A DNA stretch of 64,000 bases from Thalassococcus arenae (GTDB lineage Bacteria; Pseudomonadota; Alphaproteobacteria; Rhodobacterales; Rhodobacteraceae), in the NCBI RefSeq assembly GCF_019104745.1, contig NZ_JAHRWL010000001.1, forward strand, positions 682,001 to 746,000. Reading direction: 5' to 3'. This document shows positions 1 to 64,000 of the stretch, one piece after another. How positions within the stretch are numbered: position 1 is the first letter of the stretch; the number at the start of each line of letters is the position of its first letter. The translations under genes were made by a program, and so were the position numbers. Below the pieces are notes generated by a model that saw nothing but the letters and a program-made list of their open reading frames with translations, was not told the DNA's origin and made no database searches.

Positions 1-749
1 TAGTGCTGAGGCGTCAGGCGGCGGCGCGGTTCCTGCTGGTCGACATAGGCACCCTCGGCGATGCAGATCAGCGCGTCATGCGCCTCGTACATGTCGGATT
101 TCGGGAAATAGACATCGTTGGTGGCGACCAGCGGCAGCCCCATCTCATAGGCCATCTCGACAAAGCCGCGTTCGGTCAGACGTTCGGCCTCGGGCGCGCT
201 GCCATCCTCGCCCGGGTGGCGCTGCAGTTCGACATAGAGCCGGTCGTGGTAGATGCCGTGCAGCCGGGTCAGCAAGGTCTGCGCCGCGGCGGCCTGCCCC
301 TGCTGCAACAACATGCCCACCGGCCCCTCGGGCCCGCCGCTGAGACAGATCAGCCCGTCGCCATGCCGTTGCAATTCGTCCAGCGTCACATGCGGCAACG
401 CGCCGTCCCGCCGCAGGTACAGGCACGAATTCAGCTTCATCAGATTCTCGTAGCCGGTCTCGTTCTGGGCCAGCAGGACGACCGGCGCGGGGTCGCGCGG
501 CCGCTGACCCGGTTCGGGCTCGACATGGCGCAGGTCGATCTGGCAGCCGATGATCGGCTGTACGCCCGCGCCGCTGGAGGCGACGGAAAACTCCAGCGCC
601 GCGAACAGGTTGTTGGTGTCGGTCACCGCCACCGCCGGCATATCTGCTTTCCGGCACAGGTCGGGCAGCGACTTGAGCCGGACCGCGCCTTCCAACAGCG
701 AATACTCGGTGTGGACGCGAAGGTGGATGAATCGGGGATCGCTGCTCAT
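1..749 (-). CDS. dnaE: DNA polymerase III subunit alpha, N-terminal part (cut by window edge)
   Basis: Catalytic subunit of the replicative DNA polymerase. Reading the minus strand from the ATG at 747-749 gives about 249 codons with no stop before the window edge. The protein begins MSSDPRFIHLRVHTEYSLLE, the typical start of the PHP domain of DnaE1, followed by AVTDTNNLFAALEF and the segment VVLLAQNETGYENLMKLNS. The error-prone DnaE2/ImuC type normally starts differently (ELQVTTNFSFLRG-like), so this is most likely the replicative enzyme. Only the PHP domain is present; the polymerase palm and C-terminal domains lie outside. The gene downstream of its start, at 795-1616, is on the same strand. 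Confidence 0.93.
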   Translation of the reverse strand, partial: MSSDPRFIHLRVHTEYSLLEGAVRLKSLPDLCRKADMPAVAVTDTNNLFAALEFSVASSGAGVQPIIGCQIDLRHVEPEPGQRPRDPAPVVLLAQNETGYENLMKLNSCLYLRRDGALPHVTLDELQRHGDGLICLSGGPEGPVGMLLQQGQAAAAQTLLTRLHGIYHDRLYVELQRHPGEDGSAPEAERLTERGFVEMAYEMGLPLVATNDVYFPKSDMYEAHDALICIAEGAYVDQQEPRRRLTPQH

Positions 750-794
750 GCCCCGAGGCTAGCCCAGCCCGCGGCGGGGCAAAAGGCGTGATGC

Positions 795-1616
795 TCAGGG
801 ATGCAGCGAATAACCCGTGACGGTTCCGCGCCAATACAGTTCGTGGCTGTCCGCCGTGCCGTAACCGACCTCGCCGCGCAGGGGAATGCGCCGCCCGCCG
901 ATCCGGTCGTAATCCCAGAACCGGCCATACCAGGGGCGCGCAATGACGGTGCCGTCCGGAGAGGTGGCGGGACGGTCCGGCGCCTCGACGAAGGCGATGT
1001 CGCCAGCGGAATCGAACGTGAAGGTGACGGCTGCGACCTCGGCACCGACAGCCAGGGAAACCGACACCTGGTCGGGGCCGATCTGCCGCCAGACCAGGTC
1101 GGGATTGTGCAGAATCGCGTCGGGCACCCAGGGCAACTCGGCAAGATAACGCATCGCCTCGGACCGGTCCAAGACGCCGCTCTGCATGTCGGCGACCGGA
1201 ACCGATCCGAACAACCGCGCCGCCAGACGCCCCTCGCCACCGGTATAGGCGTCGATCACCACCACCCTTGCAAAAGGCCCGACGCCCGCCAGGTCGGCGC
1301 GCCACAGAAATCCCGCCGTTCCCAGGCCGATCCATTGCTGCGCATTCATCGGCTGCCAGTCGGGCCGCGGCGCCAGGATCATCTCGGCCTCCTGGGTCAG
1401 GTGGACATAGCGCTGGCCACTGCCGCCCCCGCCATTGCGTTCCGCGAAGGCGGCGACGATCGGCGGCAGGTCGGCACGGGTCGCGGTGGCGACCGGACCA
1501 CCGGTGATCGCCCGGACCAAACCGTTCTGCAGCCGTGCCAGCCGCCACATGCCCAAGAGCTGGGCCATGGCCAGCGCGGCAAGAAGAACCAGAACGATCA
1601 GAAGTGCGAGTCGCAT
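795..1616 (-). CDS. Conserved protein of unknown function (DUF6544/DUF6920-like), N-terminally anchored or secreted
   Basis: A 273-residue protein. I placed the start at the ATG at 1614-1616 because the next residues (MRLALLIVLVLLAALAMAQL) form a hydrophobic anchor or signal sequence; reading further upstream gives low-complexity sequence without a domain. The rest is a soluble domain rich in W, R and acidic residues, with WIGLGTAGFLWRADLAG, RYLAELPWVPDAI and a C-terminal PLRGEVGYGTADSHELYWRG. That pattern resembles the uncharacterised DUF6544/DUF6920 group as I remember it; the family name is from memory and untested. It lies upstream of dnaE on the same strand. Function is not known. Confidence 0.7.
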   Translation of the reverse strand: MRLALLIVLVLLAALAMAQLLGMWRLARLQNGLVRAITGGPVATATRADLPPIVAAFAERNGGGGSGQRYVHLTQEAEMILAPRPDWQPMNAQQWIGLGTAGFLWRADLAGVGPFARVVVIDAYTGGEGRLAARLFGSVPVADMQSGVLDRSEAMRYLAELPWVPDAILHNPDLVWRQIGPDQVSVSLAVGAEVAAVTFTFDSAGDIAFVEAPDRPATSPDGTVIARPWYGRFWDYDRIGGRRIPLRGEVGYGTADSHELYWRGTVTGYSLHP

Positions 1617-1862
1617 GACCCGATCTTGGTCTCTGGCTACTGCGCGAACCTTGATCTGGCGCATGCCGCCTTCGATCCGGTCGACCGAATAACCGGCAAC
1701 AACCGCGCAAGGCCCGACGCGATCCCAGTTTCCGCTTGCGTCGGCGCGGCGCCCGCTCCTAGGCTTGCGGCGAAAAACGCAACCACGCGCGTCTTCTACG
1801 CCGCATCGAGGGCGCGCAACCCGATCTTCGGGGGCACTTGGTAAGGCGGCAGGTTTATCGAC

Positions 1863-3278
1863 ATGGACATCACCTTTCTTCTCAACGGAGAGAGCGTGAC
1901 GCTGCAACATCCGGAACCGACCGCAACCCTGCTGGATTGGCTTCGTGACACGCGCGGGCTGACCGGGACAAAGGAAGGCTGCAACGAAGGCGATTGCGGC
2001 GCCTGCACCGTGATGGTCACGGACGGCGACGGCGCACGACCGTTCAACGCCTGCATCCTGTTCCTGCCGCAATTGCACGGCAAGGCTGTGCGCACCGTCG
2101 AAGGCATCTCCGGCCCGGATGGCAGCCTGCACCCGGTGCAGCGCGCGATGATCGACCACCATGGCAGCCAATGCGGCTTTTGCACGCCCGGCTTCGTGGT
2201 CTCGATGGCCACCGCGCATCTGAACGCGGAAACCGATTACGACGACGCGCTGGCAGGCAATCTGTGCCGCTGTACCGGTTACGCACCGATCATCCGCGCC
2301 GCGCAATCCGCAGCCGGGCACCCCGCCCCGGACTGGATGCGGGACGACCTGCCCTTCTCTGGTTCCGAAATATCCTCAGGGGGGCTCGGCCTTGCCGAGC
2401 GGGGGGCAGACAGCCCCCCTGCGCCGTTCCACGCGCCCGAAACGGCGGACGATCTTGCCGAGCTTTACGCCCGGCACGCGGGCGCCACGCTGGTCGCGGG
2501 CGCCACGGATGTCGGTCTTTGGGTGACCAAGCAGATGCGCGATCCGGGCGAGGTGATCTTTCTGGGCCGCTGCGCCGATCTGCAAGGGATCGAGGAAACC
2601 GCTGCCGGGCTGCGGATCGGCGCCGGGGTGACGATGGATCGCGTGCTGCGCGCGGTTCAGACACGCCACCCGTCCTACGCGCAGATGCTGCGGCGCTACG
2701 GTTCGGTCCAGGTTCGTGCGGCGGCGACGATCGGCGGCAACATCGCCAACGGCTCGCCCATCGGGGACAATCCGCCGCCGCTGATCGCGCTCGGCGCGAC
2801 GCTGCATTTGCGATTCCGCGATACCCGGCGCGAGCTGCCTCTGGAGGAATTCTTTCTCGATTACGGCAAGCAGGACCGCCACCCCGGAGAATTCGTCGAG
2901 GCGGTGACGATCCCCGTCCAGGCCGACCGGCTGCGGGTCTACAAGCTGTCGAAACGCTTCGACCAGGATATCTCGGCGGTCTGCGGCGCATTCAACATCG
3001 CCGTTTCCGACGGTGTGGTGCAATCGGCGCGGATCGCCTTCGGCGGGATGGCGGGCATCCCGAAACGCGCCAGCGCGGTCGAGGCCGCACTAACCGGTCA
3101 ACCCTGGAACGAAGACGGCGTCGCCGCCACCTGGGATGCGTGGGAAGACGATTTCGCACCCCTGTCCGACATGCGCGCCAGCGCGTCCTACAGACTGACC
3201 ACGGCGCGCAACATGCTGTCGCGCTTCCTGCTCGAGGATCTGGGTGCCGAAACCGATGTCCGGAGGGTTTCGCCATGA
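1863..3278 (+). CDS. xdhA: Xanthine dehydrogenase small subunit (2Fe-2S and FAD)
   Basis: Electron-transfer subunit of xanthine dehydrogenase, which oxidises hypoxanthine and xanthine to urate in the cytoplasm and passes electrons to NAD through two 2Fe-2S centres and FAD. It has 471 residues. The plant-type ferredoxin cluster cysteines are C40, C45, C48 and C64; the second cluster uses C104, C107, C135 and C137 (CGFCTPGF and CRCTGY). The FAD domain follows from about residue 190, with VAGATDVGLWVTKQMRDP and TIGGNIANGSPIGDNPP. Residues about 163-188, in the linker between the domains, are encoded by a palindromic DNA element also found in xdhB. The stop codon overlaps the xdhB start by 4 bases. 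First gene of a purine operon. Confidence 0.96.
   Translation: MDITFLLNGESVTLQHPEPTATLLDWLRDTRGLTGTKEGCNEGDCGACTVMVTDGDGARPFNACILFLPQLHGKAVRTVEGISGPDGSLHPVQRAMIDHHGSQCGFCTPGFVVSMATAHLNAETDYDDALAGNLCRCTGYAPIIRAAQSAAGHPAPDWMRDDLPFSGSEISSGGLGLAERGADSPPAPFHAPETADDLAELYARHAGATLVAGATDVGLWVTKQMRDPGEVIFLGRCADLQGIEETAAGLRIGAGVTMDRVLRAVQTRHPSYAQMLRRYGSVQVRAAATIGGNIANGSPIGDNPPPLIALGATLHLRFRDTRRELPLEEFFLDYGKQDRHPGEFVEAVTIPVQADRLRVYKLSKRFDQDISAVCGAFNIAVSDGVVQSARIAFGGMAGIPKRASAVEAALTGQPWNEDGVAATWDAWEDDFAPLSDMRASASYRLTTARNMLSRFLLEDLGAETDVRRVSP
2351..2420 (+). repeat. Palindromic mini-element inserted in frame in xdhA (copy 1)
   Basis: A stretch of about 70 bp made of a conserved arm (TTCTCTGGTTC then GAAATATCCTC), a short hairpin (CTCGGC, CTT, GCCGAG) and a G/C-run hairpin (GGGGGGC to GCCCCCC). 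It is almost identical to the reverse complement of 4421-4490 in xdhB. It is read through in frame and encodes the linker between the 2Fe-2S and FAD domains. The internal dyads and the inter-gene similarity are directly visible; the idea that it is a dispersed element is inferred. Confidence 0.85.
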
Positions 3279-5623
3279 GCGTCTCGAACCCGCTGCCCCA
3301 TGACGCAGCCCGGCTGCATGTCACCGGAACCGCGCGGTATGTCGACGATATCCCGACACCGCGCGGCTGCCTTTACCTGGCCTTCGGGCTGAGCACGGTG
3401 GCGGCGGGCCGGATCACCGCGCTCGATCTCGACGCGGTGCGCGCTGCGCCCGGCGTCGTCGGCGTCTGGGAGGCCGCGGACCTGCCGTCGGATTGCGATT
3501 GCTCGCCTTCGGCGCATGACGAACCCTTGTTGTCGGGCAACAGCATCCGCTATTGCGGCCAACCGGTCTTTCTGGTCGCCGCCACCAGCCATCACACCGC
3601 CCGCCGCGCGGCGCGACTGGCCAGGATCGAGGTACAGGAGCGCGATGCGGTCCTGAACGTCGAAGATGCGCTGGACACCGACAGCCGGTTCGAGGACGGG
3701 CCGCTGGTCTGGGAACGCGGCGATGCGGGCGAGGCGATCGACGATGCGCCGCACCGCGTCGAAGGCCAGATCGCCATCGGCGGGCAGGAGCATTTCTATC
3801 TCGAAGGCCAATGCGCGCTGGCCCTGCCGCAGGAAGACGGCGACATGCTGGTGCATGCCTCGACCCAGCACCCGACCGAGATCCAGCACAAGGTGGCCCA
3901 TGCGCTTGGCCTGCCGATGCACGCGGTGCGGGTGGAAACCCGACGCATGGGCGGCGGGTTCGGCGGCAAGGAAAGCCAGGGCAACGCCCTGGCCGTGGCC
4001 TGCGCCGTGGTCGCTGCCGCCACCGGCCGGCCGGCCAAGATGCGGTACGACCGCGACGACGATTTCATGATCACCGGCAAGCGTCACGATTTCCGCATCG
4101 AATACAGTGCCGGGTTCGACGATGACGGCCGGCTGCGTGGTGTGGAATTTGTCCACCTGGTGCGCTGCGGATGGGCGCAGGACCTGTCGCTGCCGGTGGC
4201 CGACCGCGCCATGCTGCATGCCGACAACGCCTATGACCTGCCCGCGGTGCGGATCGAGTCGCACCGTCTGAAAACCAACACGCAAAGCGCCACCGCCTTT
4301 CGCGGCTTCGGCGGCCCGCAGGGGATGCTGGGGATCGAACGGGTGATGGACCACGTCGCCCATGTGCTGGGACGTGATCCGTTGGAGGTGCGGCGGGTGA
4401 ACTACTATCCCGGCGTGGGAGGGGGGCTGTCTGCCCCCCGCTCGGCAAAGCCGAGCCCCCCCGAGGATATTTCCGAACCAGAGAAGCAGGGGATCACCCC
4501 GTATGGCCAGCCGGTCGAGGATTTCATCCTGCACGAGATGACCGAACGGTTGGCTCGGACCAGCGACTACGCGGCGCGGCGGGCGGCGGTGGCGGACTGG
4601 AACGACAGCCATCCGGTGCTGAAGCGCGGCATCGCGCTGACCCCGGTGAAGTTCGGTATTTCCTTCACGCTGACCCATCTCAACCAGGCCGGCGCGCTTG
4701 TTCATGTCTACCAGGACGGCTCGGTCGCGATGAACCATGGCGGGACCGAGATGGGCCAGGGTCTGTTCCAGAAGGTGGCGCAGGTGGCAGCCGACCGTTT
4801 CGGCCTGCCGCCGGAGGCGATCCGCATTACCGCCACCGATACGGCCAAGGTGCCCAACACGTCGGCTACGGCGGCCTCGTCGGGGTCGGATCTGAACGGC
4901 ATGGCGGTGCGCGCGGCCTGCGACACGATCCGCGACCGGATGGCGGCCTACCTTGCGACGTTGCACCAGAGCACGGCCGACAGGGTGACCTTTACCGATG
5001 GGCAAGTCGACGTCGCCGGGCGGTCCATGTCGTTCGCCGACGCCGCACGGCTTTGCTACGAAGGCCGCGTCAGCCTGTCATCGACGGGCTTCTACAAGAC
5101 GCCCAAGCTCAGTTGGGATCGGAAAAAGGGTGAAGGCCGGCCGTTTTTCTACTTTGCCTACGGCGCGGCCTGCACCGAGGTGGCGATCGACACGCTGACC
5201 GGGGAATACCGCATCCTGCGCGCGGATATCCTGCATGATTGCGGACGGTCGCTGAACCCGGCGATCGATACCGGCCAGATCGAGGGCGGCTATGTGCAGG
5301 GCGCCGGCTGGCTGACCACCGAGGAGCTGGTCTGGGACGAGACCGGACGGCTGCGCACGCATGCGCCGTCGACCTACAAGATCCCCGCCTGTTCGGACCG
5401 GCCGGCAGTGTTCAACGTCGCGCTGTGGGATGGCGAGAACCGCGAGAACACGATCTATCGTTCCAAGGCCGTGGGCGAACCGCCCTTCATGCTGGGCATC
5501 TCGGCCTTCCTGGCGCTGTCCGACGCGGTGGCGGCCTGCGGACCGGGCTACCCCGCGCTGAACGCGCCCGCCACCACCGAAGAGGTGCTGAACGCGGTGG
5601 GGAGAGCGCGCGATGGCGCTTGA
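3275..5623 (+). CDS. xdhB: Xanthine dehydrogenase large subunit (molybdopterin binding)
   Basis: Molybdenum-cofactor subunit where xanthine is hydroxylated; it pairs with XdhA. It has 782 residues, close to the Rhodobacter enzyme. The start is the ATG at 3275, which overlaps the xdhA stop (ATGA). Landmarks are GTARYVDDIPTPRGCLYLAF near the N-terminus, the cofactor loop FRGFGGPQG with R343, MGQGLFQKVAQVAADRFG and the catalytic glutamate E735 in AVGEPPFMLGIS. Residues about 382-406, just after NYYPG and before ITPYGQPVEDF, are encoded by the second, inverted copy of the palindromic element; most relatives have a much shorter loop here. The stop lies 11 bases inside xdhC, so translation is probably coupled. 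Confidence 0.96.
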   Translation: MSVSNPLPHDAARLHVTGTARYVDDIPTPRGCLYLAFGLSTVAAGRITALDLDAVRAAPGVVGVWEAADLPSDCDCSPSAHDEPLLSGNSIRYCGQPVFLVAATSHHTARRAARLARIEVQERDAVLNVEDALDTDSRFEDGPLVWERGDAGEAIDDAPHRVEGQIAIGGQEHFYLEGQCALALPQEDGDMLVHASTQHPTEIQHKVAHALGLPMHAVRVETRRMGGGFGGKESQGNALAVACAVVAAATGRPAKMRYDRDDDFMITGKRHDFRIEYSAGFDDDGRLRGVEFVHLVRCGWAQDLSLPVADRAMLHADNAYDLPAVRIESHRLKTNTQSATAFRGFGGPQGMLGIERVMDHVAHVLGRDPLEVRRVNYYPGVGGGLSAPRSAKPSPPEDISEPEKQGITPYGQPVEDFILHEMTERLARTSDYAARRAAVADWNDSHPVLKRGIALTPVKFGISFTLTHLNQAGALVHVYQDGSVAMNHGGTEMGQGLFQKVAQVAADRFGLPPEAIRITATDTAKVPNTSATAASSGSDLNGMAVRAACDTIRDRMAAYLATLHQSTADRVTFTDGQVDVAGRSMSFADAARLCYEGRVSLSSTGFYKTPKLSWDRKKGEGRPFFYFAYGAACTEVAIDTLTGEYRILRADILHDCGRSLNPAIDTGQIEGGYVQGAGWLTTEELVWDETGRLRTHAPSTYKIPACSDRPAVFNVALWDGENRENTIYRSKAVGEPPFMLGISAFLALSDAVAACGPGYPALNAPATTEEVLNAVGRARDGA
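4421..4490 (-). repeat. Palindromic mini-element inserted in frame in xdhB (copy 2, inverted)
   Basis: The reverse complement reads nearly the same as 2351-2420: TTCTCTGGTTC, GAAATATCCTC, then the CTCGGC/GCCGAG hairpin and the GGGGGGC/GCCCCCC hairpin. I count only a few substitutions and a two-base length difference near one end. The copy keeps the xdhB frame open and encodes GGLSAPRSAKPSPPEDISEP. It makes, with copy 1, an inverted repeat pair separated by about 2.0 kb. Confidence 0.85.
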
Positions 5624-6563
5624 TCTCGATGCCTTGCGCGATGCGGTGGCCGCCCACGGCCGGGTGGCACGGGTCGTCGTGGCCGAGGTGCGCGGCTCGG
5701 CCCCGCGCGAGGTGGGTGCGGCGATGCTGGTCTGGTCGGAATGCGACGGTTTCGGGCAGTCGGGCACGATCGGCGGCGGCGCGCTTGAATACGAAGCGGT
5801 GGCACGGGCCTTCGCGCGGCAGGGGCTTTCGCGGCACCCTCTCGGGCCGTCCCTGGGGCAATGCTGCGGCGGTGCGGTGGCGCTCTGGACCGAGCATTTC
5901 GACGCGGCCGCATTGGACGCCCTGCAAGGCGAAACCGTCTTTGCGCGCGGACCGGGCGCAATGCCGTTGGGCGTGGCGCGTATTCTGGATCGTGCCCGAG
6001 CGCGCGGCGAAGCACCGGTGGCGCAACTGGTGCAAGGCTGGATGGTAGAGGCCATCGCCGCGCAGCGCATGCCGCTCTGGATCTGGGGCGCGGGCCATGT
6101 CGGGCGGGCCATCGTCGACGTGGTCGCGCCGCTGCATCGACACGACATCACCTGGGTGGATACCGGCCCGGGACGGTTTCCGCAGGACATCCCCGCCGGT
6201 GTGACCGCCCTGCCCGCCACGGACCCGGTGCTGTTGATGCCGCGCGCGCCCGACGACGCGGCCCACCTGGTGCTGACCTACAGCCACGAACTGGACCTGC
6301 GCCTGTGCGATGCCCTGCTGCGCCACAGGTTCGGATGGGCCGGGCTGATCGGGTCGGACACCAAAAAGGCGCGCTTTGCCAGCCGGCTGCGCGCGCTTGG
6401 CCACGCCGATGCAACCATCGCGCGCATCGCCTGCCCGATCGGCGACAAATCCCTGGGCAAGCAGCCCCAGGCCATTGCCATCGGGGTCGCCGCGCAGCTA
6501 CTGAAGATGGGGACAGGGAAGAACACGGCTTGGACGACATCCTCCTCAGCATCGACGGCCTGA
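5613..6563 (+). CDS. xdhC: Xanthine dehydrogenase accessory protein XdhC
   Basis: Chaperone that binds the molybdenum cofactor, promotes its sulfuration and inserts it into XdhB. It has 316 residues, the usual size. The N-terminal part carries VVVAEVRGSAPREVGAAMLV and SGTIGGGALEYEA; a C-terminal Rossmann-like part starts at LWIWGAGHVGRAIVDVVAP (GxGxxG) and ends with CPIGDKSLGKQPQAIAIGVAAQLL. The start ATG at 5613 overlaps the xdhB end by 11 bases, and its 3' end overlaps the next gene by 34 bases if the TTG start is right. This is consistent with one transcript. Confidence 0.94.
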   Translation: MALDLDALRDAVAAHGRVARVVVAEVRGSAPREVGAAMLVWSECDGFGQSGTIGGGALEYEAVARAFARQGLSRHPLGPSLGQCCGGAVALWTEHFDAAALDALQGETVFARGPGAMPLGVARILDRARARGEAPVAQLVQGWMVEAIAAQRMPLWIWGAGHVGRAIVDVVAPLHRHDITWVDTGPGRFPQDIPAGVTALPATDPVLLMPRAPDDAAHLVLTYSHELDLRLCDALLRHRFGWAGLIGSDTKKARFASRLRALGHADATIARIACPIGDKSLGKQPQAIAIGVAAQLLKMGTGKNTAWTTSSSASTA

Positions 6564-8065
6564 CCAAGGCCTATCCCGGCGTGATCGCCAATGACGGCGT
6601 GTCCTTCGCCATCCGGCGCAGCGAGATTCACGCGTTGCTGGGCGAAAACGGCGCGGGCAAGTCCACACTGGTCAAGATGATCTTCGGACTGGTCGCGCCG
6701 GACAGCGGTTCGATGACCTACGATGGCGCCCCCTATGCGCCGGCCGAACCCAGCGAAGCCCGGCGCGCCGGGGTGGCGATGGTGTTTCAGCATTTCTCGC
6801 TTTTCGACGCGCTCAGCGTGGCCGAGAACGTGGCCCTGGGGATGGAAAAGCCGCCCGGCCTTCGCGACCTGGCCCGGCAGATACGCGCGGTATCGGAAAC
6901 CTACGGCCTGCCGCTCGATCCCGGCCGCATCGTCGGCACCTTGTCGGCGGGCGAACGCCAGCGGGTCGAGATCATCCGCTGCCTGCTGCAGAATCCGCGC
7001 CTGCTGATCATGGATGAGCCGACCAGCGTTCTGACGCCGCAGGAAGTCGACATCCTGTTCCAGACCCTGCGCAAGCTGAAGGCCGAGGGCACATCGATCC
7101 TCTACATCTCGCACAAGCTGGAAGAAATCCGCGCGCTGTGCGACCACGCCACGATCTTGCGGCTGGGCAAGGTGGTAGGCACCTGCACACCGGCCGAGAC
7201 GACGGCACGCGCGATGGCGGAAATGATGGTCGGGGCGAGCTTTTCCGCTCCGCAGGCCCGCGGCACGACACCGGGCGAGGTGATGCTGGAGGTCAGGGGG
7301 CTGAGCCTGCCGGCGCCCGGCGCCTTCGGCACGCCGTTGCGCGATGTCGGTTTCGCAGTGCGCACAGGCGAAATCCTGGGGATCGGCGGCGTGGCGGGCA
7401 ACGGGCAGGATGAATTGCTGGCGGCGTTGTCGGGGGAACGCGCGGCACCCGCCGGGTCGATCTGGCTGGAAGGGACCGATGTCAGCCGGGCCGGCCCGGT
7501 GGCACGGCGGGGAATGGGGTGTTTGTCGGGCCCCGAAGAACGGCTGGGCCACGCCGCGGCACCCAACATGACGTTGACGGAAAACGGCATCCTGACGGCG
7601 GCTTTGCGTGAACGGCTGGTGCACCGAGGTTTCATCCGCTGGCCGCAGGCGCGCGCTTTCGCGCAACGCGTGATCGACCGGTTCGACGTGCGCACCCCGG
7701 GCACCGAGGTGGCGGCACGGGCGCTGTCGGGCGGCAACCTGCAGAAATACGTGGTCGGCCGGGAAATCGTGCAGAATCCCCGCGTGCTTGTCATCAACCA
7801 GCCGACCTGGGGCGTCGACGCCGCCGCCGCAGCGGCGATCCGGCAGGCGCTGCTGGACCTGGCGGCGGACGGTGCCGCGATCGTTGTCATCAGTCAGGAT
7901 CTGGACGAACTGATGGAAATCGCCGACCGTTTCGCGGCGTTGAACGAAGGTCGGCTGTCGCCCGCCCGGGCGGTGTCAGACCTGGACATCGAGCAGATCG
8001 GGCTGATGATGGGCGGCGCGCATGACATGGAAGTCGCCCATGTCGGTTCGGCGGGGGCTGCATGA
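6530..8065 (+). CDS. BMP-family nucleoside/purine ABC importer, ATP-binding protein (two ABC domains)
   Basis: Drives uptake by the permeases encoded just downstream; the family (YufO/NupO, RbsA-like) has two fused ABC domains. The first has Walker A GENGAGKST, signature LSAGERQRVEI and Walker B LLIMDEPTSVL. The second has a decayed Walker A (GGVAGNGQDE), signature LSGGNLQKYVVG and NQPTWGVD instead of a DE pair, which is usual for this family. There is no good ATG before the first strand; TTG at 6530 gives LDDILLSIDGLTKAYPGV and has AGGGA upstream, so I chose it (511 residues). Linkage to xdhABC points to xanthine, hypoxanthine or a nucleoside as substrate; that part is inference. Confidence 0.93.
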   Translation: MDDILLSIDGLTKAYPGVIANDGVSFAIRRSEIHALLGENGAGKSTLVKMIFGLVAPDSGSMTYDGAPYAPAEPSEARRAGVAMVFQHFSLFDALSVAENVALGMEKPPGLRDLARQIRAVSETYGLPLDPGRIVGTLSAGERQRVEIIRCLLQNPRLLIMDEPTSVLTPQEVDILFQTLRKLKAEGTSILYISHKLEEIRALCDHATILRLGKVVGTCTPAETTARAMAEMMVGASFSAPQARGTTPGEVMLEVRGLSLPAPGAFGTPLRDVGFAVRTGEILGIGGVAGNGQDELLAALSGERAAPAGSIWLEGTDVSRAGPVARRGMGCLSGPEERLGHAAAPNMTLTENGILTAALRERLVHRGFIRWPQARAFAQRVIDRFDVRTPGTEVAARALSGGNLQKYVVGREIVQNPRVLVINQPTWGVDAAAAAAIRQALLDLAADGAAIVVISQDLDELMEIADRFAALNEGRLSPARAVSDLDIEQIGLMMGGAHDMEVAHVGSAGAA

Positions 8066-9147
8066 TCGCGCTCGAAAAACGCCCCCAGCCTTCGCGGCTG
8101 TGGTCGGTCACGACCCCGATCGTGGCTGTGGTGCTGACGATGCTCTCGGGCGGGTTGATGTTCGCGGCGCTCGGCATCGACCCGGCGGCCGCCATCCGCA
8201 CGATCTTTTGGGATCCGCTGTTCAACGAACAATTCGCCGGCTTCACCCGGCCTCAGTTGCTGGTCAAGGCCGGGCCGCTGATCCTGATCGCAATCGGCCT
8301 ATCGGTTGGGTTCCGTGCCGGTATCTGGAACATCGGCGCCGAGGGACAATACATCATGGGCGCGATCTGTGGCGCGGGTGCGGGGCTGGCGCTGTACCCG
8401 TCGGACAGCGCGCTGATCTACCCGGTCATGCTTGTCGCCGGGGCGCTTGGCGGTTGGGCCTGGGCGATGATCCCGGCGATTCTGAAAACCCGTTTCGGCA
8501 CCAACGAAATCCTCGTCTCGCTGATGCTGGTCTACGTGGCCGAGAACGTACTTGCAGCCGCCGCATCCGGGTTCCTGCGCAATCCCGAAGGCCGCGGCTT
8601 TCCGGGCAGCCGCAATTTCCGCGACTGGCCCAATGCCTACAACCCCGAACTGATCGACGGCACCGGCATGCATTTCGGCGTCGTGGCGGCCTTTGTCGCC
8701 GTGATCGGCGCCTATGTTCTGATGACGCGCCACATTCAAGGCTATCACATCCGGCTGGCCGGCGAGGCGCCACGGGCCGCGCGCTTCGCGGGGGTCAGCG
8801 CCACCCGTATGGTGCTGTTCTGCCTGGGCATGTCGGGCCTGCTGGCCGGCCTCGCGGGGTTGTTCGAGGTGACCGGACCGGCCGGTCAGCTGAACATCGA
8901 CTTCAACTCGGGCTACGGGTTCACCGCGATCATCGTCGCCTTTCTGGGGCGATTGCACCCGGTCGGTATCCTTCTGGCGGGGTTGCTGATGGCGTTGACC
9001 TATATCGGCGGCGAACTGGCCCAGCTGATGCTGGGCGTACCGGGCGCGTCGATCCAGTTGTTCCAAGGGATGCTGCTGTTTTTCCTGCTTGGTGTCGACA
9101 TGTTGACGAATTTCCGCATCCGCATCGGCAAGCGCGAGGTGGCTTGA
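8062..9147 (+). CDS. BMP-family ABC importer, permease 1
   Basis: Inner-membrane permease of 361 residues (YufP/NupP-like, branched-chain permease fold). About eight to ten hydrophobic segments are visible, starting at SVTTPIVAVVLTMLSGGLMFAALG. Family hallmarks include GFRAGIWNIGAEGQYIMGA, FGTNEILVSLMLVYVAENV and GYGFTAIIVAFLGRLHPVGI. The ATG overlaps the ATPase stop by 4 bases and its stop overlaps the next start by 1 base, so the transporter genes are tightly coupled. Confidence 0.94.
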   Translation: MIALEKRPQPSRLWSVTTPIVAVVLTMLSGGLMFAALGIDPAAAIRTIFWDPLFNEQFAGFTRPQLLVKAGPLILIAIGLSVGFRAGIWNIGAEGQYIMGAICGAGAGLALYPSDSALIYPVMLVAGALGGWAWAMIPAILKTRFGTNEILVSLMLVYVAENVLAAAASGFLRNPEGRGFPGSRNFRDWPNAYNPELIDGTGMHFGVVAAFVAVIGAYVLMTRHIQGYHIRLAGEAPRAARFAGVSATRMVLFCLGMSGLLAGLAGLFEVTGPAGQLNIDFNSGYGFTAIIVAFLGRLHPVGILLAGLLMALTYIGGELAQLMLGVPGASIQLFQGMLLFFLLGVDMLTNFRIRIGKREVA

Positions 9148-10070
9148 TGGATCTCGGCTCGATTTCCCCCACCCTTCTGATCGCCTCGATCATGATTTCG
9201 GCCACGCCGATCCTGCTGGCCGCGATCGGCGAGATGGTGGTTGAGAAATCCGGCGTGTTGAACCTCGGGGTCGAGGGCATGATGATCACCGGCGCGGTGG
9301 TGGGTTTTGCCGTTGCGGTGAGCACCGGCTCGCCCGGGCTCGGGTTTCTGGCGGCCGCCGCAGCCGCGGCGATGCTGAGCCTGTCCTTCGGCATCCTGAC
9401 CCAGTTCTTTTTGTCGAACCAGGTGGCGACGGGGCTGGGGCTGACCCTGGTGGGACTGGGCCTGTCGGCATTGATCGGCAAGCCCTACGAGGGCATGAAA
9501 TCGCCCACCCTGCCCAAGCTGGACCTCGGGCCGCTATCCGATTTGCCGGTGTTGGGGCGGATGCTGTTTTCGCACGACCTCATGGTCTACTGCAGCCTGG
9601 CGATGGTCGCCGCGGTTTGGGCATTTCTGAAATACACCCGTGCCGGGCTGATCCTGCGCGCTGTCGGCGAAAGCCATGACAGCGCCCATGCGCTTGGCTA
9701 CCGGGTCGTGCGCATCCGACTTCTGGCGATCTTCTTCGGCGGCGCCTGTGCGGGGCTGGGCGGCGCCTATCTGAGCCTGGTGCGGGTGCCGCAATGGACC
9801 GAGGGCATGACCGCGGGCGCGGGCTGGATCGCCCTGGCCATCGTGGTTTTTGCATCGTGGCGTGCAGGCCGGGTGCTGGTGGGAGCCTATTTGTTCGGCG
9901 GCGTCACCGTCCTGCAACTCAACCTCCAGGCCGCGGGGGCCAATGTGCCCGTCGCGCTCTTGTCCGCTTCGCCCTATCTGATAACCATTCTGGTGCTGGT
10001 CATCATCTCGGCCCGAGGCGCGCATGGCGCACCGGCATCGCTTGGCCGGGCCTTTCATGCCTCGAACTGA
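9147..10070 (+). CDS. BMP-family ABC importer, permease 2
   Basis: Second permease (YufQ/NupQ-like), 307 residues, starting at the ATG that overlaps the preceding stop codon (TGATG). Conserved pieces include AIGEMVVEKSGVLNLGVEGMM, SNQVATGLGLTLVGLG and GYRVVRIRLLAIFFGGACAG followed by a proline-free transmembrane run. It forms the membrane channel with permease 1. A 35-bp gap with a run of A residues and an AGGGGAAA ribosome site separates it from the binding-protein gene, a common place for extra translation of the binding protein. Confidence 0.94.
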   Translation: MDLGSISPTLLIASIMISATPILLAAIGEMVVEKSGVLNLGVEGMMITGAVVGFAVAVSTGSPGLGFLAAAAAAAMLSLSFGILTQFFLSNQVATGLGLTLVGLGLSALIGKPYEGMKSPTLPKLDLGPLSDLPVLGRMLFSHDLMVYCSLAMVAAVWAFLKYTRAGLILRAVGESHDSAHALGYRVVRIRLLAIFFGGACAGLGGAYLSLVRVPQWTEGMTAGAGWIALAIVVFASWRAGRVLVGAYLFGGVTVLQLNLQAAGANVPVALLSASPYLITILVLVIISARGAHGAPASLGRAFHASN

Positions 10071-10105
10071 GGCCACTCTAAAAAAACCACCACAGGGGAA
10101 ACACC

Positions 10106-11176
10106 ATGAGACTCAAAACACTTCTTGCCGCGGTCACGGCGGCGACGCTCGGCACCGGAGTGCTGGCCCAAGACCCGATTACCGCCGGTTTCATCTATGT
10201 CGGCCCGATCGGTGACGGCGGCTGGACCTTCGAACACAACGAAGGCCGCCTGGCGGTCGAGGAGCATTTCGGCGACAAGGTCAAAACCGTCTTCCAGGAA
10301 AGCGTGCCCGAAGGCGCCGATGCGGAACGCGCGATCACCCAGATGGCACTGTCCGGGGCGGACATCATCTTTACCACCTCCTTCGGTTACATGGATGCGA
10401 CGCTGGCGGTGGCCGAAAAGTTCCCTGACGTGAAGTTCGAACACGCCACCGGATTCAAGGTCGCGCCCAACGTGTCGACCTATTCGGCGCGGTTCTACGA
10501 AGGTCGTGCCGTACAGGGCCACATCGCCGGCAAGATGACCAAGACCAACAAGATCGGCTATATCGCGTCCTATCCGATCCCCGAAGTGATCCGCGGCATC
10601 AACGCGTCCTATCTACACGCGAAAAAGGCCAACCCGGATGTCGAGTTCTCGGTCGTCTGGGTCTTTACCTGGTTCGACCCCGCCAAGGAGGCCGACGCAG
10701 CCCGCGCGCTGATCGAGAACGGCGTGGACGTGGTGCTGCAGCACACCGACTCGACCGCGCCGCAGGCGGCCGCGCAAGAGGCCGGCGGCGTCATCACGTT
10801 CGGCCAGGCTTCGGACATGATCGAATACGCACCGCTGCCCCGCGTCAGCTCCATCATCGACAATTGGGCGCCCTACTACATCGACCGCGTGCAGGCCGTG
10901 ATGGACGGCACCTGGGAAAGCGTACAGACCTGGGACGGCATTCCCACGGGAATGGTCAAGATCGGCGAGATCACCGATGCGGTGCCGGCGGATGTGAAGG
11001 CCGAGGCCGAGGCGATGATCGAGGCGATCCGCGCGGGCGAATATCACCCCTTCACCGGCCCGATCAACAAGCAGGACGGTTCGGTCTGGCTGGCCGAGGG
11101 CGAGGTGGCCGGCGATGGCGACCTTTTGGGCATGAACTTCTACGTCGAAGGTCTGACGGGCGACATCCCGAACTGA
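10106..11176 (+). CDS. BMP-family ABC importer, periplasmic substrate-binding protein
   Basis: 356 residues with a signal peptide (MRLKTLLAAVTAATLGTGVLAQ, cleavage after AQ). It matches the Bmp family of basic membrane lipoproteins and nucleoside/purine binding proteins: AGFIYVGPIGDGGWTFEHNEG, FTTSFGYMDATLAVAEKFPDVKFEHATG (split over the first lobe) and ASYPIPEVIRGINA. It lacks the lipobox cysteine, so it is probably free in the periplasm as usual in Gram-negatives. Clustered with xdhABC, it is likely a purine (xanthine/hypoxanthine or nucleoside) receptor; the actual ligand cannot be read from the sequence. A strong terminator follows. Confidence 0.92.
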   Translation: MRLKTLLAAVTAATLGTGVLAQDPITAGFIYVGPIGDGGWTFEHNEGRLAVEEHFGDKVKTVFQESVPEGADAERAITQMALSGADIIFTTSFGYMDATLAVAEKFPDVKFEHATGFKVAPNVSTYSARFYEGRAVQGHIAGKMTKTNKIGYIASYPIPEVIRGINASYLHAKKANPDVEFSVVWVFTWFDPAKEADAARALIENGVDVVLQHTDSTAPQAAAQEAGGVITFGQASDMIEYAPLPRVSSIIDNWAPYYIDRVQAVMDGTWESVQTWDGIPTGMVKIGEITDAVPADVKAEAEAMIEAIRAGEYHPFTGPINKQDGSVWLAEGEVAGDGDLLGMNFYVEGLTGDIPN

Positions 11177-11196
11177 TCCCGACACCTGACAGCATG

Positions 11197-11225
11197 AAGG
11201 CCCCGTCAATGGCGGGGCCTTTTTC
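11197..11225 (+). terminator. Rho-independent terminator of the purine operon
   Basis: Stem AAGGCCCCG with CGGGGCCTT (nine base pairs), a 7-base loop and a following run of T. It lies 20 bases after the stop codon of the binding protein and ends the xdh-transport operon. Confidence 0.9.
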
Positions 11226-11264
11226 AGTTACCCCGACAAAGGCCGAATGGCCGGCCGGTGCCGT

Positions 11265-11681
11265 CTACTCCTGAATGGACTGAAGGTAGTAGACGACCGC
11301 CAGGATTCGTCCTTGCGTGATATGCGCCGCGTCATCGGGGGTCACTCCCCGATCCACGAGCGAGTCGGCAATGAAGTATTCGCCCCAGATCGGCATCTGC
11401 GAATCCCCGTGGCCGGCCTTGTCCATACCTTCGGCGATGTTCCTGTAAGTCTCGCTGAACGGGAATGCTCCACCTGCGCGTTTTGACAGCCCGGTCAAGT
11501 CGGCAGGCGCGACCGAGAACAGCCCGGCGATCTCACCGCCGCCCTTGCCGTCATCGCCGTGACAGATCGCACAGCGCGCCGAGAAGGTCGATTTGCCGAG
11601 AACCAATGCCGAATCCTGCGCATGAACGGCGCCCGAACCGAGAACCAACGCTGCCGAAGCCAATGTTTTCAAAAAAGTCAT
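11265..11681 (-). CDS. Small periplasmic c-type cytochrome
   Basis: 138 residues with a Sec signal peptide (MTFLKTLASAALVLGSGAVHAQ). The single heme motif is CAICHGDDGKGGGE, typical of class I cytochrome c (cytochrome_CBB3/C domain); the probable distal methionine is in DSQMPIWGEYF. It ends with GRILAVVYYLQSIQE, the common C-terminal helix. An electron-carrier role in the periplasm follows from the fold; no partner is encoded next to it. The upstream sequence has GGAGGAAACC before the ATG, a good ribosome site. It converges on the purine operon terminator. Confidence 0.9.
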   Translation of the reverse strand: MTFLKTLASAALVLGSGAVHAQDSALVLGKSTFSARCAICHGDDGKGGGEIAGLFSVAPADLTGLSKRAGGAFPFSETYRNIAEGMDKAGHGDSQMPIWGEYFIADSLVDRGVTPDDAAHITQGRILAVVYYLQSIQE

Positions 11682-12032
11682 GGTTTCCTCCCGCTTTCCT
11701 GCGATTTCGAAATGACACCCGTCCGTTTCGCGCGACGCGCGTTTCCCCCTTCAGATCAGGTCTCCGTCGCGCAACGGGTACCGACCCATCTTCCACGCCC
11801 TGCAACTCTTGCTTGCGTTGCCCGGATGCGGTTCCAAGTGCCCGACCACGTACGCCGTCGGCCGTTGCGGATTTCGTGCCCCGAAAACGCCGGTCCAGAC
11901 GGTTCACGCCAGGCGTCGAACGTGATTCGACACAACGCTATCACCCCGTCGTTCCGCCCCTTTGCGCGGAATCAAAGCGCCTCTCGAAGCACCGTGCTAA
12001 TCGTTCCATGGACTGCATCTGAGGGCCGACGC
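11682..12032. other. Intergenic region between divergent cytochrome c and CPBP genes
   Basis: About 350 bases without a convincing gene. Two short dyads are visible: GTCGAA/TTCGAC with a 5-base spacer at 11915-11931, and TTCCGC/GCGGAA with an 8-base spacer at 11952-11971. They could be operators for the plus-strand gene, but nothing identifies a regulator. No clear -35/-10 pair was found. Confidence 0.5.
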
Positions 12033-12896
12033 ATGCGGACGAACCCGACATCCCCGACCATCGCCAGTCGAACACTCGCGCTGTTCCTGTTGATCGCCTT
12101 TGGCCTGGCCTGGGGCATCTTCGTGCTGTTCGCGCTGTTTCCACAGCCGCTGGAGCGGCTGTTCGGCCCACCCAGCGGCAGTCATCCGCTGTTCGTTCTG
12201 GCTGTTTATGCGCCGGCCATCGCCGGCCTGTCCCTGGTCGTGCTGTTCGGCGGGTTTGGTGGCCTGAAGCGCTTTCTGTCACGGCTGCTACTTTGGCGTA
12301 TCCCGTTGGCGTGGCTGGCATTTCTGGTGATTGCGATCCCGGCGATCTTTTTTCTTGGCGCGGCGCTCAAGGGTGGTATGGCGGACCACGCCCTGCCCTT
12401 CGACGGTCTTGGCGCAGCGCTGACGGCCATCGCGTTCATGCTGGTCCTCGGCCCGATGGAGGAATTCGGCTGGCGCGGCTATGCGTTGCCGATCCTGCAA
12501 CGCCACATGGTTCCAGCCCTGGCAGGTGCCGTGCTGGGGCTGATCTGGGGCGTCTGGCACCTTCCCGCCTTCTTGCTTTCGGGCACGCCGCAAAGTGCCT
12601 GGGACTTCACGCCGTTTCTTGTAGGGTCGGTGGCGGTCAGCGTGATCCTGACCCCGCTGTTCAACGCCAGCAGAGGATCGATCCTGATCGCTGCGCTGTT
12701 CCACTTCCAGCTCAACAACCCGCTTTGGCCCGACGGTCAGCCATACGACATGTGGATCTTCGCCATCACGGCCCTGGTGGTGGTCTGGTTGAATCGCGGT
12801 ACGATGTTCGTCAGGGGCGGCGTGACCGAGATCATTCCGCTCAGCGCAGGCGGGTCGCCGGCGCGGCCAGGCCCAGAACGGCGCAACCCAGCGTGA
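12033..12896 (+). CDS. CPBP-family intramembrane protease (Abi domain)
   Basis: 287 residues, with about seven or eight hydrophobic segments from LALFLLIAFGLAWGIFVLFALF on. The family signature is complete: EEFGWRGYALP (EExxxR), then LGLIWGVWHLPAF (HxxxF-like second motif) and FNASRGSILIAALFHFQLNN (third histidine). These proteases and CAAX-prenyl-endopeptidase relatives act in the membrane; in bacteria they are often linked to bacteriocin self-protection or regulation, but no such genes are next to it. The start at ATG 12033 puts the first helix near residue 15; the upstream extension has low-complexity sequence. Its last 56 bases overlap the end of the convergent VWA gene. Confidence 0.88.
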   Translation: MRTNPTSPTIASRTLALFLLIAFGLAWGIFVLFALFPQPLERLFGPPSGSHPLFVLAVYAPAIAGLSLVVLFGGFGGLKRFLSRLLLWRIPLAWLAFLVIAIPAIFFLGAALKGGMADHALPFDGLGAALTAIAFMLVLGPMEEFGWRGYALPILQRHMVPALAGAVLGLIWGVWHLPAFLLSGTPQSAWDFTPFLVGSVAVSVILTPLFNASRGSILIAALFHFQLNNPLWPDGQPYDMWIFAITALVVVWLNRGTMFVRGGVTEIIPLSAGGSPARPGPERRNPA

Positions 12897-13560
12897 CGCG
12901 CAACGCCGAGACCAGCTCGTCGACCGTTTCGGCACTGACATAGAGCCCACCTGTCCGATCGGCGAGACAGCGCGCAACGGCGGTAGCGCGGGTGTAATCC
13001 GTCTCGCCCTGCGAGGCCCATCCGAAATGTTCGCCGCGCACCTTGAAGCCGATGACATGCACGGTCAGGTCGGCACCATCGGCGGCCAGTTCCGCGGCCA
13101 GTTGGCAAGGCGCGCCGCCACAGGTTTCCTTGCCATCGGTGACCAGGACGATGGCACCGGGCCGTGCCCGGTAATCCAGCACCCGGGCGGCTTCGAACAC
13201 GGCTTCGGTCAGCGGCGTGTCGCCGGCCGGTTCCAACGCATCGACGGCGCCGATAATTCGCGACGCGGCATCCGGTTCCGGGCCGAACAGCAGATCGACG
13301 CTTTGGCACGCCTCGCCGGGCCCGTAGACGATCAGCCCCAACCGGCGCGCCGACGCGATTCCGGGCAAGGCGCGTCGCATGGCCGCACGGGCCTCGAAGA
13401 TGCGTGCCTCGCCGATCTGGTTGAACCCGGTCTCGGCCATAGACCCCGACCCGTCGAAGACGATCATCGCGTCCTCGGTGCAGGATTCGCTGGCAGGCAG
13501 GGGCGCGGCGACCAGATGCGCCGCCAGCAGAATGCCCAGTGTCTTTTGCCGGTCCGCCAT
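12841..13560 (-). CDS. Secreted von Willebrand factor A domain protein
   Basis: 239 residues with an N-terminal signal-like stretch (LGILLAAHLVAAPLPASE). The VWA fold is shown by AMIVFDGSGSMAE (MIDAS DxSxS), the downstream threonine in AGDTPLTEAVFEAA and AIVLVTDGKETCGG, so metal binding is probably intact. Cysteines at CTED, CQSV, CGGAPC and CLAD could form disulfides in the periplasm. No MoxR-type ATPase or other VWA partner is adjacent. The 3' end overlaps the CPBP gene on the other strand by 56 bases, so the last residues of each protein are constrained by the other. Confidence 0.88.
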   Translation of the reverse strand: MADRQKTLGILLAAHLVAAPLPASESCTEDAMIVFDGSGSMAETGFNQIGEARIFEARAAMRRALPGIASARRLGLIVYGPGEACQSVDLLFGPEPDAASRIIGAVDALEPAGDTPLTEAVFEAARVLDYRARPGAIVLVTDGKETCGGAPCQLAAELAADGADLTVHVIGFKVRGEHFGWASQGETDYTRATAVARCLADRTGGLYVSAETVDELVSALRVTLGCAVLGLAAPATRLR

Positions 13561-13660
13561 GCGTCACGCTCGCATCCCGGGGCGGGTCCTGTCAAAAGTT
13601 CCGCCGTGCCGCGTGGGGATTTCTTTTGCCAAGCCGCGGCGCACATGGCACCAAGCGCGC

Positions 13661-14596
13661 ATGAGACCCGACCTGAAAACACTGTCCGGCGCATCCGCGG
13701 GCCGCTTCGCTTTCGGCACGATGCAATTCGGTGGCAAGGCCGACGCGTCGGCCAGCCGCGCTCTGTATGACGCCTGCCGCGCCGCCGGGATCGTCCATTT
13801 CGACACGGCCTACGTCTATACCGACGGCGCGTCCGAAACCTTGCTGGGCGAATTCGCGGCGGCTGAACGCGAGGCGCTCTTCGTTGCGACCAAGGCCAGC
13901 TATACCGGCGGCGCGTCGCGCAAGAACATCCTGACCACCTTCGACGAAAGCCGCAAACGGCTGCGGATGGACGTGGTCGATCTGCTGTACATGCATCGCT
14001 GGGATGACGACACACCGCTGGAAGAAACCTTCGAGACCTTGGCCGGGTTGATGCAGGCGGGGACGATCCGGCATATCGGCGTGTCGAATTACGCCGCCTG
14101 GCAGGTGATGAAGGCGCAGGCGGTGGCGGCGGGTTTCGGCGTGCGGATCGACGTGATCCAGCCGATGTACAACCTGGTCAAGCGCCAGGCCGAGGTCGAG
14201 ATCCTGCCGATGTGCGCCAGCGAAGGCATCGTACCGGTGCCCTATTCGCCTCTGGGCGGCGGGTTGCTGACCGGAAAATATGCGCGCGGCGATGCCGGGC
14301 GGCTGGTCGAAGACGATCGCTACAAGGCGCGCTATGGCCGCCCCGAAATGCACGCCGCCGCCGCCGAACTGAGCGCCATCGCGGCGGAACTGGGCACCGA
14401 TCCCGCGACGCTGGCGGTGGCCTGGGTCGCTGCCCATGCCGCGCAACCGGTGCCGATCCTGTCGGCGCGGTCGGCCGAACAGTTGCGCCCGTCGCTGGCG
14501 GGGATGGATTTCGCCATGGACACCGCGCTCTATGACCGGCTGGCGGGCCTTGTGACGGCGCCGCCACCAGCGACGGACCGGCTGGAAGAAGCCTGA
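13661..14596 (+). CDS. Aldo/keto reductase
   Basis: 311 residues of the NADPH-dependent aldo/keto reductase superfamily. Visible landmarks are HFDTAYVYTDGASETLLGEF (catalytic D and Y), VATKASY (catalytic K), VVDLLYMHRWDDDTPLEETF (H), GTIRHIGVSNYAAWQVMKA and IVPVPYSPLGGGLLTGKYA. The ATG at 13661 gives the normal beginning just before the first strand. The substrate cannot be predicted. Short distance and opposite strand to the VWA gene; the next gene converges on it. Confidence 0.92.
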   Translation: MRPDLKTLSGASAGRFAFGTMQFGGKADASASRALYDACRAAGIVHFDTAYVYTDGASETLLGEFAAAEREALFVATKASYTGGASRKNILTTFDESRKRLRMDVVDLLYMHRWDDDTPLEETFETLAGLMQAGTIRHIGVSNYAAWQVMKAQAVAAGFGVRIDVIQPMYNLVKRQAEVEILPMCASEGIVPVPYSPLGGGLLTGKYARGDAGRLVEDDRYKARYGRPEMHAAAAELSAIAAELGTDPATLAVAWVAAHAAQPVPILSARSAEQLRPSLAGMDFAMDTALYDRLAGLVTAPPPATDRLEEA

Positions 14597-14600
14597 GCCT

Positions 14601-15269
14601 TCAGCGCCACTCGACGGTTTCGGTCAGCGGCGCGCGGGTCGTCCGAAAACCGTTGGCGGGGTGGTCCGGATCGGCATAGCCGCAGGCGATACCGCACAGC
14701 AGGTCGCGATCCGCGGCGATCCCGAACCACGCGCGCAGGAACGGCGCATAGCCCGCGACCGACGCCATGGCTGTCGACGCGATGCCGCGCGCCTGCAAGG
14801 CCAGCAGCGCCGCCGTGACGAAGGCGCCGCAATCGAGCACACCGTAGGGGCCAAGCGCCTTGGGCGTGGTGACCAGCATCACGTGCGGGGCGCCGAAAAA
14901 GCGGAAGTTCTGCATCATCTGCCGCGCCGATCCCGCGCGGTCACCCTTTTCGATGCCAACCGCCTCATAGAGCTGCCATCCGCATTCCGACCGCCTTTGC
15001 TTGTAGACGCCTTCATAGGCCGCGGGAAAGGGAATGTCCGGGGCATGGTCTGCCGTCTGGACATGGGCAAACAGCGCCTCGCGCAGACGGTCTGTCTCGG
15101 GCGCCGAGCAGGCAAGGACCTGCCAGGGTTGGGAATTGCACCACGACGGCACGTGCTGCGCAGTCTCGAGAGCCGCTTCGATCTCGGCGCGCGGAACCGG
15201 ATCGGGTCTGTAGCCGCGGCAGGTGAAGCGGGACTTGATCAAATCCTCGAAAGCAGCGGGGTCGGTCAC
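14601..15269 (-). CDS. Nitroreductase-family protein
   Basis: 222 residues, FMN-dependent nitroreductase fold. FTCRGYRPDPVPRAEIEAAL and QHVPSWCNSQPWQVLACS match the N-terminal FMN-binding part (R and SxxNxQPW), and GIASTAMASVAGYA, AVRDLLCGIACGYADPDHPAN-like sequence near the end matches the second FMN site. The ATG at 15267-15269 overlaps the stop of the CoA-transferase gene by 4 bases, so the two are co-transcribed. The real substrate is unknown; quinones or nitroaromatics are typical of the family. Confidence 0.9.
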   Translation of the reverse strand: MTDPAAFEDLIKSRFTCRGYRPDPVPRAEIEAALETAQHVPSWCNSQPWQVLACSAPETDRLREALFAHVQTADHAPDIPFPAAYEGVYKQRRSECGWQLYEAVGIEKGDRAGSARQMMQNFRFFGAPHVMLVTTPKALGPYGVLDCGAFVTAALLALQARGIASTAMASVAGYAPFLRAWFGIAADRDLLCGIACGYADPDHPANGFRTTRAPLTETVEWR

Positions 15270-16345
15270 AGCAGGCCCTCTTTCTTGAGTTCGTTCAGGA
15301 TCAAGGGCCCGTGTTCGCCGCGTCCGGGGATCGGGCCGGACCGTGCGATCGTGCCGTCAAAGCGCGGCGCCGGCGCGGGCGCACCGTCGCACCAGATACC
15401 ACGCGCGGCGATATGCGCATCGGCCTGCGCCTCGGCGGGGCTGAGAACCGGACCGACGCAGGCATCGGTGCCGGAGAAAAGCGCAGTCCAGTGGTCGCGG
15501 GACTGCGCTGCAAAGAGCGTGGCGAGCGCCCGTGTCTGTGCCGGCCATTGGCCGGGATCGAATTGGTCGACGAAGAGAGGATCACCGGTGAGGCCGAGAC
15601 GGTCGAGGAACAGCGCGTAGAATTTCGGCTCGAGGCATTGCACGGCGACGTGACGCCCGTCGGCGCAGGCATAGCACCGCGACCAGTGCGGCCCGTCCAG
15701 CAGCGAGGCGCCGCGCGCCGTGGTCGAGAATTGCGCGCCCATCGACAGCAGCAGTGCCATCATGTGGCTGGCCCCGTCGACGATGGCGGCGTCGATGACC
15801 GTGCCGCGGCCGGTCCGCTGTGCGTTCAGCAAGCCCGCCAGCATCCCCACCGCCAGATAGAGCGCACCGCCGCCGATATCGCCCAGAAGCGTCGGCGGCA
15901 CGCCGGGCACATCCCCCGGCAGGCCGGCGTAGAACAACGCGCCGGACAGGCCGAGGTAGTTGAGGTCGTGACCGGCCTGCGCCGCGCGCGGCCCGGACTG
16001 ACCCCAGCCGGTCATGCGGCCGTAGACAAGCCGCGGATTGAGCTCGTGCGCCGTGTCCGGACCAAGCTCCAGGCGCTCCATCACGCCCGGACGCAGGCCT
16101 TCGATCAGACCGTCCGAGCGGGCGATCAGCGCACGGGCGACGGCGATGTCCGCGGGTGCCTTGAGGTCGAGCGAGATGGACCGCTTGCCCCGATCGAGCA
16201 GGTTGGCGGCCTGCTTGCCGGGTATGTCCGACGCGCCCTTGCGATGAACCACCGTAACCTCGGCGCCCAGATCGGCCATCAGCATGGCAGCGAAGGGTGC
16301 AGGCCCCAGGGCCTCGAATTCGACGATGCGGATGCCGTGCAGCAT
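15266..16345 (-). CDS. CaiB/BaiF-type CoA-transferase or alpha-methylacyl-CoA racemase
   Basis: 359 residues. The start at the ATG 16343-16345 gives MLHGIRIVEFEALGPAPFAA, the classic beginning of the family, followed by MLMADLGAEVTVVHRK and KRSISLDLKAPADIAVA. GQSGPRAAQAGHDLNYLGLSG contains the aspartate of the acyl-CoA site seen in racemases. AMACR/Mcr-type enzymes and formyl-CoA-transferase-type enzymes share this fold; the GHDLNYL motif favours the racemase type. It sits upstream of, and overlaps, the nitroreductase gene. Its start faces the helicase gene across a 155-bp gap with a palindromic repeat. Confidence 0.88.
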   Translation of the reverse strand: MLHGIRIVEFEALGPAPFAAMLMADLGAEVTVVHRKGASDIPGKQAANLLDRGKRSISLDLKAPADIAVARALIARSDGLIEGLRPGVMERLELGPDTAHELNPRLVYGRMTGWGQSGPRAAQAGHDLNYLGLSGALFYAGLPGDVPGVPPTLLGDIGGGALYLAVGMLAGLLNAQRTGRGTVIDAAIVDGASHMMALLLSMGAQFSTTARGASLLDGPHWSRCYACADGRHVAVQCLEPKFYALFLDRLGLTGDPLFVDQFDPGQWPAQTRALATLFAAQSRDHWTALFSGTDACVGPVLSPAEAQADAHIAARGIWCDGAPAPAPRFDGTIARSGPIPGRGEHGPLILNELKKEGLL

Positions 16346-16388
16346 GTCTGTCCTCCCGCCCGGACGGTGGCGCAGATGGCAGGCGATG

Positions 16389-16466
16389 AAAAGGGGCCTT
16401 GCCCCTCTGCCGCGCAGGCGCGGCATTCACCCCAGGATATTCGGAAATCGGAGAAGGACAGGGTGT
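16389..16466 (+). repeat. Diverged relative of the palindromic mini-element between divergent genes
   Basis: Same layout as the xdhA/xdhB element: a first hairpin (AAGGGGC to GCCCCT), a second hairpin (TGCCGCG to CGCGGCA), then CAGGATATTCGGAAATCGGAGAAG, which lines up with GAGGATATTTCCGAACCAGAGAAG in xdhB. The GC-hairpin bases differ but are compensated. It occupies most of the gap between the CoA-transferase and helicase starts. Confidence 0.6.
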
Positions 16467-16500
16467 TTCGCTTTTGTTCGCGCCGGGTTATCTGAGGGTC

Positions 16501-18939
16501 ATGACGGAGTTGCCGGTTTCCCTGAAACGCTGGTTCAGCAAGCGCGGCTGGACGCTGCACCCGCATCAGCGCGCGATGCTGGACCGGACAGGTGAAGCGG
16601 CGCTGTTGCTGATCGCACCGACCGGCGGCGGCAAGACACTGGCGGGATTTCTACCAACCCTGGCCGAGTTGGGTGCGGCGCCGGGGCCGGGTCTGCACAC
16701 GCTCTATGTCAGCCCGCTCAAGGCCCTCGCAGCGGATATCAAGCGCAATCTGCGCACGCCGATCGACGAGGCGGGGCTGGCGATCCGGGTCGAGGACCGC
16801 ACCGGCGACACGCCTTCAAGCCGCAAGAAGCGCCAGCGCGCCGACCCGCCGCACATCCTGCTGACAACGCCGGAAAGTCTGGCGCTGCTGACCAGCTACG
16901 AGGATGCCCCACGGATGTTCGCGGGACTGCAGCGGGTGATCGTCGACGAGATCCACGCCCTGGCGGAAAGCAAGAGAGGCGACCAACTGATGCTGGCTCT
17001 GGCGCGCCTGCAGGGGATGTGCCCGGGGCTGCGCCGGGTGGGGCTGTCGGCGACGGTAGAGGACCCGCAGGCGATTGCCCGGCTGCTGGCCCGTCATCCC
17101 GATCCCTGCGACATTTTGCTGGCCGATCCGGGCCCGGACCCGGATATCTCGATGCTGGTGACGGACGAGGCGCCGCCCTGGTCCGGCGGAGGCGCGAAAT
17201 ACGCCATCCCGGCGGTGCTGGAACAGGTCAGGCGCCACAGGACGACGCTGATCTTTCACAACACCCGCGCGCAGGCCGAGATCTTTTTCCACAACCTGTG
17301 GCTGGCCAACGACGACGGTCTGCCGATCGGCATCCACCACGGCTCGCTCGACCGTCAGCAGCGCGAAAAGGTCGAGGCGGCGATGGTGGCGGGTCAGTTG
17401 CGGGCCATCGTCTGCACCGGTTCGCTGGATCTGGGCATCGACTGGGGCGACGTGGACCTGGTGATCCAGGTCGGTGCGCCGAAGAACGTCAAGCGGCTGG
17501 TGCAGCGGATCGGGCGGGCCAATCACCGCTACAACGCGCCGTCCAAGGCGATCCTGGTGCCCGCCAACCGCTTTGAGGTGGTGGAATGCGTGGCGGCGCT
17601 CGAAGCGGCGCGCGCGCATCAGCTGGACGGCGATCCGCGTGGGCCGGGGCCGCGCGACGTGTTGTGCCAGCACATCCTGATCGCGGCCTGTTCGGGACCG
17701 TTCGAGACCGATGCGCTATACGCTGAGATGACCAGCGCGGGCGCCTACGCCAATCTGAGCCGGGACCAGTTCGACGCCTGCCTGGAATTCTGCGCCACCG
17801 GCGGCTACGCGTTGCGCGCCTACGACCAGTGGCAGCGGTTGCAGCAATTGCCCGACGGGCGGTGGCAATTGCGCGATCCGCGCGCGGCGCAGCGCATCCG
17901 GCAGAACATCGGCACGATCCAGGACACCGACACGCTCAAGGTGCGCTGGCGCGGGCGCGGCGGGGCGCCTTTGGGCGAGATCGAGGAAGGCTTTGCCGCC
18001 TCGCTGACCAAGGGCGACACCTTTCTGATCGGCGGGCAGATCGTACGCTACGAAGGGCTTCGCGAAATGACGGTGGAGGTCACGCGCGACCCGGGCCGCA
18101 AGCCCAAGATCGCCACCTTCATGGGCACCAAGTTTTCGACGTCGACGCAATTGAGCCATCGCATCCTGCGCATGTTCCGGCAGGACAACTGGCCCGACTT
18201 GCCGCCCCATACGGCACAATGGCTGGCGTTGCAGCGCAAGGTGTCCCGACTGCCCGAACCGGGGAGGCTGCTGGTCGAGACGTTTCCCCGTGACGGGCGG
18301 CAGCAGCTGGTGGCCTACGGCTTTGCCGGACGCAATGCGCAGCAGACGCTGGGGCTCTTGCTGACCAAGCGGATGGAGGAGATGGGCCTGGCGCCGATGG
18401 GATTCGTGTCTACCGACTACGCGACGCTGATCTGGGGGCTGGACGCGGTGACGGACCCGGCGCCGCTGTTCGACATCGCCGCGCTCGAGGCCGGGGTCGA
18501 CCAATGGCTGGCAGGCAACGCGGTGATGAAACGCACCTTTCGCGCCAGCGCCACGATCGCCGGGCTGATCGAGCGCAATATCGGTGGGCAGCGCAAGACC
18601 GGGCGGCAGGCGACGATGTCGTCCGACATCCTGTACGACACGCTGCTGAAATACGACCCCGACCACCTGCTGATGCAGATCACCCGCGAAGAGGCGATGC
18701 GCGGGCTGGTGGATTTCGCCCGCATCCGCGAGATGGCCGAGCGGGTGGGCGACCGGATCGACCACGTGGTGCTGGACCGGGTAACGCCACTGGCGGCGCC
18801 GCTGTTCCTTGAAGCCGGGCGCGTGCCGGTCAACGGTCTGGCGGACGAAAGGCTGCTGGAGGAAGAGGTGACGCGGCTTCTGAACGACAGCGGACTGGCG
18901 CAGATCGAAGTCAAACCGCGCTGGCGCGTGCCCTATTGA
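16501..18939 (+). CDS. Ligase-associated DNA damage response DEXH-box helicase (Lhr family)
   Basis: 812-residue superfamily 2 helicase, believed to act with a ligase and nuclease in DNA repair. Walker A is APTGGGKT (residues 39-46), motif II DEIH at 149-152, then VGLSATVEDPQ (motif III) and QRIGRANHRYNAPSKA (motif VI). The C-terminal half contains the Lhr winged-helix and DEAD-associated domain with FLIGGQIVRYEGLREMTVEV. I chose the ATG at 16501, since the sequence before it is the intergenic repeat. In many alphaproteobacteria the order is exonuclease, ATP-dependent ligase, helicase, PdeM; here only the last two are present together. Confidence 0.94.
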   Translation: MTELPVSLKRWFSKRGWTLHPHQRAMLDRTGEAALLLIAPTGGGKTLAGFLPTLAELGAAPGPGLHTLYVSPLKALAADIKRNLRTPIDEAGLAIRVEDRTGDTPSSRKKRQRADPPHILLTTPESLALLTSYEDAPRMFAGLQRVIVDEIHALAESKRGDQLMLALARLQGMCPGLRRVGLSATVEDPQAIARLLARHPDPCDILLADPGPDPDISMLVTDEAPPWSGGGAKYAIPAVLEQVRRHRTTLIFHNTRAQAEIFFHNLWLANDDGLPIGIHHGSLDRQQREKVEAAMVAGQLRAIVCTGSLDLGIDWGDVDLVIQVGAPKNVKRLVQRIGRANHRYNAPSKAILVPANRFEVVECVAALEAARAHQLDGDPRGPGPRDVLCQHILIAACSGPFETDALYAEMTSAGAYANLSRDQFDACLEFCATGGYALRAYDQWQRLQQLPDGRWQLRDPRAAQRIRQNIGTIQDTDTLKVRWRGRGGAPLGEIEEGFAASLTKGDTFLIGGQIVRYEGLREMTVEVTRDPGRKPKIATFMGTKFSTSTQLSHRILRMFRQDNWPDLPPHTAQWLALQRKVSRLPEPGRLLVETFPRDGRQQLVAYGFAGRNAQQTLGLLLTKRMEEMGLAPMGFVSTDYATLIWGLDAVTDPAPLFDIAALEAGVDQWLAGNAVMKRTFRASATIAGLIERNIGGQRKTGRQATMSSDILYDTLLKYDPDHLLMQITREEAMRGLVDFARIREMAERVGDRIDHVVLDRVTPLAAPLFLEAGRVPVNGLADERLLEEEVTRLLNDSGLAQIEVKPRWRVPY

Positions 18940-18975
18940 CTTGCGCGGCCAACGCGGGTGCGGCAAGAACCAAGC

Positions 18976-19650
18976 ATGAACAAATTCACGTTCTCCTTCG
19001 CCGGTTCTGAACTGTCGGCCCTGGCTTCGGGTGGGCTGTTCTGGCCCGCGCAAGACCTGCTGGTCGTGTCGGATCTGCACTTCGGCAAGGCGGCCCGGTT
19101 TTCGGCGGTGGGCGGGTCGGCGCTGCCGCCCTACGAGACGCGCGAAACGCTGACGCGGCTGGAAAAGGATCTGTCCGAAACCGGGGCGCGGCAGGTGATC
19201 TGCCTCGGCGACAGCTTTGACGCACCGGGGATCGAGACCGCCTTGCCCGAGGACGATTTGTTGTGGATCAGCCGCTTGATGGCCGGGCGACGCTGGACCT
19301 GGATCGCCGGCAATCACGATCCTGCACCGCTTGGCCTGGCGGGATCGCATCGGTCGGAAATGTCCGTCGGTCCGCTGGTCTTCCGGCATATCGCAAAGGC
19401 CGGGGCCACCGGCGAAGTGTCTGGCCATTACCACCCCAAGGCGCGCATCACAGCACGGGGACGCGCGATTTCACGTCCTTGTTTCCTGATCGACGAGGCC
19501 CGTTTGATATTGCCGGCCTACGGTCATTTCACCGGTGGGTTGTGGTCGGACAGCACGGTCCTGTGCGCGCTGATGGCGCCAGAGGCCCGCGCGATCCTGA
19601 CGGGTAAGACGCTTTTCGAGATCCCGATGCCACGCCGCGCGATGGCCTAG
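18976..19650 (+). CDS. pdeM: Ligase-associated DNA damage response endonuclease PdeM
   Basis: 224-residue calcineurin-like metallophosphoesterase. The metal motifs are VVSDLHFGKAARF (DxH), CLGDSFDAPG (GDxxD), IAGNHDPAP (GNHD) and SGHYHPKA (GHxH), all intact. These nucleases accompany Lhr-type helicases in a proposed repair module. The ATG at 18976 gives the usual short N-terminus; an in-frame GTG at 18958 is possible. It starts 36 bases after the helicase stop. The final codons overlap the convergent small membrane protein by 3-4 bases. Confidence 0.92.
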   Translation: MNKFTFSFAGSELSALASGGLFWPAQDLLVVSDLHFGKAARFSAVGGSALPPYETRETLTRLEKDLSETGARQVICLGDSFDAPGIETALPEDDLLWISRLMAGRRWTWIAGNHDPAPLGLAGSHRSEMSVGPLVFRHIAKAGATGEVSGHYHPKARITARGRAISRPCFLIDEARLILPAYGHFTGGLWSDSTVLCALMAPEARAILTGKTLFEIPMPRRAMA

Positions 19651-19916
19651 ATCAGGCGTTGGCGCCAGAGCACCAGACCAGCCACCGCCATCGCGCCCAG
19701 AGAGGCATACCGCGCTTCACCCGACGCGGCGGCCAGACCGTCGGCCGCCAGGCCTGCACCCAGAGGCGCCAGCACGACGAGGCTCAGGCAGACGGCGGAA
19801 GCGAAGAATTGCCCCCTTGCCCAAAGCGGTGCCGTGTCGCGGTGGTGCAGGGTGTTGGCCCACACGTAAATCATGGCCGACGCGAGCAGTGCGCCGGATC
19901 CGATCAGCATCTCCAT
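19647..19916 (-). CDS. Small predicted membrane protein, unknown function
   Basis: 89 residues with three likely transmembrane segments (MLIGSGALLASAMIYVWA, FFASAVCLSLVVLAPLGAG, ARYASLGAMAVAGLVLW). The start at the ATG 19914-19916 has GGAG nine bases upstream (minus strand). A longer reading is possible but adds a charged tail without a ribosome site. I do not recognise the family. It converges on pdeM, sharing the CTAG at the stop codons. Confidence 0.6.
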   Translation of the reverse strand: MEMLIGSGALLASAMIYVWANTLHHRDTAPLWARGQFFASAVCLSLVVLAPLGAGLAADGLAAASGEARYASLGAMAVAGLVLWRQRLI

Positions 19917-20066
19917 CTGGGAAAGCTCCGGAGGGCTTTCGCGATCCCCCTGCCCCGCCATCGGGGCAAGCCATCCGGGACGCGGCCCTCACGCGGAGAT
20001 TGGGATCGGGGCGGCCCCGTGCAAGAGAGGCTGGACGGAATATTTCGCGGCCACTAGCGTATCGGG

Positions 20067-20468
20067 ATGTTCGACGCCGACCGCATCCGCCAGAGCTTTG
20101 CCCGCCAGGCATTCATGACCACGTTCGAGGCACGTTTGGACGAGATCGCCCAAGGCGCGGTGACGATCAGCGCACCGATCCTGCCCATCGCCGCGCAGCA
20201 GCAGGGCTATGCGCATGCCGGGCTGACCTTTGCCCTGGGTGACAGTGCGGCCGGCTATTCCGCGCTGTCGCTTTTGCCTGCCGATCAGGAGGTCGTGACG
20301 TCGGAAATGAAGATCAACCTGCTGGCTCCGGCAACGGGTGATCGGCTGGTGGCCCGTGGCCGCGTCGTCAAGCCGGGTCGGCGGTTGATCGTGGTCCTTT
20401 CAGAGGTGTTCTGCGGCGACCGGCAGGTGGCGCTGCTGACAGGGACGATGGTACCAGTGCCGGCGTGA
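20067..20468 (+). CDS. PaaI-family hotdog thioesterase
   Basis: 133 residues of the hotdog fold. The signature QQQGYAHAGLTFALGDSAAGYSALSLLP and EMKINLLAPATGDRLVARGRVVKPGRRL (here quoted in pieces: GYAHAGLTFALGDSA and VKPGRRLIVVLSEVF) fits acyl-CoA thioesterases of the PaaI/YdiI group. A hydrolase of an aromatic or short-chain acyl-CoA is plausible; the substrate is not evident. It is transcribed in the same direction as the ArsR-SRPBCC pair that follows but is separated by the operator region. Confidence 0.85.
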   Translation: MFDADRIRQSFARQAFMTTFEARLDEIAQGAVTISAPILPIAAQQQGYAHAGLTFALGDSAAGYSALSLLPADQEVVTSEMKINLLAPATGDRLVARGRVVKPGRRLIVVLSEVFCGDRQVALLTGTMVPVPA

Positions 20469-20477
20469 TCCTTGCCA

Positions 20478-20501
20478 TTAATTAACGAATCTGTTAATTA
20501 A
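20478..20501. promoter_or_regulatory. Perfect palindrome, likely operator of the ArsR-SRPBCC operon
   Basis: TTAATTAAC and GTTAATTAA are perfect inverted arms of 9 bases separated by 6. The site ends 5 bases before the ATG of the ArsR gene and is very AT-rich in a GC-rich genome. ArsR-family repressors commonly bind such dyads over their own promoter, so autoregulation is the natural reading; it is inferred. Confidence 0.75.
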
Positions 20502-20506
20502 CAAAA

Positions 20507-20833
20507 ATGGCAAATATGGAGCAAACCTTTGCCGCGCTGGCGGACCCGACGCGGCTTGGCATCGTGATGCGCCTCGCCGAAACCGGCGAGATCGATGCAA
20601 CCGACCTGGCAAGGCCGTTCGCAATCAGCGCGCCCGCCGTCTCGCGACACCTCAAGGTGCTGGAACAGGCAGGATGGGTAACGCGCCGACGGATCGGCAC
20701 GCGGCGGCCGGTGCGGCTTGACCCCGCGCGGCTGGACGAGGTGCAGGTCTGGACGGGGCGGCTCCGGGCCGCTTTGGCAGCCAACTATGCCCGGCTCGAT
20801 GCGCTACTGGACAGTGAAAAGGACAACCCATGA
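20507..20833 (+). CDS. ArsR-family winged-helix transcriptional regulator
   Basis: 108 residues. MEQTFAALADPTRLGIVMRL is the usual first helix; the recognition helix lies in ISAPAVSRHLKVLEQAGWVTR. The metal-binding ELCVCDL-type motif of arsenic sensors is absent (ATDLARPFAIS instead), as in the subgroup paired with SRPBCC proteins, so it probably does not sense metals. The gene overlaps the SRPBCC gene by 4 bases and has a palindrome right before its start. Confidence 0.92.
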   Translation: MANMEQTFAALADPTRLGIVMRLAETGEIDATDLARPFAISAPAVSRHLKVLEQAGWVTRRRIGTRRPVRLDPARLDEVQVWTGRLRAALAANYARLDALLDSEKDNP

Positions 20834-21303
20834 ACAAGATGACCATGACCAAGGTCGGCGAAACCGACCTGCGCGTGATCCGCCGTTTCGACGCCCCGCC
20901 CGAGGCCGTCTACGACGCCCATGTCGATGAGGCCAAGATCAAGCGCTGGATGCTGGGCCCCGAAGGCTGGTCGATGCCCGACTGCGTGATCGACGCGCGA
21001 CCCGGTGGGGCATTTTCCTATACCTGGGAGAACCAGGGCGGAGAGCGTTTCACCATTCGCGGCACCTTCGTATCGTTCGACCCGCCGCACCGGATCGTGC
21101 ACGAGGAGACGATGGAGATGGGCGACGACACCCCGCCGATGAGCCGCGTCACCACCGAATTCGCCGCCGATGGCGACGGCACATTGATGACGATGGTGAT
21201 CTCCTACGCCAGCGCCGAGGCGCGCGAAGGCGCCGTGGCCAGCGGCATGGAGGAAGGCATGGCCTTCAGCTATGACAACCTGGACCGGATGGTCACCGTC
21301 TAG
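20830..21303 (+). CDS. SRPBCC (AHSA1-like) ligand-binding domain protein
   Basis: 157 residues. [20 protein letters not shown] and [41 protein letters not shown]-type strands (read here in pieces) are typical of the Activator of Hsp90 ATPase-like START-fold family. These are often cotranscribed with an ArsR regulator as seen here and are thought to bind hydrophobic ligands. Overlaps the regulator gene by 4 bases (ATGA). The end overlaps the convergent folD stop by a few bases. Confidence 0.9.
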
Positions 21304-22193
21304 ACCGTCAGCCCCTGCGGTTCGGCCAGCCCGTTGGCGCGGCAGCAAGCGGTGACCGTGTTGGCCAGAAGGCAGGCGATGGTCATCGGCCCCACCCCGC
21401 CCGGAACCGGGGTGATCGCGCCGGCCACCGCGGCGCAACTGTCGAACTGGCAATCGCCCACCAGTCGCGTGCCGCCCTCGGGCTTGTCGACGCGGTTGAT
21501 ACCGACGTCGATCACCGTGGCACCGGGCTTGATCCAGTCGCCCGGCACCATTTCGGGCCGGCCCACCGCGGCGACGACGATGTCCGCGCGGCGCACGACA
21601 CCGGCCAGGTCCTTGGTCCGGGAATGCGCGATCGTCACCGTGCAGCTGTCGCCCAGCAAGAGCTGCGCCATGGGCTTGCCGACGATGTTCGACCGCCCGA
21701 TCACCACCGCGTCCATCCCTGACAGACTGCCGTGATGGTCGCGCAGCATCATCAGGCAGCCCAGCGGCGTGCAGGGCACCATCGACTTCTGCCCGGTGCC
21801 CAACAGGCCGACATTCGAGATGTGGAAGCCATCGACATCCTTGGCCGGATCGATGGAGTTGATCACGAGGTCTTCGTTCAGGTGCTTGGGCAGCGGCAGC
21901 TGCACCAGGATGCCGTGCACGTCGGGATCGTTGTTCAGTTGCCGGATCGTTTCGAGCAGCTCGGTTTCCGAAATATCGGCATCGAACCTGTGCTCGTAGG
22001 AATTCATGCCCACCTCGACGGTCTGCTTGCCCTTGGAACGGACGTAGACCTGGCTGGCGGGGTCTTCGCCGACCAGCACCACCGCAAGGCCGGGCGTGAT
22101 GCCGTGTTCGCTTTTCAGACGCGCGACATGCTCGGCCACCTTGCCGCGAACTTTGGCCGCAAAGGCCTTGCCGTCAATCACCGTCGCCGTCAT
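21300..22193 (-). CDS. folD: Methylenetetrahydrofolate dehydrogenase / methenyltetrahydrofolate cyclohydrolase
   Basis: Bifunctional one-carbon enzyme interconverting 5,10-methylene-, methenyl- and 10-formyl-THF. It has 297 residues, the usual length. [20 protein letters not shown] contains the catalytic tyrosine and lysine; [53 protein letters not shown] and [11 protein letters not shown] are all present. It lies with a chorismate mutase gene and fhs on the same strand, an order known from related Rhodobacterales. It would use the 10-formyl-THF made by Fhs or feed it. Confidence 0.97.
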
Positions 22194-22232
22194 CGCGTCT
22201 TCCTTCCGCTTTCATCCGCCGGGCTGGCTTGG

Positions 22233-22547
22233 TCAGCCGTCGACACCCGCCTTGCCGATCACCCGCTCTTCGCGGGCGATCACTGTTTCGATCATGATCC
22301 GCCACATCGCCTGGGCCAGTTCGGGGTCGAGTCCGCTGGCCAAGGCCTTGTCGCGCACGTTGGCCAGCACCGCGTCGACCCTGCTGGGAGCCCGTGCCGC
22401 GATGCCCTCGCGCGCCTTCAGGTCGGGAGCGCGGTCGGTATAGCGTTCGCGCTCGGCCAGCAACGCGACCAACTCGCTGTCGATCTGGTCGATGCAGACC
22501 CGCAGGTCAGCCATCGAGCGGATGGTGTCGGGTGCAGGGCGTGTCAT
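22233..22547 (-). CDS. Chorismate mutase (AroQ class)
   Basis: 104 residues. The all-helical AroQ pattern is seen: LRVCIDQIDSELVALLAER (R/D near the start), TDRAPDLKAREGIAARAPSRV and a final WRIMIETVIAREE. The start at the ATG 22545-22547 has AAAGGA seven bases upstream. It converts chorismate to prephenate (or isochorismate-type substrates) for Phe/Tyr synthesis. Placement between folD and fhs is conserved in related genomes as far as I remember; a functional link with folate, also made from chorismate, is possible but unproven. Confidence 0.88.
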   Translation of the reverse strand: MTRPAPDTIRSMADLRVCIDQIDSELVALLAERERYTDRAPDLKAREGIAARAPSRVDAVLANVRDKALASGLDPELAQAMWRIMIETVIAREERVIGKAGVDG

Positions 22548-22640
22548 GTCGAAGTCCTTTCGCAACGCACCCTGCCCTATCCGGCATTCCGACCCGACGG
22601 ACAACCCGCCGAATTGGCGCAGGTCAGGCCGATCTGCCGG

Positions 22641-24317
22641 TCAGAACAACCCTTCGATCTGGCCTGCGTCGTTCAGCCGGATCGCTTCGGCCGAAGGCAC
22701 TCGGGGCAGGCCGGGCATGGTCATGATCTCGCCGCAGATCGCCACGACAAAACCGGCACCGGCTGACAGCCGAACCTCGCGCACCGGCACGGAATGGCCG
22801 GTGGGCGCACCGCGCAAGCTCGGGTCGGTCGAAAAGCTGTACTGCGTCTTGGCCATGCAGACCGGCAGGTTGCCATAACCCTGCGCTTCCCATTCCTTCA
22901 ACTGAGTGCGGATCTTCTGGTCGGCCAATACTTCGTCGGCGCGGTAGATCCGCTTGGCAATCGTTTCGATCTTTTCGAACAGGCCCATCTCGTCGGGATA
23001 GAGCGGCGCGAATTGCGCTTCGCCCTTCTCGGCGATCTCGGCCACGCGGCGGGCCAGATCGGCCGAGCCCCTCGAGCCGTCGGCCCAGTGTTTGGACAGG
23101 ATCGCCTCGGATCCCTGGCTGGCCACGTATTCCCGTACGGCATCGACCTCGGCCTCGGTGTCGCCGGCGAAGTGGTTGATCGCGACGACCACCGGCACGC
23201 CGAAGGATTTCACGTTCTCGATGTGACGGCCCAGGTTGGCGCAGCCCTTTTGCACCGCCTCGACGTTTTCCGCGCCCAGATCGGCCTTGGCGACGCCGCC
23301 GTTCATCTTCATCGCCCGCACCGTCGCCACCAGCACCACGCAATCGGGCGCCAGGCCGGCCTTGCGGCACTTGATGTTCATGAACTTCTCGGCACCCAGG
23401 TCGGCGCCGAATCCGGCTTCGGTCACCACGTAATCCGCCAGCTTGAGCGCAGTCGTCGTGGCGATCACCGAATTGCAGCCATGGGCGATGTTGGCGAACG
23501 GGCCGCCATGAACGAAGGCGGGATTGTTTTCCAGCGTCTGCACCAGGTTCGGCTGCATCGCGTCCTTGAGCAGCACCGTCATCGCGCCGTCGGCCTTGAT
23601 GTCGCGGGCATAGACCGGGCTCTTGTCGCGGCGATAGGCGACGATCATGTCGCCCAGGCGCTTTTGCAGGTCGGCCAGATCGGTAGCGAGGCAGAGGATC
23701 GCCATGACTTCGGACGCGACGGTGATGTCGAAACCGGCCTGCCGCGGAAACCCGTTGGCCACGCCGCCCAGCGACGTCACCACGTCACGCAGCGCCCGGT
23801 CGTTCATGTCCAGAACCCGGCGCCAGGTCACGCGGCGGGTGTCGATATCCAGCTCGTTGCCCCAGTAGATGTGATTGTCGATCATCGCCGCCAGCAGGTT
23901 GTGCGCGCTGGTGATGGCGTGGAAATCGCCGGTGAAGTGCAGGTTCATTTCCTCCATCGGCACGACCTGGGCATAGCCGCCACCGGCGGCGCCACCCTTC
24001 ATGCCGAAGTTCGGACCCAGCGAGGCTTCGCGGATGCAGACGCAGGCCTTCTTGCCGATCGCGTTCAGCCCGTCGCCGAGGCCCACGGTGGTGGTGGTCT
24101 TGCCCTCGCCCGCCGGGGTCGGGTTGATCGCGGTGACAAGGATCAACTTGCCGTTCGGGCGGTCCTTGACCGAGTTGATGAATTCCTGGCTCAGCTTGGC
24201 CTTGTCGTGGCCGTAGGGCAGCAGGTGCTCCGACCCGATGCCCAGCTTCGCACCGATCTCCTGGATCGGTTTCTTGTTCGCCTCGCGGGCAATTTCGATG
24301 TCGGACTTGAAGGCCAT
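22641..24317 (-). CDS. fhs: Formate-tetrahydrofolate ligase
   Basis: 558 residues. Makes 10-formyl-THF from formate, THF and [23 protein letters not shown] is the P-loop; [38 protein letters not shown] and [14 protein letters not shown] are family signatures. The start was placed at ATG 24315-24317 ([18 protein letters not shown]), the normal N-terminus; the upstream sequence has no domain. It forms a one-carbon cluster with folD and chorismate mutase. In roseobacters Fhs takes part in oxidation of methyl groups from betaine, DMSP and similar substrates; this is a group-level expectation. Confidence 0.97.
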
Positions 24318-24484
24318 GGATGTCGTCCCTGTCGGCTTTGGTGGTCTGGTTGACACAGGGATAGCCGCGGCGAAATGCACGCAGCACTGCGAATCCGACA
24401 TTTCCACCCCGTCTTGCGGCGCGGTTCACGAACATGCGTTGCGGATCGGAAACCTCGTCACGCTCGCAGAAACCCCGGATGGTT

Positions 24485-25075
24485 TCAGATGATGGGGGAC
24501 GGCGCCCAGGGGCGCTGGTCGGGAACGTGCAGACGCAGGACATCGCCCAGGGCCAGGGCACCGGGGCGTTCGACCCAGGCCGTGACGCCGCGCCGCCCCT
24601 TCGCGGCTGCCTTGAACGCGTTGCCGTGACCGGCGGCATCCGCCTCGATCTCGCGCCCCGGCAGCACGCAGGGGCGGTTCTGCATGTCCACGACCATGGT
24701 CACACCATCAGCCCCCTGCAGGCGGGAAGACGGTGGCAGATGGCTGAAATCCGGCAGCCCCTCGACAACGACACTGGCCCCCAGCCAGACAGGATCCAGC
24801 GTCGTCAGCCCGATCTCGGTCGCGATCAGAGCCAGTTCCTCGGCCGAAACGATGGACAACTGGCGCACGTTGCGGATTTCCGTGCCCTTGGGGTGTTGAC
24901 TGGTCACGCGGCTGCACGACGCGCGCGTCAGACCGGCGTGGCGCTCGTTTTCGGGCCCTTCCCAGCCCAACGTCAGATAGTCGACCGCCTGAGACCGGAT
25001 CGCATCACCCGCGACCGGCACGCGACCCAGCCAGGTGATGCGGGCGGAATAGTCGGTCGGTAGCAATGCGGGCAT
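24485..25075 (-). CDS. MOSC domain protein
   Basis: 196 residues. The MOSC (molybdenum cofactor sulfurase C-terminal) fold is suggested by LTRASCSRVTSQHPKGTEIR, LGASVVVEGLPDFSHLPPSS, then MQNRPCVLPGREIEAD and GRRGVTAWVERPGALALGDV. ATG 25073-25075 gives MPALLPTDYSARITWLGRV with AGGA upstream; earlier starts add unstructured sequence. MOSC proteins handle Mo-bound sulfur or N-hydroxylated compounds; the specific role is unknown. It is not adjacent to xdh. Confidence 0.85.
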   Translation of the reverse strand: MPALLPTDYSARITWLGRVPVAGDAIRSQAVDYLTLGWEGPENERHAGLTRASCSRVTSQHPKGTEIRNVRQLSIVSAEELALIATEIGLTTLDPVWLGASVVVEGLPDFSHLPPSSRLQGADGVTMVVDMQNRPCVLPGREIEADAAGHGNAFKAAAKGRRGVTAWVERPGALALGDVLRLHVPDQRPWAPSPII

Positions 25076-25309
25076 GACGATGTCCTGAAATGGCGGTGGA
25101 TCAAGGACGGCCGCGAGTGCCGCGAAAGTCAACCTGTGCATCGTGAATTCGCATTCACGAAAAGCGCGTTCTACCCGGGCGAAGGATGGGCCCTGGATCA
25201 AGCCATCGGGCGACCCCAGGCGGTGAAAGGTGGTGGTCTCGGCGTGCGGACCCCCGGCAAGGCACCCGTTGTGCGCATCCCGGCATGTTCGACCGATCCG
25301 TCAAAGAAC

Positions 25310-25338
25310 GCCCCGGACCCTTGCACGGGCTCCGGGGC
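25310..25338 (-). terminator. Possible terminator after ftsH
   Basis: Stem GCCCCGGA with TCCGGGGC (8 base pairs, 13-base loop) lies about 30 bases after the ftsH stop on the minus strand. The T-run that follows (GTTCTTTG on that strand) is weak, so a factor-dependent or mixed signal is possible. Confidence 0.5.
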
Positions 25339-25367
25339 ATCCGAACTGAAAAAACCCGTTTCGCGCG

Positions 25368-27281
<1,914 letters not shown>

Positions 27282-27335
27282 GGAAAATCCTCCGATCACG
27301 GGGGCGCGGAGGCGTCCCCACTCGTGTTGCCGCTT

Positions 27336-27363
27336 AACATAGCCATGGTTGACGCGTGTTCAA
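27336..27363 (-). promoter_or_regulatory. Candidate promoter for ftsH
   Basis: On the minus strand TTGAAC and TATGTT are separated by 16 bases, 55 bases before the TTG start. This fits a sigma70-like promoter and would let ftsH be transcribed apart from tilS. No experimental support; matches by eye only. Confidence 0.4.
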
Positions 27364-27376
27364 TGCGAAACCCCGA

Positions 27377-28702
27377 TCACTGCATCAGAAGAAACCGCGC
27401 GAACCGGACCGGTTCGGGGGCGTCCGAAGGCAGGACCGTGGTATTTCCCGGACCCAGCCCCATGGCGTCGCAGGCGACCAGCCGCGCGCCGTCCCACAGC
27501 GACGGTAGCGACAGGGCGATGCGGTGCGGCGGTGCGTCGTCGGGCCGGTCGGGCAACTGTTGCCAGCCGTCTTCACCCAAGGCCCGCACGATCAGACCCG
27601 AAGGCGCGGCGTCGGTGATCCTCCAACGCCCGTCCCAATGCATGTGTTGCCCGGCAACGGCGCGGGTCTGCGCCACGGCGGCGAATTCGCGAAACACCGT
27701 GGGCCGCCCGCCGACATGCTGCACCTCGCAGCCGTGCAGCGTACCGCCGCCGCCGCTGACAACGCGCTGGCGCAGGTCTTCCAGAGCTTCGGCGCGGGGG
27801 GCGTATTCTGCACCCGAAACGTATCGCAGCATCGCCGCCAGCAACCGCCGCTGGGTGCCAGGTTCGACCGGACCGTGCCAGTCGGGGTCCAGCGACAGCG
27901 TACCATGCCCCGCGCTGCCATAGGCGCGCCAGACATCCACGGCGCGGGCGATCAACGCGAACCGGTCCTCGCGCAGCCGCTTTGCGGTGGCCGCGAGCGT
28001 GGCGGCGCCGATCCCTTCGGCCCCCAGCAGAGCCAGCAGCCGCCGCATCCGGGCGCGGTCATAGGCCGGATCTTCGTTGGACGGATCTTCGACCCATCGG
28101 CCCCTGAGCGTGCGCAGGTAGTGGCGCAACTCGGCCCGGTCCATGTCCAGGCAGGGGCGCTTGATCCAGAACCGTTCGCCGGCGCTGCCCGGCGGGCAAG
28201 CGCCCGAGCATTCGGGCGGCAAAGCGTCGGGCACCGCACGCACCTGGCGGCTGGCCCGCATCGCCGACAGCCCGTCCAGCCCGGACCCGCGCGCCAACCG
28301 CATCAGGAAGGTTTCGGCCACGTCGTCGCGCGTATGAGCCATCAGCACGTGGTCGATGCCGCCGCGCCAGCGATCGATCAGTGACAGCCGGGCACGGCGG
28401 GCGGCGTCCATCACATTGCCGGCGCCGTCCCAGTGCCAGCGCAGCGTGGCGTGCGGCCAGCCCAGCGTTGCGCATTCCCCGGCGACCATAGCCGCCTCGG
28501 TGGCGCTTTCGGGGCGCAAGCCATGATCGACCGTCACCACCCACAGTTTCACGCCCCAGGCGCGGGTCCAGTTATGCGCGAGATACAGCATCGCCATGCT
28601 GTCGCCACCGCCCGAGACGGCCAGCGCGATTTCGGTGGGAAAGTTGGGGCCCAGCAATTGCCCCATCGCCGCGGCAAAGCGATCGTCCAGCGACGCGTTC
28701 AC
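27377..28702 (-). CDS. tilS: tRNA(Ile)-lysidine synthetase
   Basis: 441 residues. Attaches lysine to C34 of tRNA-Ile(CAU) so that it reads AUA. The PP-loop SGGGDSMA sits at residues 30-37 and is followed by WVVTVDHGLRPES and HTRDDVAETFLMRLARGSGLDGLS, the family signatures. The C-terminal part, from WVEDPSN, is more variable. The ATG overlaps the stop of cpoB by 4 bases, placing tilS at the end of the tol-pal run; this order is common in alphaproteobacteria. Confidence 0.94.
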   Translation of the reverse strand: MNASLDDRFAAAMGQLLGPNFPTEIALAVSGGGDSMAMLYLAHNWTRAWGVKLWVVTVDHGLRPESATEAAMVAGECATLGWPHATLRWHWDGAGNVMDAARRARLSLIDRWRGGIDHVLMAHTRDDVAETFLMRLARGSGLDGLSAMRASRQVRAVPDALPPECSGACPPGSAGERFWIKRPCLDMDRAELRHYLRTLRGRWVEDPSNEDPAYDRARMRRLLALLGAEGIGAATLAATAKRLREDRFALIARAVDVWRAYGSAGHGTLSLDPDWHGPVEPGTQRRLLAAMLRYVSGAEYAPRAEALEDLRQRVVSGGGGTLHGCEVQHVGGRPTVFREFAAVAQTRAVAGQHMHWDGRWRITDAAPSGLIVRALGEDGWQQLPDRPDDAPPHRIALSLPSLWDGARLVACDAMGLGPGNTTVLPSDAPEPVRFARFLLMQ

Positions 28703-29556
28703 GGGCAGGTCAGGCGCCCCAGGCTGGCCTGCGATTCCGTCACGAACTGCGTCGCTTGCGGATACCGGCGGGCGACCTCCTGCAGGGTCACGCAGGCCTC
28801 GGCGGTGCTGCCCAGTGCGGCCAGCGCATCACCCAGTCGCCACAGGGCTTCTGGCGCGGGTTCACTGTCGGGGAAATCGGCATAGGCGCGCAGGTAGCGC
28901 CGGGCGGCTTCGCGCGTGTCGCCCAGACCGGCCAGCGCCTTGCCTTCGCCCAACAGGGCGGCGGATTCCAGCGGCCCTAGCGGATAGGTCTCGCGGAAGG
29001 CCGCAAAGAGGTCGACGGCGCCGCGAAAGTCACCATTGGCGAGCGCCTCCTGCGCCCGCCGGAAATCCGCCTCTTCGCTGACGGCCAGTTGCGCGCCGCC
29101 TGTCGGCAGCGGGGCTTGCGCCGCAGGCGCGGGTGCAGGTGCGGGTGCGAGCGCCGGGTTGGCCGCGGTCTGCGGTGCGACGCCACCCAGTTGCGGCGTG
29201 TCGCCCAGGGCGCCGATATCACAATTCGGTTCCAGCTCGCACAACCGGAATTCAAGATCTCCGACGCGGTTGGTCCCGTCCTGCACGACCTGGTTGATGC
29301 GGAATTCCAACTGTTCGGTCTTGGATGTGATCCGTGCCAGTTCGGCCTCGATGGCAACCAGCCGATCGTAGCTCGATCCACCCACCTGCACGCCGGTCGA
29401 CCCGGTCGTGTTCAGTTCCTGCTTGAGGCGCTGGATTTCCACGTAGAGCACCGACAGGTCCTGTCGGATATCCGCCAGCGTGCCCGGCGCCTGCTGTGCC
29501 AGCGCCGGGACCGCTGCTGCGGTGCATAGGATCAGGGCCAGACCGAATTGCCGCAT
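28699..29556 (-). CDS. cpoB: Tol-Pal system coordinator CpoB (YbgF)
   Basis: 285 residues, periplasmic. Signal peptide MRQFGLALILCTAAAVPALAQ. A coiled-coil N-terminal part (IRQDLSVLYVEIQRLKQELN) trimerises in E. coli, and the C-terminal TPR part has three repeats (DFRRAQEALANGDFRGAVDLF, then LLGEGKALAGLGDTREAARRY and LWRLGDALAALGSTAEACVTL). The linker is an Ala/Pro run. CpoB links Tol energy to peptidoglycan synthesis by PBP1B. It starts right after pal and overlaps tilS. Confidence 0.93.
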   Translation of the reverse strand: MRQFGLALILCTAAAVPALAQQAPGTLADIRQDLSVLYVEIQRLKQELNTTGSTGVQVGGSSYDRLVAIEAELARITSKTEQLEFRINQVVQDGTNRVGDLEFRLCELEPNCDIGALGDTPQLGGVAPQTAANPALAPAPAPAPAAQAPLPTGGAQLAVSEEADFRRAQEALANGDFRGAVDLFAAFRETYPLGPLESAALLGEGKALAGLGDTREAARRYLRAYADFPDSEPAPEALWRLGDALAALGSTAEACVTLQEVARRYPQATQFVTESQASLGRLTCP

Positions 29557-29557
29557 A

Positions 29558-30088
29558 TCAGCTGAGCGCCCCGGCCGAGATGATCGTCACTGCACGGCGG
29601 TTCTTGGCATAGCACGCCTCTTCCGAGCACAGTTCGATGGGGCGTTCCTTGCCATAGCTGATGAACTTCAGCCGGCTTGCCGGGATGCCCTGCGAAATCA
29701 GGTATTCCATGACCGCGTTGGCGCGGCGGGCGCCCAGGGCAAGGTTGTATTCCCGCGTGCCCTGTTCGTCGGCATGGCCTTCGATCACCGCCAGGTAATC
29801 GGAATTGGTGGTCAGCCAGCGCGCCTGCGCGTCCAGCGTGGTGCGGGCTTCCGGCGACAGCGTCGACTGGTCGACGGCGAACAGCACGCGGTCTCCGATG
29901 GCCTGCTGGAAATGCGCGACCGAAGTCGGGTCATCGACGCTGCCCGGCACAATGGCCGGCGCCTGGGAAAAGCCGCCGCCCGCGTTGGCATCCGCGTCGG
30001 CACCCCCGGCACCGAACCGATTGGGATTGGTGCAGGCCGCCGCGGCTACCAGCGCGATCAGCATGGCCGTTGTTCTGAGTTGTTTCAT
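29558..30088 (-). CDS. pal: Peptidoglycan-associated lipoprotein Pal
   Basis: 176 residues. The signal ends in a lipobox VAAAAC with the lipid-attached cysteine C19, so the protein is tethered to a membrane, normally the outer one. The C-terminal OmpA-like domain shows FAVDQSTLSPEARTTLDAQA, VIEGHADEQGTREYNLALG and GARRANAVMEYLISQGIPAS, with the Asp/Arg residues that bind diaminopimelate. Partner of TolB. It is separated by 62 bases from tolB and 1 base from cpoB. Confidence 0.96.
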   Translation of the reverse strand: MKQLRTTAMLIALVAAAACTNPNRFGAGGADADANAGGGFSQAPAIVPGSVDDPTSVAHFQQAIGDRVLFAVDQSTLSPEARTTLDAQARWLTTNSDYLAVIEGHADEQGTREYNLALGARRANAVMEYLISQGIPASRLKFISYGKERPIELCSEEACYAKNRRAVTIISAGALS

Positions 30089-30150
30089 GTCTCTGTCCTG
30101 CTCGTTGTCGCGCGCAGGCTAACACGGTCTGCGCGCAGGGGGAATCACGT

Positions 30151-31482
30151 CTATTGGAGCGGTCCCCAACTGGGGTCCGAGGCACCTTCGGGGGTGCGTA
30201 CCCGTTTGAGGTTGCGGCCCGAGATATCGACCGAGTAGAGCGCCGAGGCGCCCTGTGCGCCCTGGGTTTCGCGGGCGAACATGATGACGCGACCGTTGGG
30301 CGCCCAGGTCGGCCCCTCGTCCAGGAAGGATGCGGTCAGCAACCGTTCCTCGGACCCGTCGGTTCGCATGACACCGATATGGAAACGCCCGGCATGCTGC
30401 TTGGTGAAGGCGATCAGGTCGCCGCGCGGCGACCAGACCGGGGTTCCGTAGCGCCCTTCGCCAAAGCTAATGCGGGTCGGCTCTCCGCCGCCGGCGGGCA
30501 TGATGTATAGCTGCTGGTTGCCCGACCGGTCCGACTCGAACACGATCTGGCGGCCGTCCGGCGAATAGCTGGGCGCGGTTTCGATAGAAGGCGCGGTGGT
30601 CAGCTGACGCGGCACGCCGCCATTGATGTCCATCGCCCAGATATCGGTGTTGGATCCCTGCGTCAGCGAGTAGATCACGGTGTTTCCGTCCGGCGAGAAC
30701 CGCGGCGCAAAACTCATCAGCGCATCCGAATTCGTCGGCAGGACACGGCTTTGCACCGCGCCCACGTCCAGCACGTGCACCCTTGGAAAACCGGTGGCAT
30801 AGCTGGTGTACAGCACACGGTTGCCCTGCAAGGAAAAGCGCGGGGCCAGCACGATGGCCGAGCTGTCGGTCAGGAACTGCACGTTGGCGCCGTCGTAGTC
30901 CATGATCGCCAGGCGTTTGGCTCGCTGGTTCTTGGGTCCGGTTTCCGACACGAAGACGACACGGCTGTCGAAATAGGCCGCTTCGCCGGTGATGCGGGCA
31001 TAGACCTGGTCGGCCACCTTGTGGGCCAACCGACGCCAGCCGTCGCTGCCGGCGGCGAACTGCATCCCCTCGCCCAGCTGCGCGTCCGAGAACACGTCCC
31101 AGACCCGAAACTTGACGGTCACGCGCCCGCTGCTGTCGGTGGCAACGGCGCCCGTCACCAATGCCTGGGCGTTTATCGCCTTCCAGTCCGCGAACTGTAC
31201 CGGGCTTTGAAAACTGGTGATGCGCGAGATATGCGCCTCGGCCGGGATCTCGCGAAACAGACCGGTGCCGGTCAGGTCCTCGGCGACGACGCGGGTGATC
31301 TGATCGGCGAATTGCTGCGCCTCGGGGTTTTCGGCGACAAAGACCGGCACCGCGAAAGGCAGCGGCTCGACCACGCCTTCGGTGATTTCCAGCCGAAGCG
31401 GACCGTTTTGCGCCATCCCCGCCGCGGCAAACAGCGTCGCGACGGCAAATCCAGCCGCCAGACTCGTGAAAAACTGCCTCAT
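30151..31482 (-). CDS. tolB: Tol-Pal periplasmic beta-propeller protein TolB
   Basis: 443 residues. I set the start at ATG 31480-31482, which is followed by the signal [22 protein letters not shown] and has GGGAG and GAGG upstream. The N-terminal domain contains the TolA-binding part and the C-terminal six-bladed propeller shows repeats such as [40 protein letters not shown] and [13 protein letters not shown]. Binds Pal. In the 130-bp gap to tolA a TATATT box on the minus strand could be a -10 element of an internal promoter; the -35 is weak. Confidence 0.96.
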
Positions 31483-31612
31483 TCCTCGAACTCCCTCGGT
31501 CGGGCACCGGCCATGCGCGAAGCCCCGCCAGCGGTTTTGCTCAATATACAAAGGTTTTCCGCGCCCGAGAACACCCCGAACGGCCTATCGCGGCAAGGAT
31601 TCGCCATTCCGA

Positions 31613-32749
31613 TCATCTCAGACGCATTTCCGCGGGGTTGAACGTGATCTCGATCTGCCGCCATTGGTCGTATTTGTCTTCCGGCAGTTTGTACCCATCC
31701 GGCCCCTGGCAGCGCAGGATCGCGCGGCGGGCGGATTGATAGGCGGCTTCGACCGCCGCGCCCGATCCGCCGGACGAGGCGATCATCCGCAAGCTGGATG
31801 TCACGACCTTGCCCGACCGCTCCATGTCCATCGCCACGGTCACGGTCACATTGGCGGCCTGGCTGCCGACATCGACGACCCAGCATTCCTGCACCGCGAC
31901 GCGCAAGCCTTCGCGTTCGCCACGGGTCAGCGGCGGGCCCGCGGGCACGTCGGGCGACGGGTCGGCCGCGCCGCCCAACGCTTCGGCCAGCGCGGCATTG
32001 ACGCCGCCGGTCTGGTCCGCCGGTGGTTGCGGCGCGGGTGTCTCGGCCGGCGGCGCGGCCGCGGTCGCGGTTGCCGGCCGCGTGCGCGGACGGACCGAGC
32101 TGACGGGCGCCGCCGCGGGCTGTTCCGCTTCGGTGACGATTTCGGTTGCGGCTTCCTCCGGCGCGGTGGCTTCCTGTTCGGCCTCGGCCGTGCGGTCGCT
32201 TTCGGTGTCGGGCTGCGCGGCCTCCTGCACCTCCGGCGCAACGGCGACATCCTCGGGCGGCGGCGCCACCGCTTCGGGGGCGACCCGCGGCGCCGGGCGC
32301 GGTTTGGGGCGGACCGCCGTCTGCGGCGCGAAGATCTGCGGCGCCGGCGGCGCCGGCGTCACCAGTTCGGGCGGTGTTTCCTGCACCTCCGCCTGTGGCG
32401 GCGCGGGCGGCGTCGGATCTGGCGTAGGCTGCGGTTCCGGCGCGGGCGGCTCGGGCGCGGGCGGCTGCGGCGCGGGTGCCGGCGGTTCGGGCGCGGGTTC
32501 GGGAGCCGGCGGTTGCGGCGCGGGTTCAGGTTCGGGCGCCACGGGCTGTGGATCGGGCTCGGTCACCGCCTCGGGCGCCGGGGCGTCCGGCACGGCGGGC
32601 TGGGTCAGCGCCGCGAACTCGGCTTCGGAGATGATCGACACGTCGGCAACAGACATCGGCGGCGGGGCCGAACGGAATACACCCCCGAACAGCACCCACA
32701 GGATCAGAAGGCCATGCAGCCCGGCCGATATCTGCATTCCCCGTGTCAT
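31613..32749 (-). CDS. tolA: Tol-Pal inner-membrane spanning protein TolA (Pro-rich type)
   Basis: 378 residues. N-terminal transmembrane segment ISAGLHGLLILWVLFGGVF, then a very long Pro/Ala/Glu-rich arm (about residues 50-240, with EPEPAP, PAPEPP repeats) replacing the helical stalk of E. coli TolA, and a C-terminal globular domain beginning near LTRGEREGLRVAVQECW and ending with DKYDQWRQIEITFNPAEM. Links TolQR to TolB/Pal across the periplasm. ATG follows tolR closely with an 8-base gap. The annotation rests on context and architecture, since the primary sequence is low complexity. Confidence 0.93.
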   Translation of the reverse strand: MTRGMQISAGLHGLLILWVLFGGVFRSAPPPMSVADVSIISEAEFAALTQPAVPDAPAPEAVTEPDPQPVAPEPEPAPQPPAPEPAPEPPAPAPQPPAPEPPAPEPQPTPDPTPPAPPQAEVQETPPELVTPAPPAPQIFAPQTAVRPKPRPAPRVAPEAVAPPPEDVAVAPEVQEAAQPDTESDRTAEAEQEATAPEEAATEIVTEAEQPAAAPVSSVRPRTRPATATAAAPPAETPAPQPPADQTGGVNAALAEALGGAADPSPDVPAGPPLTRGEREGLRVAVQECWVVDVGSQAANVTVTVAMDMERSGKVVTSSLRMIASSGGSGAAVEAAYQSARRAILRCQGPDGYKLPEDKYDQWRQIEITFNPAEMRLR

Positions 32750-32757
32750 GGCCGTCG

Positions 32758-33234
32758 TCAGCCGCCCGAGCCGTCAAGGGTCGGGCCGCCGATATCGGTG
32801 ACCAGCCCGATCGACGAAAAACCGCCCGCGTTCAGTGCCCCCATGACCTCGGCGACGCTGGCATAGGGAACCGACCCATCCGCCCGCAGGAACACCCGGT
32901 CATCCGATCGTTCGGCCGCAATGGCACGCAATCGGGACACCAATTCCTCGCGCGCGACCTCGGTTGTCTGGATCAACACCGTGCCGTCGATGGCAACGGT
33001 CACCGTCAGCGGCTCTTCGGTTTCCGAAGGCAAGGCGCTCGCAGCGGTCTTGGGCAATTCGACGGGTACACCCACGGTCAACAGCGGCGCGGCGACCATG
33101 AAGATGATCAGCAGCACCAGCATCACGTCGACGAAGGGCGTGACGTTGATTTCCGACATCGGTGCGGAACGGCCGCGGCGGCCGCGGCGCCTGCGGCTGC
33201 CGCCCCCGCCGGATTTCATCACCCCGGCCCCCAT
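32758..33234 (-). CDS. tolR: Tol-Pal system protein TolR
   Basis: 158 residues of the ExbD/TolR family. MSEINVTPFVDVMLVLLIIFMVAAPLLT (given in part: the NVTPFVDVMLVLLIIFMVAA helix) contains the proton-path aspartate of the transmembrane helix. A short Arg/Gly-rich cytoplasmic tail precedes it. The periplasmic part has DGTVLIQTTEVAREELVSRL and VFLRADGSVPYASVAEVMGA. Forms the proton-driven motor with TolQ. Four bases separate it from tolQ. Confidence 0.96.
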   Translation of the reverse strand: MGAGVMKSGGGGSRRRRGRRGRSAPMSEINVTPFVDVMLVLLIIFMVAAPLLTVGVPVELPKTAASALPSETEEPLTVTVAIDGTVLIQTTEVAREELVSRLRAIAAERSDDRVFLRADGSVPYASVAEVMGALNAGGFSSIGLVTDIGGPTLDGSGG

Positions 33235-33237
33235 CGC

Positions 33238-33933
33238 TCAGCTGTCCAACTGGCGGCTGAGGATGGTCGAGAACTCGTCGGCAAAGCTTTCGTAGCCCGC
33301 GACGATCCGGTCGCTGTCGGCCGAGAACTTGTTGTAGAAGACGACTGCGGGAATGGCGGCCAGCAGGCCCAGCCCGGTCGCCAGCAAGGCCTCGGCGATG
33401 CCCGGCGCCACAACGACCAGCGAGGTGTTCTGCTGCTCGGCGATCTCGATGAAGGAATTCATGATCCCGAAGACGGTGCCGAACAGGCCCACGAAAGGGG
33501 CGGTGGACCCGACGGTGGCCAGAACCGGCAAGCCTTTCTGCAGGGCTTCGGCCTCTTTCTGGATGGCGACATCCATCGACCGGTCGATCCGGGCATGGGC
33601 GCCGGCGATCAGGCCGCCGTCGTCGCGATGGCTGCGCTGCCATTCCACCATGCCGGCGGCAAAGATGCGTTCCGAGCGTCCGGCCGGCTCGGGGCCTATC
33701 TGGTCGAACAATTCATCAAGCGGCTCGCCCGACCAGAAGGCCCGGTCGAACCGGTCGGCTTCGCGCCGCGCGGTGCGGTAGGAGTAGAACTTTTCGAAGA
33801 TGATGCCCCAGGCCCAGATCGACGCCACGATCAGCATCAGCATCACGATCTTGACCGTCAGGGTCGCGCGCGCGAACAGGCCCCACATCGAAAAATCGAC
33901 CTCGCGCGCCAGTGCCAGCGTTTCTGCTTCCAT
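33238..33933 (-). CDS. tolQ: Tol-Pal system protein TolQ
   Basis: 231 residues of the MotA/TolQ/ExbB family with three transmembrane segments (LTVKIVMLMLIVASIWAWGI, APFVGLFGTVFGIMNSFI and LLATGLGLLAAIPAVVFYN). The sequence GLPVLATVGSTAPFVGLFGT is the family hallmark. Start ATG 33931-33933 follows a region of 150 bp after ybgC. With TolR and TolA it uses the proton gradient to keep the outer membrane constricted at the division site. Confidence 0.97.
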   Translation of the reverse strand: MEAETLALAREVDFSMWGLFARATLTVKIVMLMLIVASIWAWGIIFEKFYSYRTARREADRFDRAFWSGEPLDELFDQIGPEPAGRSERIFAAGMVEWQRSHRDDGGLIAGAHARIDRSMDVAIQKEAEALQKGLPVLATVGSTAPFVGLFGTVFGIMNSFIEIAEQQNTSLVVVAPGIAEALLATGLGLLAAIPAVVFYNKFSADSDRIVAGYESFADEFSTILSRQLDS

Positions 33934-34085
33934 GAACCTGCTCTTTCTCCGTGACCCCTGTCCCAGGGCCTTGGCGGGGGTTTACCCGATTTGACGGGGA
34001 AAGGCCAATGGAATAACGCGTCACGGCCCCGTGATGCGGGCGGGAATTCGCTGGTTCTGTTACATGCACCAGCGGGTGCGCAAGG

Positions 34086-34475
34086 TCAGTGAACCGGCTT
34101 GCGGATCACCGCCGGCAGGCGTGCGGGATGGCCATCGATGGTGACGCAAACAGCCGTGACCTCGGCCCGGAACAGCAGCGTGCCACCGCGCCAGACTTCC
34201 TGCCCCATGACCAGCCGGACCCCCGTCACGGCGGTGGTCACGGTGCGCACCTCAAGGTGGTCGTCGTATTTCGCGGGGGCCAGATAGTCGGCCTCGATCC
34301 GGCGCACGACAAAGACGATGCCGTCGCGTTCGCGCATGGCGTTCTGGTCCAGGCCCATTTCGCGGACCCAGTCCGACCGCGCGCGTTCGATATATTTCAG
34401 ATAGTTGGCGTGGTAGACGATGCCCGCCATGTCGGTGTCTTCGTAGTAGACGCGGATCGGAAAAATATGGGTCAT
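34086..34475 (-). CDS. ybgC: Tol-Pal associated acyl-CoA thioesterase YbgC
   Basis: 129 residues, hotdog fold. VRVYYEDTDMAGIVYHANYLKYIERAR contains the catalytic aspartate motif (DTDMAGIVYHANYLKYIER in pieces). ATG 34473-34475 gives MTHIFPIRVYYEDTD with AGGGG upstream; longer versions add a basic, unstructured tail. It is the first gene of the tol-pal cluster in many proteobacteria, as here. Confidence 0.95.
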   Translation of the reverse strand: MTHIFPIRVYYEDTDMAGIVYHANYLKYIERARSDWVREMGLDQNAMRERDGIVFVVRRIEADYLAPAKYDDHLEVRTVTTAVTGVRLVMGQEVWRGGTLLFRAEVTAVCVTIDGHPARLPAVIRKPVH

Positions 34476-34544
34476 GTCCGGGCCCCTCAGGTTGCGCCGC
34501 ACCGTATGAGGCCGTCTCGGCAGGCGCAAGCGACCAGCGCCGGG

Positions 34545-34874
34545 TCACCGCTTGCGCCGCCCTCCGGCGCTGCGGCTGTGGAAATCCGGTGGTCGGCGGG
34601 CGACCCAGCGGATGAAGGCGGCCATGCGGGGATGGGCGCGCAGGGCCTCGACCGTGTGATACTCACGCGCAAGCTCGGCCTCGGTGAAGGTCGCATGGAT
34701 CTCGTTGTGGCAGATCTGGTGCATCAGCACGACGGGTCCGCCCTTGCCGCCCTTCAACCGCGGGATCAGGTGATGCAGGCTTTGCCGGGCATGGGCCGGG
34801 ATCGGGCGGCGGCAAAGCGGACAGAGCGGTATTTCATCGAAATCACTCAGGGGTTCGGCCCTTGTGCTGACCAT
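34545..34874 (-). CDS. HNH endonuclease-like protein
   Basis: 109 residues. Contains CPLCRRPIP, then HHLIPRLKGGKGGPVVLMHQ, and ICHNEIHATF. The two CxxC-type positions (CPLC and C of ICHNEIH) and H/N/H residues make an HNH/treble-clef fold likely. Such small proteins are common single genes in Rhodobacterales and may be nucleases of unknown use; no restriction or phage genes are near. It is divergent from the mechanosensitive channel gene, 52 bases apart. Confidence 0.82.
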   Translation of the reverse strand: MVSTRAEPLSDFDEIPLCPLCRRPIPAHARQSLHHLIPRLKGGKGGPVVLMHQICHNEIHATFTEAELAREYHTVEALRAHPRMAAFIRWVARRPPDFHSRSAGGRRKR

Positions 34875-34926
34875 GGCGACGGGGCAAGAGTGTGACCCGA
34901 ACGTTCACGGGATCAAGGGCTTCGGC

Positions 34927-36252
34927 ATGAACTGGGATCTGTCGGCCCAGCCGGAAATCGTCCAGCGCCTCGCGGGCTATGCGACCCAGGGCTGGGACGT
35001 GGCCAAGACGTGGGTGCTGTCGCCCGCTGCCTGGTCGCAGTTCGGTCTGCTGGTACTGGCCTTTCTGCTGGCCTGGCTGATAACCCGCCGCCTTCGGCCC
35101 TACCTGACCCGCGTGCTGACCCCTGCGCCGGATGCGCGTGGCTTCATGCCGATGCTGCGCCGGTTCGCCCTGATCTTCCTGCCCCTGCTGCTGCCGCTGA
35201 TCGCCTTCGCGCTGACCGCCGTCGGCGAACAGGTGACGCGGTCGATCTTCGGCTCGGGGGCGGTGATCGCCTTCGGGAAACGGGTGATCCTGTTCGTTGC
35301 CGCCCGCAGCCTCGTGCGCGAGATCATCGAGGACCCGCTGCTCAAGGTGCTGGGCCGGTTCATCCTGTTGCCGGTCATGGCGCTGTATGTGCTGGGTTTT
35401 CTCGACACCACGATCGACACGCTGAACAAGACCTTCATCAATCTCGGCAACATCTCGTTCTCGGTCATGTCGCTGGTGCGGTTCGTGATCGCCGGGTCGA
35501 TCCTGTTCTGGCTGGGGCGCTGGTCGAACGACCAGACCGGCAACTACATCGAGAAGCAGGAGGAAATCCGCCCTGCCACGCGGCAACTGGCGGTCAAGGC
35601 GGCGGAACTGGCGATCTTCGGCGTCTGCTTCCTGCTGCTGATGAACATCGCGGGCATCCCGCTCAGCACGCTGGCGGTGCTGTCGGGTGCCATCGGCGTG
35701 GGCCTGGGCTTCGGCTTGCAGAAGATCGCGTCGAACTACATCTCGGGCGTCATCCTGCTGCTGGAGGGGCAGGCGACGGTGGGCGATTTCGTCGAGTTGG
35801 ACAACGGCATGGCGGGCACCATCGTCAAGACGACCGCGCGGGCGATGATCCTGGAAACCTTCGACGGGCGCTGGATCGTGGTGCCGAACGAGGATTTCAT
35901 CACCACCCGGGTCATCAACTATTCCGACCAGGGCTCGTCCAACCGCTTCGAGGTCGAGTTCTCGGTCAGCTACACCACCGACATCAACACGATACCCGAC
36001 ATCGTCGCGGCAGCGGTGCGCAAGCACCCGGCGGTGCTGGACAAACCCGAACCACCCGACGTGGAATTGCGCGGATTCGGCGACAGCGGGATCGACTTCG
36101 GGGTCGAGTTCTGGGTGAACGGCCTGGATGACGGCAAGAACAAGTACACCTCCGAAGTGCGGTTCCTGATCTGGAACGCCCTGCGCGACAACGGCATCGA
36201 GATTCCCTATCCGCGCCGCATCATCGAAATGCACGAGCCCGGCACGACATGA
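34927..36252 (+). CDS. Mechanosensitive channel (MscS family)
   Basis: 441 residues. I chose ATG 34927 (MNWDLSAQPEIVQRLAGYA); an earlier in-frame GTG/ATG lies inside the start of the HNH gene. Four to five transmembrane helices precede the pore helix LSGAIGVGLGFGLQKIASNY, the Gly/Ala-rich TM3 of MscS. The beta domain has GQATVGDFVELDNGMAGTIV, and the C-terminus shows the alpha/beta vestibule with WIVVPNEDFITTRVINYSD. Releases solutes on hypoosmotic shock. Overlaps the next gene by 4 bases. Confidence 0.94.
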   Translation: MNWDLSAQPEIVQRLAGYATQGWDVAKTWVLSPAAWSQFGLLVLAFLLAWLITRRLRPYLTRVLTPAPDARGFMPMLRRFALIFLPLLLPLIAFALTAVGEQVTRSIFGSGAVIAFGKRVILFVAARSLVREIIEDPLLKVLGRFILLPVMALYVLGFLDTTIDTLNKTFINLGNISFSVMSLVRFVIAGSILFWLGRWSNDQTGNYIEKQEEIRPATRQLAVKAAELAIFGVCFLLLMNIAGIPLSTLAVLSGAIGVGLGFGLQKIASNYISGVILLLEGQATVGDFVELDNGMAGTIVKTTARAMILETFDGRWIVVPNEDFITTRVINYSDQGSSNRFEVEFSVSYTTDINTIPDIVAAAVRKHPAVLDKPEPPDVELRGFGDSGIDFGVEFWVNGLDDGKNKYTSEVRFLIWNALRDNGIEIPYPRRIIEMHEPGTT

Positions 36253-37451
36253 GTTTCGCGCTGGTCGTGGGCGGCGGCCCCGCCGGGCTGATGGCGGCCG
36301 AAGCGTTGTTGACGCGCGGAGTGCCGGTGGTGCTGGCCGAGGCCAAACCGTCGGTCGGCCGCAAGTTCCTGATGGCGGGCAAATCGGGGCTGAACCTGAC
36401 CAAGATCGAACCGGCCGAGCGGTTTCACGCCGCCTATGGCTCCTCCGCCGAAGCGTTGCGTCCGATGCTGGACGCGTTCGGCCCGGAACAGGTCAAGGCC
36501 TGGACCGAGGCGTTGGGCCAGAAGACCTTTGCCGGCTCGACCGGGCGGCTGTTCCCGACCGCGATGAAGGCGTCGCCGCTGCTGCGGGCGTGGCTGGCGC
36601 GGTTGGACGCCGCCGGGCTGGATCGCAGGACGCGCTGGCGCTGGACCGGCTGGGACGGCGACGCCACGACCTTCGACACCGCCGACGGCGCCATGTCGCT
36701 GACCCCTGCGGTCACCGTTCTGGCACTTGGCGGGGCCAGCTGGGCGCGGCTTGGCTCGGACGGTCTGTGGGCCGGCATCCTGTCTGGCTCGGGCGTCGGT
36801 CTGGCACCGTTCCAGCCATCCAATGCCGGTCTGCGCGTGTCGTGGTCGGGGCATATGCATCCGCATTTCGGCACCCCGCTCAAGGCCATCGCACTGCGCG
36901 CCGGACCGCTTGCCAGCCGTGGCGAGGCGATGCTGTCGGCGCGCGGGCTGGAAGGCGGCGGGCTCTATCCCCTCACTCCTGCGTTGCGCGATGGCGCAGC
37001 GCTGGAAATCGACCTGCTTCCCGATCTGAGCCTCGACGAAGTCGCCCGCCGCCTGTCGAGGCCGCAAGGCAAGCAAAGCCTGACGGCGCATCTGCGCAAG
37101 ACGCTGAAACTGACGCCGCCGGCGCTGGCGTTGTTGCAGGAATGCGCCCGCCCCCTGCCCCGCGACCCGGCCGCGTTGGCCGGCGTGATCAAGGCCCTTG
37201 CCGTGCCGCATGAAGGACCGCGCCCGATGGACGAGGCGATTTCGACCGCGGGTGGCGTGCCATTTGCCGAACTTGATGCGGGCCTGATGCTGCGGCGGAA
37301 ACCGGGCGTGTTCTGCGGCGGCGAGATGCTGGATTGGGAGGCCCCGACGGGCGGCTATCTGCTGACGGCCTGCATGGCCACGGGATCATGGGCCGGGCGG
37401 CACGCCGCCGATCATTTCCATCGGAAGACCAGCCGGTCGCCGGAACCCTGA
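36249..37451 (+). CDS. TIGR03862/HI0933-type FAD flavoprotein
   Basis: 400 residues. FAD-binding Rossmann GGGPAGLMAAEALLTRGVP at the start, then GRKFLMAGKSGLNLTK (HI0933 family motif), the segment ALGGASWARLGSDG and a C-terminal GEMLDWEAPTGGYLLTACMA with the second FAD site. The family (YhiN/HI0933, TIGR03862 subgroup) has no known reaction. Overlaps the MscS channel gene by 4 bases, so it is likely cotranscribed. Its last 40 bases overlap the convergent OmpA-family gene. Confidence 0.9.
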   Translation: MSFALVVGGGPAGLMAAEALLTRGVPVVLAEAKPSVGRKFLMAGKSGLNLTKIEPAERFHAAYGSSAEALRPMLDAFGPEQVKAWTEALGQKTFAGSTGRLFPTAMKASPLLRAWLARLDAAGLDRRTRWRWTGWDGDATTFDTADGAMSLTPAVTVLALGGASWARLGSDGLWAGILSGSGVGLAPFQPSNAGLRVSWSGHMHPHFGTPLKAIALRAGPLASRGEAMLSARGLEGGGLYPLTPALRDGAALEIDLLPDLSLDEVARRLSRPQGKQSLTAHLRKTLKLTPPALALLQECARPLPRDPAALAGVIKALAVPHEGPRPMDEAISTAGGVPFAELDAGLMLRRKPGVFCGGEMLDWEAPTGGYLLTACMATGSWAGRHAADHFHRKTSRSPEP

Positions 37452-39493
37452 TCGCCTGCGCCCGTCGTTTCGATCATCGCCGGATCGACACCGCGCGCGA
37501 CCAGCGCATCGGCCACCGCCTCGGCCCGGCGGCGGCTGAGCTGCCTGTTCAGCGCGGGCAGCGACGATGACGCCGCCTGCCCCTCGATTTCCAGCACCAG
37601 ACCGCGGAACGCAGTGCAGGCGCGGACCAGGCCGGCCAGCGAAGCCAGCGGCCACATCGTGCCGGGTTCCAAGACGAAACTGCCCGTGTCGAACCGGATC
37701 GCCGGCAGGGTGGCCAGCGCAGCCGTACAGCCCTCGACCTCGGGCACGGCGCCGAGATCTGGCAGCCAATAGCCGTCGGAGAAGATCTGCGGCACGTTCA
37801 GGTGAGCATGCTGTCGCCGCGTGCCCGAGGGCGGCGGCGGCGCGGTGGCCGCGTCCAGCGCGACACCGAGAGGCAAGGCGCGGCGCATCATCGGTTCCAG
37901 CCGGTCGATCGGCGCCCTGGGCGTCAACGTCACCGCGATCACGGTCGCGGAGGTGGTGGCATGCAGCCGAAGCGTTTCGACCTCGGCCAGGTACGGGCGC
38001 ATCGCGGCAAGCGCGGCCAGTGCGGTATCGCCGTCGCCGCCCGGCGCCAGGCGCGGTGCACCGCGCATCGGCTCCACCCCGAGCGCTTCGGCCAGTGCCG
38101 CGACGGACAGACCGCGCATCAGCTTGCCCTCGACCTGCGCGCCGGTCGCCGCGTCGTAGGACACCGTGAAATCCGGCGGTGCGCCGTCATCGGCCACCGC
38201 CAGCACCACGTCCGCCCCCTGCATCGCCGCCTCGACGCGCGCCGCCGCGTCGGGGTTGGGTGCCACTCCGTCCAGCCGCGCGCCGGCCGCGTCAAGGATC
38301 AAGACGCCTTCGGACAGGGGCCCGAGCGCCGGGGCGCGGTCCAGAAGGGTCGTGCTCCAACCGTCCAGATCCGGATACGGTCCCCGGGTCACACCGGCGG
38401 CGTCCACCGGCAGTCCGATCGCCGCCGCCAGGGCCGCCAGATCGAAATCGGACGGCACGTGTCCGGTTGCGACGACACCGTCCGCAACGCGGTCAAGGCG
38501 CAAGGCCAGGTCCGGCCCCGGATCGGGTGGCACCAGCGAAAGGTTCAATGAAAAGCCCGGGGGCAAGGTGCCATGCAAAGCCTCGGCCTGCGCGGCGATG
38601 GCCGGATCGGCCAGCCCGCCGACCAGGGAAACGGTTCCCGGGCCCAAAGCCAGCTGACCTTCGGTGAGGTGCGCGAAAACCGGCAGAGACAAGGCCAGCG
38701 CGTCTTCGAAGCCCGGCTGTATCAACGGCAGCGGCGCATGGTCGATCGCGACACCGTGCAGCGGGCCCAGCGGCGCCAGGACCGCCAGATCGAAATCCGG
38801 CGGCACCTTGCCGGTCACCCGCTGTCCCATGCGCCGGTCGCGAGAGATGAGCAGGCTGTAGGGGCGGCCGTCATCCACGGCCTGAATGGAAAGCCGCACG
38901 AAATAGTGTTCGGGCAGCAATTCGAACCCCGCCCGAAGCGCTGCTGCGGTGCCCGGCAACAGCACCCTGCCTTCGATCTCGAGCACCCGGTCCCGCAAAC
39001 GCATCCGCCCGTCTATCATCTGCGCCAATGCCTGCGCGCCGCGCAGCGCGACGCTACCCCAGGCGGCGTCGGGTGCACCGGAGGCCACCGGCAGCGACAC
39101 GTCGGCCCGCAACGCGCGGCCCAACTCTTCGGCCAGGTCAACACCGCTTGCAAAGCCGGTGACCGCGACCGCGGACCCGTCCTTGATCGCCTCGACCACG
39201 AAGGGGCGCACGGCGTCCAGAAGGGCAAGACGGTTTTCGACCTGTGCAACGCCGTCGATGCCGGACAGCGCCTGAACCAGGCGCGCCATGTCGTCGGCGC
39301 TCTCGACGCTGCCTTCGACGGTGACGATCCGGTCGGCCACCGCGACCGAGAGCGGATGTTCGGATGCCGCCGCGATGCGCGCGGCCTCGGCCCTGATGCC
39401 GGCATTGATCAACGGCTCGTCGCTGGGAACGGTGAACACGCCAAACCCCACCACCGCGGCCACGATGACCAGGATGGCAAGGAAATCCCGCAT
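37412..39493 (-). CDS. Large OmpA/BON-domain envelope protein
   Basis: 693 residues. N-terminal membrane anchor (MRDFLAILVIVAAVVGFGVFTV), then a BON-like unit AVADRIVTVEGSVESADDMARLVQALSGID and further weak repeats of about 140 residues (VTGFASGV..., VTGKVPPDFDLAVLAPLGPLHG, ATGHVPSDFDLAALAAAIGLP, VEGKLMRGLSVAALAEALGV). The C-terminal OmpA-like domain holds IRFDTGSFVLEPGTMWPLAS, EIEGQAASSSLPALNRQLS and RRRAEAVADALVARGVDP. Probably anchored in the inner membrane and binding peptidoglycan. Function unknown; lies at the 3' end of the dgcN-dgcA-exonuclease-transaminase run. Confidence 0.85.
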   Translation of the reverse strand: MRDFLAILVIVAAVVGFGVFTVPSDEPLINAGIRAEAARIAAASEHPLSVAVADRIVTVEGSVESADDMARLVQALSGIDGVAQVENRLALLDAVRPFVVEAIKDGSAVAVTGFASGVDLAEELGRALRADVSLPVASGAPDAAWGSVALRGAQALAQMIDGRMRLRDRVLEIEGRVLLPGTAAALRAGFELLPEHYFVRLSIQAVDDGRPYSLLISRDRRMGQRVTGKVPPDFDLAVLAPLGPLHGVAIDHAPLPLIQPGFEDALALSLPVFAHLTEGQLALGPGTVSLVGGLADPAIAAQAEALHGTLPPGFSLNLSLVPPDPGPDLALRLDRVADGVVATGHVPSDFDLAALAAAIGLPVDAAGVTRGPYPDLDGWSTTLLDRAPALGPLSEGVLILDAAGARLDGVAPNPDAAARVEAAMQGADVVLAVADDGAPPDFTVSYDAATGAQVEGKLMRGLSVAALAEALGVEPMRGAPRLAPGGDGDTALAALAAMRPYLAEVETLRLHATTSATVIAVTLTPRAPIDRLEPMMRRALPLGVALDAATAPPPPSGTRRQHAHLNVPQIFSDGYWLPDLGAVPEVEGCTAALATLPAIRFDTGSFVLEPGTMWPLASLAGLVRACTAFRGLVLEIEGQAASSSLPALNRQLSRRRAEAVADALVARGVDPAMIETTGAGDQGSGDRLVFRWK

Positions 39494-39517
39494 CGTCCGT
39501 CCTCCGGCCGCGCGCCG

Positions 39518-40378
39518 TCAGACCGCGGCCTTGCGGCTTTCGTCCAGATAGATCTCGCGCAGCCGCGCCACGCGCTTGCCCGGTGTGCCATCGCCCAGGG
39601 CGACGCCGTCGATCTCGACCACCGGCATGACAAAGGCGCTGGCCGAGGTGATAAAGGCCTCGTCCGCAGCCTGCGCCTCGGCGATGGTGAAGTTGCGTTC
39701 CTCGACTTCCATCTGCGCCTCGCGCGCGAACCGCAGGACGGCGGCGCGGGTGATGCCGTGCAGGATGTCGTTCGACAGCGCGCGGGTGACGATCTTGTTG
39801 CCCTTGATGAAATAGGCGTTGTTGCTGGTGCCTTCGGTCACAAACCCGTCCTGTACCATCCAGGCATCGTCGGCACCGGCTTTCTTGGCCATCATCTTGC
39901 CCAGCGACGGATACAGCAGCTGCACCGTCTTGATGTCGCGACGGCCCCACCGCAGATCGTCGACCGAGATGATCTTCATCCCCGTTTTCGCCGCCGGGCT
40001 GTCGGCCAGGCCCGGCTTGTTCTGGGTGAACAGCACCACGGTCGGCGCGGTGTCTTCGGGCGGAAAGGCGAAATCGCGGTCACCCGGCGCGCCGCGGGTG
40101 ATCTGCAGATAGACCAGCCCCTCGTCGATGTCGTTCAGGCGCACCAGTTCGCGGTGGATCTCGAGCAGATCGTCAAAGCAATCGGGCTTGCGCATGTCCA
40201 GTTCGTTCAGCGATCGCTCCAGCCGCTTGGCATGGCCGGCGAAATCGATCAGCTTGCCGTCCAGAACGCTGGTCACCTCGTAGACCCCGTCGGCCATCAG
40301 GAAGGCGCGGTCGAAGATCGACACCTTGGCCTCGGTCTCGGGCAGGTACTCTCCGTTCACGTACACGGTGCGGGTCAT
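39518..40378 (-). CDS. dat: D-amino acid transaminase (D-alanine aminotransferase family)
   Basis: 286 residues, fold type IV PLP enzyme. MTRTVYVNGEYLPETEAKVS and FDRAFLMADGVYEVTSVLDG are the N-terminal family motifs; ARKLNR is absent. RRDIKTVQLLYPSLGKMMAK carries the PLP lysine, and TEGTSNNAYFIKGNKIVT binds the phosphate. It would exchange amino groups between D-Ala, D-Glu, D-Asp and keto acids. Position in a same-strand run with dgcA/dgcN points to D-amino acid use. A branched-chain transaminase would be less likely given the D-aminotransferase hallmark VYEV. Confidence 0.9.
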   Translation of the reverse strand: MTRTVYVNGEYLPETEAKVSIFDRAFLMADGVYEVTSVLDGKLIDFAGHAKRLERSLNELDMRKPDCFDDLLEIHRELVRLNDIDEGLVYLQITRGAPGDRDFAFPPEDTAPTVVLFTQNKPGLADSPAAKTGMKIISVDDLRWGRRDIKTVQLLYPSLGKMMAKKAGADDAWMVQDGFVTEGTSNNAYFIKGNKIVTRALSNDILHGITRAAVLRFAREAQMEVEERNFTIAEAQAADEAFITSASAFVMPVVEIDGVALGDGTPGKRVARLREIYLDESRKAAV

Positions 40379-40432
40379 GGGCGCGGCTCCTTGGACTGTC
40401 GGTTCCTGTCTTGTGGCGTCGCGGCGGCGGCG

Positions 40433-41074
40433 TCAAGGCGCAGGCGCGGGCGATGCGCCCAGTCGCGTCATCCTGTCCGGGTGCAGACGCCCCCTGTCCA
40501 TCAGGTGCCGCAACACCACCGCCACCATGCGCGCATCGCCCAGGGCGTCGTGGCCGCGCGCATCCGGCACGGTCAGTCCGAAATGATCCGGCAAGGTGTT
40601 GCTGCGCAGGCGGTGGATGTCATCCAGCGCGACACCCGCCGCATGCAGCAGCGCCGCGGCATTGCCGAAGCGCGCGGCGGGCAATGGCGGCGCGATGCCG
40701 GCAACGTAGCAACTGATGGCGATCATGTTGAATTCGTCCTTGCCCCAGGACCACAGCGCATCGTCGCCCGCAAAGACCGAGAACGACCCGAGTGCCCGGT
40801 CAAGCGGCAGGCCTTCGGCGGCGACCCGCGCATTGGTCACGCCGGTCAGTCGTTCAGCCAGCGGGTCGAGCGTTACCGGCGCACCGAAACGGTCACGCGG
40901 CGCGATCACGACCGAAAAACGCTCTAGTTCCGGGAACGGCGCCGACAGGCCGATCCGCACCGCACCGATCTGGAATACCACCGGATCGGGGTCGAGCGGC
41001 CCGCACCAGAACCGCCGGGGGGCGCCGGTGGCTGTCAGGAATTCGCAGTCGTAGACGATCGCCGTGTCGGTCAT
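40433..41074 (-). CDS. DEDDh-type 3'-5' exonuclease domain protein
   Basis: 213 residues. The exonuclease motifs are VYDCEFL (Exo I, DxE), SWGKDEFNMIAIS near motif II and HDALGDARMVAVV (Exo III with H...D). It resembles the RNase T/DnaQ-like family. Start at ATG 41072-41074, overlapping the dgcA stop by one base (TGATG), so the two are translationally coupled. Its substrate is unknown; why it is coupled to a D-glutamate gene is not clear. Confidence 0.85.
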   Translation of the reverse strand: MTDTAIVYDCEFLTATGAPRRFWCGPLDPDPVVFQIGAVRIGLSAPFPELERFSVVIAPRDRFGAPVTLDPLAERLTGVTNARVAAEGLPLDRALGSFSVFAGDDALWSWGKDEFNMIAISCYVAGIAPPLPAARFGNAAALLHAAGVALDDIHRLRSNTLPDHFGLTVPDARGHDALGDARMVAVVLRHLMDRGRLHPDRMTRLGASPAPAP

Positions 41075-42039
41075 CAGCCCCACAACTCCGGCGCCGGAGG
41101 GTGCACGCCCATGGTGTCATAGCGCAGGGGCGGATCGCGATCCTCGGCCAATAACAGCGGACCATCGAGATCGACGATCGCCGCGCCCTGGGCGACCAGA
41201 ACCGCCGGTGCCATCGCCAGGCTGGATCCGACCATGCAACCGACCATGACGCCGAACCCCTCGGCCCGGGCGGCGTCGCGCAGGGCCAGTGCCTCGGTCA
41301 GCCCGCCGGCCTTGTCGAGCTTGATGTTGACCATGTCGTACTTGCCCCGCAGCGCCGGAAGCGAAGCGCGGTCATGGCAGCTCTCGTCGGCGCAAAGCGG
41401 CACGGGGCGGGCCAGCCCGGTCAGCGCGTCATCCGCGCCCGCCGGCAGGGGTTGTTCCACCAGCGCCACGCCCAGGCGCCGCAGGTGCGGGGCCAGATCG
41501 GTATAGACCGCCGCATCCCAGCCCTCGTTGGCATCGATGATGATCCGGGCGTCGGGGGCGCCCCGCCGCACCGCCTCCAGACGCGGCATGTCGTCGGGCG
41601 TGCCCAGCTTGATCTTCAGCAGCGGGCGATGCGCGTTGTCGCGGGCCGCCTGTTCCATCCGGTCGGGCGCGTCCAGCGACAGGGTGTAGGCCGTGATCTC
41701 GGGCCCCGGCGCCGCCAGTCCGGCAAGCTGCCAAACGGGCTTCCCGACCCGCTTCGCTTCCCAGTCCCACAACGCGCAATCCACCGCGTTTCGCGCTGCG
41801 CCCGGCGGCAAGGCGGCTTGCAGTTCCGCGCGGAGGATGCCGGCGGGAAGCGCTTCGACCTGCGCCGCGACGCTGTCCAGGCTCTCGCCATAGCGGGCAT
41901 AGGGCACGCATTCGCCGCGCCCCGTGACCCCGGCACGTGCGACCGTCACCGTCAGCACCCGTGCCTCGGTCCGGCTGCCGCGCGAAATGGTGAAGGCCTG
42001 CGCCAGCCTGAAAGTATCGCGCGTAACGGTCAGGCTCAT
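41074..42039 (-). CDS. dgcA: N-acetyl-D-glutamate racemase / dipeptide epimerase-type enolase-superfamily enzyme
   Basis: 321 residues of the muconate-lactonising enolase subgroup. KIKLG carries the catalytic lysine pair; metal ligands are the D of IIDANEGWDAAV, the E of LVEQPLP and the D of CADESCHD; NIKLDKAGGLTEAL holds the second lysine. By sequence alone it could be an L-Ala-D/L-Glu epimerase. The neighbour dgcN (DUF1611) favours DgcA, reported to racemise N-acetyl-D-Glu to the L form in marine bacteria; that assignment is from context. Overlaps the exonuclease by one base. Confidence 0.85.
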   Translation of the reverse strand: MSLTVTRDTFRLAQAFTISRGSRTEARVLTVTVARAGVTGRGECVPYARYGESLDSVAAQVEALPAGILRAELQAALPPGAARNAVDCALWDWEAKRVGKPVWQLAGLAAPGPEITAYTLSLDAPDRMEQAARDNAHRPLLKIKLGTPDDMPRLEAVRRGAPDARIIIDANEGWDAAVYTDLAPHLRRLGVALVEQPLPAGADDALTGLARPVPLCADESCHDRASLPALRGKYDMVNIKLDKAGGLTEALALRDAARAEGFGVMVGCMVGSSLAMAPAVLVAQGAAIVDLDGPLLLAEDRDPPLRYDTMGVHPPAPELWG

Positions 42040-42047
42040 CTCCGCTC

Positions 42048-42080
42048 CCCTGCTTCTTCTCTTTCAAAAATACGCATTCA
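42048..42080 (-). repeat. Possible remnant of the palindromic element between dgcA and dgcN
   Basis: On the plus strand CCTGCTTCTTCTCTTTCAAAAATACGCATTC resembles the arm of the xdhA/xdhB copies (CCTGC, TTCTCTGGTTC, GAAATATCCTC), but no GC hairpin follows. Very weak on its own; listed because of position in a 70-bp intergenic gap. Confidence 0.35.
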
Positions 42081-42110
42081 CCGGCCTGCGCCAAGCAAAC
42101 GGCCGCCGGG

Positions 42111-43112
42111 TCAGAGCGCCGCGAGCGCCTCGGCCAGACGTCCGGCGCCGTGGCGGAATGGGTCGACCGTCGGCAGGCCCATGCGGTCCTCGATCTCGGC
42201 GCAACAGCGTGCGGCCTCGGTCGCGCCCATGTGCTGGGTGTTGATCGATACGCCGACGACGCGGCAGGCGGGGTTGGCCACCTGCGCCAGCGGCAGCGCC
42301 ATGTCGCGCACCTGTTCAAGCGTCGGCAGTGTATAGTCGGGCAGGCCGCGCATGTGGGCCCGCGTTGGTTCATGGCAGAGGATCAGCGCATCGGGCTGGC
42401 CGCCGTGGATCAACGCCAGCGACACGCCGGAGAAGGACACGTGGTGCAGGCTGCCCTGCCCCTCGATCACGTCCCAGTGGTCGGGATCGTTGTCGGGGGT
42501 CAGCCATTCCACCGCTCCGGCCATGAAATCGGCCACCACCGCGTCCAGCGGAATGCCGTCGCCGGTGATCAGGATGCCGGTCTGCCCGGTGGCGCGAAAC
42601 GTGCTTTTCATGCCGCGTTCGCGCATTGCCGCATCCAGCGCCAGCGTGGTGTACATCTTGCCGACCGAACAATCCGTGCCGACCGCCAGAACCCGCTTGC
42701 CGCGGCGCTTCACACCGTTGGCGATCGGGTATTCGACCTCGGGCACGCGGACGTCGTGCAGCGCGCGGCCCGTCGCTTGGGCCACGGCGGCCAGATCGGG
42801 TTCGTCGCGCAGCAGGTTGTGCAGGCCCGAAGCCAGGTCCAGCCCTTCCTCCAGCGCCGCCACCAACACCTTTTTCCACGTCTGGCCGATCTTTCCGCCG
42901 CGGTTGGCGACGCCGATGACCAGCGTCTTGGCGCCCGCGGCGATGCCTTCGGCGAGCGTCATGTCGGGCAGTCCCAGATCGGCCTTGCAACCCTCCATGC
43001 GGAACTGGCCGACGCAATTCTCGGGTCGCCAGTCGCGGATGCCTTGCGCGACCTTCGCGGCCAGCGGATCGGGCGCGTCGCCGAGAAACAAAAGGTAAGG
43101 GGTCTGGATCAT
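42111..43112 (-). CDS. dgcN: DUF1611 N-acetyltransferase (DgcN-like), D-glutamate pathway
   Basis: 333 residues. P-loop AVGTDCSVGKMYTTLAL in the C-terminal half, preceded by an N-terminal Rossmann part (LVIGVANRGGKIGQTWKKVL). VKRRGKRVLAVGT is the family motif; ATGQTGILITGDGIPLDAVV and VIEGQGSLHHVSFSGVSLAL follow. The start at ATG 43110-43112 has GGAG six bases before; two upstream ATGs are also in frame. In marine bacteria DgcN was reported to acetylate D-Glu, with DgcA racemising the product. Assignment by family recall and pairing with dgcA. Confidence 0.87.
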   Translation of the reverse strand: MIQTPYLLFLGDAPDPLAAKVAQGIRDWRPENCVGQFRMEGCKADLGLPDMTLAEGIAAGAKTLVIGVANRGGKIGQTWKKVLVAALEEGLDLASGLHNLLRDEPDLAAVAQATGRALHDVRVPEVEYPIANGVKRRGKRVLAVGTDCSVGKMYTTLALDAAMRERGMKSTFRATGQTGILITGDGIPLDAVVADFMAGAVEWLTPDNDPDHWDVIEGQGSLHHVSFSGVSLALIHGGQPDALILCHEPTRAHMRGLPDYTLPTLEQVRDMALPLAQVANPACRVVGVSINTQHMGATEAARCCAEIEDRMGLPTVDPFRHGAGRLAEALAAL

Positions 43113-43359
43113 CGTGGTCTCCGTCATCGGCATGTCACCCTACTTTTCCCGCCTTTTCCCGCAAGTACATTGCTTTTCGTCGGCCATGCGAGGGAAATGC
43201 ACAAGAATTTTGCGCCATTTGGGTGGCAAGCGAAGGGATCTTGCATCGCTGCATCGCGGCGACTTTCCGCGACGCAGAATTTCGCTTGCGCAGCATTCGG
43301 CAATTTAATAACCCGAAAGGCGACACAAACGTAATTTCCTTACGCCCGAGGTTCTCCCG

Positions 43360-44319
43360 ATGTCCTTCAGAATTCAGCCCGCTGCTCCTGCTTGTCCCAA
43401 CCGGTGCCAGTTGTTCGGGCCGGGGTCGCGGCCGGCGATCTTCGAGAAGATGGCGGCGTCGGCGGCGGATGTGATCAATCTCGATCTCGAGGATTCGGTG
43501 GCGCCGTCGGACAAGGACAGCGCGCGGGCCAACGTGATCCAGGCGATCGGCGATATCGACTGGGGAAACAAGACGTTGTCGGTGCGGATCAACGGGCTGG
43601 ACACGCCGTATTGGTATCGCGACGTCGTCGACGTTCTGGAACAGGCGGGCGAGCGGCTGGACCGGATCATGATCCCGAAAGTCGGTTGCGCATCAGATAT
43701 TTACGCCGTCGACGCACTGGCCACGGCGGTCGAGACGGCCAAGGGGCGGGCCAAGAAGATCCGCTTTGAGGTGATCATCGAATCGGCCGCCGGCATCGCC
43801 CATGTCGAAGAGATCGCGGCGGCCTCGCCGCGGCTGGAAGCGATGAGCCTGGGGGCCGCGGATTTCGCCGCGTCGATGGGCATGGCTACAACGGGTATCG
43901 GTGGCACGCAGGAAAACTACTACATGTTGCGGGACGGGCAAAAGCATTGGTCCGATCCCTGGCACTGGGCGCAGGCCGCAATCGTCGCCGCCTGCCGCAC
44001 CCATGGCGTGCTGCCGGTCGACGGCCCGTTCGGCGATTTCAGCGATGACGAGGGCTATCGCGCGCAGGCGCTGCGCTCGGCCACGCTGGGAATGGTCGGC
44101 AAATGGGCGATCCACCCCAAGCAGGTTTCCCTTGCAAATGAGGTATTTACGCCGTCCGAGGCCGCCGTCACCGAGGCGCGCGAGATCCTCGCGGCGATGG
44201 AGGCGGCCAAGGCCAAGGGCGAAGGCGCGACGGTCTACAAGGGCCGGCTGGTGGACATCGCCAGCATCAAGCAGGCCGAGGTCATCGTCCGCCAGGCCGA
44301 GATGATCGCCGGGCAGTAA
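43360..44319 (+). CDS. mcl1: L-malyl-CoA / beta-methylmalyl-CoA lyase
   Basis: 319 residues of the HpcH/CitE aldolase family. NRCQLFGPGSRPAIFEKMAAS and NLDLEDSVAPSDKDSARAN are the hallmark of the Rhodobacter Mcl1 enzyme. The metal glutamate is in RFEVIIESAAGIAHVEEI and the aspartate in GAADFAASMGM. Cleaves malyl-CoA to glyoxylate and acetyl-CoA and beta-methylmalyl-CoA to glyoxylate and propionyl-CoA in the ethylmalonyl-CoA pathway, where the methylsuccinyl-CoA dehydrogenase at 56223 acts earlier. Upstream 230 bp hold AT-rich DNA near 43301-43320 that may be its promoter. Confidence 0.93.
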   Translation: MSFRIQPAAPACPNRCQLFGPGSRPAIFEKMAASAADVINLDLEDSVAPSDKDSARANVIQAIGDIDWGNKTLSVRINGLDTPYWYRDVVDVLEQAGERLDRIMIPKVGCASDIYAVDALATAVETAKGRAKKIRFEVIIESAAGIAHVEEIAAASPRLEAMSLGAADFAASMGMATTGIGGTQENYYMLRDGQKHWSDPWHWAQAAIVAACRTHGVLPVDGPFGDFSDDEGYRAQALRSATLGMVGKWAIHPKQVSLANEVFTPSEAAVTEAREILAAMEAAKAKGEGATVYKGRLVDIASIKQAEVIVRQAEMIAGQ

Positions 44320-44370
44320 ACCCGGCGCGCGCGGCGTCAACCCGGCAAAAACACCGCCCGGACCACCCTC

Positions 44371-44410
44371 AATCCGTCCGATTCGCCGCGGTTTCGGGAC
44401 GGATTGCCCG
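44371..44410. repeat. Hairpin repeat, copy 1
   Basis: AATCCGTCC and GGACGGATT are inverted arms of 9 bases around ATTCGCCGCGGTTTC-type loop DNA, followed by GCCCG. Copy 2 starts 76 bases later with the same arms and nearly the same loop. Could act as a terminator-like structure or attachment site. Confidence 0.75.
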
Positions 44411-44446
44411 ACCGGTTTTCACCCGTCCGATCCCGGTCACACGACC

Positions 44447-44486
44447 AATCCGTCCGATTCGGGCCGATTTCGGGACGGATTGCCCG
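44447..44486. repeat. Hairpin repeat, copy 2
   Basis: Same AATCCGTCC/GGACGGATT arms; the loop has GGGCCGATTT where copy 1 has GCCGCGGTTT, and TGCCCG follows in both. Between the copies a partial third unit (ACCCGTCCGATC) is visible. Located 128 bases after the mcl1 stop. Confidence 0.75.
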
Positions 44487-44617
44487 GCGCCACACCGGCG
44501 CCCTATCGGTGGCGCGGAAAGCAGAGGCCCGGGCAGCACAAAACCGCGTGAAGGGCAGATTTTTTTCGCTGTCCCGCCAAAGCCCCGACCTGACCGGCGC
44601 GCCGAAACAGGCGGCGT

Positions 44618-44899
44618 TCAGCGACCGGGGGCCGGCGCGGATGCCGCCGCCACCGCATCGCGAAAGGCGGCCTGCGCGCCGGGCAGGATATGGTCGATCT
44701 GGTCGGCCGAGAGCGGCGTGCCGTCGGGCCGGAAAGCCAGCGCGACATCCCCCGGCCGCGCGACAAGCAGCGCGACGGGCCGCTTGCCGCCATGGCACAG
44801 CAGCGCGTGGTCCAGCCGTTTCGCCCGCACGATCTGCTGCGTCAGCGCCGCGATCCAGACCGGGCCGATGCGGCGCGGGGTGTCGAGCGCGACGGTCAT
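44618..44899 (-). CDS. Small hypothetical protein next to DUF2953
   Basis: 93 residues, no signal peptide or transmembrane helix. ATG 44897-44899 overlaps the stop of the DUF2953 gene by 4 bases, so it is probably the third gene of that operon. The sequence (VWIAALTQQIVRAKRLDHAL, GKRPVALLVARPGDVALAF) is unfamiliar to me. The coding capacity is supported by the tight overlap and by the gap-free frame; I have no domain evidence. Confidence 0.65.
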   Translation of the reverse strand: MTVALDTPRRIGPVWIAALTQQIVRAKRLDHALLCHGGKRPVALLVARPGDVALAFRPDGTPLSADQIDHILPGAQAAFRDAVAAASAPAPGR

Positions 44900-45465
44900 C
44901 GCCGCACCCTGGCGAAGGCCCAGCCAAGGCGCATCGCCGGCGGCACGAGCCGGACCGGGCGCAGCCGCAGCGCGCCTTCGGCCCGGCCCTGCAGGCAGGC
45001 CCCGGAAAACTCGGGCGCGATATCCAGTTCGACGCGCCGGCATCCGGCGATGCCGAAGCGCAGTGGCGCGATCAGCCCGTATAGCTGGCCGGTATCGGCG
45101 GGATCGTCGAAGCCGAATGTCCCGGCCACCCGCAAGGATCGGATGCGCACGACGCGCAGCAGGTCGCGGGCAAAGCGCAGGATCGCGCCGACCGGCGGCC
45201 TGCGCCGCCCGGTGTCCTTGCCGCGCCGCCGATCCCGGGATGCCGGCCTTGGCGGTTTGGGGCGCCTGGCCTTGCGCGGGCGGTCGGTATCCGACAGCGT
45301 GATCCAGGGCACGCCCCCGCCCAACAGGCCGAGCTGCACGCGCAGGCGCGCATGCCCGGCCCGTTCGGCGACAAAGCGCAGTTCGACCGGCAGGACCAGC
45401 ACGGCCAGCAGCGCCGCGCCGAGACCGGCAAGCAGCGCGCCCAGGGTCGGCCAGAGCCAGGTCAT
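44896..45465 (-). CDS. DUF2953 domain protein
   Basis: 189 residues. One N-terminal membrane segment (LWPTLGALLAGLGAALLAVLVLP) followed by a soluble domain that has a basic stretch (RKARRPKPPRPASRDRRRGK) and the DUF2953 motif FGFDDPADTGQLYGLIAPL. In Bacillus, YtfI (DUF2953) is encoded beside the GerW protein YtfJ; here the GerW-like gene sits 9 bases upstream. No function is established in non-sporeformers. Confidence 0.8.
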   Translation of the reverse strand: MTWLWPTLGALLAGLGAALLAVLVLPVELRFVAERAGHARLRVQLGLLGGGVPWITLSDTDRPRKARRPKPPRPASRDRRRGKDTGRRRPPVGAILRFARDLLRVVRIRSLRVAGTFGFDDPADTGQLYGLIAPLRFGIAGCRRVELDIAPEFSGACLQGRAEGALRLRPVRLVPPAMRLGWAFARVRR

Positions 45466-45474
45466 GACCGCGGC

Positions 45475-45837
45475 TCAGGCCTCGGCACCCTTGTCGTCGG
45501 GCTTGCCGCTGCGGCGGGTTTCCATGACGCGGACGGCGGTATCGCCGATGGCGTTGGCAAGGCTGGTCGCCGCGCCCTTGACGCCTTCGACGCGGGCGCC
45601 GTTCTGGTCGATGATGATCGCGCCCAGCGGCTTGATCCCGCCGCCCGCGCCGGTGCCGGCGCCGTTGCCGGACTTGGCGTCGCTGCCGCCGCCCGCGCCG
45701 AAGCCGAAACCGTAGCTGACGATGGGTATCACCGTGGCGCCATCGCGTTCGATCGGGTCGCCCAGCACGTTGCGCGCATTGAGCAGTTTTTCCAGTTCTT
45801 CGACGCTGCCCTTCAACAGGCGTTCCACCTCGTCCAT
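45475..45837 (-). CDS. GerW/YtfJ-family protein in a non-sporeformer
   Basis: 120 residues. The pattern NVLGDPIERDGATVIPIVSY, GFGFGAGGGS and GGGIKPLGAIIIDQNG matches the sporulation protein GerW (YtfJ) family closely. A helix (MDEVERLLKGSVEELEKLLN) leads in. The ribosome site GGAGGA is 6 bases from the ATG. Rhodobacterales do not sporulate, so the role must be different; in Bacillus it concerns germination. Upstream, a short CCTAAA/TTTAGG dyad at 45948-45968 precedes the divergent membrane protein gene. Confidence 0.85.
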   Translation of the reverse strand: MDEVERLLKGSVEELEKLLNARNVLGDPIERDGATVIPIVSYGFGFGAGGGSDAKSGNGAGTGAGGGIKPLGAIIIDQNGARVEGVKGAATSLANAIGDTAVRVMETRRSGKPDDKGAEA

Positions 45838-46029
45838 CGGTCTTCCTCCTGACTGGGAAAATGTCGTCGCAGTCTAGCAGGGCGCGCATGGTCGGGATTG
45901 ACCCGGAACAGGCGCGGCGCGAAGTGCCGCGACAGACCCGAAAAATTCCTAAAACCCGATTCTTTAGGGTCGCATTAAGCGCGCCGCGCGCAGCCTGTCG
46001 CCGGGTGAGTATTTGCGTGGGGGCGCAAG

Positions 46030-47211
46030 ATGAATATCGAGAACCTGCTGGAGTTTTCCGGCCCGATCGGCCTGCTTTGCGCGCTGATCGTCTGTTTCGG
46101 CGAAGTGCGGCGCCTGCTGATCGGACCGAACCAGGCGCAATATATCATGGGACTGGTCTTTGGACTGGTGTCGATGCTGGAAATGCAGATGCCGATTTCG
46201 CCGTTCGAGGGCATCATCGTGGATCTGCGCAACGTGCCGATCGTGCTGGCCGGCGCGTTCCTGGGCTGGCGCGGGCTGGCCACCTGCCTGTTGGTGGCGG
46301 TCCTGACGCGCGCCCATATCGGCGGGGCGGGCGCCGTTTCGGGCATCATCGGGATGCTGATCGCGGGCTATGCCGGGGCGGTCTGGGATCGCGCCACGCG
46401 GCAAAGATTGCGGCGCAGTTTCCCGCAATTGCTGGGCCTGGGCGCGTTGGTTCCGGTGTCTTTCCTGGGCGTCCTGTTCCTTCCTGCCGAGGTCGCGACA
46501 TGGTTCCTGTTCAACGCCGCGCCGGTGCTCGGGCTGATCTACCTGACCGTCATCCCGTTGGTGGGCGGGCTGCTGCAGCGCGAGATCCTGCGGATCGAAG
46601 CGGAATTGCACCCGACGACGGCGCCGATCTGTCCCGAAAGCGGCCTGCTGCCGCCGGCGGCCTTTGCTCGCGGGATCGTGCAGATGGCGATCAGCGGCGC
46701 CAGGGACGGCGTCGCCGGCATCCTGGTGGTCGAGCCGGTCTATCCGCGCTGGCTGGCGGTGTTCTGGGGCGGTTCGGCGCGCGGGCGCGTGCAGGAAGCG
46801 ATGGCGCTTGGCCTGGCCGGACGGCTGCGCCATGCCGACCAGATCGGGCTGTCCGAAGGCGGGCGGCTGCTGGTGCCGCTGAGCGCGTCCGAGGCCGCGG
46901 GCGGGGCGCTGGACCTTGGCGCGCTGGCCCATTGCCTGAGCCGGTCGGAACTGCACCTGTCGCTGGGCCAGAGCGTGCAGCTGCATGCGCGGCTGCGGGT
47001 TCTGACGATCGGGAACGCCGCCGATATCCGCGCCTTGCTGCAAGGGGTCGACCGGGCGGACACGCTGGGCCGGAACCTGTGCGGACACGAGCAGGATTGC
47101 GCCGCCGCACCGGCCTGCGCCAAACCCTGCGCGACGAGCGACGGGCTGTTCGACAAGTACGACCTGGCGCTGACGACGTCGCAGGCGGTGACGGTGAAGC
47201 TGCGCGACTGA
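46030..47211 (+). CDS. 5TM-LYT-type membrane protein with decayed GGDEF-like domain and Cys cluster
   Basis: 393 residues. Residues 1 to about 190 hold five to six hydrophobic segments with DLRNVPIVLAGAFLGWRGLA and GGAGAVSGIIGMLIAGYAG, the pattern of the 5TM-5TMR_LYT sensor domain. The next part (SGLLPPAAFARGIVQMAISG, GILVVEPVYPRWLAVF, EAMALGLAGRLRHADQIGLS, EGGRLLVP) lines up with a GGDEF domain, but the GGDEF loop reads EGGRL, so cyclase activity is unlikely. Near the C-terminus C351, C357, C363 and C367 make C-x5-C-x5-C-x3-C. Ribosome site GGGGGCGCAAG. No clear function; a sensor is likely. Confidence 0.72.
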   Translation: MNIENLLEFSGPIGLLCALIVCFGEVRRLLIGPNQAQYIMGLVFGLVSMLEMQMPISPFEGIIVDLRNVPIVLAGAFLGWRGLATCLLVAVLTRAHIGGAGAVSGIIGMLIAGYAGAVWDRATRQRLRRSFPQLLGLGALVPVSFLGVLFLPAEVATWFLFNAAPVLGLIYLTVIPLVGGLLQREILRIEAELHPTTAPICPESGLLPPAAFARGIVQMAISGARDGVAGILVVEPVYPRWLAVFWGGSARGRVQEAMALGLAGRLRHADQIGLSEGGRLLVPLSASEAAGGALDLGALAHCLSRSELHLSLGQSVQLHARLRVLTIGNAADIRALLQGVDRADTLGRNLCGHEQDCAAAPACAKPCATSDGLFDKYDLALTTSQAVTVKLRD

Positions 47212-47220
47212 GCGCTGCGG

Positions 47221-47673
47221 CTAGCGCCGCAGGTCCTTGGGGCTGCCCATCACGACGAAGGTGGTGATCGCGTTGACCTGCGGCAGGGTGCCGACCACCT
47301 CGGTGTGGAAATGCTTGTAGCGGGCGAGATCGGCGGTCTCGACCCGCAGCAGGTATTCCACGGTGCCGGTGATGTTGTGGCATTCGCGGACCTCGGGCGC
47401 GGCCTGCATGGCGCGTTCGAAGGCCTCTTGCGCGGATTTGGTGTGCAGGTTCAGCCCGATGGTGACATAGGCGACAAAGCCCACCCCGGTCTTTTCCGGC
47501 GACAGCACGGCGCGGTAGCCGCAGATCACTCCGGTGCGTTCCAGCGCCGTGACCCGGCGCAGGCAGGCCGAGGGCGACAGGCCGACGCGGTCGGCCAGCG
47601 CGAGGTTGCTGATCCGCCCGTCGGCGGTGAGTTCGCGCAATATCCTGCGGTCTATTTCGTCGAGTTCGGTCAT
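47221..47673 (-). CDS. Lrp/AsnC-family transcriptional regulator
   Basis: 150 residues. LDEIDRRILRELTADGRISN and LADRVGLSPSACLRRVTALE are the winged-helix part; VGTLPQVNAITTFVVMGSPK is the RAM ligand-binding end. ATG 47671-47673 gives the conventional start MTELDEIDRRIL; upstream sequence has no domain. Divergent from a LysE-type exporter gene with a 73-base gap, a common regulator-exporter pair. Confidence 0.93.
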   Translation of the reverse strand: MTELDEIDRRILRELTADGRISNLALADRVGLSPSACLRRVTALERTGVICGYRAVLSPEKTGVGFVAYVTIGLNLHTKSAQEAFERAMQAAPEVRECHNITGTVEYLLRVETADLARYKHFHTEVVGTLPQVNAITTFVVMGSPKDLRR

Positions 47674-47746
47674 TTGTTGCGTTTGGTGACAGCAGATCGG
47701 CGAGAATGCAATCCCGCGGCGCCGATTTTGCGCGACTCTCGCCGGC

Positions 47747-48337
47747 ATGAGCCCCGACGTCTTTCTTGCCCTTGTGGTCTTTGCCGCCTCGACCGTGTTC
47801 ACGCCGGGGCCGAACAACCTGATGCTGATGGCGTCGGGCGCGAATTACGGGCTGCGCCGCAGCCTGCCGCATCTGTGCGGCGTCGCCTACGGCTTTCCGG
47901 CGATGATCGTGCCGGTGGGGCTGGGGGTGATGCAGCTGTTCGACCTGTGGCCGGCTTCCTACACGGTGCTGAAGATCGTGTCGGTCCTCTACCTGCTGTG
48001 GCTGGCGTGGAAGATCGCCCATGCCGGCGCACCCAAGGCGGCCACGGCGGAGAGCCGGCCGCTGACCTTTTTGCAGGCCGCGGCGTTCCAGTGGGTCAAC
48101 CCCAAGGCCTGGTCGATGGCCCTGGGGGCGATCACGCTGTATGCCACCGGCCGCGACCTGGGCGCGGTGCTGTGGGTGGCCGGCACCTATGCCGCGATCG
48201 GCACCTTTTCGGCGCTGACCTGGACGGTGCTGGGCACCGGGGTGCGGCGGCTGCTGGCGCGGCCGTCGCGGCTGCGGGTCTTCAACTGGACGATGGCGGC
48301 TCTGCTGGTGGCGTCGATGCTGCCGGTGCTGGTCTGA
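47747..48337 (+). CDS. LysE/RhtB-family amino acid exporter
   Basis: 196 residues with five to six transmembrane segments. FTPGPNNLMLMASGANYGLR and LPHLCGVAYGFPAMIVPVGL are the N-terminal family motifs; QWVNPKAWSMALGAITLYAT follows. Exports amino acids or analogues. The Lrp-type regulator gene is divergently placed; this arrangement is seen in amino-acid-induced export. The exact substrate is not evident. Confidence 0.93.
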   Translation: MSPDVFLALVVFAASTVFTPGPNNLMLMASGANYGLRRSLPHLCGVAYGFPAMIVPVGLGVMQLFDLWPASYTVLKIVSVLYLLWLAWKIAHAGAPKAATAESRPLTFLQAAAFQWVNPKAWSMALGAITLYATGRDLGAVLWVAGTYAAIGTFSALTWTVLGTGVRRLLARPSRLRVFNWTMAALLVASMLPVLV

Positions 48338-48341
48338 GGCG

Positions 48342-49178
48342 CTATTTCAGCGGCACGCAGATTTCGGTCAGCAGCTCGGCCGGGGCGGTGTCGGTGGGGT
48401 CGTTCAGGTAGAACTCGTAGGGCGGGGAATCGGCGGGCTCGGACCCGGAGCAGGGCAGCCAGTTGCAATAGAGCTGGTCCCAGGCCTGGGGGAACTGGGC
48501 ATAGGGCCCCTTGACCGTCATCACCGCGTAGCGCCCGCCCGGCAGGCGGGTTTCGTGCAGATCCGACGGCAGATCGAAACCCTCGGGCACCGCGATCCCG
48601 GCATCGGCGCGCAGATCGGGTTCGGCCACCGATTGCGGGCTGTCGTAGTAGACCCCGACGGTGCCGCGGGCCTGGTCCCAGAGCTGACGGGCGGAAAACA
48701 CCGCGCAGACCTGCTGAAAGGCCTTGCCGATCTCATGATAGGCGCCCCGGTGCGGCAGCGCCGCGAGGCGCAGCGCCGGGCGTTCGGCGATGGTGACGGG
48801 AAACATCAGCGGGACTCCTGTTCTGAGGGTCAGGGCGGGCGGCGTATCGCGCCCGGACTTGCGGAATGCGGCGGGTGTCAGGCCGAACTGGCCGCGAAAG
48901 GCACGCGCGAAGCTCTGGGCGTTGTCATAGCCCGCGGCGGCGGCGACCTGCGCCAGCGGCCAATCGGTGCGAAGCAGCCAATGCGCGGCGCGGTGGGCGC
49001 GGATTCGGCGCACCGCCTGGGCCGCGGTTTCGCCGGTCATGGCATGGTAGACGCGGTGGAAGTGAAACCGCGACAGCGCCGCCACCTCGGCCAGCGCGTC
49101 GAGCGACAGATCGCCCGCGGGGTGGTCGAAGATGTGCTGCACGACGCGGCGCAGGCGGATTTCGTAGGCTTCGGTCAT
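48342..49178 (-). CDS. AraC-family regulator with GyrI-like domain
   Basis: 278 residues. N-terminal AraC DNA-binding domain: [20 protein letters not shown] (first HTH) and [20 protein letters not shown] (second HTH) with [16 protein letters not shown]-terminal GyrI/SOUL-like ligand domain from [19 protein letters not shown], with the strand [20 protein letters not shown] and [20 protein letters not shown]. Relatives (Rob, SoxS/TetR-type, EffR) sense drugs or small aromatics. ATG 49176-49178 gives [16 protein letters not shown]. Partner gene is not identified. Confidence 0.9.
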
Positions 49179-49291
49179 TGCGGTCCTGTCTGTTGGCGCC
49201 AGTGTGCACCGGTCCGGCGCGACAAATCTTGCTTTGTTGCAACCCGCCGCGCCGCGCGTCATATAGCGCGGAACGATGCAGGGGACGGATC

Positions 49292-50254
49292 ATGACCCAT
49301 TACCTCGACTTCGAGAAACCGCTGGCCGAGATCGAAGGCAAGGCGGCCGAGCTGCGCACCATGGCGCGGCAGAACGCCGACATGGACATCGAGGACGAGG
49401 CCCGCGCGCTGGACACCAAGGCCGCGGCGCTGCTGAAGGATCTGTACGCCAAGCTGACGCCCTGGCGGAAATGCCAGGTCGCGCGGCACCCCGAACGGCC
49501 GCATTGCCGCGATTACATCGACGCGCTGTTCACCGAATACACGCCGCTGGCCGGCGACCGCAGCTTTGGCGAGGATGCCGCGGTGCTGGGCGGGCTGGCC
49601 CGGCTGGGCGACCGGCCGGTGGTGGTGATCGGCCATGAAAAAGGCACCGACACGCAATCGCGCCTGCACCACAATTTCGGCATGGCCCGGCCCGAAGGCT
49701 ATCGCAAGGCGATCCGGCTGATGGACCTGGCCGACCGGTTCGGCCTGCCGGTGGTGACGCTGGTCGACACGCCCGGCGCCTATCCCGGCAAGGGCGCCGA
49801 GGAGCGCGGCCAGTCCGAGGCGATCGCCCGCAGCACCGAGAAATGCCTGCAGATCGGCGTGCCGCTGGTGTCGGTCATCATCGGCGAGGGCGGATCGGGC
49901 GGGGCGGTGGCTTTTGCCACGGCGAACCGCGTCGCGATGCTGGAACATTCGGTCTATTCGGTGATTTCGCCCGAGGGCTGCGCGTCGATCCTGTGGAAGG
50001 ATGCCGAGAAGATGCGCGAGGCGGCCGAAGCCTTGCGGCTGACCGCGCAGGACCTGCTCAAGCTGGGTGTGGTCGACCGGGTGATCCCCGAACCGATGGG
50101 CGGCGCGCATCGTGACGCCGAAAGCGCCATCGCCTCGGTCGGGGCGACGATTTCGGCCATGCTGGGCGAGATGGACGCGCTGAGCCCCAAGGAACTGGTC
50201 GCGGCGCGGCGCAAGAAATTCCTCGCGATGGGGTCAAAGGGGCTGGCGGCCTGA
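49292..50254 (+). CDS. accA: Acetyl-CoA carboxylase carboxyltransferase subunit alpha
   Basis: 320 residues. Transfers carboxyl from biotin carrier to acetyl-CoA with AccD; first step of fatty-acid synthesis. [20 protein letters not shown] is the N-terminal helix pattern; [34 protein letters not shown]-like ([20 protein letters not shown]), [20 protein letters not shown] and [18 protein letters not shown] are conserved. ATG 49292 has GGGGACGG upstream. The cofactor, biotin, is on the separate AccBC. Confidence 0.97.
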
Positions 50255-50353
50255 GCCGCGCCCCCGCGCCTGACATGTTTTCCCACGTTGATGTGACACG
50301 GCGACAGGGTTTCGTCAGGTGACAGGGCGCGCATCCGCGTCCTATGCAGGGGC

Positions 50354-51067
50354 ATGGAATTCGTTCTGGCCTATGCCGCGGGCCTGCTGACGCTGATCAA
50401 CCCTTGCGTCGTGCCGGTGCTGCCCATCGTGATCGCGACGGCCCTGCAGGCCAGCCGCTGGGGTCCGGCGGTGATGGCGGCGGGGCTGAGCCTGTCCTTC
50501 GTCGTGCTGGGCGTTTCCGTCACGGCGTTCGGGCACCTGATCGGGCTGGATGTCGAGACGGTCGCGCGGGCGGGCGCGGTGTTGATGGTGCTGTTCGGCC
50601 TGGCGCTGTTGCTGCCGCAGGCGGGTGCGGTGCTGGCCGCGGCCACCGCCGGGTTGTCGGCGCGGGCCGATGGCGGGCTGGACCGCGTCGACCGGAGCGG
50701 CCTGGGCGGGCAGTTCCTGGGCGGGTTGCTGCTGGGCGCGGTCTGGAGCCCCTGCATCGGGCCGACCCTGGGCGGCGCCATCGCGCTGGCCAGCCAGGGC
50801 GAGAACCTGGCCCGCGCCACCGGCATCATGGTGTTCTTCGCGCTTGGCGTGTCGACGCTGGTCCTGGGCCTGGCCCATGGCACGCGCGGCGCCATCGGGC
50901 GCCACAACGCCGCCCTGCGCCGCGCCGCGCTGCATTTGCGCCCGGTGCTGGGCGCGGCCTTTGTCCTGGTCGGCGTGGCGCTGCTTCTGGAGTGGCACCA
51001 CGTCATCGAAGCCTGGCTGATCGGGGTGATGCCGGCCTGGCTGATCGACCTTTCCGTTTCCGTCTGA
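50354..51067 (+). CDS. ccdA: CcdA-family cytochrome c biogenesis / thiol-reduction membrane protein
   Basis: 237 residues with about six transmembrane segments. LLTLINPCVVPVLPIVIATA and VWSPCIGPTLGGAIALASQG hold the two active cysteines that pass electrons from cytoplasmic thioredoxin to the periplasm. A short loop version of DsbD. The following gene encodes a periplasmic thioredoxin, its probable acceptor. Confidence 0.9.
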   Translation: MEFVLAYAAGLLTLINPCVVPVLPIVIATALQASRWGPAVMAAGLSLSFVVLGVSVTAFGHLIGLDVETVARAGAVLMVLFGLALLLPQAGAVLAAATAGLSARADGGLDRVDRSGLGGQFLGGLLLGAVWSPCIGPTLGGAIALASQGENLARATGIMVFFALGVSTLVLGLAHGTRGAIGRHNAALRRAALHLRPVLGAAFVLVGVALLLEWHHVIEAWLIGVMPAWLIDLSVSV

Positions 51068-51082
51068 TCCAAGGAGATACTC

Positions 51083-51493
51083 ATGGACCGTCGTTCTTTC
51101 CTGATCGCCACCGGCGCCGTTTTGGCGCTGCCCCGAACCTCGTTCGCCGCGGCGCTGCAATACCAGCCCGGGATGGTCGGGGACCGCCTGAAAAACGGCG
51201 AGACGGTGTTCCTGGATTTCACCGCGACCTGGTGTTCGACCTGCCAGGCGCAGGGCCGCGTGATCAACGCATTGAAGGCCGCGAACCCGGCCTACGAACA
51301 GGCGATCACCTTTATCGACGTGGACTGGGACAGCTACAAGGGCGACGCCCTGACCAAGTCGCTGCGCATCCCGCGCCGGTCGACGCTGGTGGTTCTGAAG
51401 GGCGACAAGGAGCTGGGCCGGATCATCGCCCAGACCTCGGAAAGCGCGATCAAATCGCTGATGGACACCGCCCTGGCGGCGGCGACCGGCTGA
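51083..51493 (+). CDS. Periplasmic thioredoxin-fold protein
   Basis: 136 residues. Signal MDRRSFLIATGAVLALPRTS contains RRSF, so export may use the Tat path. The active site is ATWCSTCQAQ (WCxxC). Placed 15 bases after ccdA with AAGGAGATA as ribosome site. Probably reduced by CcdA, and then reduces cytochrome c apoprotein or another thiol target. Confidence 0.9.
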   Translation: MDRRSFLIATGAVLALPRTSFAAALQYQPGMVGDRLKNGETVFLDFTATWCSTCQAQGRVINALKAANPAYEQAITFIDVDWDSYKGDALTKSLRIPRRSTLVVLKGDKELGRIIAQTSESAIKSLMDTALAAATG

Positions 51494-51495
51494 GA

Positions 51496-52434
51496 TCAGA
51501 CCTGCGGCGCGTCCTGTCCGACGCTGAGCGCGCGCGCCAGCAGGGTCTGTAGCGTGACCTGCGGCAGGATGCTGACCGCCGGTGTCGGACGGTCGGCGGC
51601 GCCATCGACGCGGGCGCGCATGTAGTCGGTATGGAAGTCGGTCAGCCACCAGGACACGGCGGTGACCAGGTCGAAAACATCCGACTCTTCGAGCAGCAGG
51701 TAGCGGCAGCGCCCGTCCGGCAGCGGTTCGATCTCGACCCGGCTGACGGTCACGCTGCGCGCCATGCTGGCGGTGGTGAAGCGCCCGATCGGCAGAAACA
51801 CCTGCTGCACCTGCCAGAGCGGACCCTGATCCAGAATGCAGACATGGTAGTCCGCCGGGCCGTCGCGCCGATCGGCCGGATCCGGCAGCGCGAATCCGTT
51901 GTCGCAGTCGGGGAATACGGTGTGCATCCAGACCGGGATCAGCCCGCGGGCGTCGCGCGGGCCCGTGACCCCACCGGGCCCGTCTTGATCGGGAAACACC
52001 AGAAAGGCCGCGGCGGCCCGGTCTGCGGAAACGTCCAGGATCTCGTCCCGTCGCGTGATGCGCCGTCCCAGGGGGATCAACCCGTGCAGAAGCCCGATCA
52101 GGAAGGTGCCCGCGACGGCCCCGACGAAAAAGACGGCAACGGTGCCGAGCAGCGACACCTCGGCCAATCCCATTGGCCACAGGGCCGCGCAAAGCGCGCC
52201 TGACGCGGAAAACGCCAGCGCATCGACCCATCCGCCGGGAAACAGGACGTTGTGCAGCGCGGGCAACAACAGGCACAGGACCGCCGGCCAGAGCAGGCCG
52301 GCATCGGGATCGCCTGCCCAGGTCTGACCGATCCAGACACCCGCGAAAAGCAGCGCCGCGCAGACCAGCGTCAGGCGGCGCAACAGCCATGTTCGGTATC
52401 GGACATGCTGCCATGACAGGGGCCAGTGGGTCAT
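51496..52434 (-). CDS. Membrane protein of unknown function
   Basis: 312 residues. N-terminal part has four hydrophobic segments (LTLVCAALLFAGVWIGQTWA, LWPAVLCLLLPALHNVLFPG, ALAFSASGALCAALWPMGLA and VAVFFVGAVAGTFLIGLLHG) followed by a soluble domain with acidic and aromatic residues (CILDQGPLWQVQQVFLPIGR, VEIEPLPDGRCRYLLLEES). ATG 52432-52434 has AAGGAAAGG upstream. I do not recognise it. It converges on the thioredoxin gene with a 2-base gap. Confidence 0.65.
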   Translation of the reverse strand: MTHWPLSWQHVRYRTWLLRRLTLVCAALLFAGVWIGQTWAGDPDAGLLWPAVLCLLLPALHNVLFPGGWVDALAFSASGALCAALWPMGLAEVSLLGTVAVFFVGAVAGTFLIGLLHGLIPLGRRITRRDEILDVSADRAAAAFLVFPDQDGPGGVTGPRDARGLIPVWMHTVFPDCDNGFALPDPADRRDGPADYHVCILDQGPLWQVQQVFLPIGRFTTASMARSVTVSRVEIEPLPDGRCRYLLLEESDVFDLVTAVSWWLTDFHTDYMRARVDGAADRPTPAVSILPQVTLQTLLARALSVGQDAPQV

Positions 52435-52538
52435 ACTTGCCTTTCCTTCGTTCGCGACCCGCATCGCGCATCGCCTGACGCGCTATCGCATCGGCAAGAG
52501 GCGGCAATATGGCGATGTCCGGGAAATCCGGGAGCCGC

Positions 52539-53204
52539 TCAGGTGATGAGCATCCGCAGGCCCTGGGTGACGTCGGACCGCACGGCAAGGCGCAGGCCGG
52601 GTTCGTCCCCGGCCTTGAGCGCGGCGATGATGAGGCGGTGGAATTGCGGCGGGTCCGAGCGGCGCAGGCGGGCGTAGAGCGCGCGCATCGTGGGCCCCAG
52701 TTGCAGCCAGACGGTTTCGGCCATGGCCAGCATCGCCGGCGCCTGGGCGCGCAGGTAAAGCGTTCGGTGAAATTCGAGATTGGTGCGGATGTAGCCCACC
52801 GCGTCGCGGTTGCTGACCGCGTCGGCGATCGTGACGTTGATCGCCTGGAGCCGGTCGATCAGCGCCATATGGGCGCGCGGCAGGGCGCGCGAAGCCAGTT
52901 CGACCTCGATCAGCGAGCGCAGGGCGGCCAGTTCCTCGATCCGGTCACTGCCCAGTTCGGGCGTGGCGACGCGGCCCGATTGCGACATCGACAGCGCGCC
53001 TTCGGCGACCAGGCGGCGCACCGCCTCGCGGGCGGGGGTCATCGACACGCCGAAATCGCGGCCGATGCCGCGCAGGGTCAGCGCCTGGCCGGGCGCGATC
53101 TGGCCGTGCATGATGCGCGTGCGCAACCCGCGATAGACCCGGTCATGGGCGGCGGCGGGGGCGGCGGTGGAGGCCGGTTCGACGGTGAGGCGTTGCGGGT
53201 GCAT
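52539..53204 (-). CDS. GntR-family regulator, FCD type
   Basis: 221 residues. Winged helix at VYRGLRTRIMHGQIAPGQAL and LRGIGRDFGVSMTPAREAVR, followed by an all-helical FCD ligand domain (LRSLIEVELASRALPRAH, NLEFHRTLYLRAQAPAM). The FCD histidine in LEFHRTLY would bind metal. The ligand is probably an organic acid. No divergent partner shares its promoter; the next gene on the minus strand is a metalloprotease. Confidence 0.9.
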   Translation of the reverse strand: MHPQRLTVEPASTAAPAAAHDRVYRGLRTRIMHGQIAPGQALTLRGIGRDFGVSMTPAREAVRRLVAEGALSMSQSGRVATPELGSDRIEELAALRSLIEVELASRALPRAHMALIDRLQAINVTIADAVSNRDAVGYIRTNLEFHRTLYLRAQAPAMLAMAETVWLQLGPTMRALYARLRRSDPPQFHRLIIAALKAGDEPGLRLAVRSDVTQGLRMLIT

Positions 53205-53255
53205 GGGCTTTTGTGATCACGAAACCCCGCGGCGTCAATCAAAACCGATCTTCGG

Positions 53256-53942
53256 TCAGAACCGGTAGCGGTGCAGCGATCCGCCTTCGCGGCGCAGCCA
53301 GTCGCGGGGTTCGGACCAATCGCCGTAAAGAGCCGTCACCACGTCCCAGAAGGCGGGGGAATGGTTCATCTCGGCCAGGTGCGCGACCTCGTGCGCGGCG
53401 ACGTAGTCGAGCACCCGCGGCGGGGCGAGCACCAGGCGCCAGGAATACATCAACGCACCCTGGGTGCTGCACGAGCCCCAACGCGAGCGGGTGTCGCGCA
53501 GGGTGATCCGCGCATAGGGCCGGCCGAGGGCGGTGGCGTATCGGTCGGAGGCATCGACCAGCCGGTCGCGGGCGCGGGCCTTGAGCCAGCCCTGAAGCCG
53601 GGCGGGCCATTGCGCTTCGCCCCCCGGCACGGCGATCTCGGCATCCGAGAGCACCACGCGGCGCGCCGAGCCGGGCACGATCCGGCGGGCGATTCCGTCG
53701 ACCGGCAGCAGCGCGCCGGGGGCGATGGCGACGTCGTCGGGCCGGGCCGAGAGATGGCGGCGCAGCCAGGCTTCCTTTTCCGACAGGAACGCCCGGCCTT
53801 CGGTTTCGGGAACGTGGCGCGGCAACGTCAGGGTGGCGCGTCCGTCCAGCGCCGACAGGCGCAACGACATGCGGCGCGCACGGGACGACCGGCGCAGAAC
53901 GACCGCGATCGGGGGGTTGCCCGGAAGTGTGATCTGGCCCAT
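53256..53942 (-). CDS. YgjP/SprT-like zinc metallopeptidase (M48-type)
   Basis: 228 residues. The motif VAAHEVAHLAEMNHSPAFWD contains HExxH and the third histidine (DUF45/YgjP family). It is preceded by the conserved RWGSCSTQGALMYSWRLVLA (WGxC..). The N-terminus is IAVVLRRSSRARRMSLRLSA. Family members are unexplored proteases. It begins 118 bases before the TIGR02300 gene on the other strand. Confidence 0.9.
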   Translation of the reverse strand: MGQITLPGNPPIAVVLRRSSRARRMSLRLSALDGRATLTLPRHVPETEGRAFLSEKEAWLRRHLSARPDDVAIAPGALLPVDGIARRIVPGSARRVVLSDAEIAVPGGEAQWPARLQGWLKARARDRLVDASDRYATALGRPYARITLRDTRSRWGSCSTQGALMYSWRLVLAPPRVLDYVAAHEVAHLAEMNHSPAFWDVVTALYGDWSEPRDWLRREGGSLHRYRF

Positions 53943-54059
53943 ATCCCTGCCCTGAACCGCCCGCGCCGGTTGCCGCTTCGCAAAGGCTTTGACACCGCCT
54001 TCGTGTTATGGCAGTTGGCCCGGATTGTCGACCGGACCACCGATCAAGAGGAACCCTCC

Positions 54060-54383
54060 ATGCCCAAGGAAGAATGGGGCGTCAAGCGCGTCTGCCCCAC
54101 GACCGGCAAGCGTTTTTACGACCTGGGCCGCAACCCGATCGTCAGCCCCTATACCGGCGAGGTCGTGACGCTCGATACCGGCAAGCGCAGCATGATCGCC
54201 GCCGACGCCGCCGACAAGGCCAAGGCCAAGCCCGCAGCCGATGAAGAGGTCGATCTGCTGGAAGACGACGATGTCGATGTCGATCTCGACGATGACGATG
54301 ATGTTCTCGACGATGATGACGATGACGGTGACAACGTTTCGCTGGACGATATCGCCGATGTCGCGAGCAATGACGACGACTGA
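54060..54383 (+). CDS. TIGR02300-family protein with acidic tail
   Basis: 107 residues. KEEWGVKRVCPTTGKRFYDL and NPIVSPYTGEVVTL match the alphaproteobacterial TIGR02300 family; a single N-terminal cysteine (C12) and a zinc-ribbon-like look. From residue 60 on the sequence is an extreme Asp-rich tail (DLLEDDDVDVDLDDDDDVLD and onward) giving a very acidic protein. Function is unknown. ATG with AAGAGGA upstream. The tRNA-Ala gene lies 82 bases downstream. Confidence 0.9.
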   Translation: MPKEEWGVKRVCPTTGKRFYDLGRNPIVSPYTGEVVTLDTGKRSMIAADAADKAKAKPAADEEVDLLEDDDVDVDLDDDDDVLDDDDDDGDNVSLDDIADVASNDDD

Positions 54384-54465
54384 GACCGCCTGAAAAAGCG
54401 CCGCGCGCGGGATTTTTCGCTTGAACCCGCCCGCGGCTTTGCGTAATCGAACGCGCACCGGAAAT

Positions 54466-54541
<76 letters not shown>

Positions 54542-54587
54542 ATCCCCCCCCGACAGCATCCTGTGACCGCGTGACGACCCCCGGCCA

Positions 54588-55310
54588 TCAGCCGAGGGCG
54601 AGCCGTGCGCCGCTGATGGCCGAGATCGCGAGGATCAGGAACCTCAGCAGCCGCGCGTCGATCAGCCGGGCCAGCACTGGGGCCGCCCAGAGACCGGCCA
54701 GAACGCCCGGAAGCATGGCCAGGGCCGCGACGATCTGCGCCATCCCGAAACGGCCGATCATCGCAAGCGCGGCGATGGACAGAACGCTGCCGGTCGCGAT
54801 CAGCGTCAGCATCGCACCCCGCACGCGGTCGGGCGCGAGGCCCTGGTAGAGCAGGGCCATGGGGGGCGCATGCACCCCCGCGATGGTGCCGAGAAACCCG
54901 GCGCCGCCACCGGCGGCCATCAGCGTGGTGCGGGTCAGCGGCGCCGAAAGGCCGGACAGGGCCAGCGCGACGCCCAGAACCACCATTGCCCCGAGCAGCC
55001 TGGCCAGCGTCGGCGCATCGACCAGCATGGCGACCAGCGCGGCCAGCACGGTTCCGGCGCAAAGACCAAGCGCCGCGGGGCGCAGTTCCGCCGCGTCGAT
55101 GCGTGCCGGCACGCGGCGCAGCGCCAGCAGGCAGAGCACCAGCGACGCGGTCAGGATCGGACCCGGCGCGTAGATCGGGTCGAGCAGGACCAGAAGCGGG
55201 ATCGCGAACAGGTTCAGCCCCATCCCGATGACGGCCTGCCCCGCCGAGCCGATGGCGACGATCAGCGTCAGCAGCGCGAATTCGGCCAGGTCCGGCGGCA
55301 ATCCGGTCAT
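54588..55310 (-). CDS. TauE/SafE-family sulfite/sulfonate exporter-like permease (1)
   Basis: 240 residues, about seven transmembrane segments. Start at the ATG 55308-55310 (MTGLPPDLAEFALLTLIVAI), which overlaps the stop of the upstream paralogue by 4 bases. GSAGQAVIGMGLNLFAIPLL and GAGFLGTIAGVHAPPMALLY are the two halves of the fold. A pair of such genes in tandem is unusual but known; the substrate is not clear. Confidence 0.88.
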   Translation of the reverse strand: MTGLPPDLAEFALLTLIVAIGSAGQAVIGMGLNLFAIPLLVLLDPIYAPGPILTASLVLCLLALRRVPARIDAAELRPAALGLCAGTVLAALVAMLVDAPTLARLLGAMVVLGVALALSGLSAPLTRTTLMAAGGGAGFLGTIAGVHAPPMALLYQGLAPDRVRGAMLTLIATGSVLSIAALAMIGRFGMAQIVAALAMLPGVLAGLWAAPVLARLIDARLLRFLILAISAISGARLALG

Positions 55311-56077
55311 CCCAGCAGCGCCCGGCGCAACAGGTTCAGCGCGGCCACCAGCAGCACCAGCAGCGTCGCCTTGCGGAAGGCCGCCTGGTCGATGCGGTCC
55401 TGCACCAGTCCGCCGATGCCCATGCCGAGGATGGCCGGCGGCAGCAGCAGCGCCGAGAAGAGCGCGGTGGTGGCGGTGATCACGCCCGAGCCGAGATGGG
55501 CAAAGACCAGCAGCACCGCACCCAGGCCATAGACGACGCCCTGCACCCGCATCTGTTCGCGTTTTTCGGTGCCGATGGCGGTCAGGTAGGTGACCAGCGG
55601 CGGCCCCCAGACCGCCGACAGCCCGCCGATGAACCCGGCGAAGGCGCCGACCGCCAGTTCCAGCCGCGGGTGGCCGCCGGCCGGCAGGCGCGGCCGCCAG
55701 CCGGCCAGTTGCAGCAGGGCGAAGACGGCGATGGGCAAGCCGATGATCGCCAGCAGGACGGCGACCGGCAGAACAGTGACGAATTGCGCCGAGATCATCA
55801 GCATCACCCCGCCGGCGATCAGGAAGCCACGGAACCGGCGCATCGACGCCAAGGCGGCGCGCGGCCCCTGGCGCAGCGCCTGCATCGCGTTGGTGACCAG
55901 CGTCGGCAGGATCAGCCCGGCCAGCGCGATTTCCGGCGGCAGGAAGGTGGACAGGGTCGAGATCATGATCAGCGGCATGGCAAAGCCGACCACGCCCTTG
56001 ACGAACCCGGCCAGAAGCGCGACAGCGGCGGAGAGCCACAGGGCATGGACGGGGATCAGGGCGAAAAGGTCGGCCAT
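55307..56077 (-). CDS. TauE/SafE-family permease (2)
   Basis: 256 residues. VKGVVGFAMPLIMISTLSTF and GAFAGFIGGLSAVWGPPLVT are the duplicated halves, with polar glycine-rich turns. Overlaps permease 1 by 4 bases and diverges from the methylsuccinyl-CoA dehydrogenase gene with a 145-bp intergenic region. The two permeases are clearly related (similar motif order). Confidence 0.9.
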   Translation of the reverse strand: MADLFALIPVHALWLSAAVALLAGFVKGVVGFAMPLIMISTLSTFLPPEIALAGLILPTLVTNAMQALRQGPRAALASMRRFRGFLIAGGVMLMISAQFVTVLPVAVLLAIIGLPIAVFALLQLAGWRPRLPAGGHPRLELAVGAFAGFIGGLSAVWGPPLVTYLTAIGTEKREQMRVQGVVYGLGAVLLVFAHLGSGVITATTALFSALLLPPAILGMGIGGLVQDRIDQAAFRKATLLVLLVAALNLLRRALLG

Positions 56078-56119
56078 GGCGGCGTCTTAACATGGCGTTT
56101 CGCGCCGCACCGCAAAAAA

Positions 56120-56136
56120 CGATTGCGCAATAATCG
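56120..56136. promoter_or_regulatory. Inverted repeat upstream of the methylsuccinyl-CoA dehydrogenase gene
   Basis: CGATT and AATCG flank a central GCGCAAT; inside lies the perfect 10-base palindrome ATTGCGCAAT. Could be an operator of either divergent gene. A TTGCGC motif recurs at 56165-56171 and also upstream of mcl1. Regulators of fatty-acid-type pathways in Rhodobacterales often bind TTGC-containing dyads; the link is speculative. Confidence 0.5.
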
Positions 56137-56222
56137 ATCAAGATGCCGCGACAAAAAGTATCTTTGTTGCGCTGCACCTGCAAACTAGGTATCCCTGTCG
56201 CAGCAGAGAGAGGACGTGATTC

Positions 56223-57911
56223 ATGGCGCATGACGGACAAGACCTGACGCTCGACACTTCGGCGATCCTGCCGGAGCTGCTGGCGCTGACCGGTGCCGCA
56301 GTGGCGCCCGCGGTGGCGGTCCTGGAGACCGCCAAGGACCGGGTGCGCGAGACGGTGAGTGCAGGCGGCAAGGTGTCGGCGGCACTGATCGAGGAAAACC
56401 AGACCGCCGCGCACGGTCTGGCCTGGCTGGCCACCTATGTCGAAAGCCTGCGGCAGATGCAGGGCTGGGCCGAACGGCTGGACGCCGAAGGCCAGTTCGG
56501 CGAGGTCGAGGCACTGATCCACCAGATCGCCTTTGGCGAATATCTCTGGCAGATCTACGGTGGCATCCTGATGAACCAGGGCGAGATCGTGCGCCTGCAG
56601 GACATGGGTCTGGGCCAGGACGACATGCGCGGGCTGATGACGCCCGAGGTGATGACGCTGACGCAATCGGCCAACAGCCAGGCCGCCCGCACCCGGCTGG
56701 TGGCACTGATGGAGGAACGCGCCGCCGAGATCACCGTGGGCCGCACGGGCCTCGACGACGAGCTGGAGATGATCCGCGAGCAGTTCCGCCGCTACGCGGT
56801 GGAAAAGGTCGAACCCTTTGCGCATGAGTGGCACCTCAAGGACGAGTTGATCCCGATCGAGGTCATCGACGAGCTGGCCGAAATGGGCGTGTTCGGCCTG
56901 ACCATCCCGGAGAACCTGGGCGGGCTTGGCCTGTCCAAGGCGTCGATGTGCGTGGTGTCCGAGGAATTGTCGCGCGGCTATATCGGCGTGGGTTCGCTGG
57001 GCACACGGTCCGAGATCGCGGCCGAACTGATCCTGGCCGGCGGCACCGACGAACAGAAGGAAAAGTGGCTGCCGGGGCTGGCGAGCGGGGAGATCCTGCC
57101 CACCGCGGTGTTCACCGAACCCAATACCGGGTCCGACCTGGGCAGCCTGCGCACGAAAGGCCGCCAGGACGAAAACGGCGACTGGATCCTGAACGGCAAC
57201 AAGACCTGGATCACCCATGCCGCGCGCACCCACGTGATGACCGTGCTGGCGCGCACCGTGCCCGATACCGACGATTATCGCGGGTTGTCGATGTTCCTGG
57301 CGGAAAAGACCCCCGGCACGGATGAGCAGCCCTTTGTCGATCCCGGCCTGTCCGGCGGCGAGATCGAGGTGCTGGGCTATCGCGGCATGAAGGAATACAC
57401 GGTCAATTTCGACGACTTCAAGGTCAAGGGCGAGAACCTGCTGGGCATGGAGCAGGGCAAGGGCTTCAAGCAGCTGATGGAGACCTTTGAATCGGCGCGC
57501 ATCCAGACCGCCGCACGGGCCATCGGCGTGGCGCAATCGGCGCTGGATGTCGGCATGCGCTATGCACTGGACCGCAAGCAGTTCGGCAAGGCGCTGATCC
57601 ACTTCCCGCGGGTGTCGGGCAAGCTGGCGATGATGGCGGTCGAGATCATGATCGCGCGCCAGCTGACCTATTTCAGCGCCCGCGAAAAGGATGCCGGCCG
57701 GCGCTGCGACCTGGAGGCCGGGATGGCCAAGCTGCTGGGCGCGCGGGTGGCCTGGGCGGCGGCGGACAACGCGTTGCAGATCCACGGCGGCAACGGGTTC
57801 GCGCTGGAATACGGGATCAGCCGCATCCTGTGCGACGCCCGCATCCTGAACATTTTCGAGGGTGCCGCCGAAATCCAGGCTCAGGTCATCGCGCGGCGGC
57901 TCTTGGCGTGA
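56223..57911 (+). CDS. mcd: (2S)-Methylsuccinyl-CoA dehydrogenase
   Basis: 562 residues. An acyl-CoA dehydrogenase with a roughly 160-residue N-terminal extension (LDTSAILPELLALTGAAVAP etc.), seen in the Mcd of Rhodobacter and Methylobacterium. TAVFTEPNTGSDLGSLRTKG and WILNGNKTWITHAARTHVM bind FAD, and ILNIFEGAAEIQAQVIARRL holds the catalytic glutamate in FEG. Oxidises methylsuccinyl-CoA to mesaconyl-CoA in the ethylmalonyl-CoA pathway. The end of the gene is duplicated downstream. The 3' end of the present gene is itself the first copy. Confidence 0.93.
   Translation: MAHDGQDLTLDTSAILPELLALTGAAVAPAVAVLETAKDRVRETVSAGGKVSAALIEENQTAAHGLAWLATYVESLRQMQGWAERLDAEGQFGEVEALIHQIAFGEYLWQIYGGILMNQGEIVRLQDMGLGQDDMRGLMTPEVMTLTQSANSQAARTRLVALMEERAAEITVGRTGLDDELEMIREQFRRYAVEKVEPFAHEWHLKDELIPIEVIDELAEMGVFGLTIPENLGGLGLSKASMCVVSEELSRGYIGVGSLGTRSEIAAELILAGGTDEQKEKWLPGLASGEILPTAVFTEPNTGSDLGSLRTKGRQDENGDWILNGNKTWITHAARTHVMTVLARTVPDTDDYRGLSMFLAEKTPGTDEQPFVDPGLSGGEIEVLGYRGMKEYTVNFDDFKVKGENLLGMEQGKGFKQLMETFESARIQTAARAIGVAQSALDVGMRYALDRKQFGKALIHFPRVSGKLAMMAVEIMIARQLTYFSAREKDAGRRCDLEAGMAKLLGARVAWAAADNALQIHGGNGFALEYGISRILCDARILNIFEGAAEIQAQVIARRLLA
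57867..57911 (+). repeat. First copy of the duplicated mcd 3' end
   Basis: 45 bp: GCCGAAATCCAGGCTCAGGTC-type sequence, encoding AEIQAQVIARRLLA and the stop. It is repeated at 57956-58000 with identical protein and six or so synonymous changes near the end. Confidence 0.85.
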
Positions 57912-57919
57912 GCAAGGTG

Positions 57920-57944
57920 CGAAACCGTCCAGTGGACGGTTTCG
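57920..57944. repeat. Near-perfect palindrome between the two mcd tails
   Basis: CGAAACCGTCCA and TGGACGGTTTCG are perfect 12-base arms around one G. It begins nine bases after the first stop codon. Confidence 0.85.
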
Positions 57945-57955
57945 GGCGGCGGCAC

Positions 57956-58000
57956 GCCGAAATCCAGGCTCAGGTCATCGCCCGGCGCTTGCTGGCCTGA
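57956..58000 (+). repeat. Second copy of the mcd 3' end (detached)
   Basis: Encodes AEIQAQVIARRLLA and a TGA stop in the same way as 57867-57911. The first 26 bases are identical; the rest differs only at silent positions (GCG/GCC, CGG/CGC, CTC/TTG, TTG/CTG, GCG/GCC). No start codon or ribosome site precedes it. Confidence 0.85.
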
Positions 58001-58029
58001 CCGGCCGCGTCCCCGCGGCCAGACACAGA

Positions 58030-58056
58030 CCCGGCGGCCCACCCGCCGGGTTTTTT
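58030..58056 (+). terminator. Rho-independent terminator after mcd
   Basis: Stem CCCGGCGG with CCGCCGGG (8 base pairs, 5-base loop) followed by TTTTTT. It lies past the second mcd tail, so it probably was the original terminator of mcd. Confidence 0.9.
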
Positions 58057-58245
58057 CTTGCGGTGCGGCCGCCGAACCGGCGAACCGCCCCGCCCTGCAA
58101 CGAAGAAGACCTTGACGGCGCTTTGCGGGATGGCGACAACACCTGTTGATCCGGGCCTTCGCCAAGCGCGAGGCGGACCAGGGCCCTGCGGATCCAGGGC
58201 GCAGCGGGGCAGCGGCCGGATGCGGCCAACCCATTGGAGTGTTTC

Positions 58246-60543
58246 ATGAAATTTCGCTTTCCGATCGTCATCATCGACGAGGACTTCCGCTCCGACAACT
58301 CCTCGGGCCTGGGCATCCGCGCGGTGGCCGAGGCGATCGAGCGGGAAGGGTTCGAGGTTCTGGGCACGACGAGCTATGGCGACCTGTCGCAATTCGCGCA
58401 GCAGCAATCGCGCGCCAGCGCCTTTGTCCTGTCGATCGACGACGAGGAATTCACCCCCGGCCCCGATCTGGACCCCGCCGTGGTCAATCTGCGCAATTTC
58501 ATCGAGGAGGTGCGCTGGAAGAACGCCGATGTGCCGATCTACATCTACGGCGAGACCAAGACCAGCCGCCACCTGCCCAACGATATCCTGCGCGAGCTGC
58601 ACGGCTTCATCCACACCTACGAGGACACCCCGGAATTCGTGGCCAAGCACATCGTTCGCGAAGCCAAGTCCTATCTCGAGGGCATTCAGCCGCCCTTTTT
58701 CAAGGCGCTGCTGGATTACGCCGAGGACGGTTCGTATTCCTGGCACTGCCCCGGCCATTCCGGCGGCGTGGCGTTCCTGAAAAGCCCGATCGGGCAGATG
58801 TATCACCAGTTCTACGGCGAGAACATGTTGCGCGCCGATGTCTGCAACTCGGTCGAGGAACTGGGCCAGTTGCTCGATCACAACGGTGCCATCGGCGCGT
58901 CGGAGCGCAATGCGGCGCGGATCTTCAACGCCGATCACTGCTTTTTCGTCACCAACGGCACCAGCACGTCGAACAAGATGGTCTGGCATCACACCGTGGC
59001 TCCGGGCGACGTGGTGGTCGTCGACCGCAACTGCCACAAGTCGATCCTGCATTCGATCATCATGACCGGCGCGATCCCGGTCTTTCTCAAACCGACGCGC
59101 AACCATTTCGGCATCATCGGCCCGATCCCGCGCGCGGAATTCGAGATCGAGGCGATCCGCAAGAAGATCCGCGAAAACCCCCTGCTGTCCCATGTCGACG
59201 CCGACAGCGTGAAGCCGCGCATCCTGACGCTGACGCAGTCGACCTATGACGGCGTGTTGTACAACACCGAGGTCATCAAGGAGGTGCTGGACGGCTATGT
59301 CGAGAACCTGCATTTCGACGAGGCCTGGCTGCCCCATGCCGCGTTCCATCCGTTCTATGGCACCTATCACGCGATGGGCCGCAAGCGCGGGCGCCCGGCC
59401 CATTCGGTGACCTATGCCACGCAGTCGATCCACAAGCTGCTGGCGGGGATTTCGCAGGCCAGCCACGTGCTGGTGCAGGACAGCCAGGACACCAAGCTGG
59501 ACCGGCACCTGTTCAACGAAGCCTACCTGATGCACACCTCGACCAGCCCGCAATACAGCATCATCGCCAGCTGCGACGTGGCGGCGGCGATGATGGAGCC
59601 GCCGGGCGGCACCGCGCTGGTCGAGGAAAGCATCATGGAAAGCCTGGATTTCCGCCGCGCGATGCAGAAGGTCGACGCCGAATACGGCAATGACTGGTGG
59701 TTCCAGGTCTGGGGGCCGGACGCGCCCGAAGAGGAAGGCATCGGCCGGACCAAGCAATGGGTGCTGCGCCGCACCGATGCCGATGGCGTGCAGCAGGCCG
59801 ATGGCGAGGACAGCTGGCACGGTTTCGGCGACATGGCGCCGGGTTTCAACATGCTGGACCCGATCAAGGCGACGATCATCACTCCCGGCCTCAACATCGA
59901 CGGCCGGTTCGAGGAGGAAGGCATTCCCGCCTCGATCGTCACCAAGTACCTGGCCGAACATGGGGTCGTCGTCGAGAAGACCGGGCTCTACAGCTTTTTC
60001 ATCATGTTCACCATCGGCATCACCAAGGGCCGCTGGAACACGCTGTTGACCGAGTTGCAGCAGTTCAAGGACGACTACGCCAAGAACCAGCCGATGTGGC
60101 GCGCGATGCCGGAATTCTGTGCCAAGCATCCGCGATATGAACAGATGGGCCTGCGCGACCTGTGCCAGCATGTACACGCGTTGTATTCGAAATACGACGT
60201 GGCGATCCTGTCGACCGAGATGTATCTGAGCGAGCTGACACCGGCGATGAAGCCCAGCGATGCCTTTGCCTGCATCGCCGCCCGCAAGACGCAGCGCGTG
60301 CCGATCGACGATCTGGAAGGGCGGATCACAACCAGCCTGGTCACGCCCTACCCGCCCGGCATTCCGCTGCTGATCCCCGGCGAGGTGTTCAACAGGCGGA
60401 TCGTGGATTATCTGCGCTTCAACCGGACCTTCGCCCGGGAATGCCCGGGTTTCGAGACCGATATCCACGGTCTGGTGCAGGAAACGGACGAACACGGCAA
60501 CGTCCAGTTCTTCGCCGATTGCGTGGCCGAGACCGCGACCTGA
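58246..60543 (+). CDS. Orn/Lys/Arg decarboxylase (biodegradative type, PLP)
   Basis: 765 residues. N-terminal receiver-like wing domain (FPIVIIDEDFRSDNSSGLGI), then the large PLP domain with SWHCPGHSGGVAFLKSPIG, FVTNGTSTSNKMVWHHTVAP, HFDEAWLPHAAFHPFYGTYH and the PLP lysine in TYATQSIHKLLAGISQASHV. C-terminal domain ends with YPPGIPLLIPGEVFNRRIV. Produces putrescine, cadaverine or agmatine; which substrate is not decidable here. ATG 58246 has GGAG 7 bases upstream. The monocistronic layout is suggested by the terminator before it. Confidence 0.93.
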   Translation: MKFRFPIVIIDEDFRSDNSSGLGIRAVAEAIEREGFEVLGTTSYGDLSQFAQQQSRASAFVLSIDDEEFTPGPDLDPAVVNLRNFIEEVRWKNADVPIYIYGETKTSRHLPNDILRELHGFIHTYEDTPEFVAKHIVREAKSYLEGIQPPFFKALLDYAEDGSYSWHCPGHSGGVAFLKSPIGQMYHQFYGENMLRADVCNSVEELGQLLDHNGAIGASERNAARIFNADHCFFVTNGTSTSNKMVWHHTVAPGDVVVVDRNCHKSILHSIIMTGAIPVFLKPTRNHFGIIGPIPRAEFEIEAIRKKIRENPLLSHVDADSVKPRILTLTQSTYDGVLYNTEVIKEVLDGYVENLHFDEAWLPHAAFHPFYGTYHAMGRKRGRPAHSVTYATQSIHKLLAGISQASHVLVQDSQDTKLDRHLFNEAYLMHTSTSPQYSIIASCDVAAAMMEPPGGTALVEESIMESLDFRRAMQKVDAEYGNDWWFQVWGPDAPEEEGIGRTKQWVLRRTDADGVQQADGEDSWHGFGDMAPGFNMLDPIKATIITPGLNIDGRFEEEGIPASIVTKYLAEHGVVVEKTGLYSFFIMFTIGITKGRWNTLLTELQQFKDDYAKNQPMWRAMPEFCAKHPRYEQMGLRDLCQHVHALYSKYDVAILSTEMYLSELTPAMKPSDAFACIAARKTQRVPIDDLEGRITTSLVTPYPPGIPLLIPGEVFNRRIVDYLRFNRTFARECPGFETDIHGLVQETDEHGNVQFFADCVAETAT

Positions 60544-60610
60544 TCGAAGTCAAGGAACACATGCGCATCTCGTGATTTGTCAGCGTGGAAACGCAAGACG
60601 GAGTCACGAG

Positions 60611-60952
60611 ATGAGCGTGAAAGACAGGCTGGCCGACGCGAAGGCACGGCAGAAAACCCTGAGCCGGGCCATTCCCGATACGGTGGCTGCCTTTGCCGAC
60701 CTGGGCAAGACGGTCAAGGCGGAGGGGGCGCTGAGCTTCAAGGAAAAGGAATATGTCGCGCTTGGCATCGCCGTGGCGATCCGTTGCGAGCCCTGCATCC
60801 TGTTCCATACCGAGGCGCTGATCCGTCTGGGCGCCACCCGCGAGGAGGTGGCCGAGGTGCTGGCCACCTGCGTGCAGATGGCCGGCGGTCCGGGGCTGAT
60901 GTATGCCGGCAAGGCACTGGAGGTCTATGACGGGCTGAGCGCGGACGGTTGA
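60611..60952 (+). CDS. AhpD-like carboxymuconolactone decarboxylase-family protein
   Basis: 113 residues. The motif IRCEPCILFHTEALIRLGAT contains CxxC and the histidine of the AhpD-type peroxidase site. Upstream helix LSFKEKEYVALGIAVA. Family members reduce peroxide partners or act on gamma-carboxymuconolactone; the CxxC points to redox. ATG 60611 after a 67-bp gap from the decarboxylase gene; the beginning is MSVKDRLADAKARQ. Confidence 0.88.
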   Translation: MSVKDRLADAKARQKTLSRAIPDTVAAFADLGKTVKAEGALSFKEKEYVALGIAVAIRCEPCILFHTEALIRLGATREEVAEVLATCVQMAGGPGLMYAGKALEVYDGLSADG

Positions 60953-61032
60953 GCCTGCGCCACTCTGGCCCCGCGAAAACCGCCGGGCCGATGCCCACTT
61001 ATATAGCGCAATTGAAATGTGAGGGACTTGCG

Positions 61033-61491
61033 ATGCGTATTCTGTTTCTTCCCTTCGTTCTTGCCGCTTCGACGGCACTGGCCCAGCAACAGGTGCCCGG
61101 CGCGCATTTCATGGAAAACTGGGATGCCGATGCCGACGGGCAGGTCACGCTGGCCGAATTGCAGGACAAGCGCGAACAGGTTTTCTACATGTTCGACAGC
61201 GACGAAGACGGCATGCTGGACGCCGAAGAGTACCGGATGTTCGACGAAACCCGCGCGCTTGACATGCAGAACAACGCCGCGAATGCCGGCCGCGGTCCGA
61301 TGCGCCGCCTGTCCGACGGGCTGCAACTGGCGGCCAATGATACCGATGGCGACGGCCAGGTCAGCCGCGATGAGTTCCTGACCCGCAGCGCCGACTGGCT
61401 GGCACGGATCGACATCGACGGCGACGGCGTGGTGACGCTGGCGGATTTCCGGCCCGGCCCAGGCAAGGGCCCGGCCAAGGCCAAGCCCTGA
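61033..61491 (+). CDS. Secreted EF-hand calcium-binding protein
   Basis: 152 residues. Signal peptide MRILFLPFVLAASTALAQ. Four EF-hand-type loops: DADADGQVTLAE, DSDEDGMLDAEE, DTDGDGQVSRDE and DIDGDGVVTLAD, all with Asp at 1, 3, 5 and Glu/Asp at 12. Probably periplasmic calcium binding. ATG 61033 follows GAGGG by about 8 bases. It converges on pheT with a 21-base gap. Confidence 0.9.
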   Translation: MRILFLPFVLAASTALAQQQVPGAHFMENWDADADGQVTLAELQDKREQVFYMFDSDEDGMLDAEEYRMFDETRALDMQNNAANAGRGPMRRLSDGLQLAANDTDGDGQVSRDEFLTRSADWLARIDIDGDGVVTLADFRPGPGKGPAKAKP

Positions 61492-61512
61492 CGCGCGCGG
61501 ATGCCGCGCGGC

Positions 61513-63915
61513 CTAGCCGCGCAGCACCCCGCCCGTCGCCTTGGTCACCTTGTCGACGATCCTGGCCGACACGGCTTCGATGTCGGCGTCCTTGAGGGTC
61601 TTTTCCGTGGGCTGAAGCCGCACGGTGATGGCCAGCGATTTCTTGCCCGCGCCGAGGCTTCCGCCGATGAATTCGTCGAAGACGCGGACATCCTCGATCA
61701 GCGTCTTGTCGGCACCGGCGGCGGCGTTGACCAGGGTCAGCGCTTCGACATCGGCATCCACCACGAAGGCGAAATCGCGTTCCACCGCCTGCAGATCGTT
61801 CAACGCCAGGGCCGGCCGGGTCGACCCGGCCTTGCGCGGCAGCGGCACTTCGGCGGGCCAGAGGGTGAAACCCATCGCGGGGCCCTTCACATCCAGCGCA
61901 CGCAGCACGCGGGGATGGATTTCGCCGAACACCGCCAGCACCTTTTTCGGGCCGAGGCAGATCATGCCGTGCCGGCCCGGATGCCACCAATCGCTGGCGC
62001 CGCGCAGGATCTGCGCCTTGGCGGGGGCACCGATGGCGGCCAGCACGGCCTCGCAATCGGCCTTGGCGTCATACAGGTCGACCGTGCGGCTGTTGCCGTG
62101 CACATCCTTGGGGCCGGTGCGGCCGACCAGCAGGCCGGTGACCAGCAGGTGCTGTTCACCGGGTTCGCCACCGTGAAACGCGTGACCGACCTCGAACAGC
62201 GCGAGATCCATGAAGCCGCGCGCCTGGTTGCGTGCCGCGGCCTGAAGCAGGCCGGGCAGCAGTGCCGGGCGCATGTGGCTCATCTCGGAACTGATCGGAT
62301 TGGCCAGCATCGTCGCGTCATCACCGCCGCTGAACAGCGCCGCCGCGTGACTGTCGATGAAGCTGTAGGTGACGCATTCGTTGTATCCAAGTTGTGCGCA
62401 CGTGCGCCGTGCCGCCTGTTCGCGTTTCTGCATTGGCGACAGGATCGGTTTCGGCACGCCGGCGTTCATCCGCGGCAGCGGCTGACCCTTGAGCTTGGTC
62501 AGCGAGGCGATGCGCGCGACTTCCTCGACCAGGTCGGCTTCGCCCATCACGTCGGGCCGCCAGGATGGGACATGGGCAAGGTTGCCCTCCATCTTGAAGC
62601 CGAGCGCGGTCAGGGTCTGGCGCTGGTCGGATTCGGGAATGTCCATGCCCACCAGGCTGACGACGCGCGCGGGATCGAGCCGGTAGCTGCGCGCGGTGTT
62701 CGGCACCTTGCCCGCCGTCACCACGTTCGACGGCTCGCCGCCGCAGAGATCGAGGATCATCTGCGTCGCGTCTTCCAGCGCCTGCATGTTGTAGGCCGGA
62801 TCGATGCCGCGTTCGTTGCGATAGCGCGCGTCGGAATTGATCTTGAGCGCGCGGCCGGTATTGGCGATCTGGATGTGGTCCCAGACGGCGGCTTCGAGAA
62901 AGACATTGACCGTCTCGCGCGTGCAGCCGGTGGCCAGCCCGCCCATGATGCCGCCGATGCTTTCGATGGCCTTGTCGTCCGAAATGACCACCTGCCCGGC
63001 CGAGAAGGTGTAGGTCTTTTCGTCCAGCCCCACCAGCGTGTCGCCGTCAGCCGCGCGGTGCACCCGCAGGTTGCCGGTGACCTTGTCGGCGTCGAAGACG
63101 TGCAGCGGGCGGTTGCGGTCGTAGGTGAAGAAATTGGTGATGTCCACGAGCGCCGAGATCGGCCGCAGCCCGATGGCCTTGAGCCGGTCCTGCAGCCATT
63201 GCGGGCTGGGGCCGTTCTGCACGCCGCGGATCAGCCGGCCGGCGAAAACATGGCAGCCGCCCGCGCCCGCCGTGTCGGCGTCGATGGTGACGGTGATCGG
63301 GCAGGGATACTGCCCCTCGACCCGTTCCTGCGGCAGCGGTTTGAGCGTGCCGAGGCCGCGCGCGGCCAGATCGCGGGCGATGCCGTGCACCCCCAGGGCG
63401 TCCTGGCGGTTGGGGGTGATGGCGATCTCGATCACCGGGTCGACCTTGGCAGGGTCGTTTTCGGCCAGCCAGTCGGGGAAGGTCTGGCCGACCTCGCCCG
63501 AGGGAAGCTCGATGATGCCGTCATGTTCGTCCGACAGCTCCATCTCGCGTTCACTGGCCATCATGCCGTGGGATTCGACGCCGCGGATATTGCCGACCTT
63601 GATGGTGGTGTCGATGCCGGGCACGTAGGTGCCGGGCTTGGCCACGACGACGGTGATGCCGGTGCGGGCGTTGGGCGCACCGCAGACGATCTGTTTCTCG
63701 CCCTCGTCGGTCAGGACGCGGCAGACCTTGAGCTTGTCGGCATCGGGGTGCTTTTCGGCATGCAGCACCTTGCCGATGGTGAAATCGGCCAGCCTTGCCG
63801 CCGGGTTCTCGATCCCTTCGACCTCGAGCCCCAGATCGGTGAGCGTCTCGGCGATCTCGTCCACGGAGGCCGTGGTGTCGAGGTGGTCTTTCAGCCAGGA
63901 GAGGGTGAATTTCAT
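61513..63915 (-). CDS. pheT: Phenylalanyl-tRNA synthetase beta subunit
   Basis: 800 residues. MKFTLSWLKDHLDTTASVDE is the normal start; the tRNA-binding (EMAP-like) domain is at residues about 40-150 (HPDADKLKVCRVLTDEGEKQ), B3/B4 editing domain follows, with the B5 domain near ARVVSLVGMDIPESDQRQTL. The C-terminal FDX-ACB anticodon-binding domain has RDFAFVVDADVEALTLVNAA. Forms the alpha2beta2 enzyme with PheS, whose gene should lie upstream off the right edge. Confidence 0.97.
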   Translation of the reverse strand: MKFTLSWLKDHLDTTASVDEIAETLTDLGLEVEGIENPAARLADFTIGKVLHAEKHPDADKLKVCRVLTDEGEKQIVCGAPNARTGITVVVAKPGTYVPGIDTTIKVGNIRGVESHGMMASEREMELSDEHDGIIELPSGEVGQTFPDWLAENDPAKVDPVIEIAITPNRQDALGVHGIARDLAARGLGTLKPLPQERVEGQYPCPITVTIDADTAGAGGCHVFAGRLIRGVQNGPSPQWLQDRLKAIGLRPISALVDITNFFTYDRNRPLHVFDADKVTGNLRVHRAADGDTLVGLDEKTYTFSAGQVVISDDKAIESIGGIMGGLATGCTRETVNVFLEAAVWDHIQIANTGRALKINSDARYRNERGIDPAYNMQALEDATQMILDLCGGEPSNVVTAGKVPNTARSYRLDPARVVSLVGMDIPESDQRQTLTALGFKMEGNLAHVPSWRPDVMGEADLVEEVARIASLTKLKGQPLPRMNAGVPKPILSPMQKREQAARRTCAQLGYNECVTYSFIDSHAAALFSGGDDATMLANPISSEMSHMRPALLPGLLQAAARNQARGFMDLALFEVGHAFHGGEPGEQHLLVTGLLVGRTGPKDVHGNSRTVDLYDAKADCEAVLAAIGAPAKAQILRGASDWWHPGRHGMICLGPKKVLAVFGEIHPRVLRALDVKGPAMGFTLWPAEVPLPRKAGSTRPALALNDLQAVERDFAFVVDADVEALTLVNAAAGADKTLIEDVRVFDEFIGGSLGAGKKSLAITVRLQPTEKTLKDADIEAVSARIVDKVTKATGGVLRG

Positions 63916-64000
63916 TTTATCTGTCCTCTGTCACGGCGTGCTGCGCGCAAATCCTGCGGCGCGCCCGGCCCGAGGGTGGGTGCGGAACGCGCCCGCCCAT
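63916..64000. other. Region upstream of pheT, cut by window edge
   Basis: 85 bases of GC-rich sequence without a clear gene. The minus-strand ribosome site GAGGACAGATAAA leads into pheT. The remainder could be the intergenic gap to pheS. Confidence 0.4.

Follow-up and report, generated by a model that had tools for sequence, protein, structure and literature searches.

The closest described relatives of the genes reported here are GerW (YtfJ) of Bacillus and YtfI, which we take to be the DUF2953 protein of that genus. Both families are already known, and GerW is also known outside the spore formers. Ruminococcus flavefaciens, Methanoperedens and Fibrobacter make no spores. GerW-family proteins have been mentioned in passing for all three (PMC3672088; PMC11337218, for a Methanoperedens plasmid/genome; PMC5442110). 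In B. subtilis, ytfI and ytfJ are listed together in the SigF regulon, as given in the available text of PMC3097244. The corresponding text of PMC4366231 describes GerW as soluble in B. subtilis spores, reports normal germination for mutants of B. subtilis and B. megaterium that lack gerW, and states that the role of the protein 'remains to be determined'. The germination role attached to GerW in the preliminary description of the locus is therefore contradicted in two Bacillus species, and we consider that the label should go. Moreover, in the excerpts available, GerW belongs to the proteome found bound to RNA in sporulating B. subtilis (PMC12456014), and a DUF2953 protein appears in the spore inner membrane of B. 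cereus (PMC8624511). These two observations would be in keeping with a function during dormancy or energy limitation but prove nothing for the genes described below. No function for DUF2953 was found in print, and a search of the open-access full-text literature found no paper on a GerW-DUF2953-third-gene trio, a GerW-like third protein or FNR control of these genes.

The window analysed here, a stretch of 64,000 nucleotides from Thalassococcus arenae, carries exactly three genes, and no other feature of note, at positions 44618-45837 of its minus strand. The first (45475-45837, minus strand) encodes an acidic GerW-domain protein of 120 aa (pI 5.0), with a glycine-rich loop between two beta hairpins (about residues 45-66; 45640-45705, minus strand) that is visible in the sequence and modelled by AlphaFold with low confidence (pLDDT < 50 at residues 47-65). 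The gene for a basic DUF2953 membrane protein of 189 aa (44896-45465, minus strand; pI 11.9) follows after 9 nt. The third gene (44618-44899, minus strand) encodes a strongly basic protein of 93 aa (pI 10.7), and its start overlaps the DUF2953 stop in an ATGA sequence (44896-44899, minus strand). The presence of this trio in a lineage without spores, with an overlapping third gene, is thus as first described. The divergent neighbour of gerW (46030-47211) encodes a 5TM-5TMR_LYT membrane protein according to Pfam.

The GerW and DUF2953 matches are both significant, since each exceeds its curated Pfam cut-off: GerW reached 51.2 bits against PF09579 (Spore_YtfJ; E 1.6e-13, cut-off 25 bits), and the second protein 28.5 bits against PF11167 (DUF2953; E 1.6e-6, cut-off 22 bits). 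A GxxDPxxTGxxxG segment is conserved in DUF2953 (69 aligned proteins). Against TIGR02874, the NCBIfam equivalog for the sporulation protein GerW, the window protein scored 46.5 bits, well under the cut-off of 116.3.

To collect further loci, the window GerW was scanned against bacterial and archaeal genome contigs, which yielded 77 loci; 82 were later in hand. All three genes were found in 75 of these 82, without exception in one order and on a single strand, and within 2 kb in 74 cases. The 75th complete locus, L058, has an inserted ORF of 364 aa (6553-7647), probably a transposase, which separates gerW from a truncated DUF2953 frame; the trio appears to be disrupted there. The seven loci without the full trio are L043, L073 and L079, which lie at or near contig ends, L004 and L005, which are alphaproteobacterial GerW genes of another kind, the archaeal L081 and the Armatimonadota-labelled L082. 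The overlap of 4 nt between DUF2953 and the third gene recurs in 64 of the 73 distinct loci from alphaproteobacteria. The genes flanking the trio differ from locus to locus, the most frequent family among them, PEP synthase, being found in 11/74 loci.

The distribution is sparse. Within the class Alphaproteobacteria, GerW was detected in 5/240 genomes and DUF2953 in 3/240, all three of which also have GerW; within the same family, GerW occurs in 14/198 genomes, and all 14 carry the whole trio. Moreover, gerW matches were found on ten plasmid records (nine Leisingera, one Sulfitobacter), and the three plasmid loci inspected each have GerW, DUF2953 and a small downstream gene. Overall, the trio is a real, self-contained gene unit, conserved as had been supposed, and it is patchy and mobile, not simply retained. 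The preliminary description had spoken of retention of the pair, which is the wrong word because GerW is so infrequent and the trio sometimes plasmid-borne. A phage or defence origin was considered and dropped, as no match was found in phages, viral contigs, PHROGs or PADLOC.

These data also bear on the reading that the database name invites, namely that the trio is a germination or sporulation protein persisting as a functionless leftover. The family name and the SigF control of ytfI and ytfJ speak for it, but the mutants mentioned above germinate normally, the frame, order and promoter box of the trio are kept across dozens of loci, and the window GerW does not reach the TIGR02874 cut-off. 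We regard this explanation as extremely improbable.

The third gene had been described as coding for an unknown small protein; according to profile comparisons, this protein is not a third, unrelated family. The Pfam scan assigned no family to the third protein of the window, none of the 73 alphaproteobacterial third proteins matched PF09579 at E <= 0.1, and ten archaeal third proteins gave three weak matches below the cut-off (best E 0.02). By the curated threshold the third protein is not a member of PF09579; it is nonetheless GerW-like. The profile of 73 third proteins aligned with archaeal GerW with a score of 32.6, which was reached by none of 150 column shuffles (mean 10.2, maximum 16.7), the reversed profile scoring 10.9. 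The same profile was not significant against alphaproteobacterial GerW (10/150 shuffles reached the score) and weak against Armatimonadota-type GerW (4/150).

A second profile was built from archaeal third genes, 16 of which were kept, before profile comparison, from 23 candidate ORFs downstream of DUF2953. It matched archaeal GerW (probability 96, pair E 2.6e-9), Armatimonadota-type GerW (94, 1.1e-7), the alphaproteobacterial third protein (93, 2.9e-7) and alphaproteobacterial GerW (87, 4.4e-6), with 0/60 shuffles reaching the score in each case, and it should be noted that selection by position, frame and a visible GerW-like motif, partly by eye, favours such matches. Against DUF2953, the negative control, it found nothing (20/60 shuffles reached the score). 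We also searched the 23 unselected ORFs: the alphaproteobacterial third-gene model matched two (L149, 7.5e-11; L155, 2.5e-6), the archaeal GerW model three (L167, L155 and L150, 5.6e-5 to 1.6e-4) and the alphaproteobacterial GerW model one. The third gene of L155 is thus matched by both the third-gene HMM and the archaeal GerW HMM, the latter at 8.8e-5. Judged from these profiles, the small protein is related to GerW very distantly, and the link runs through archaeal intermediates in the same operon slot. Because it has neither the N-terminal helix nor the glycine-rich loop of GerW (Gly 9 percent, versus 18-19 percent in GerW), we call it mini-GerW. Matches of the third-gene profile to DARPin/ankyrin proteins in the PDB sequence search were attributed to composition, since no matched stretch passes on its own.

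The AlphaFold model of DUF2953 is of good quality (mean pLDDT 93.1, pTM 0.76) and has a single N-terminal membrane helix (residues 4-24; 45394-45456, minus strand) followed by a beta-beta-beta-alpha-beta-alpha-beta-beta-alpha domain. A hydrophobic segment is present at the N-terminus of 69/70 alphaproteobacterial and 35/35 archaeal DUF2953 proteins. Foldseek searches of the model against the PDB and BFVD gave no match with E <= 0.001. The best VIA match had a Z of 5.1 over 86 residues (rmsd 6.5), and we took the IspF-like and tubulin-like matches (Z 3.8-5.1) to carry no information. For GerW the model is of low quality (mean pLDDT 68), and no known fold was assigned from it, its best match having a Z of 3.7. 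The PDB sequence search gave nothing convincing for either protein.

A C-terminal hydrophobic segment, called with a simple hydrophobicity threshold chosen in this analysis, is present in 23/26 GerW proteins without an adjacent DUF2953 versus 3/136 with one. The 23 comprise 19/19 Armatimonadota-type, 4/5 archaeal and 0/2 alphaproteobacterial proteins; the Armatimonadota-type set gives 16/20 when a different threshold is applied and the duplicate L082/L098 is retained. The associated Fisher P of 1e-21 is overstated, since the correlation rests on about two lineages. In the lineages whose GerW has no adjacent DUF2953, no DUF2953 was found anywhere in the genomes (0/43 and 0/7). For example, the Armatimonadota-type loci L082 and L130-L148 have a GerW with a conserved C-terminal membrane helix in a genome without DUF2953. 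Against the pattern, DUF2953 is missing for L004, L005 and L187 as well, yet their GerW has no C-terminal helix. Since GerW mostly has its own C-terminal helix where DUF2953 is absent, DUF2953 probably supplies the membrane tether of GerW. In alphaproteobacteria the charges flanking the DUF2953 helix (+1.29 versus -0.06) favour a cytoplasmic domain by the positive-inside rule; in archaea (+0.03 versus -0.23, with the C-flank more positive in 15/35) the rule is nearly silent.

The region upstream of gerW was then compared with the FnrL consensus of Rhodobacter capsulatus, (T/C/A)TGA-N6-TCAA, as given in the available text of PMC4634722. This consensus is present at -90 to -60 from the gerW start codon in 42/73 distinct loci versus 0-1/73 in seven control windows of equal size, which makes gerW a candidate member of the FnrL/Dnr regulon, judged by consensus at promoter distance. 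The strict palindrome TTGA-N6-TCAA starts in the same interval in 30/73 distinct loci, where 0.45 would be expected from the rest of the regions. In the window, the degenerate box CTGTTCCGGGTCAA (45898-45911, read on the minus strand and recorded without a strand) starts 74 nt before the gerW start codon and has one mismatch to the published consensus, at the fourth position. The looser form (T/C/A)TGnn-N4-nnCAA is absent at -90 to -60 from 28/73 loci; among 15 loci taken from genome draws, some of which overlap the 73, 11 have it at -67 to -86. A sigma-32-like promoter upstream of gerW showed no enrichment (8/88 versus 9.8 in shuffles). An FNR-type box cannot, as a motif, tell FnrL from Dnr, and Fnr and Dnr sites are treated together in the accessible text of PMC5398030. 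The promoter evidence thus far described, read from sequence, points to low-oxygen physiology.

Boxes of this type are also frequent beyond the gerW promoter. With that promoter masked, 77 strict palindromes were counted in 840 kb around the trio, versus 0-13 for 11 permuted palindromes. The density is about 0.92 per 10 kb around the trio. By comparison, 14 whole genomes hold 903 sites in approximately 57.6 Mb, or 0.16 per 10 kb; this is an approximately six-fold difference, in which the whole genomes are not all those of the organisms of the 74 trio loci. Further FNR-like sites of the relaxed form TTGAY-N4-RWCAR lie in the window at 27019-27032, 50387-50400, 60540-60553 and 61727-61740; this pattern was written after the gerW site had been viewed, so the excess in the window (5 versus 0.62) is not independent.

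The neighbours of the trio include PEP synthase, Hsp20 and AMP-binding ligases; on plasmids, an ATP synthase operon, a CbpM/DnaJ pair and universal stress proteins are found beside it. In a Pararhodobacter-like group (L009, L016, L018, L020, L039, L054, L058, L064, L069 and L075), the trio is followed by what we take from their sequence to be groES-groEL-like genes. On a plasmid of Sulfitobacter sp. SK012 (L190, 6703-19693), the trio is flanked by genes for a universal stress protein and a formate/nitrite channel and, at its other end, by an F-type ATP synthase operon; 20 kb of this plasmid hold seven TTGA-N6-TCAA boxes. According to the available parts of PMC5398030 and PMC4634722, FnrL is known to target genes for universal stress proteins.

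The enrichment of boxes around the trio, and not just at gerW, could mean that they are merely a feature of the island, and that the trio is a mobile accessory cassette for a niche trait unrelated to oxygen. Its patchiness (14/198 family genomes) and the ten plasmid records would agree with such a cassette, but the box keeps a fixed distance from gerW despite differing neighbours, and we consider this explanation rather unlikely.

Another alternative would rescue the idea of an envelope process, namely that the trio is an accessory to a MacB/FtsX-type ABC exporter moving lipids or other envelope material. Permeases of the FtsX/MacB type are found near the trio in 8/75 alphaproteobacterial loci, four in each of two arrangements, and in 11/41 archaeal loci; as the genome of the window has 9 FtsX-domain matches in 3.7 Mb, chance alone would place one in approximately 2-3 percent of stretches of 12 kb. 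However, the transporter loci come from a pair of alphaproteobacterial groups and, in archaea, mostly from a single clade, and thus represent only about three independent events, and no transporter lies near most trios, which makes an exporter accessory improbable in our estimation. The transporter loci, with three arrangements in all, are L025, L036, L041 and L048, then L035, L044, L057 and L062, and, in archaea, L081 and part of L150-L168.

The reading that we favour is that GerW forms part of a complex anchored in the membrane and produced when oxygen is low, a prediction to which we give about an even chance. The three genes would form one translationally coupled operon read as a single transcript, and the products would assemble at the cytoplasmic face of the inner membrane as a complex. 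DUF2953 would be the single-pass anchor with a folded soluble domain, on which the acidic GerW and the small basic mini-GerW may assemble. In Rhodobacterales, low oxygen would switch the operon on through a regulator of the FNR family (FnrL or a Dnr), and the complex would most likely help energy-limited cells to survive anoxia. Such a role is suggested by the predicted FNR-type control and the siting of the trio among other low-oxygen and stress genes.

As to its cargo, we can only guess at RNA or protein held or protected at the membrane, RNA being suggested by a single proteomic study, that of sporulating B. subtilis cited above. In a narrower form of this favoured reading, GerW itself would be an RNA-binding protein that DUF2953 ties to the membrane and that keeps transcripts or ribosomes intact while cells are dormant or anoxic. 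The strongly basic partners DUF2953 and mini-GerW of the window would agree with RNA binding, as does the proteomic study, but GerW itself is acidic, and no nucleic-acid-binding fold stood out for it, although its model is poor; this version is, in our judgement, unlikely.

To our knowledge, no archaeon forms endospores. In the archaeal phylum of genome G436, GerW is present in 95/246 genomes, DUF2953 in 87/246 and both in 85/246. In the phylum to which the Armatimonadetes-labelled MAG G437 belongs, GerW is present in 24/43 genomes and DUF2953 in 0/43. A concatenated GerW and DUF2953 tree, midpoint-rooted only, separates an alphaproteobacterial clade (support 0.975) from an archaeal one (0.999), and a recent transfer of the pair between the two groups is unsupported. 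The complex outlined above may serve as the same device in anaerobic archaea, and Bacillus would use the pair in the forespore. More broadly, GerW-DUF2953 is possibly an ancient bacterial and archaeal membrane device for cells short of energy, in anoxia or dormancy, and not a spore system: a duplicated, degenerate GerW would have become its third subunit in two domains of life, and endospore formers would have recruited it into the forespore. We hold this wider view tentatively, as something short of an even chance.

What is new here is the GerW likeness of the third protein, the reading of DUF2953 as an anchor and the FnrL-type box before gerW. Since the trio and its low-oxygen boxes are found in marine bacteria, sometimes on plasmids, its deletion is testable without sporulation, and the locus provides a hypothesis about anoxia for such a test. 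The annotation 'spore germination protein GerW' in an organism that makes no spores is not evidence of spores.

The locus can finally be set against the known systems. With GerW/YtfJ of Bacillus, the window protein shares the Pfam domain PF09579; it differs in belonging to an organism without spores, in lying under an FNR-type box, in being followed by DUF2953 and mini-GerW, and in staying below the TIGR02874 cut-off. With YtfI, the second protein shares the PF11167 match and one N-terminal membrane helix, and differs in that its gene is the middle one of a trio. The archaeal pair has the same gene order and strand as that of the window, DUF2953 adjoining GerW downstream in 85/85 genomes with both. 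Together with the 14/14 family genomes, this agrees with the preliminary description in so far as the pair behaves as a unit outside spore formers; its proposal of an envelope or small-molecule process is not borne out, as no result points firmly there and the promoter points elsewhere. A third gene is found in 16/35 fetched archaeal loci with DUF2953, 12/16 share the 4-nt overlap seen in the window, and the archaeal third proteins are nearer to GerW than the alphaproteobacterial ones are. The terms 'GerW' and 'sporulation' are absent from the text of PMC5398030 available on the FnrL/Dnr regulon. The trio nevertheless resembles the FnrL/Dnr low-oxygen regulon of Rhodobacterales in the same box upstream of gerW and in neighbours that include PEP synthase, Hsp20 and universal stress proteins.
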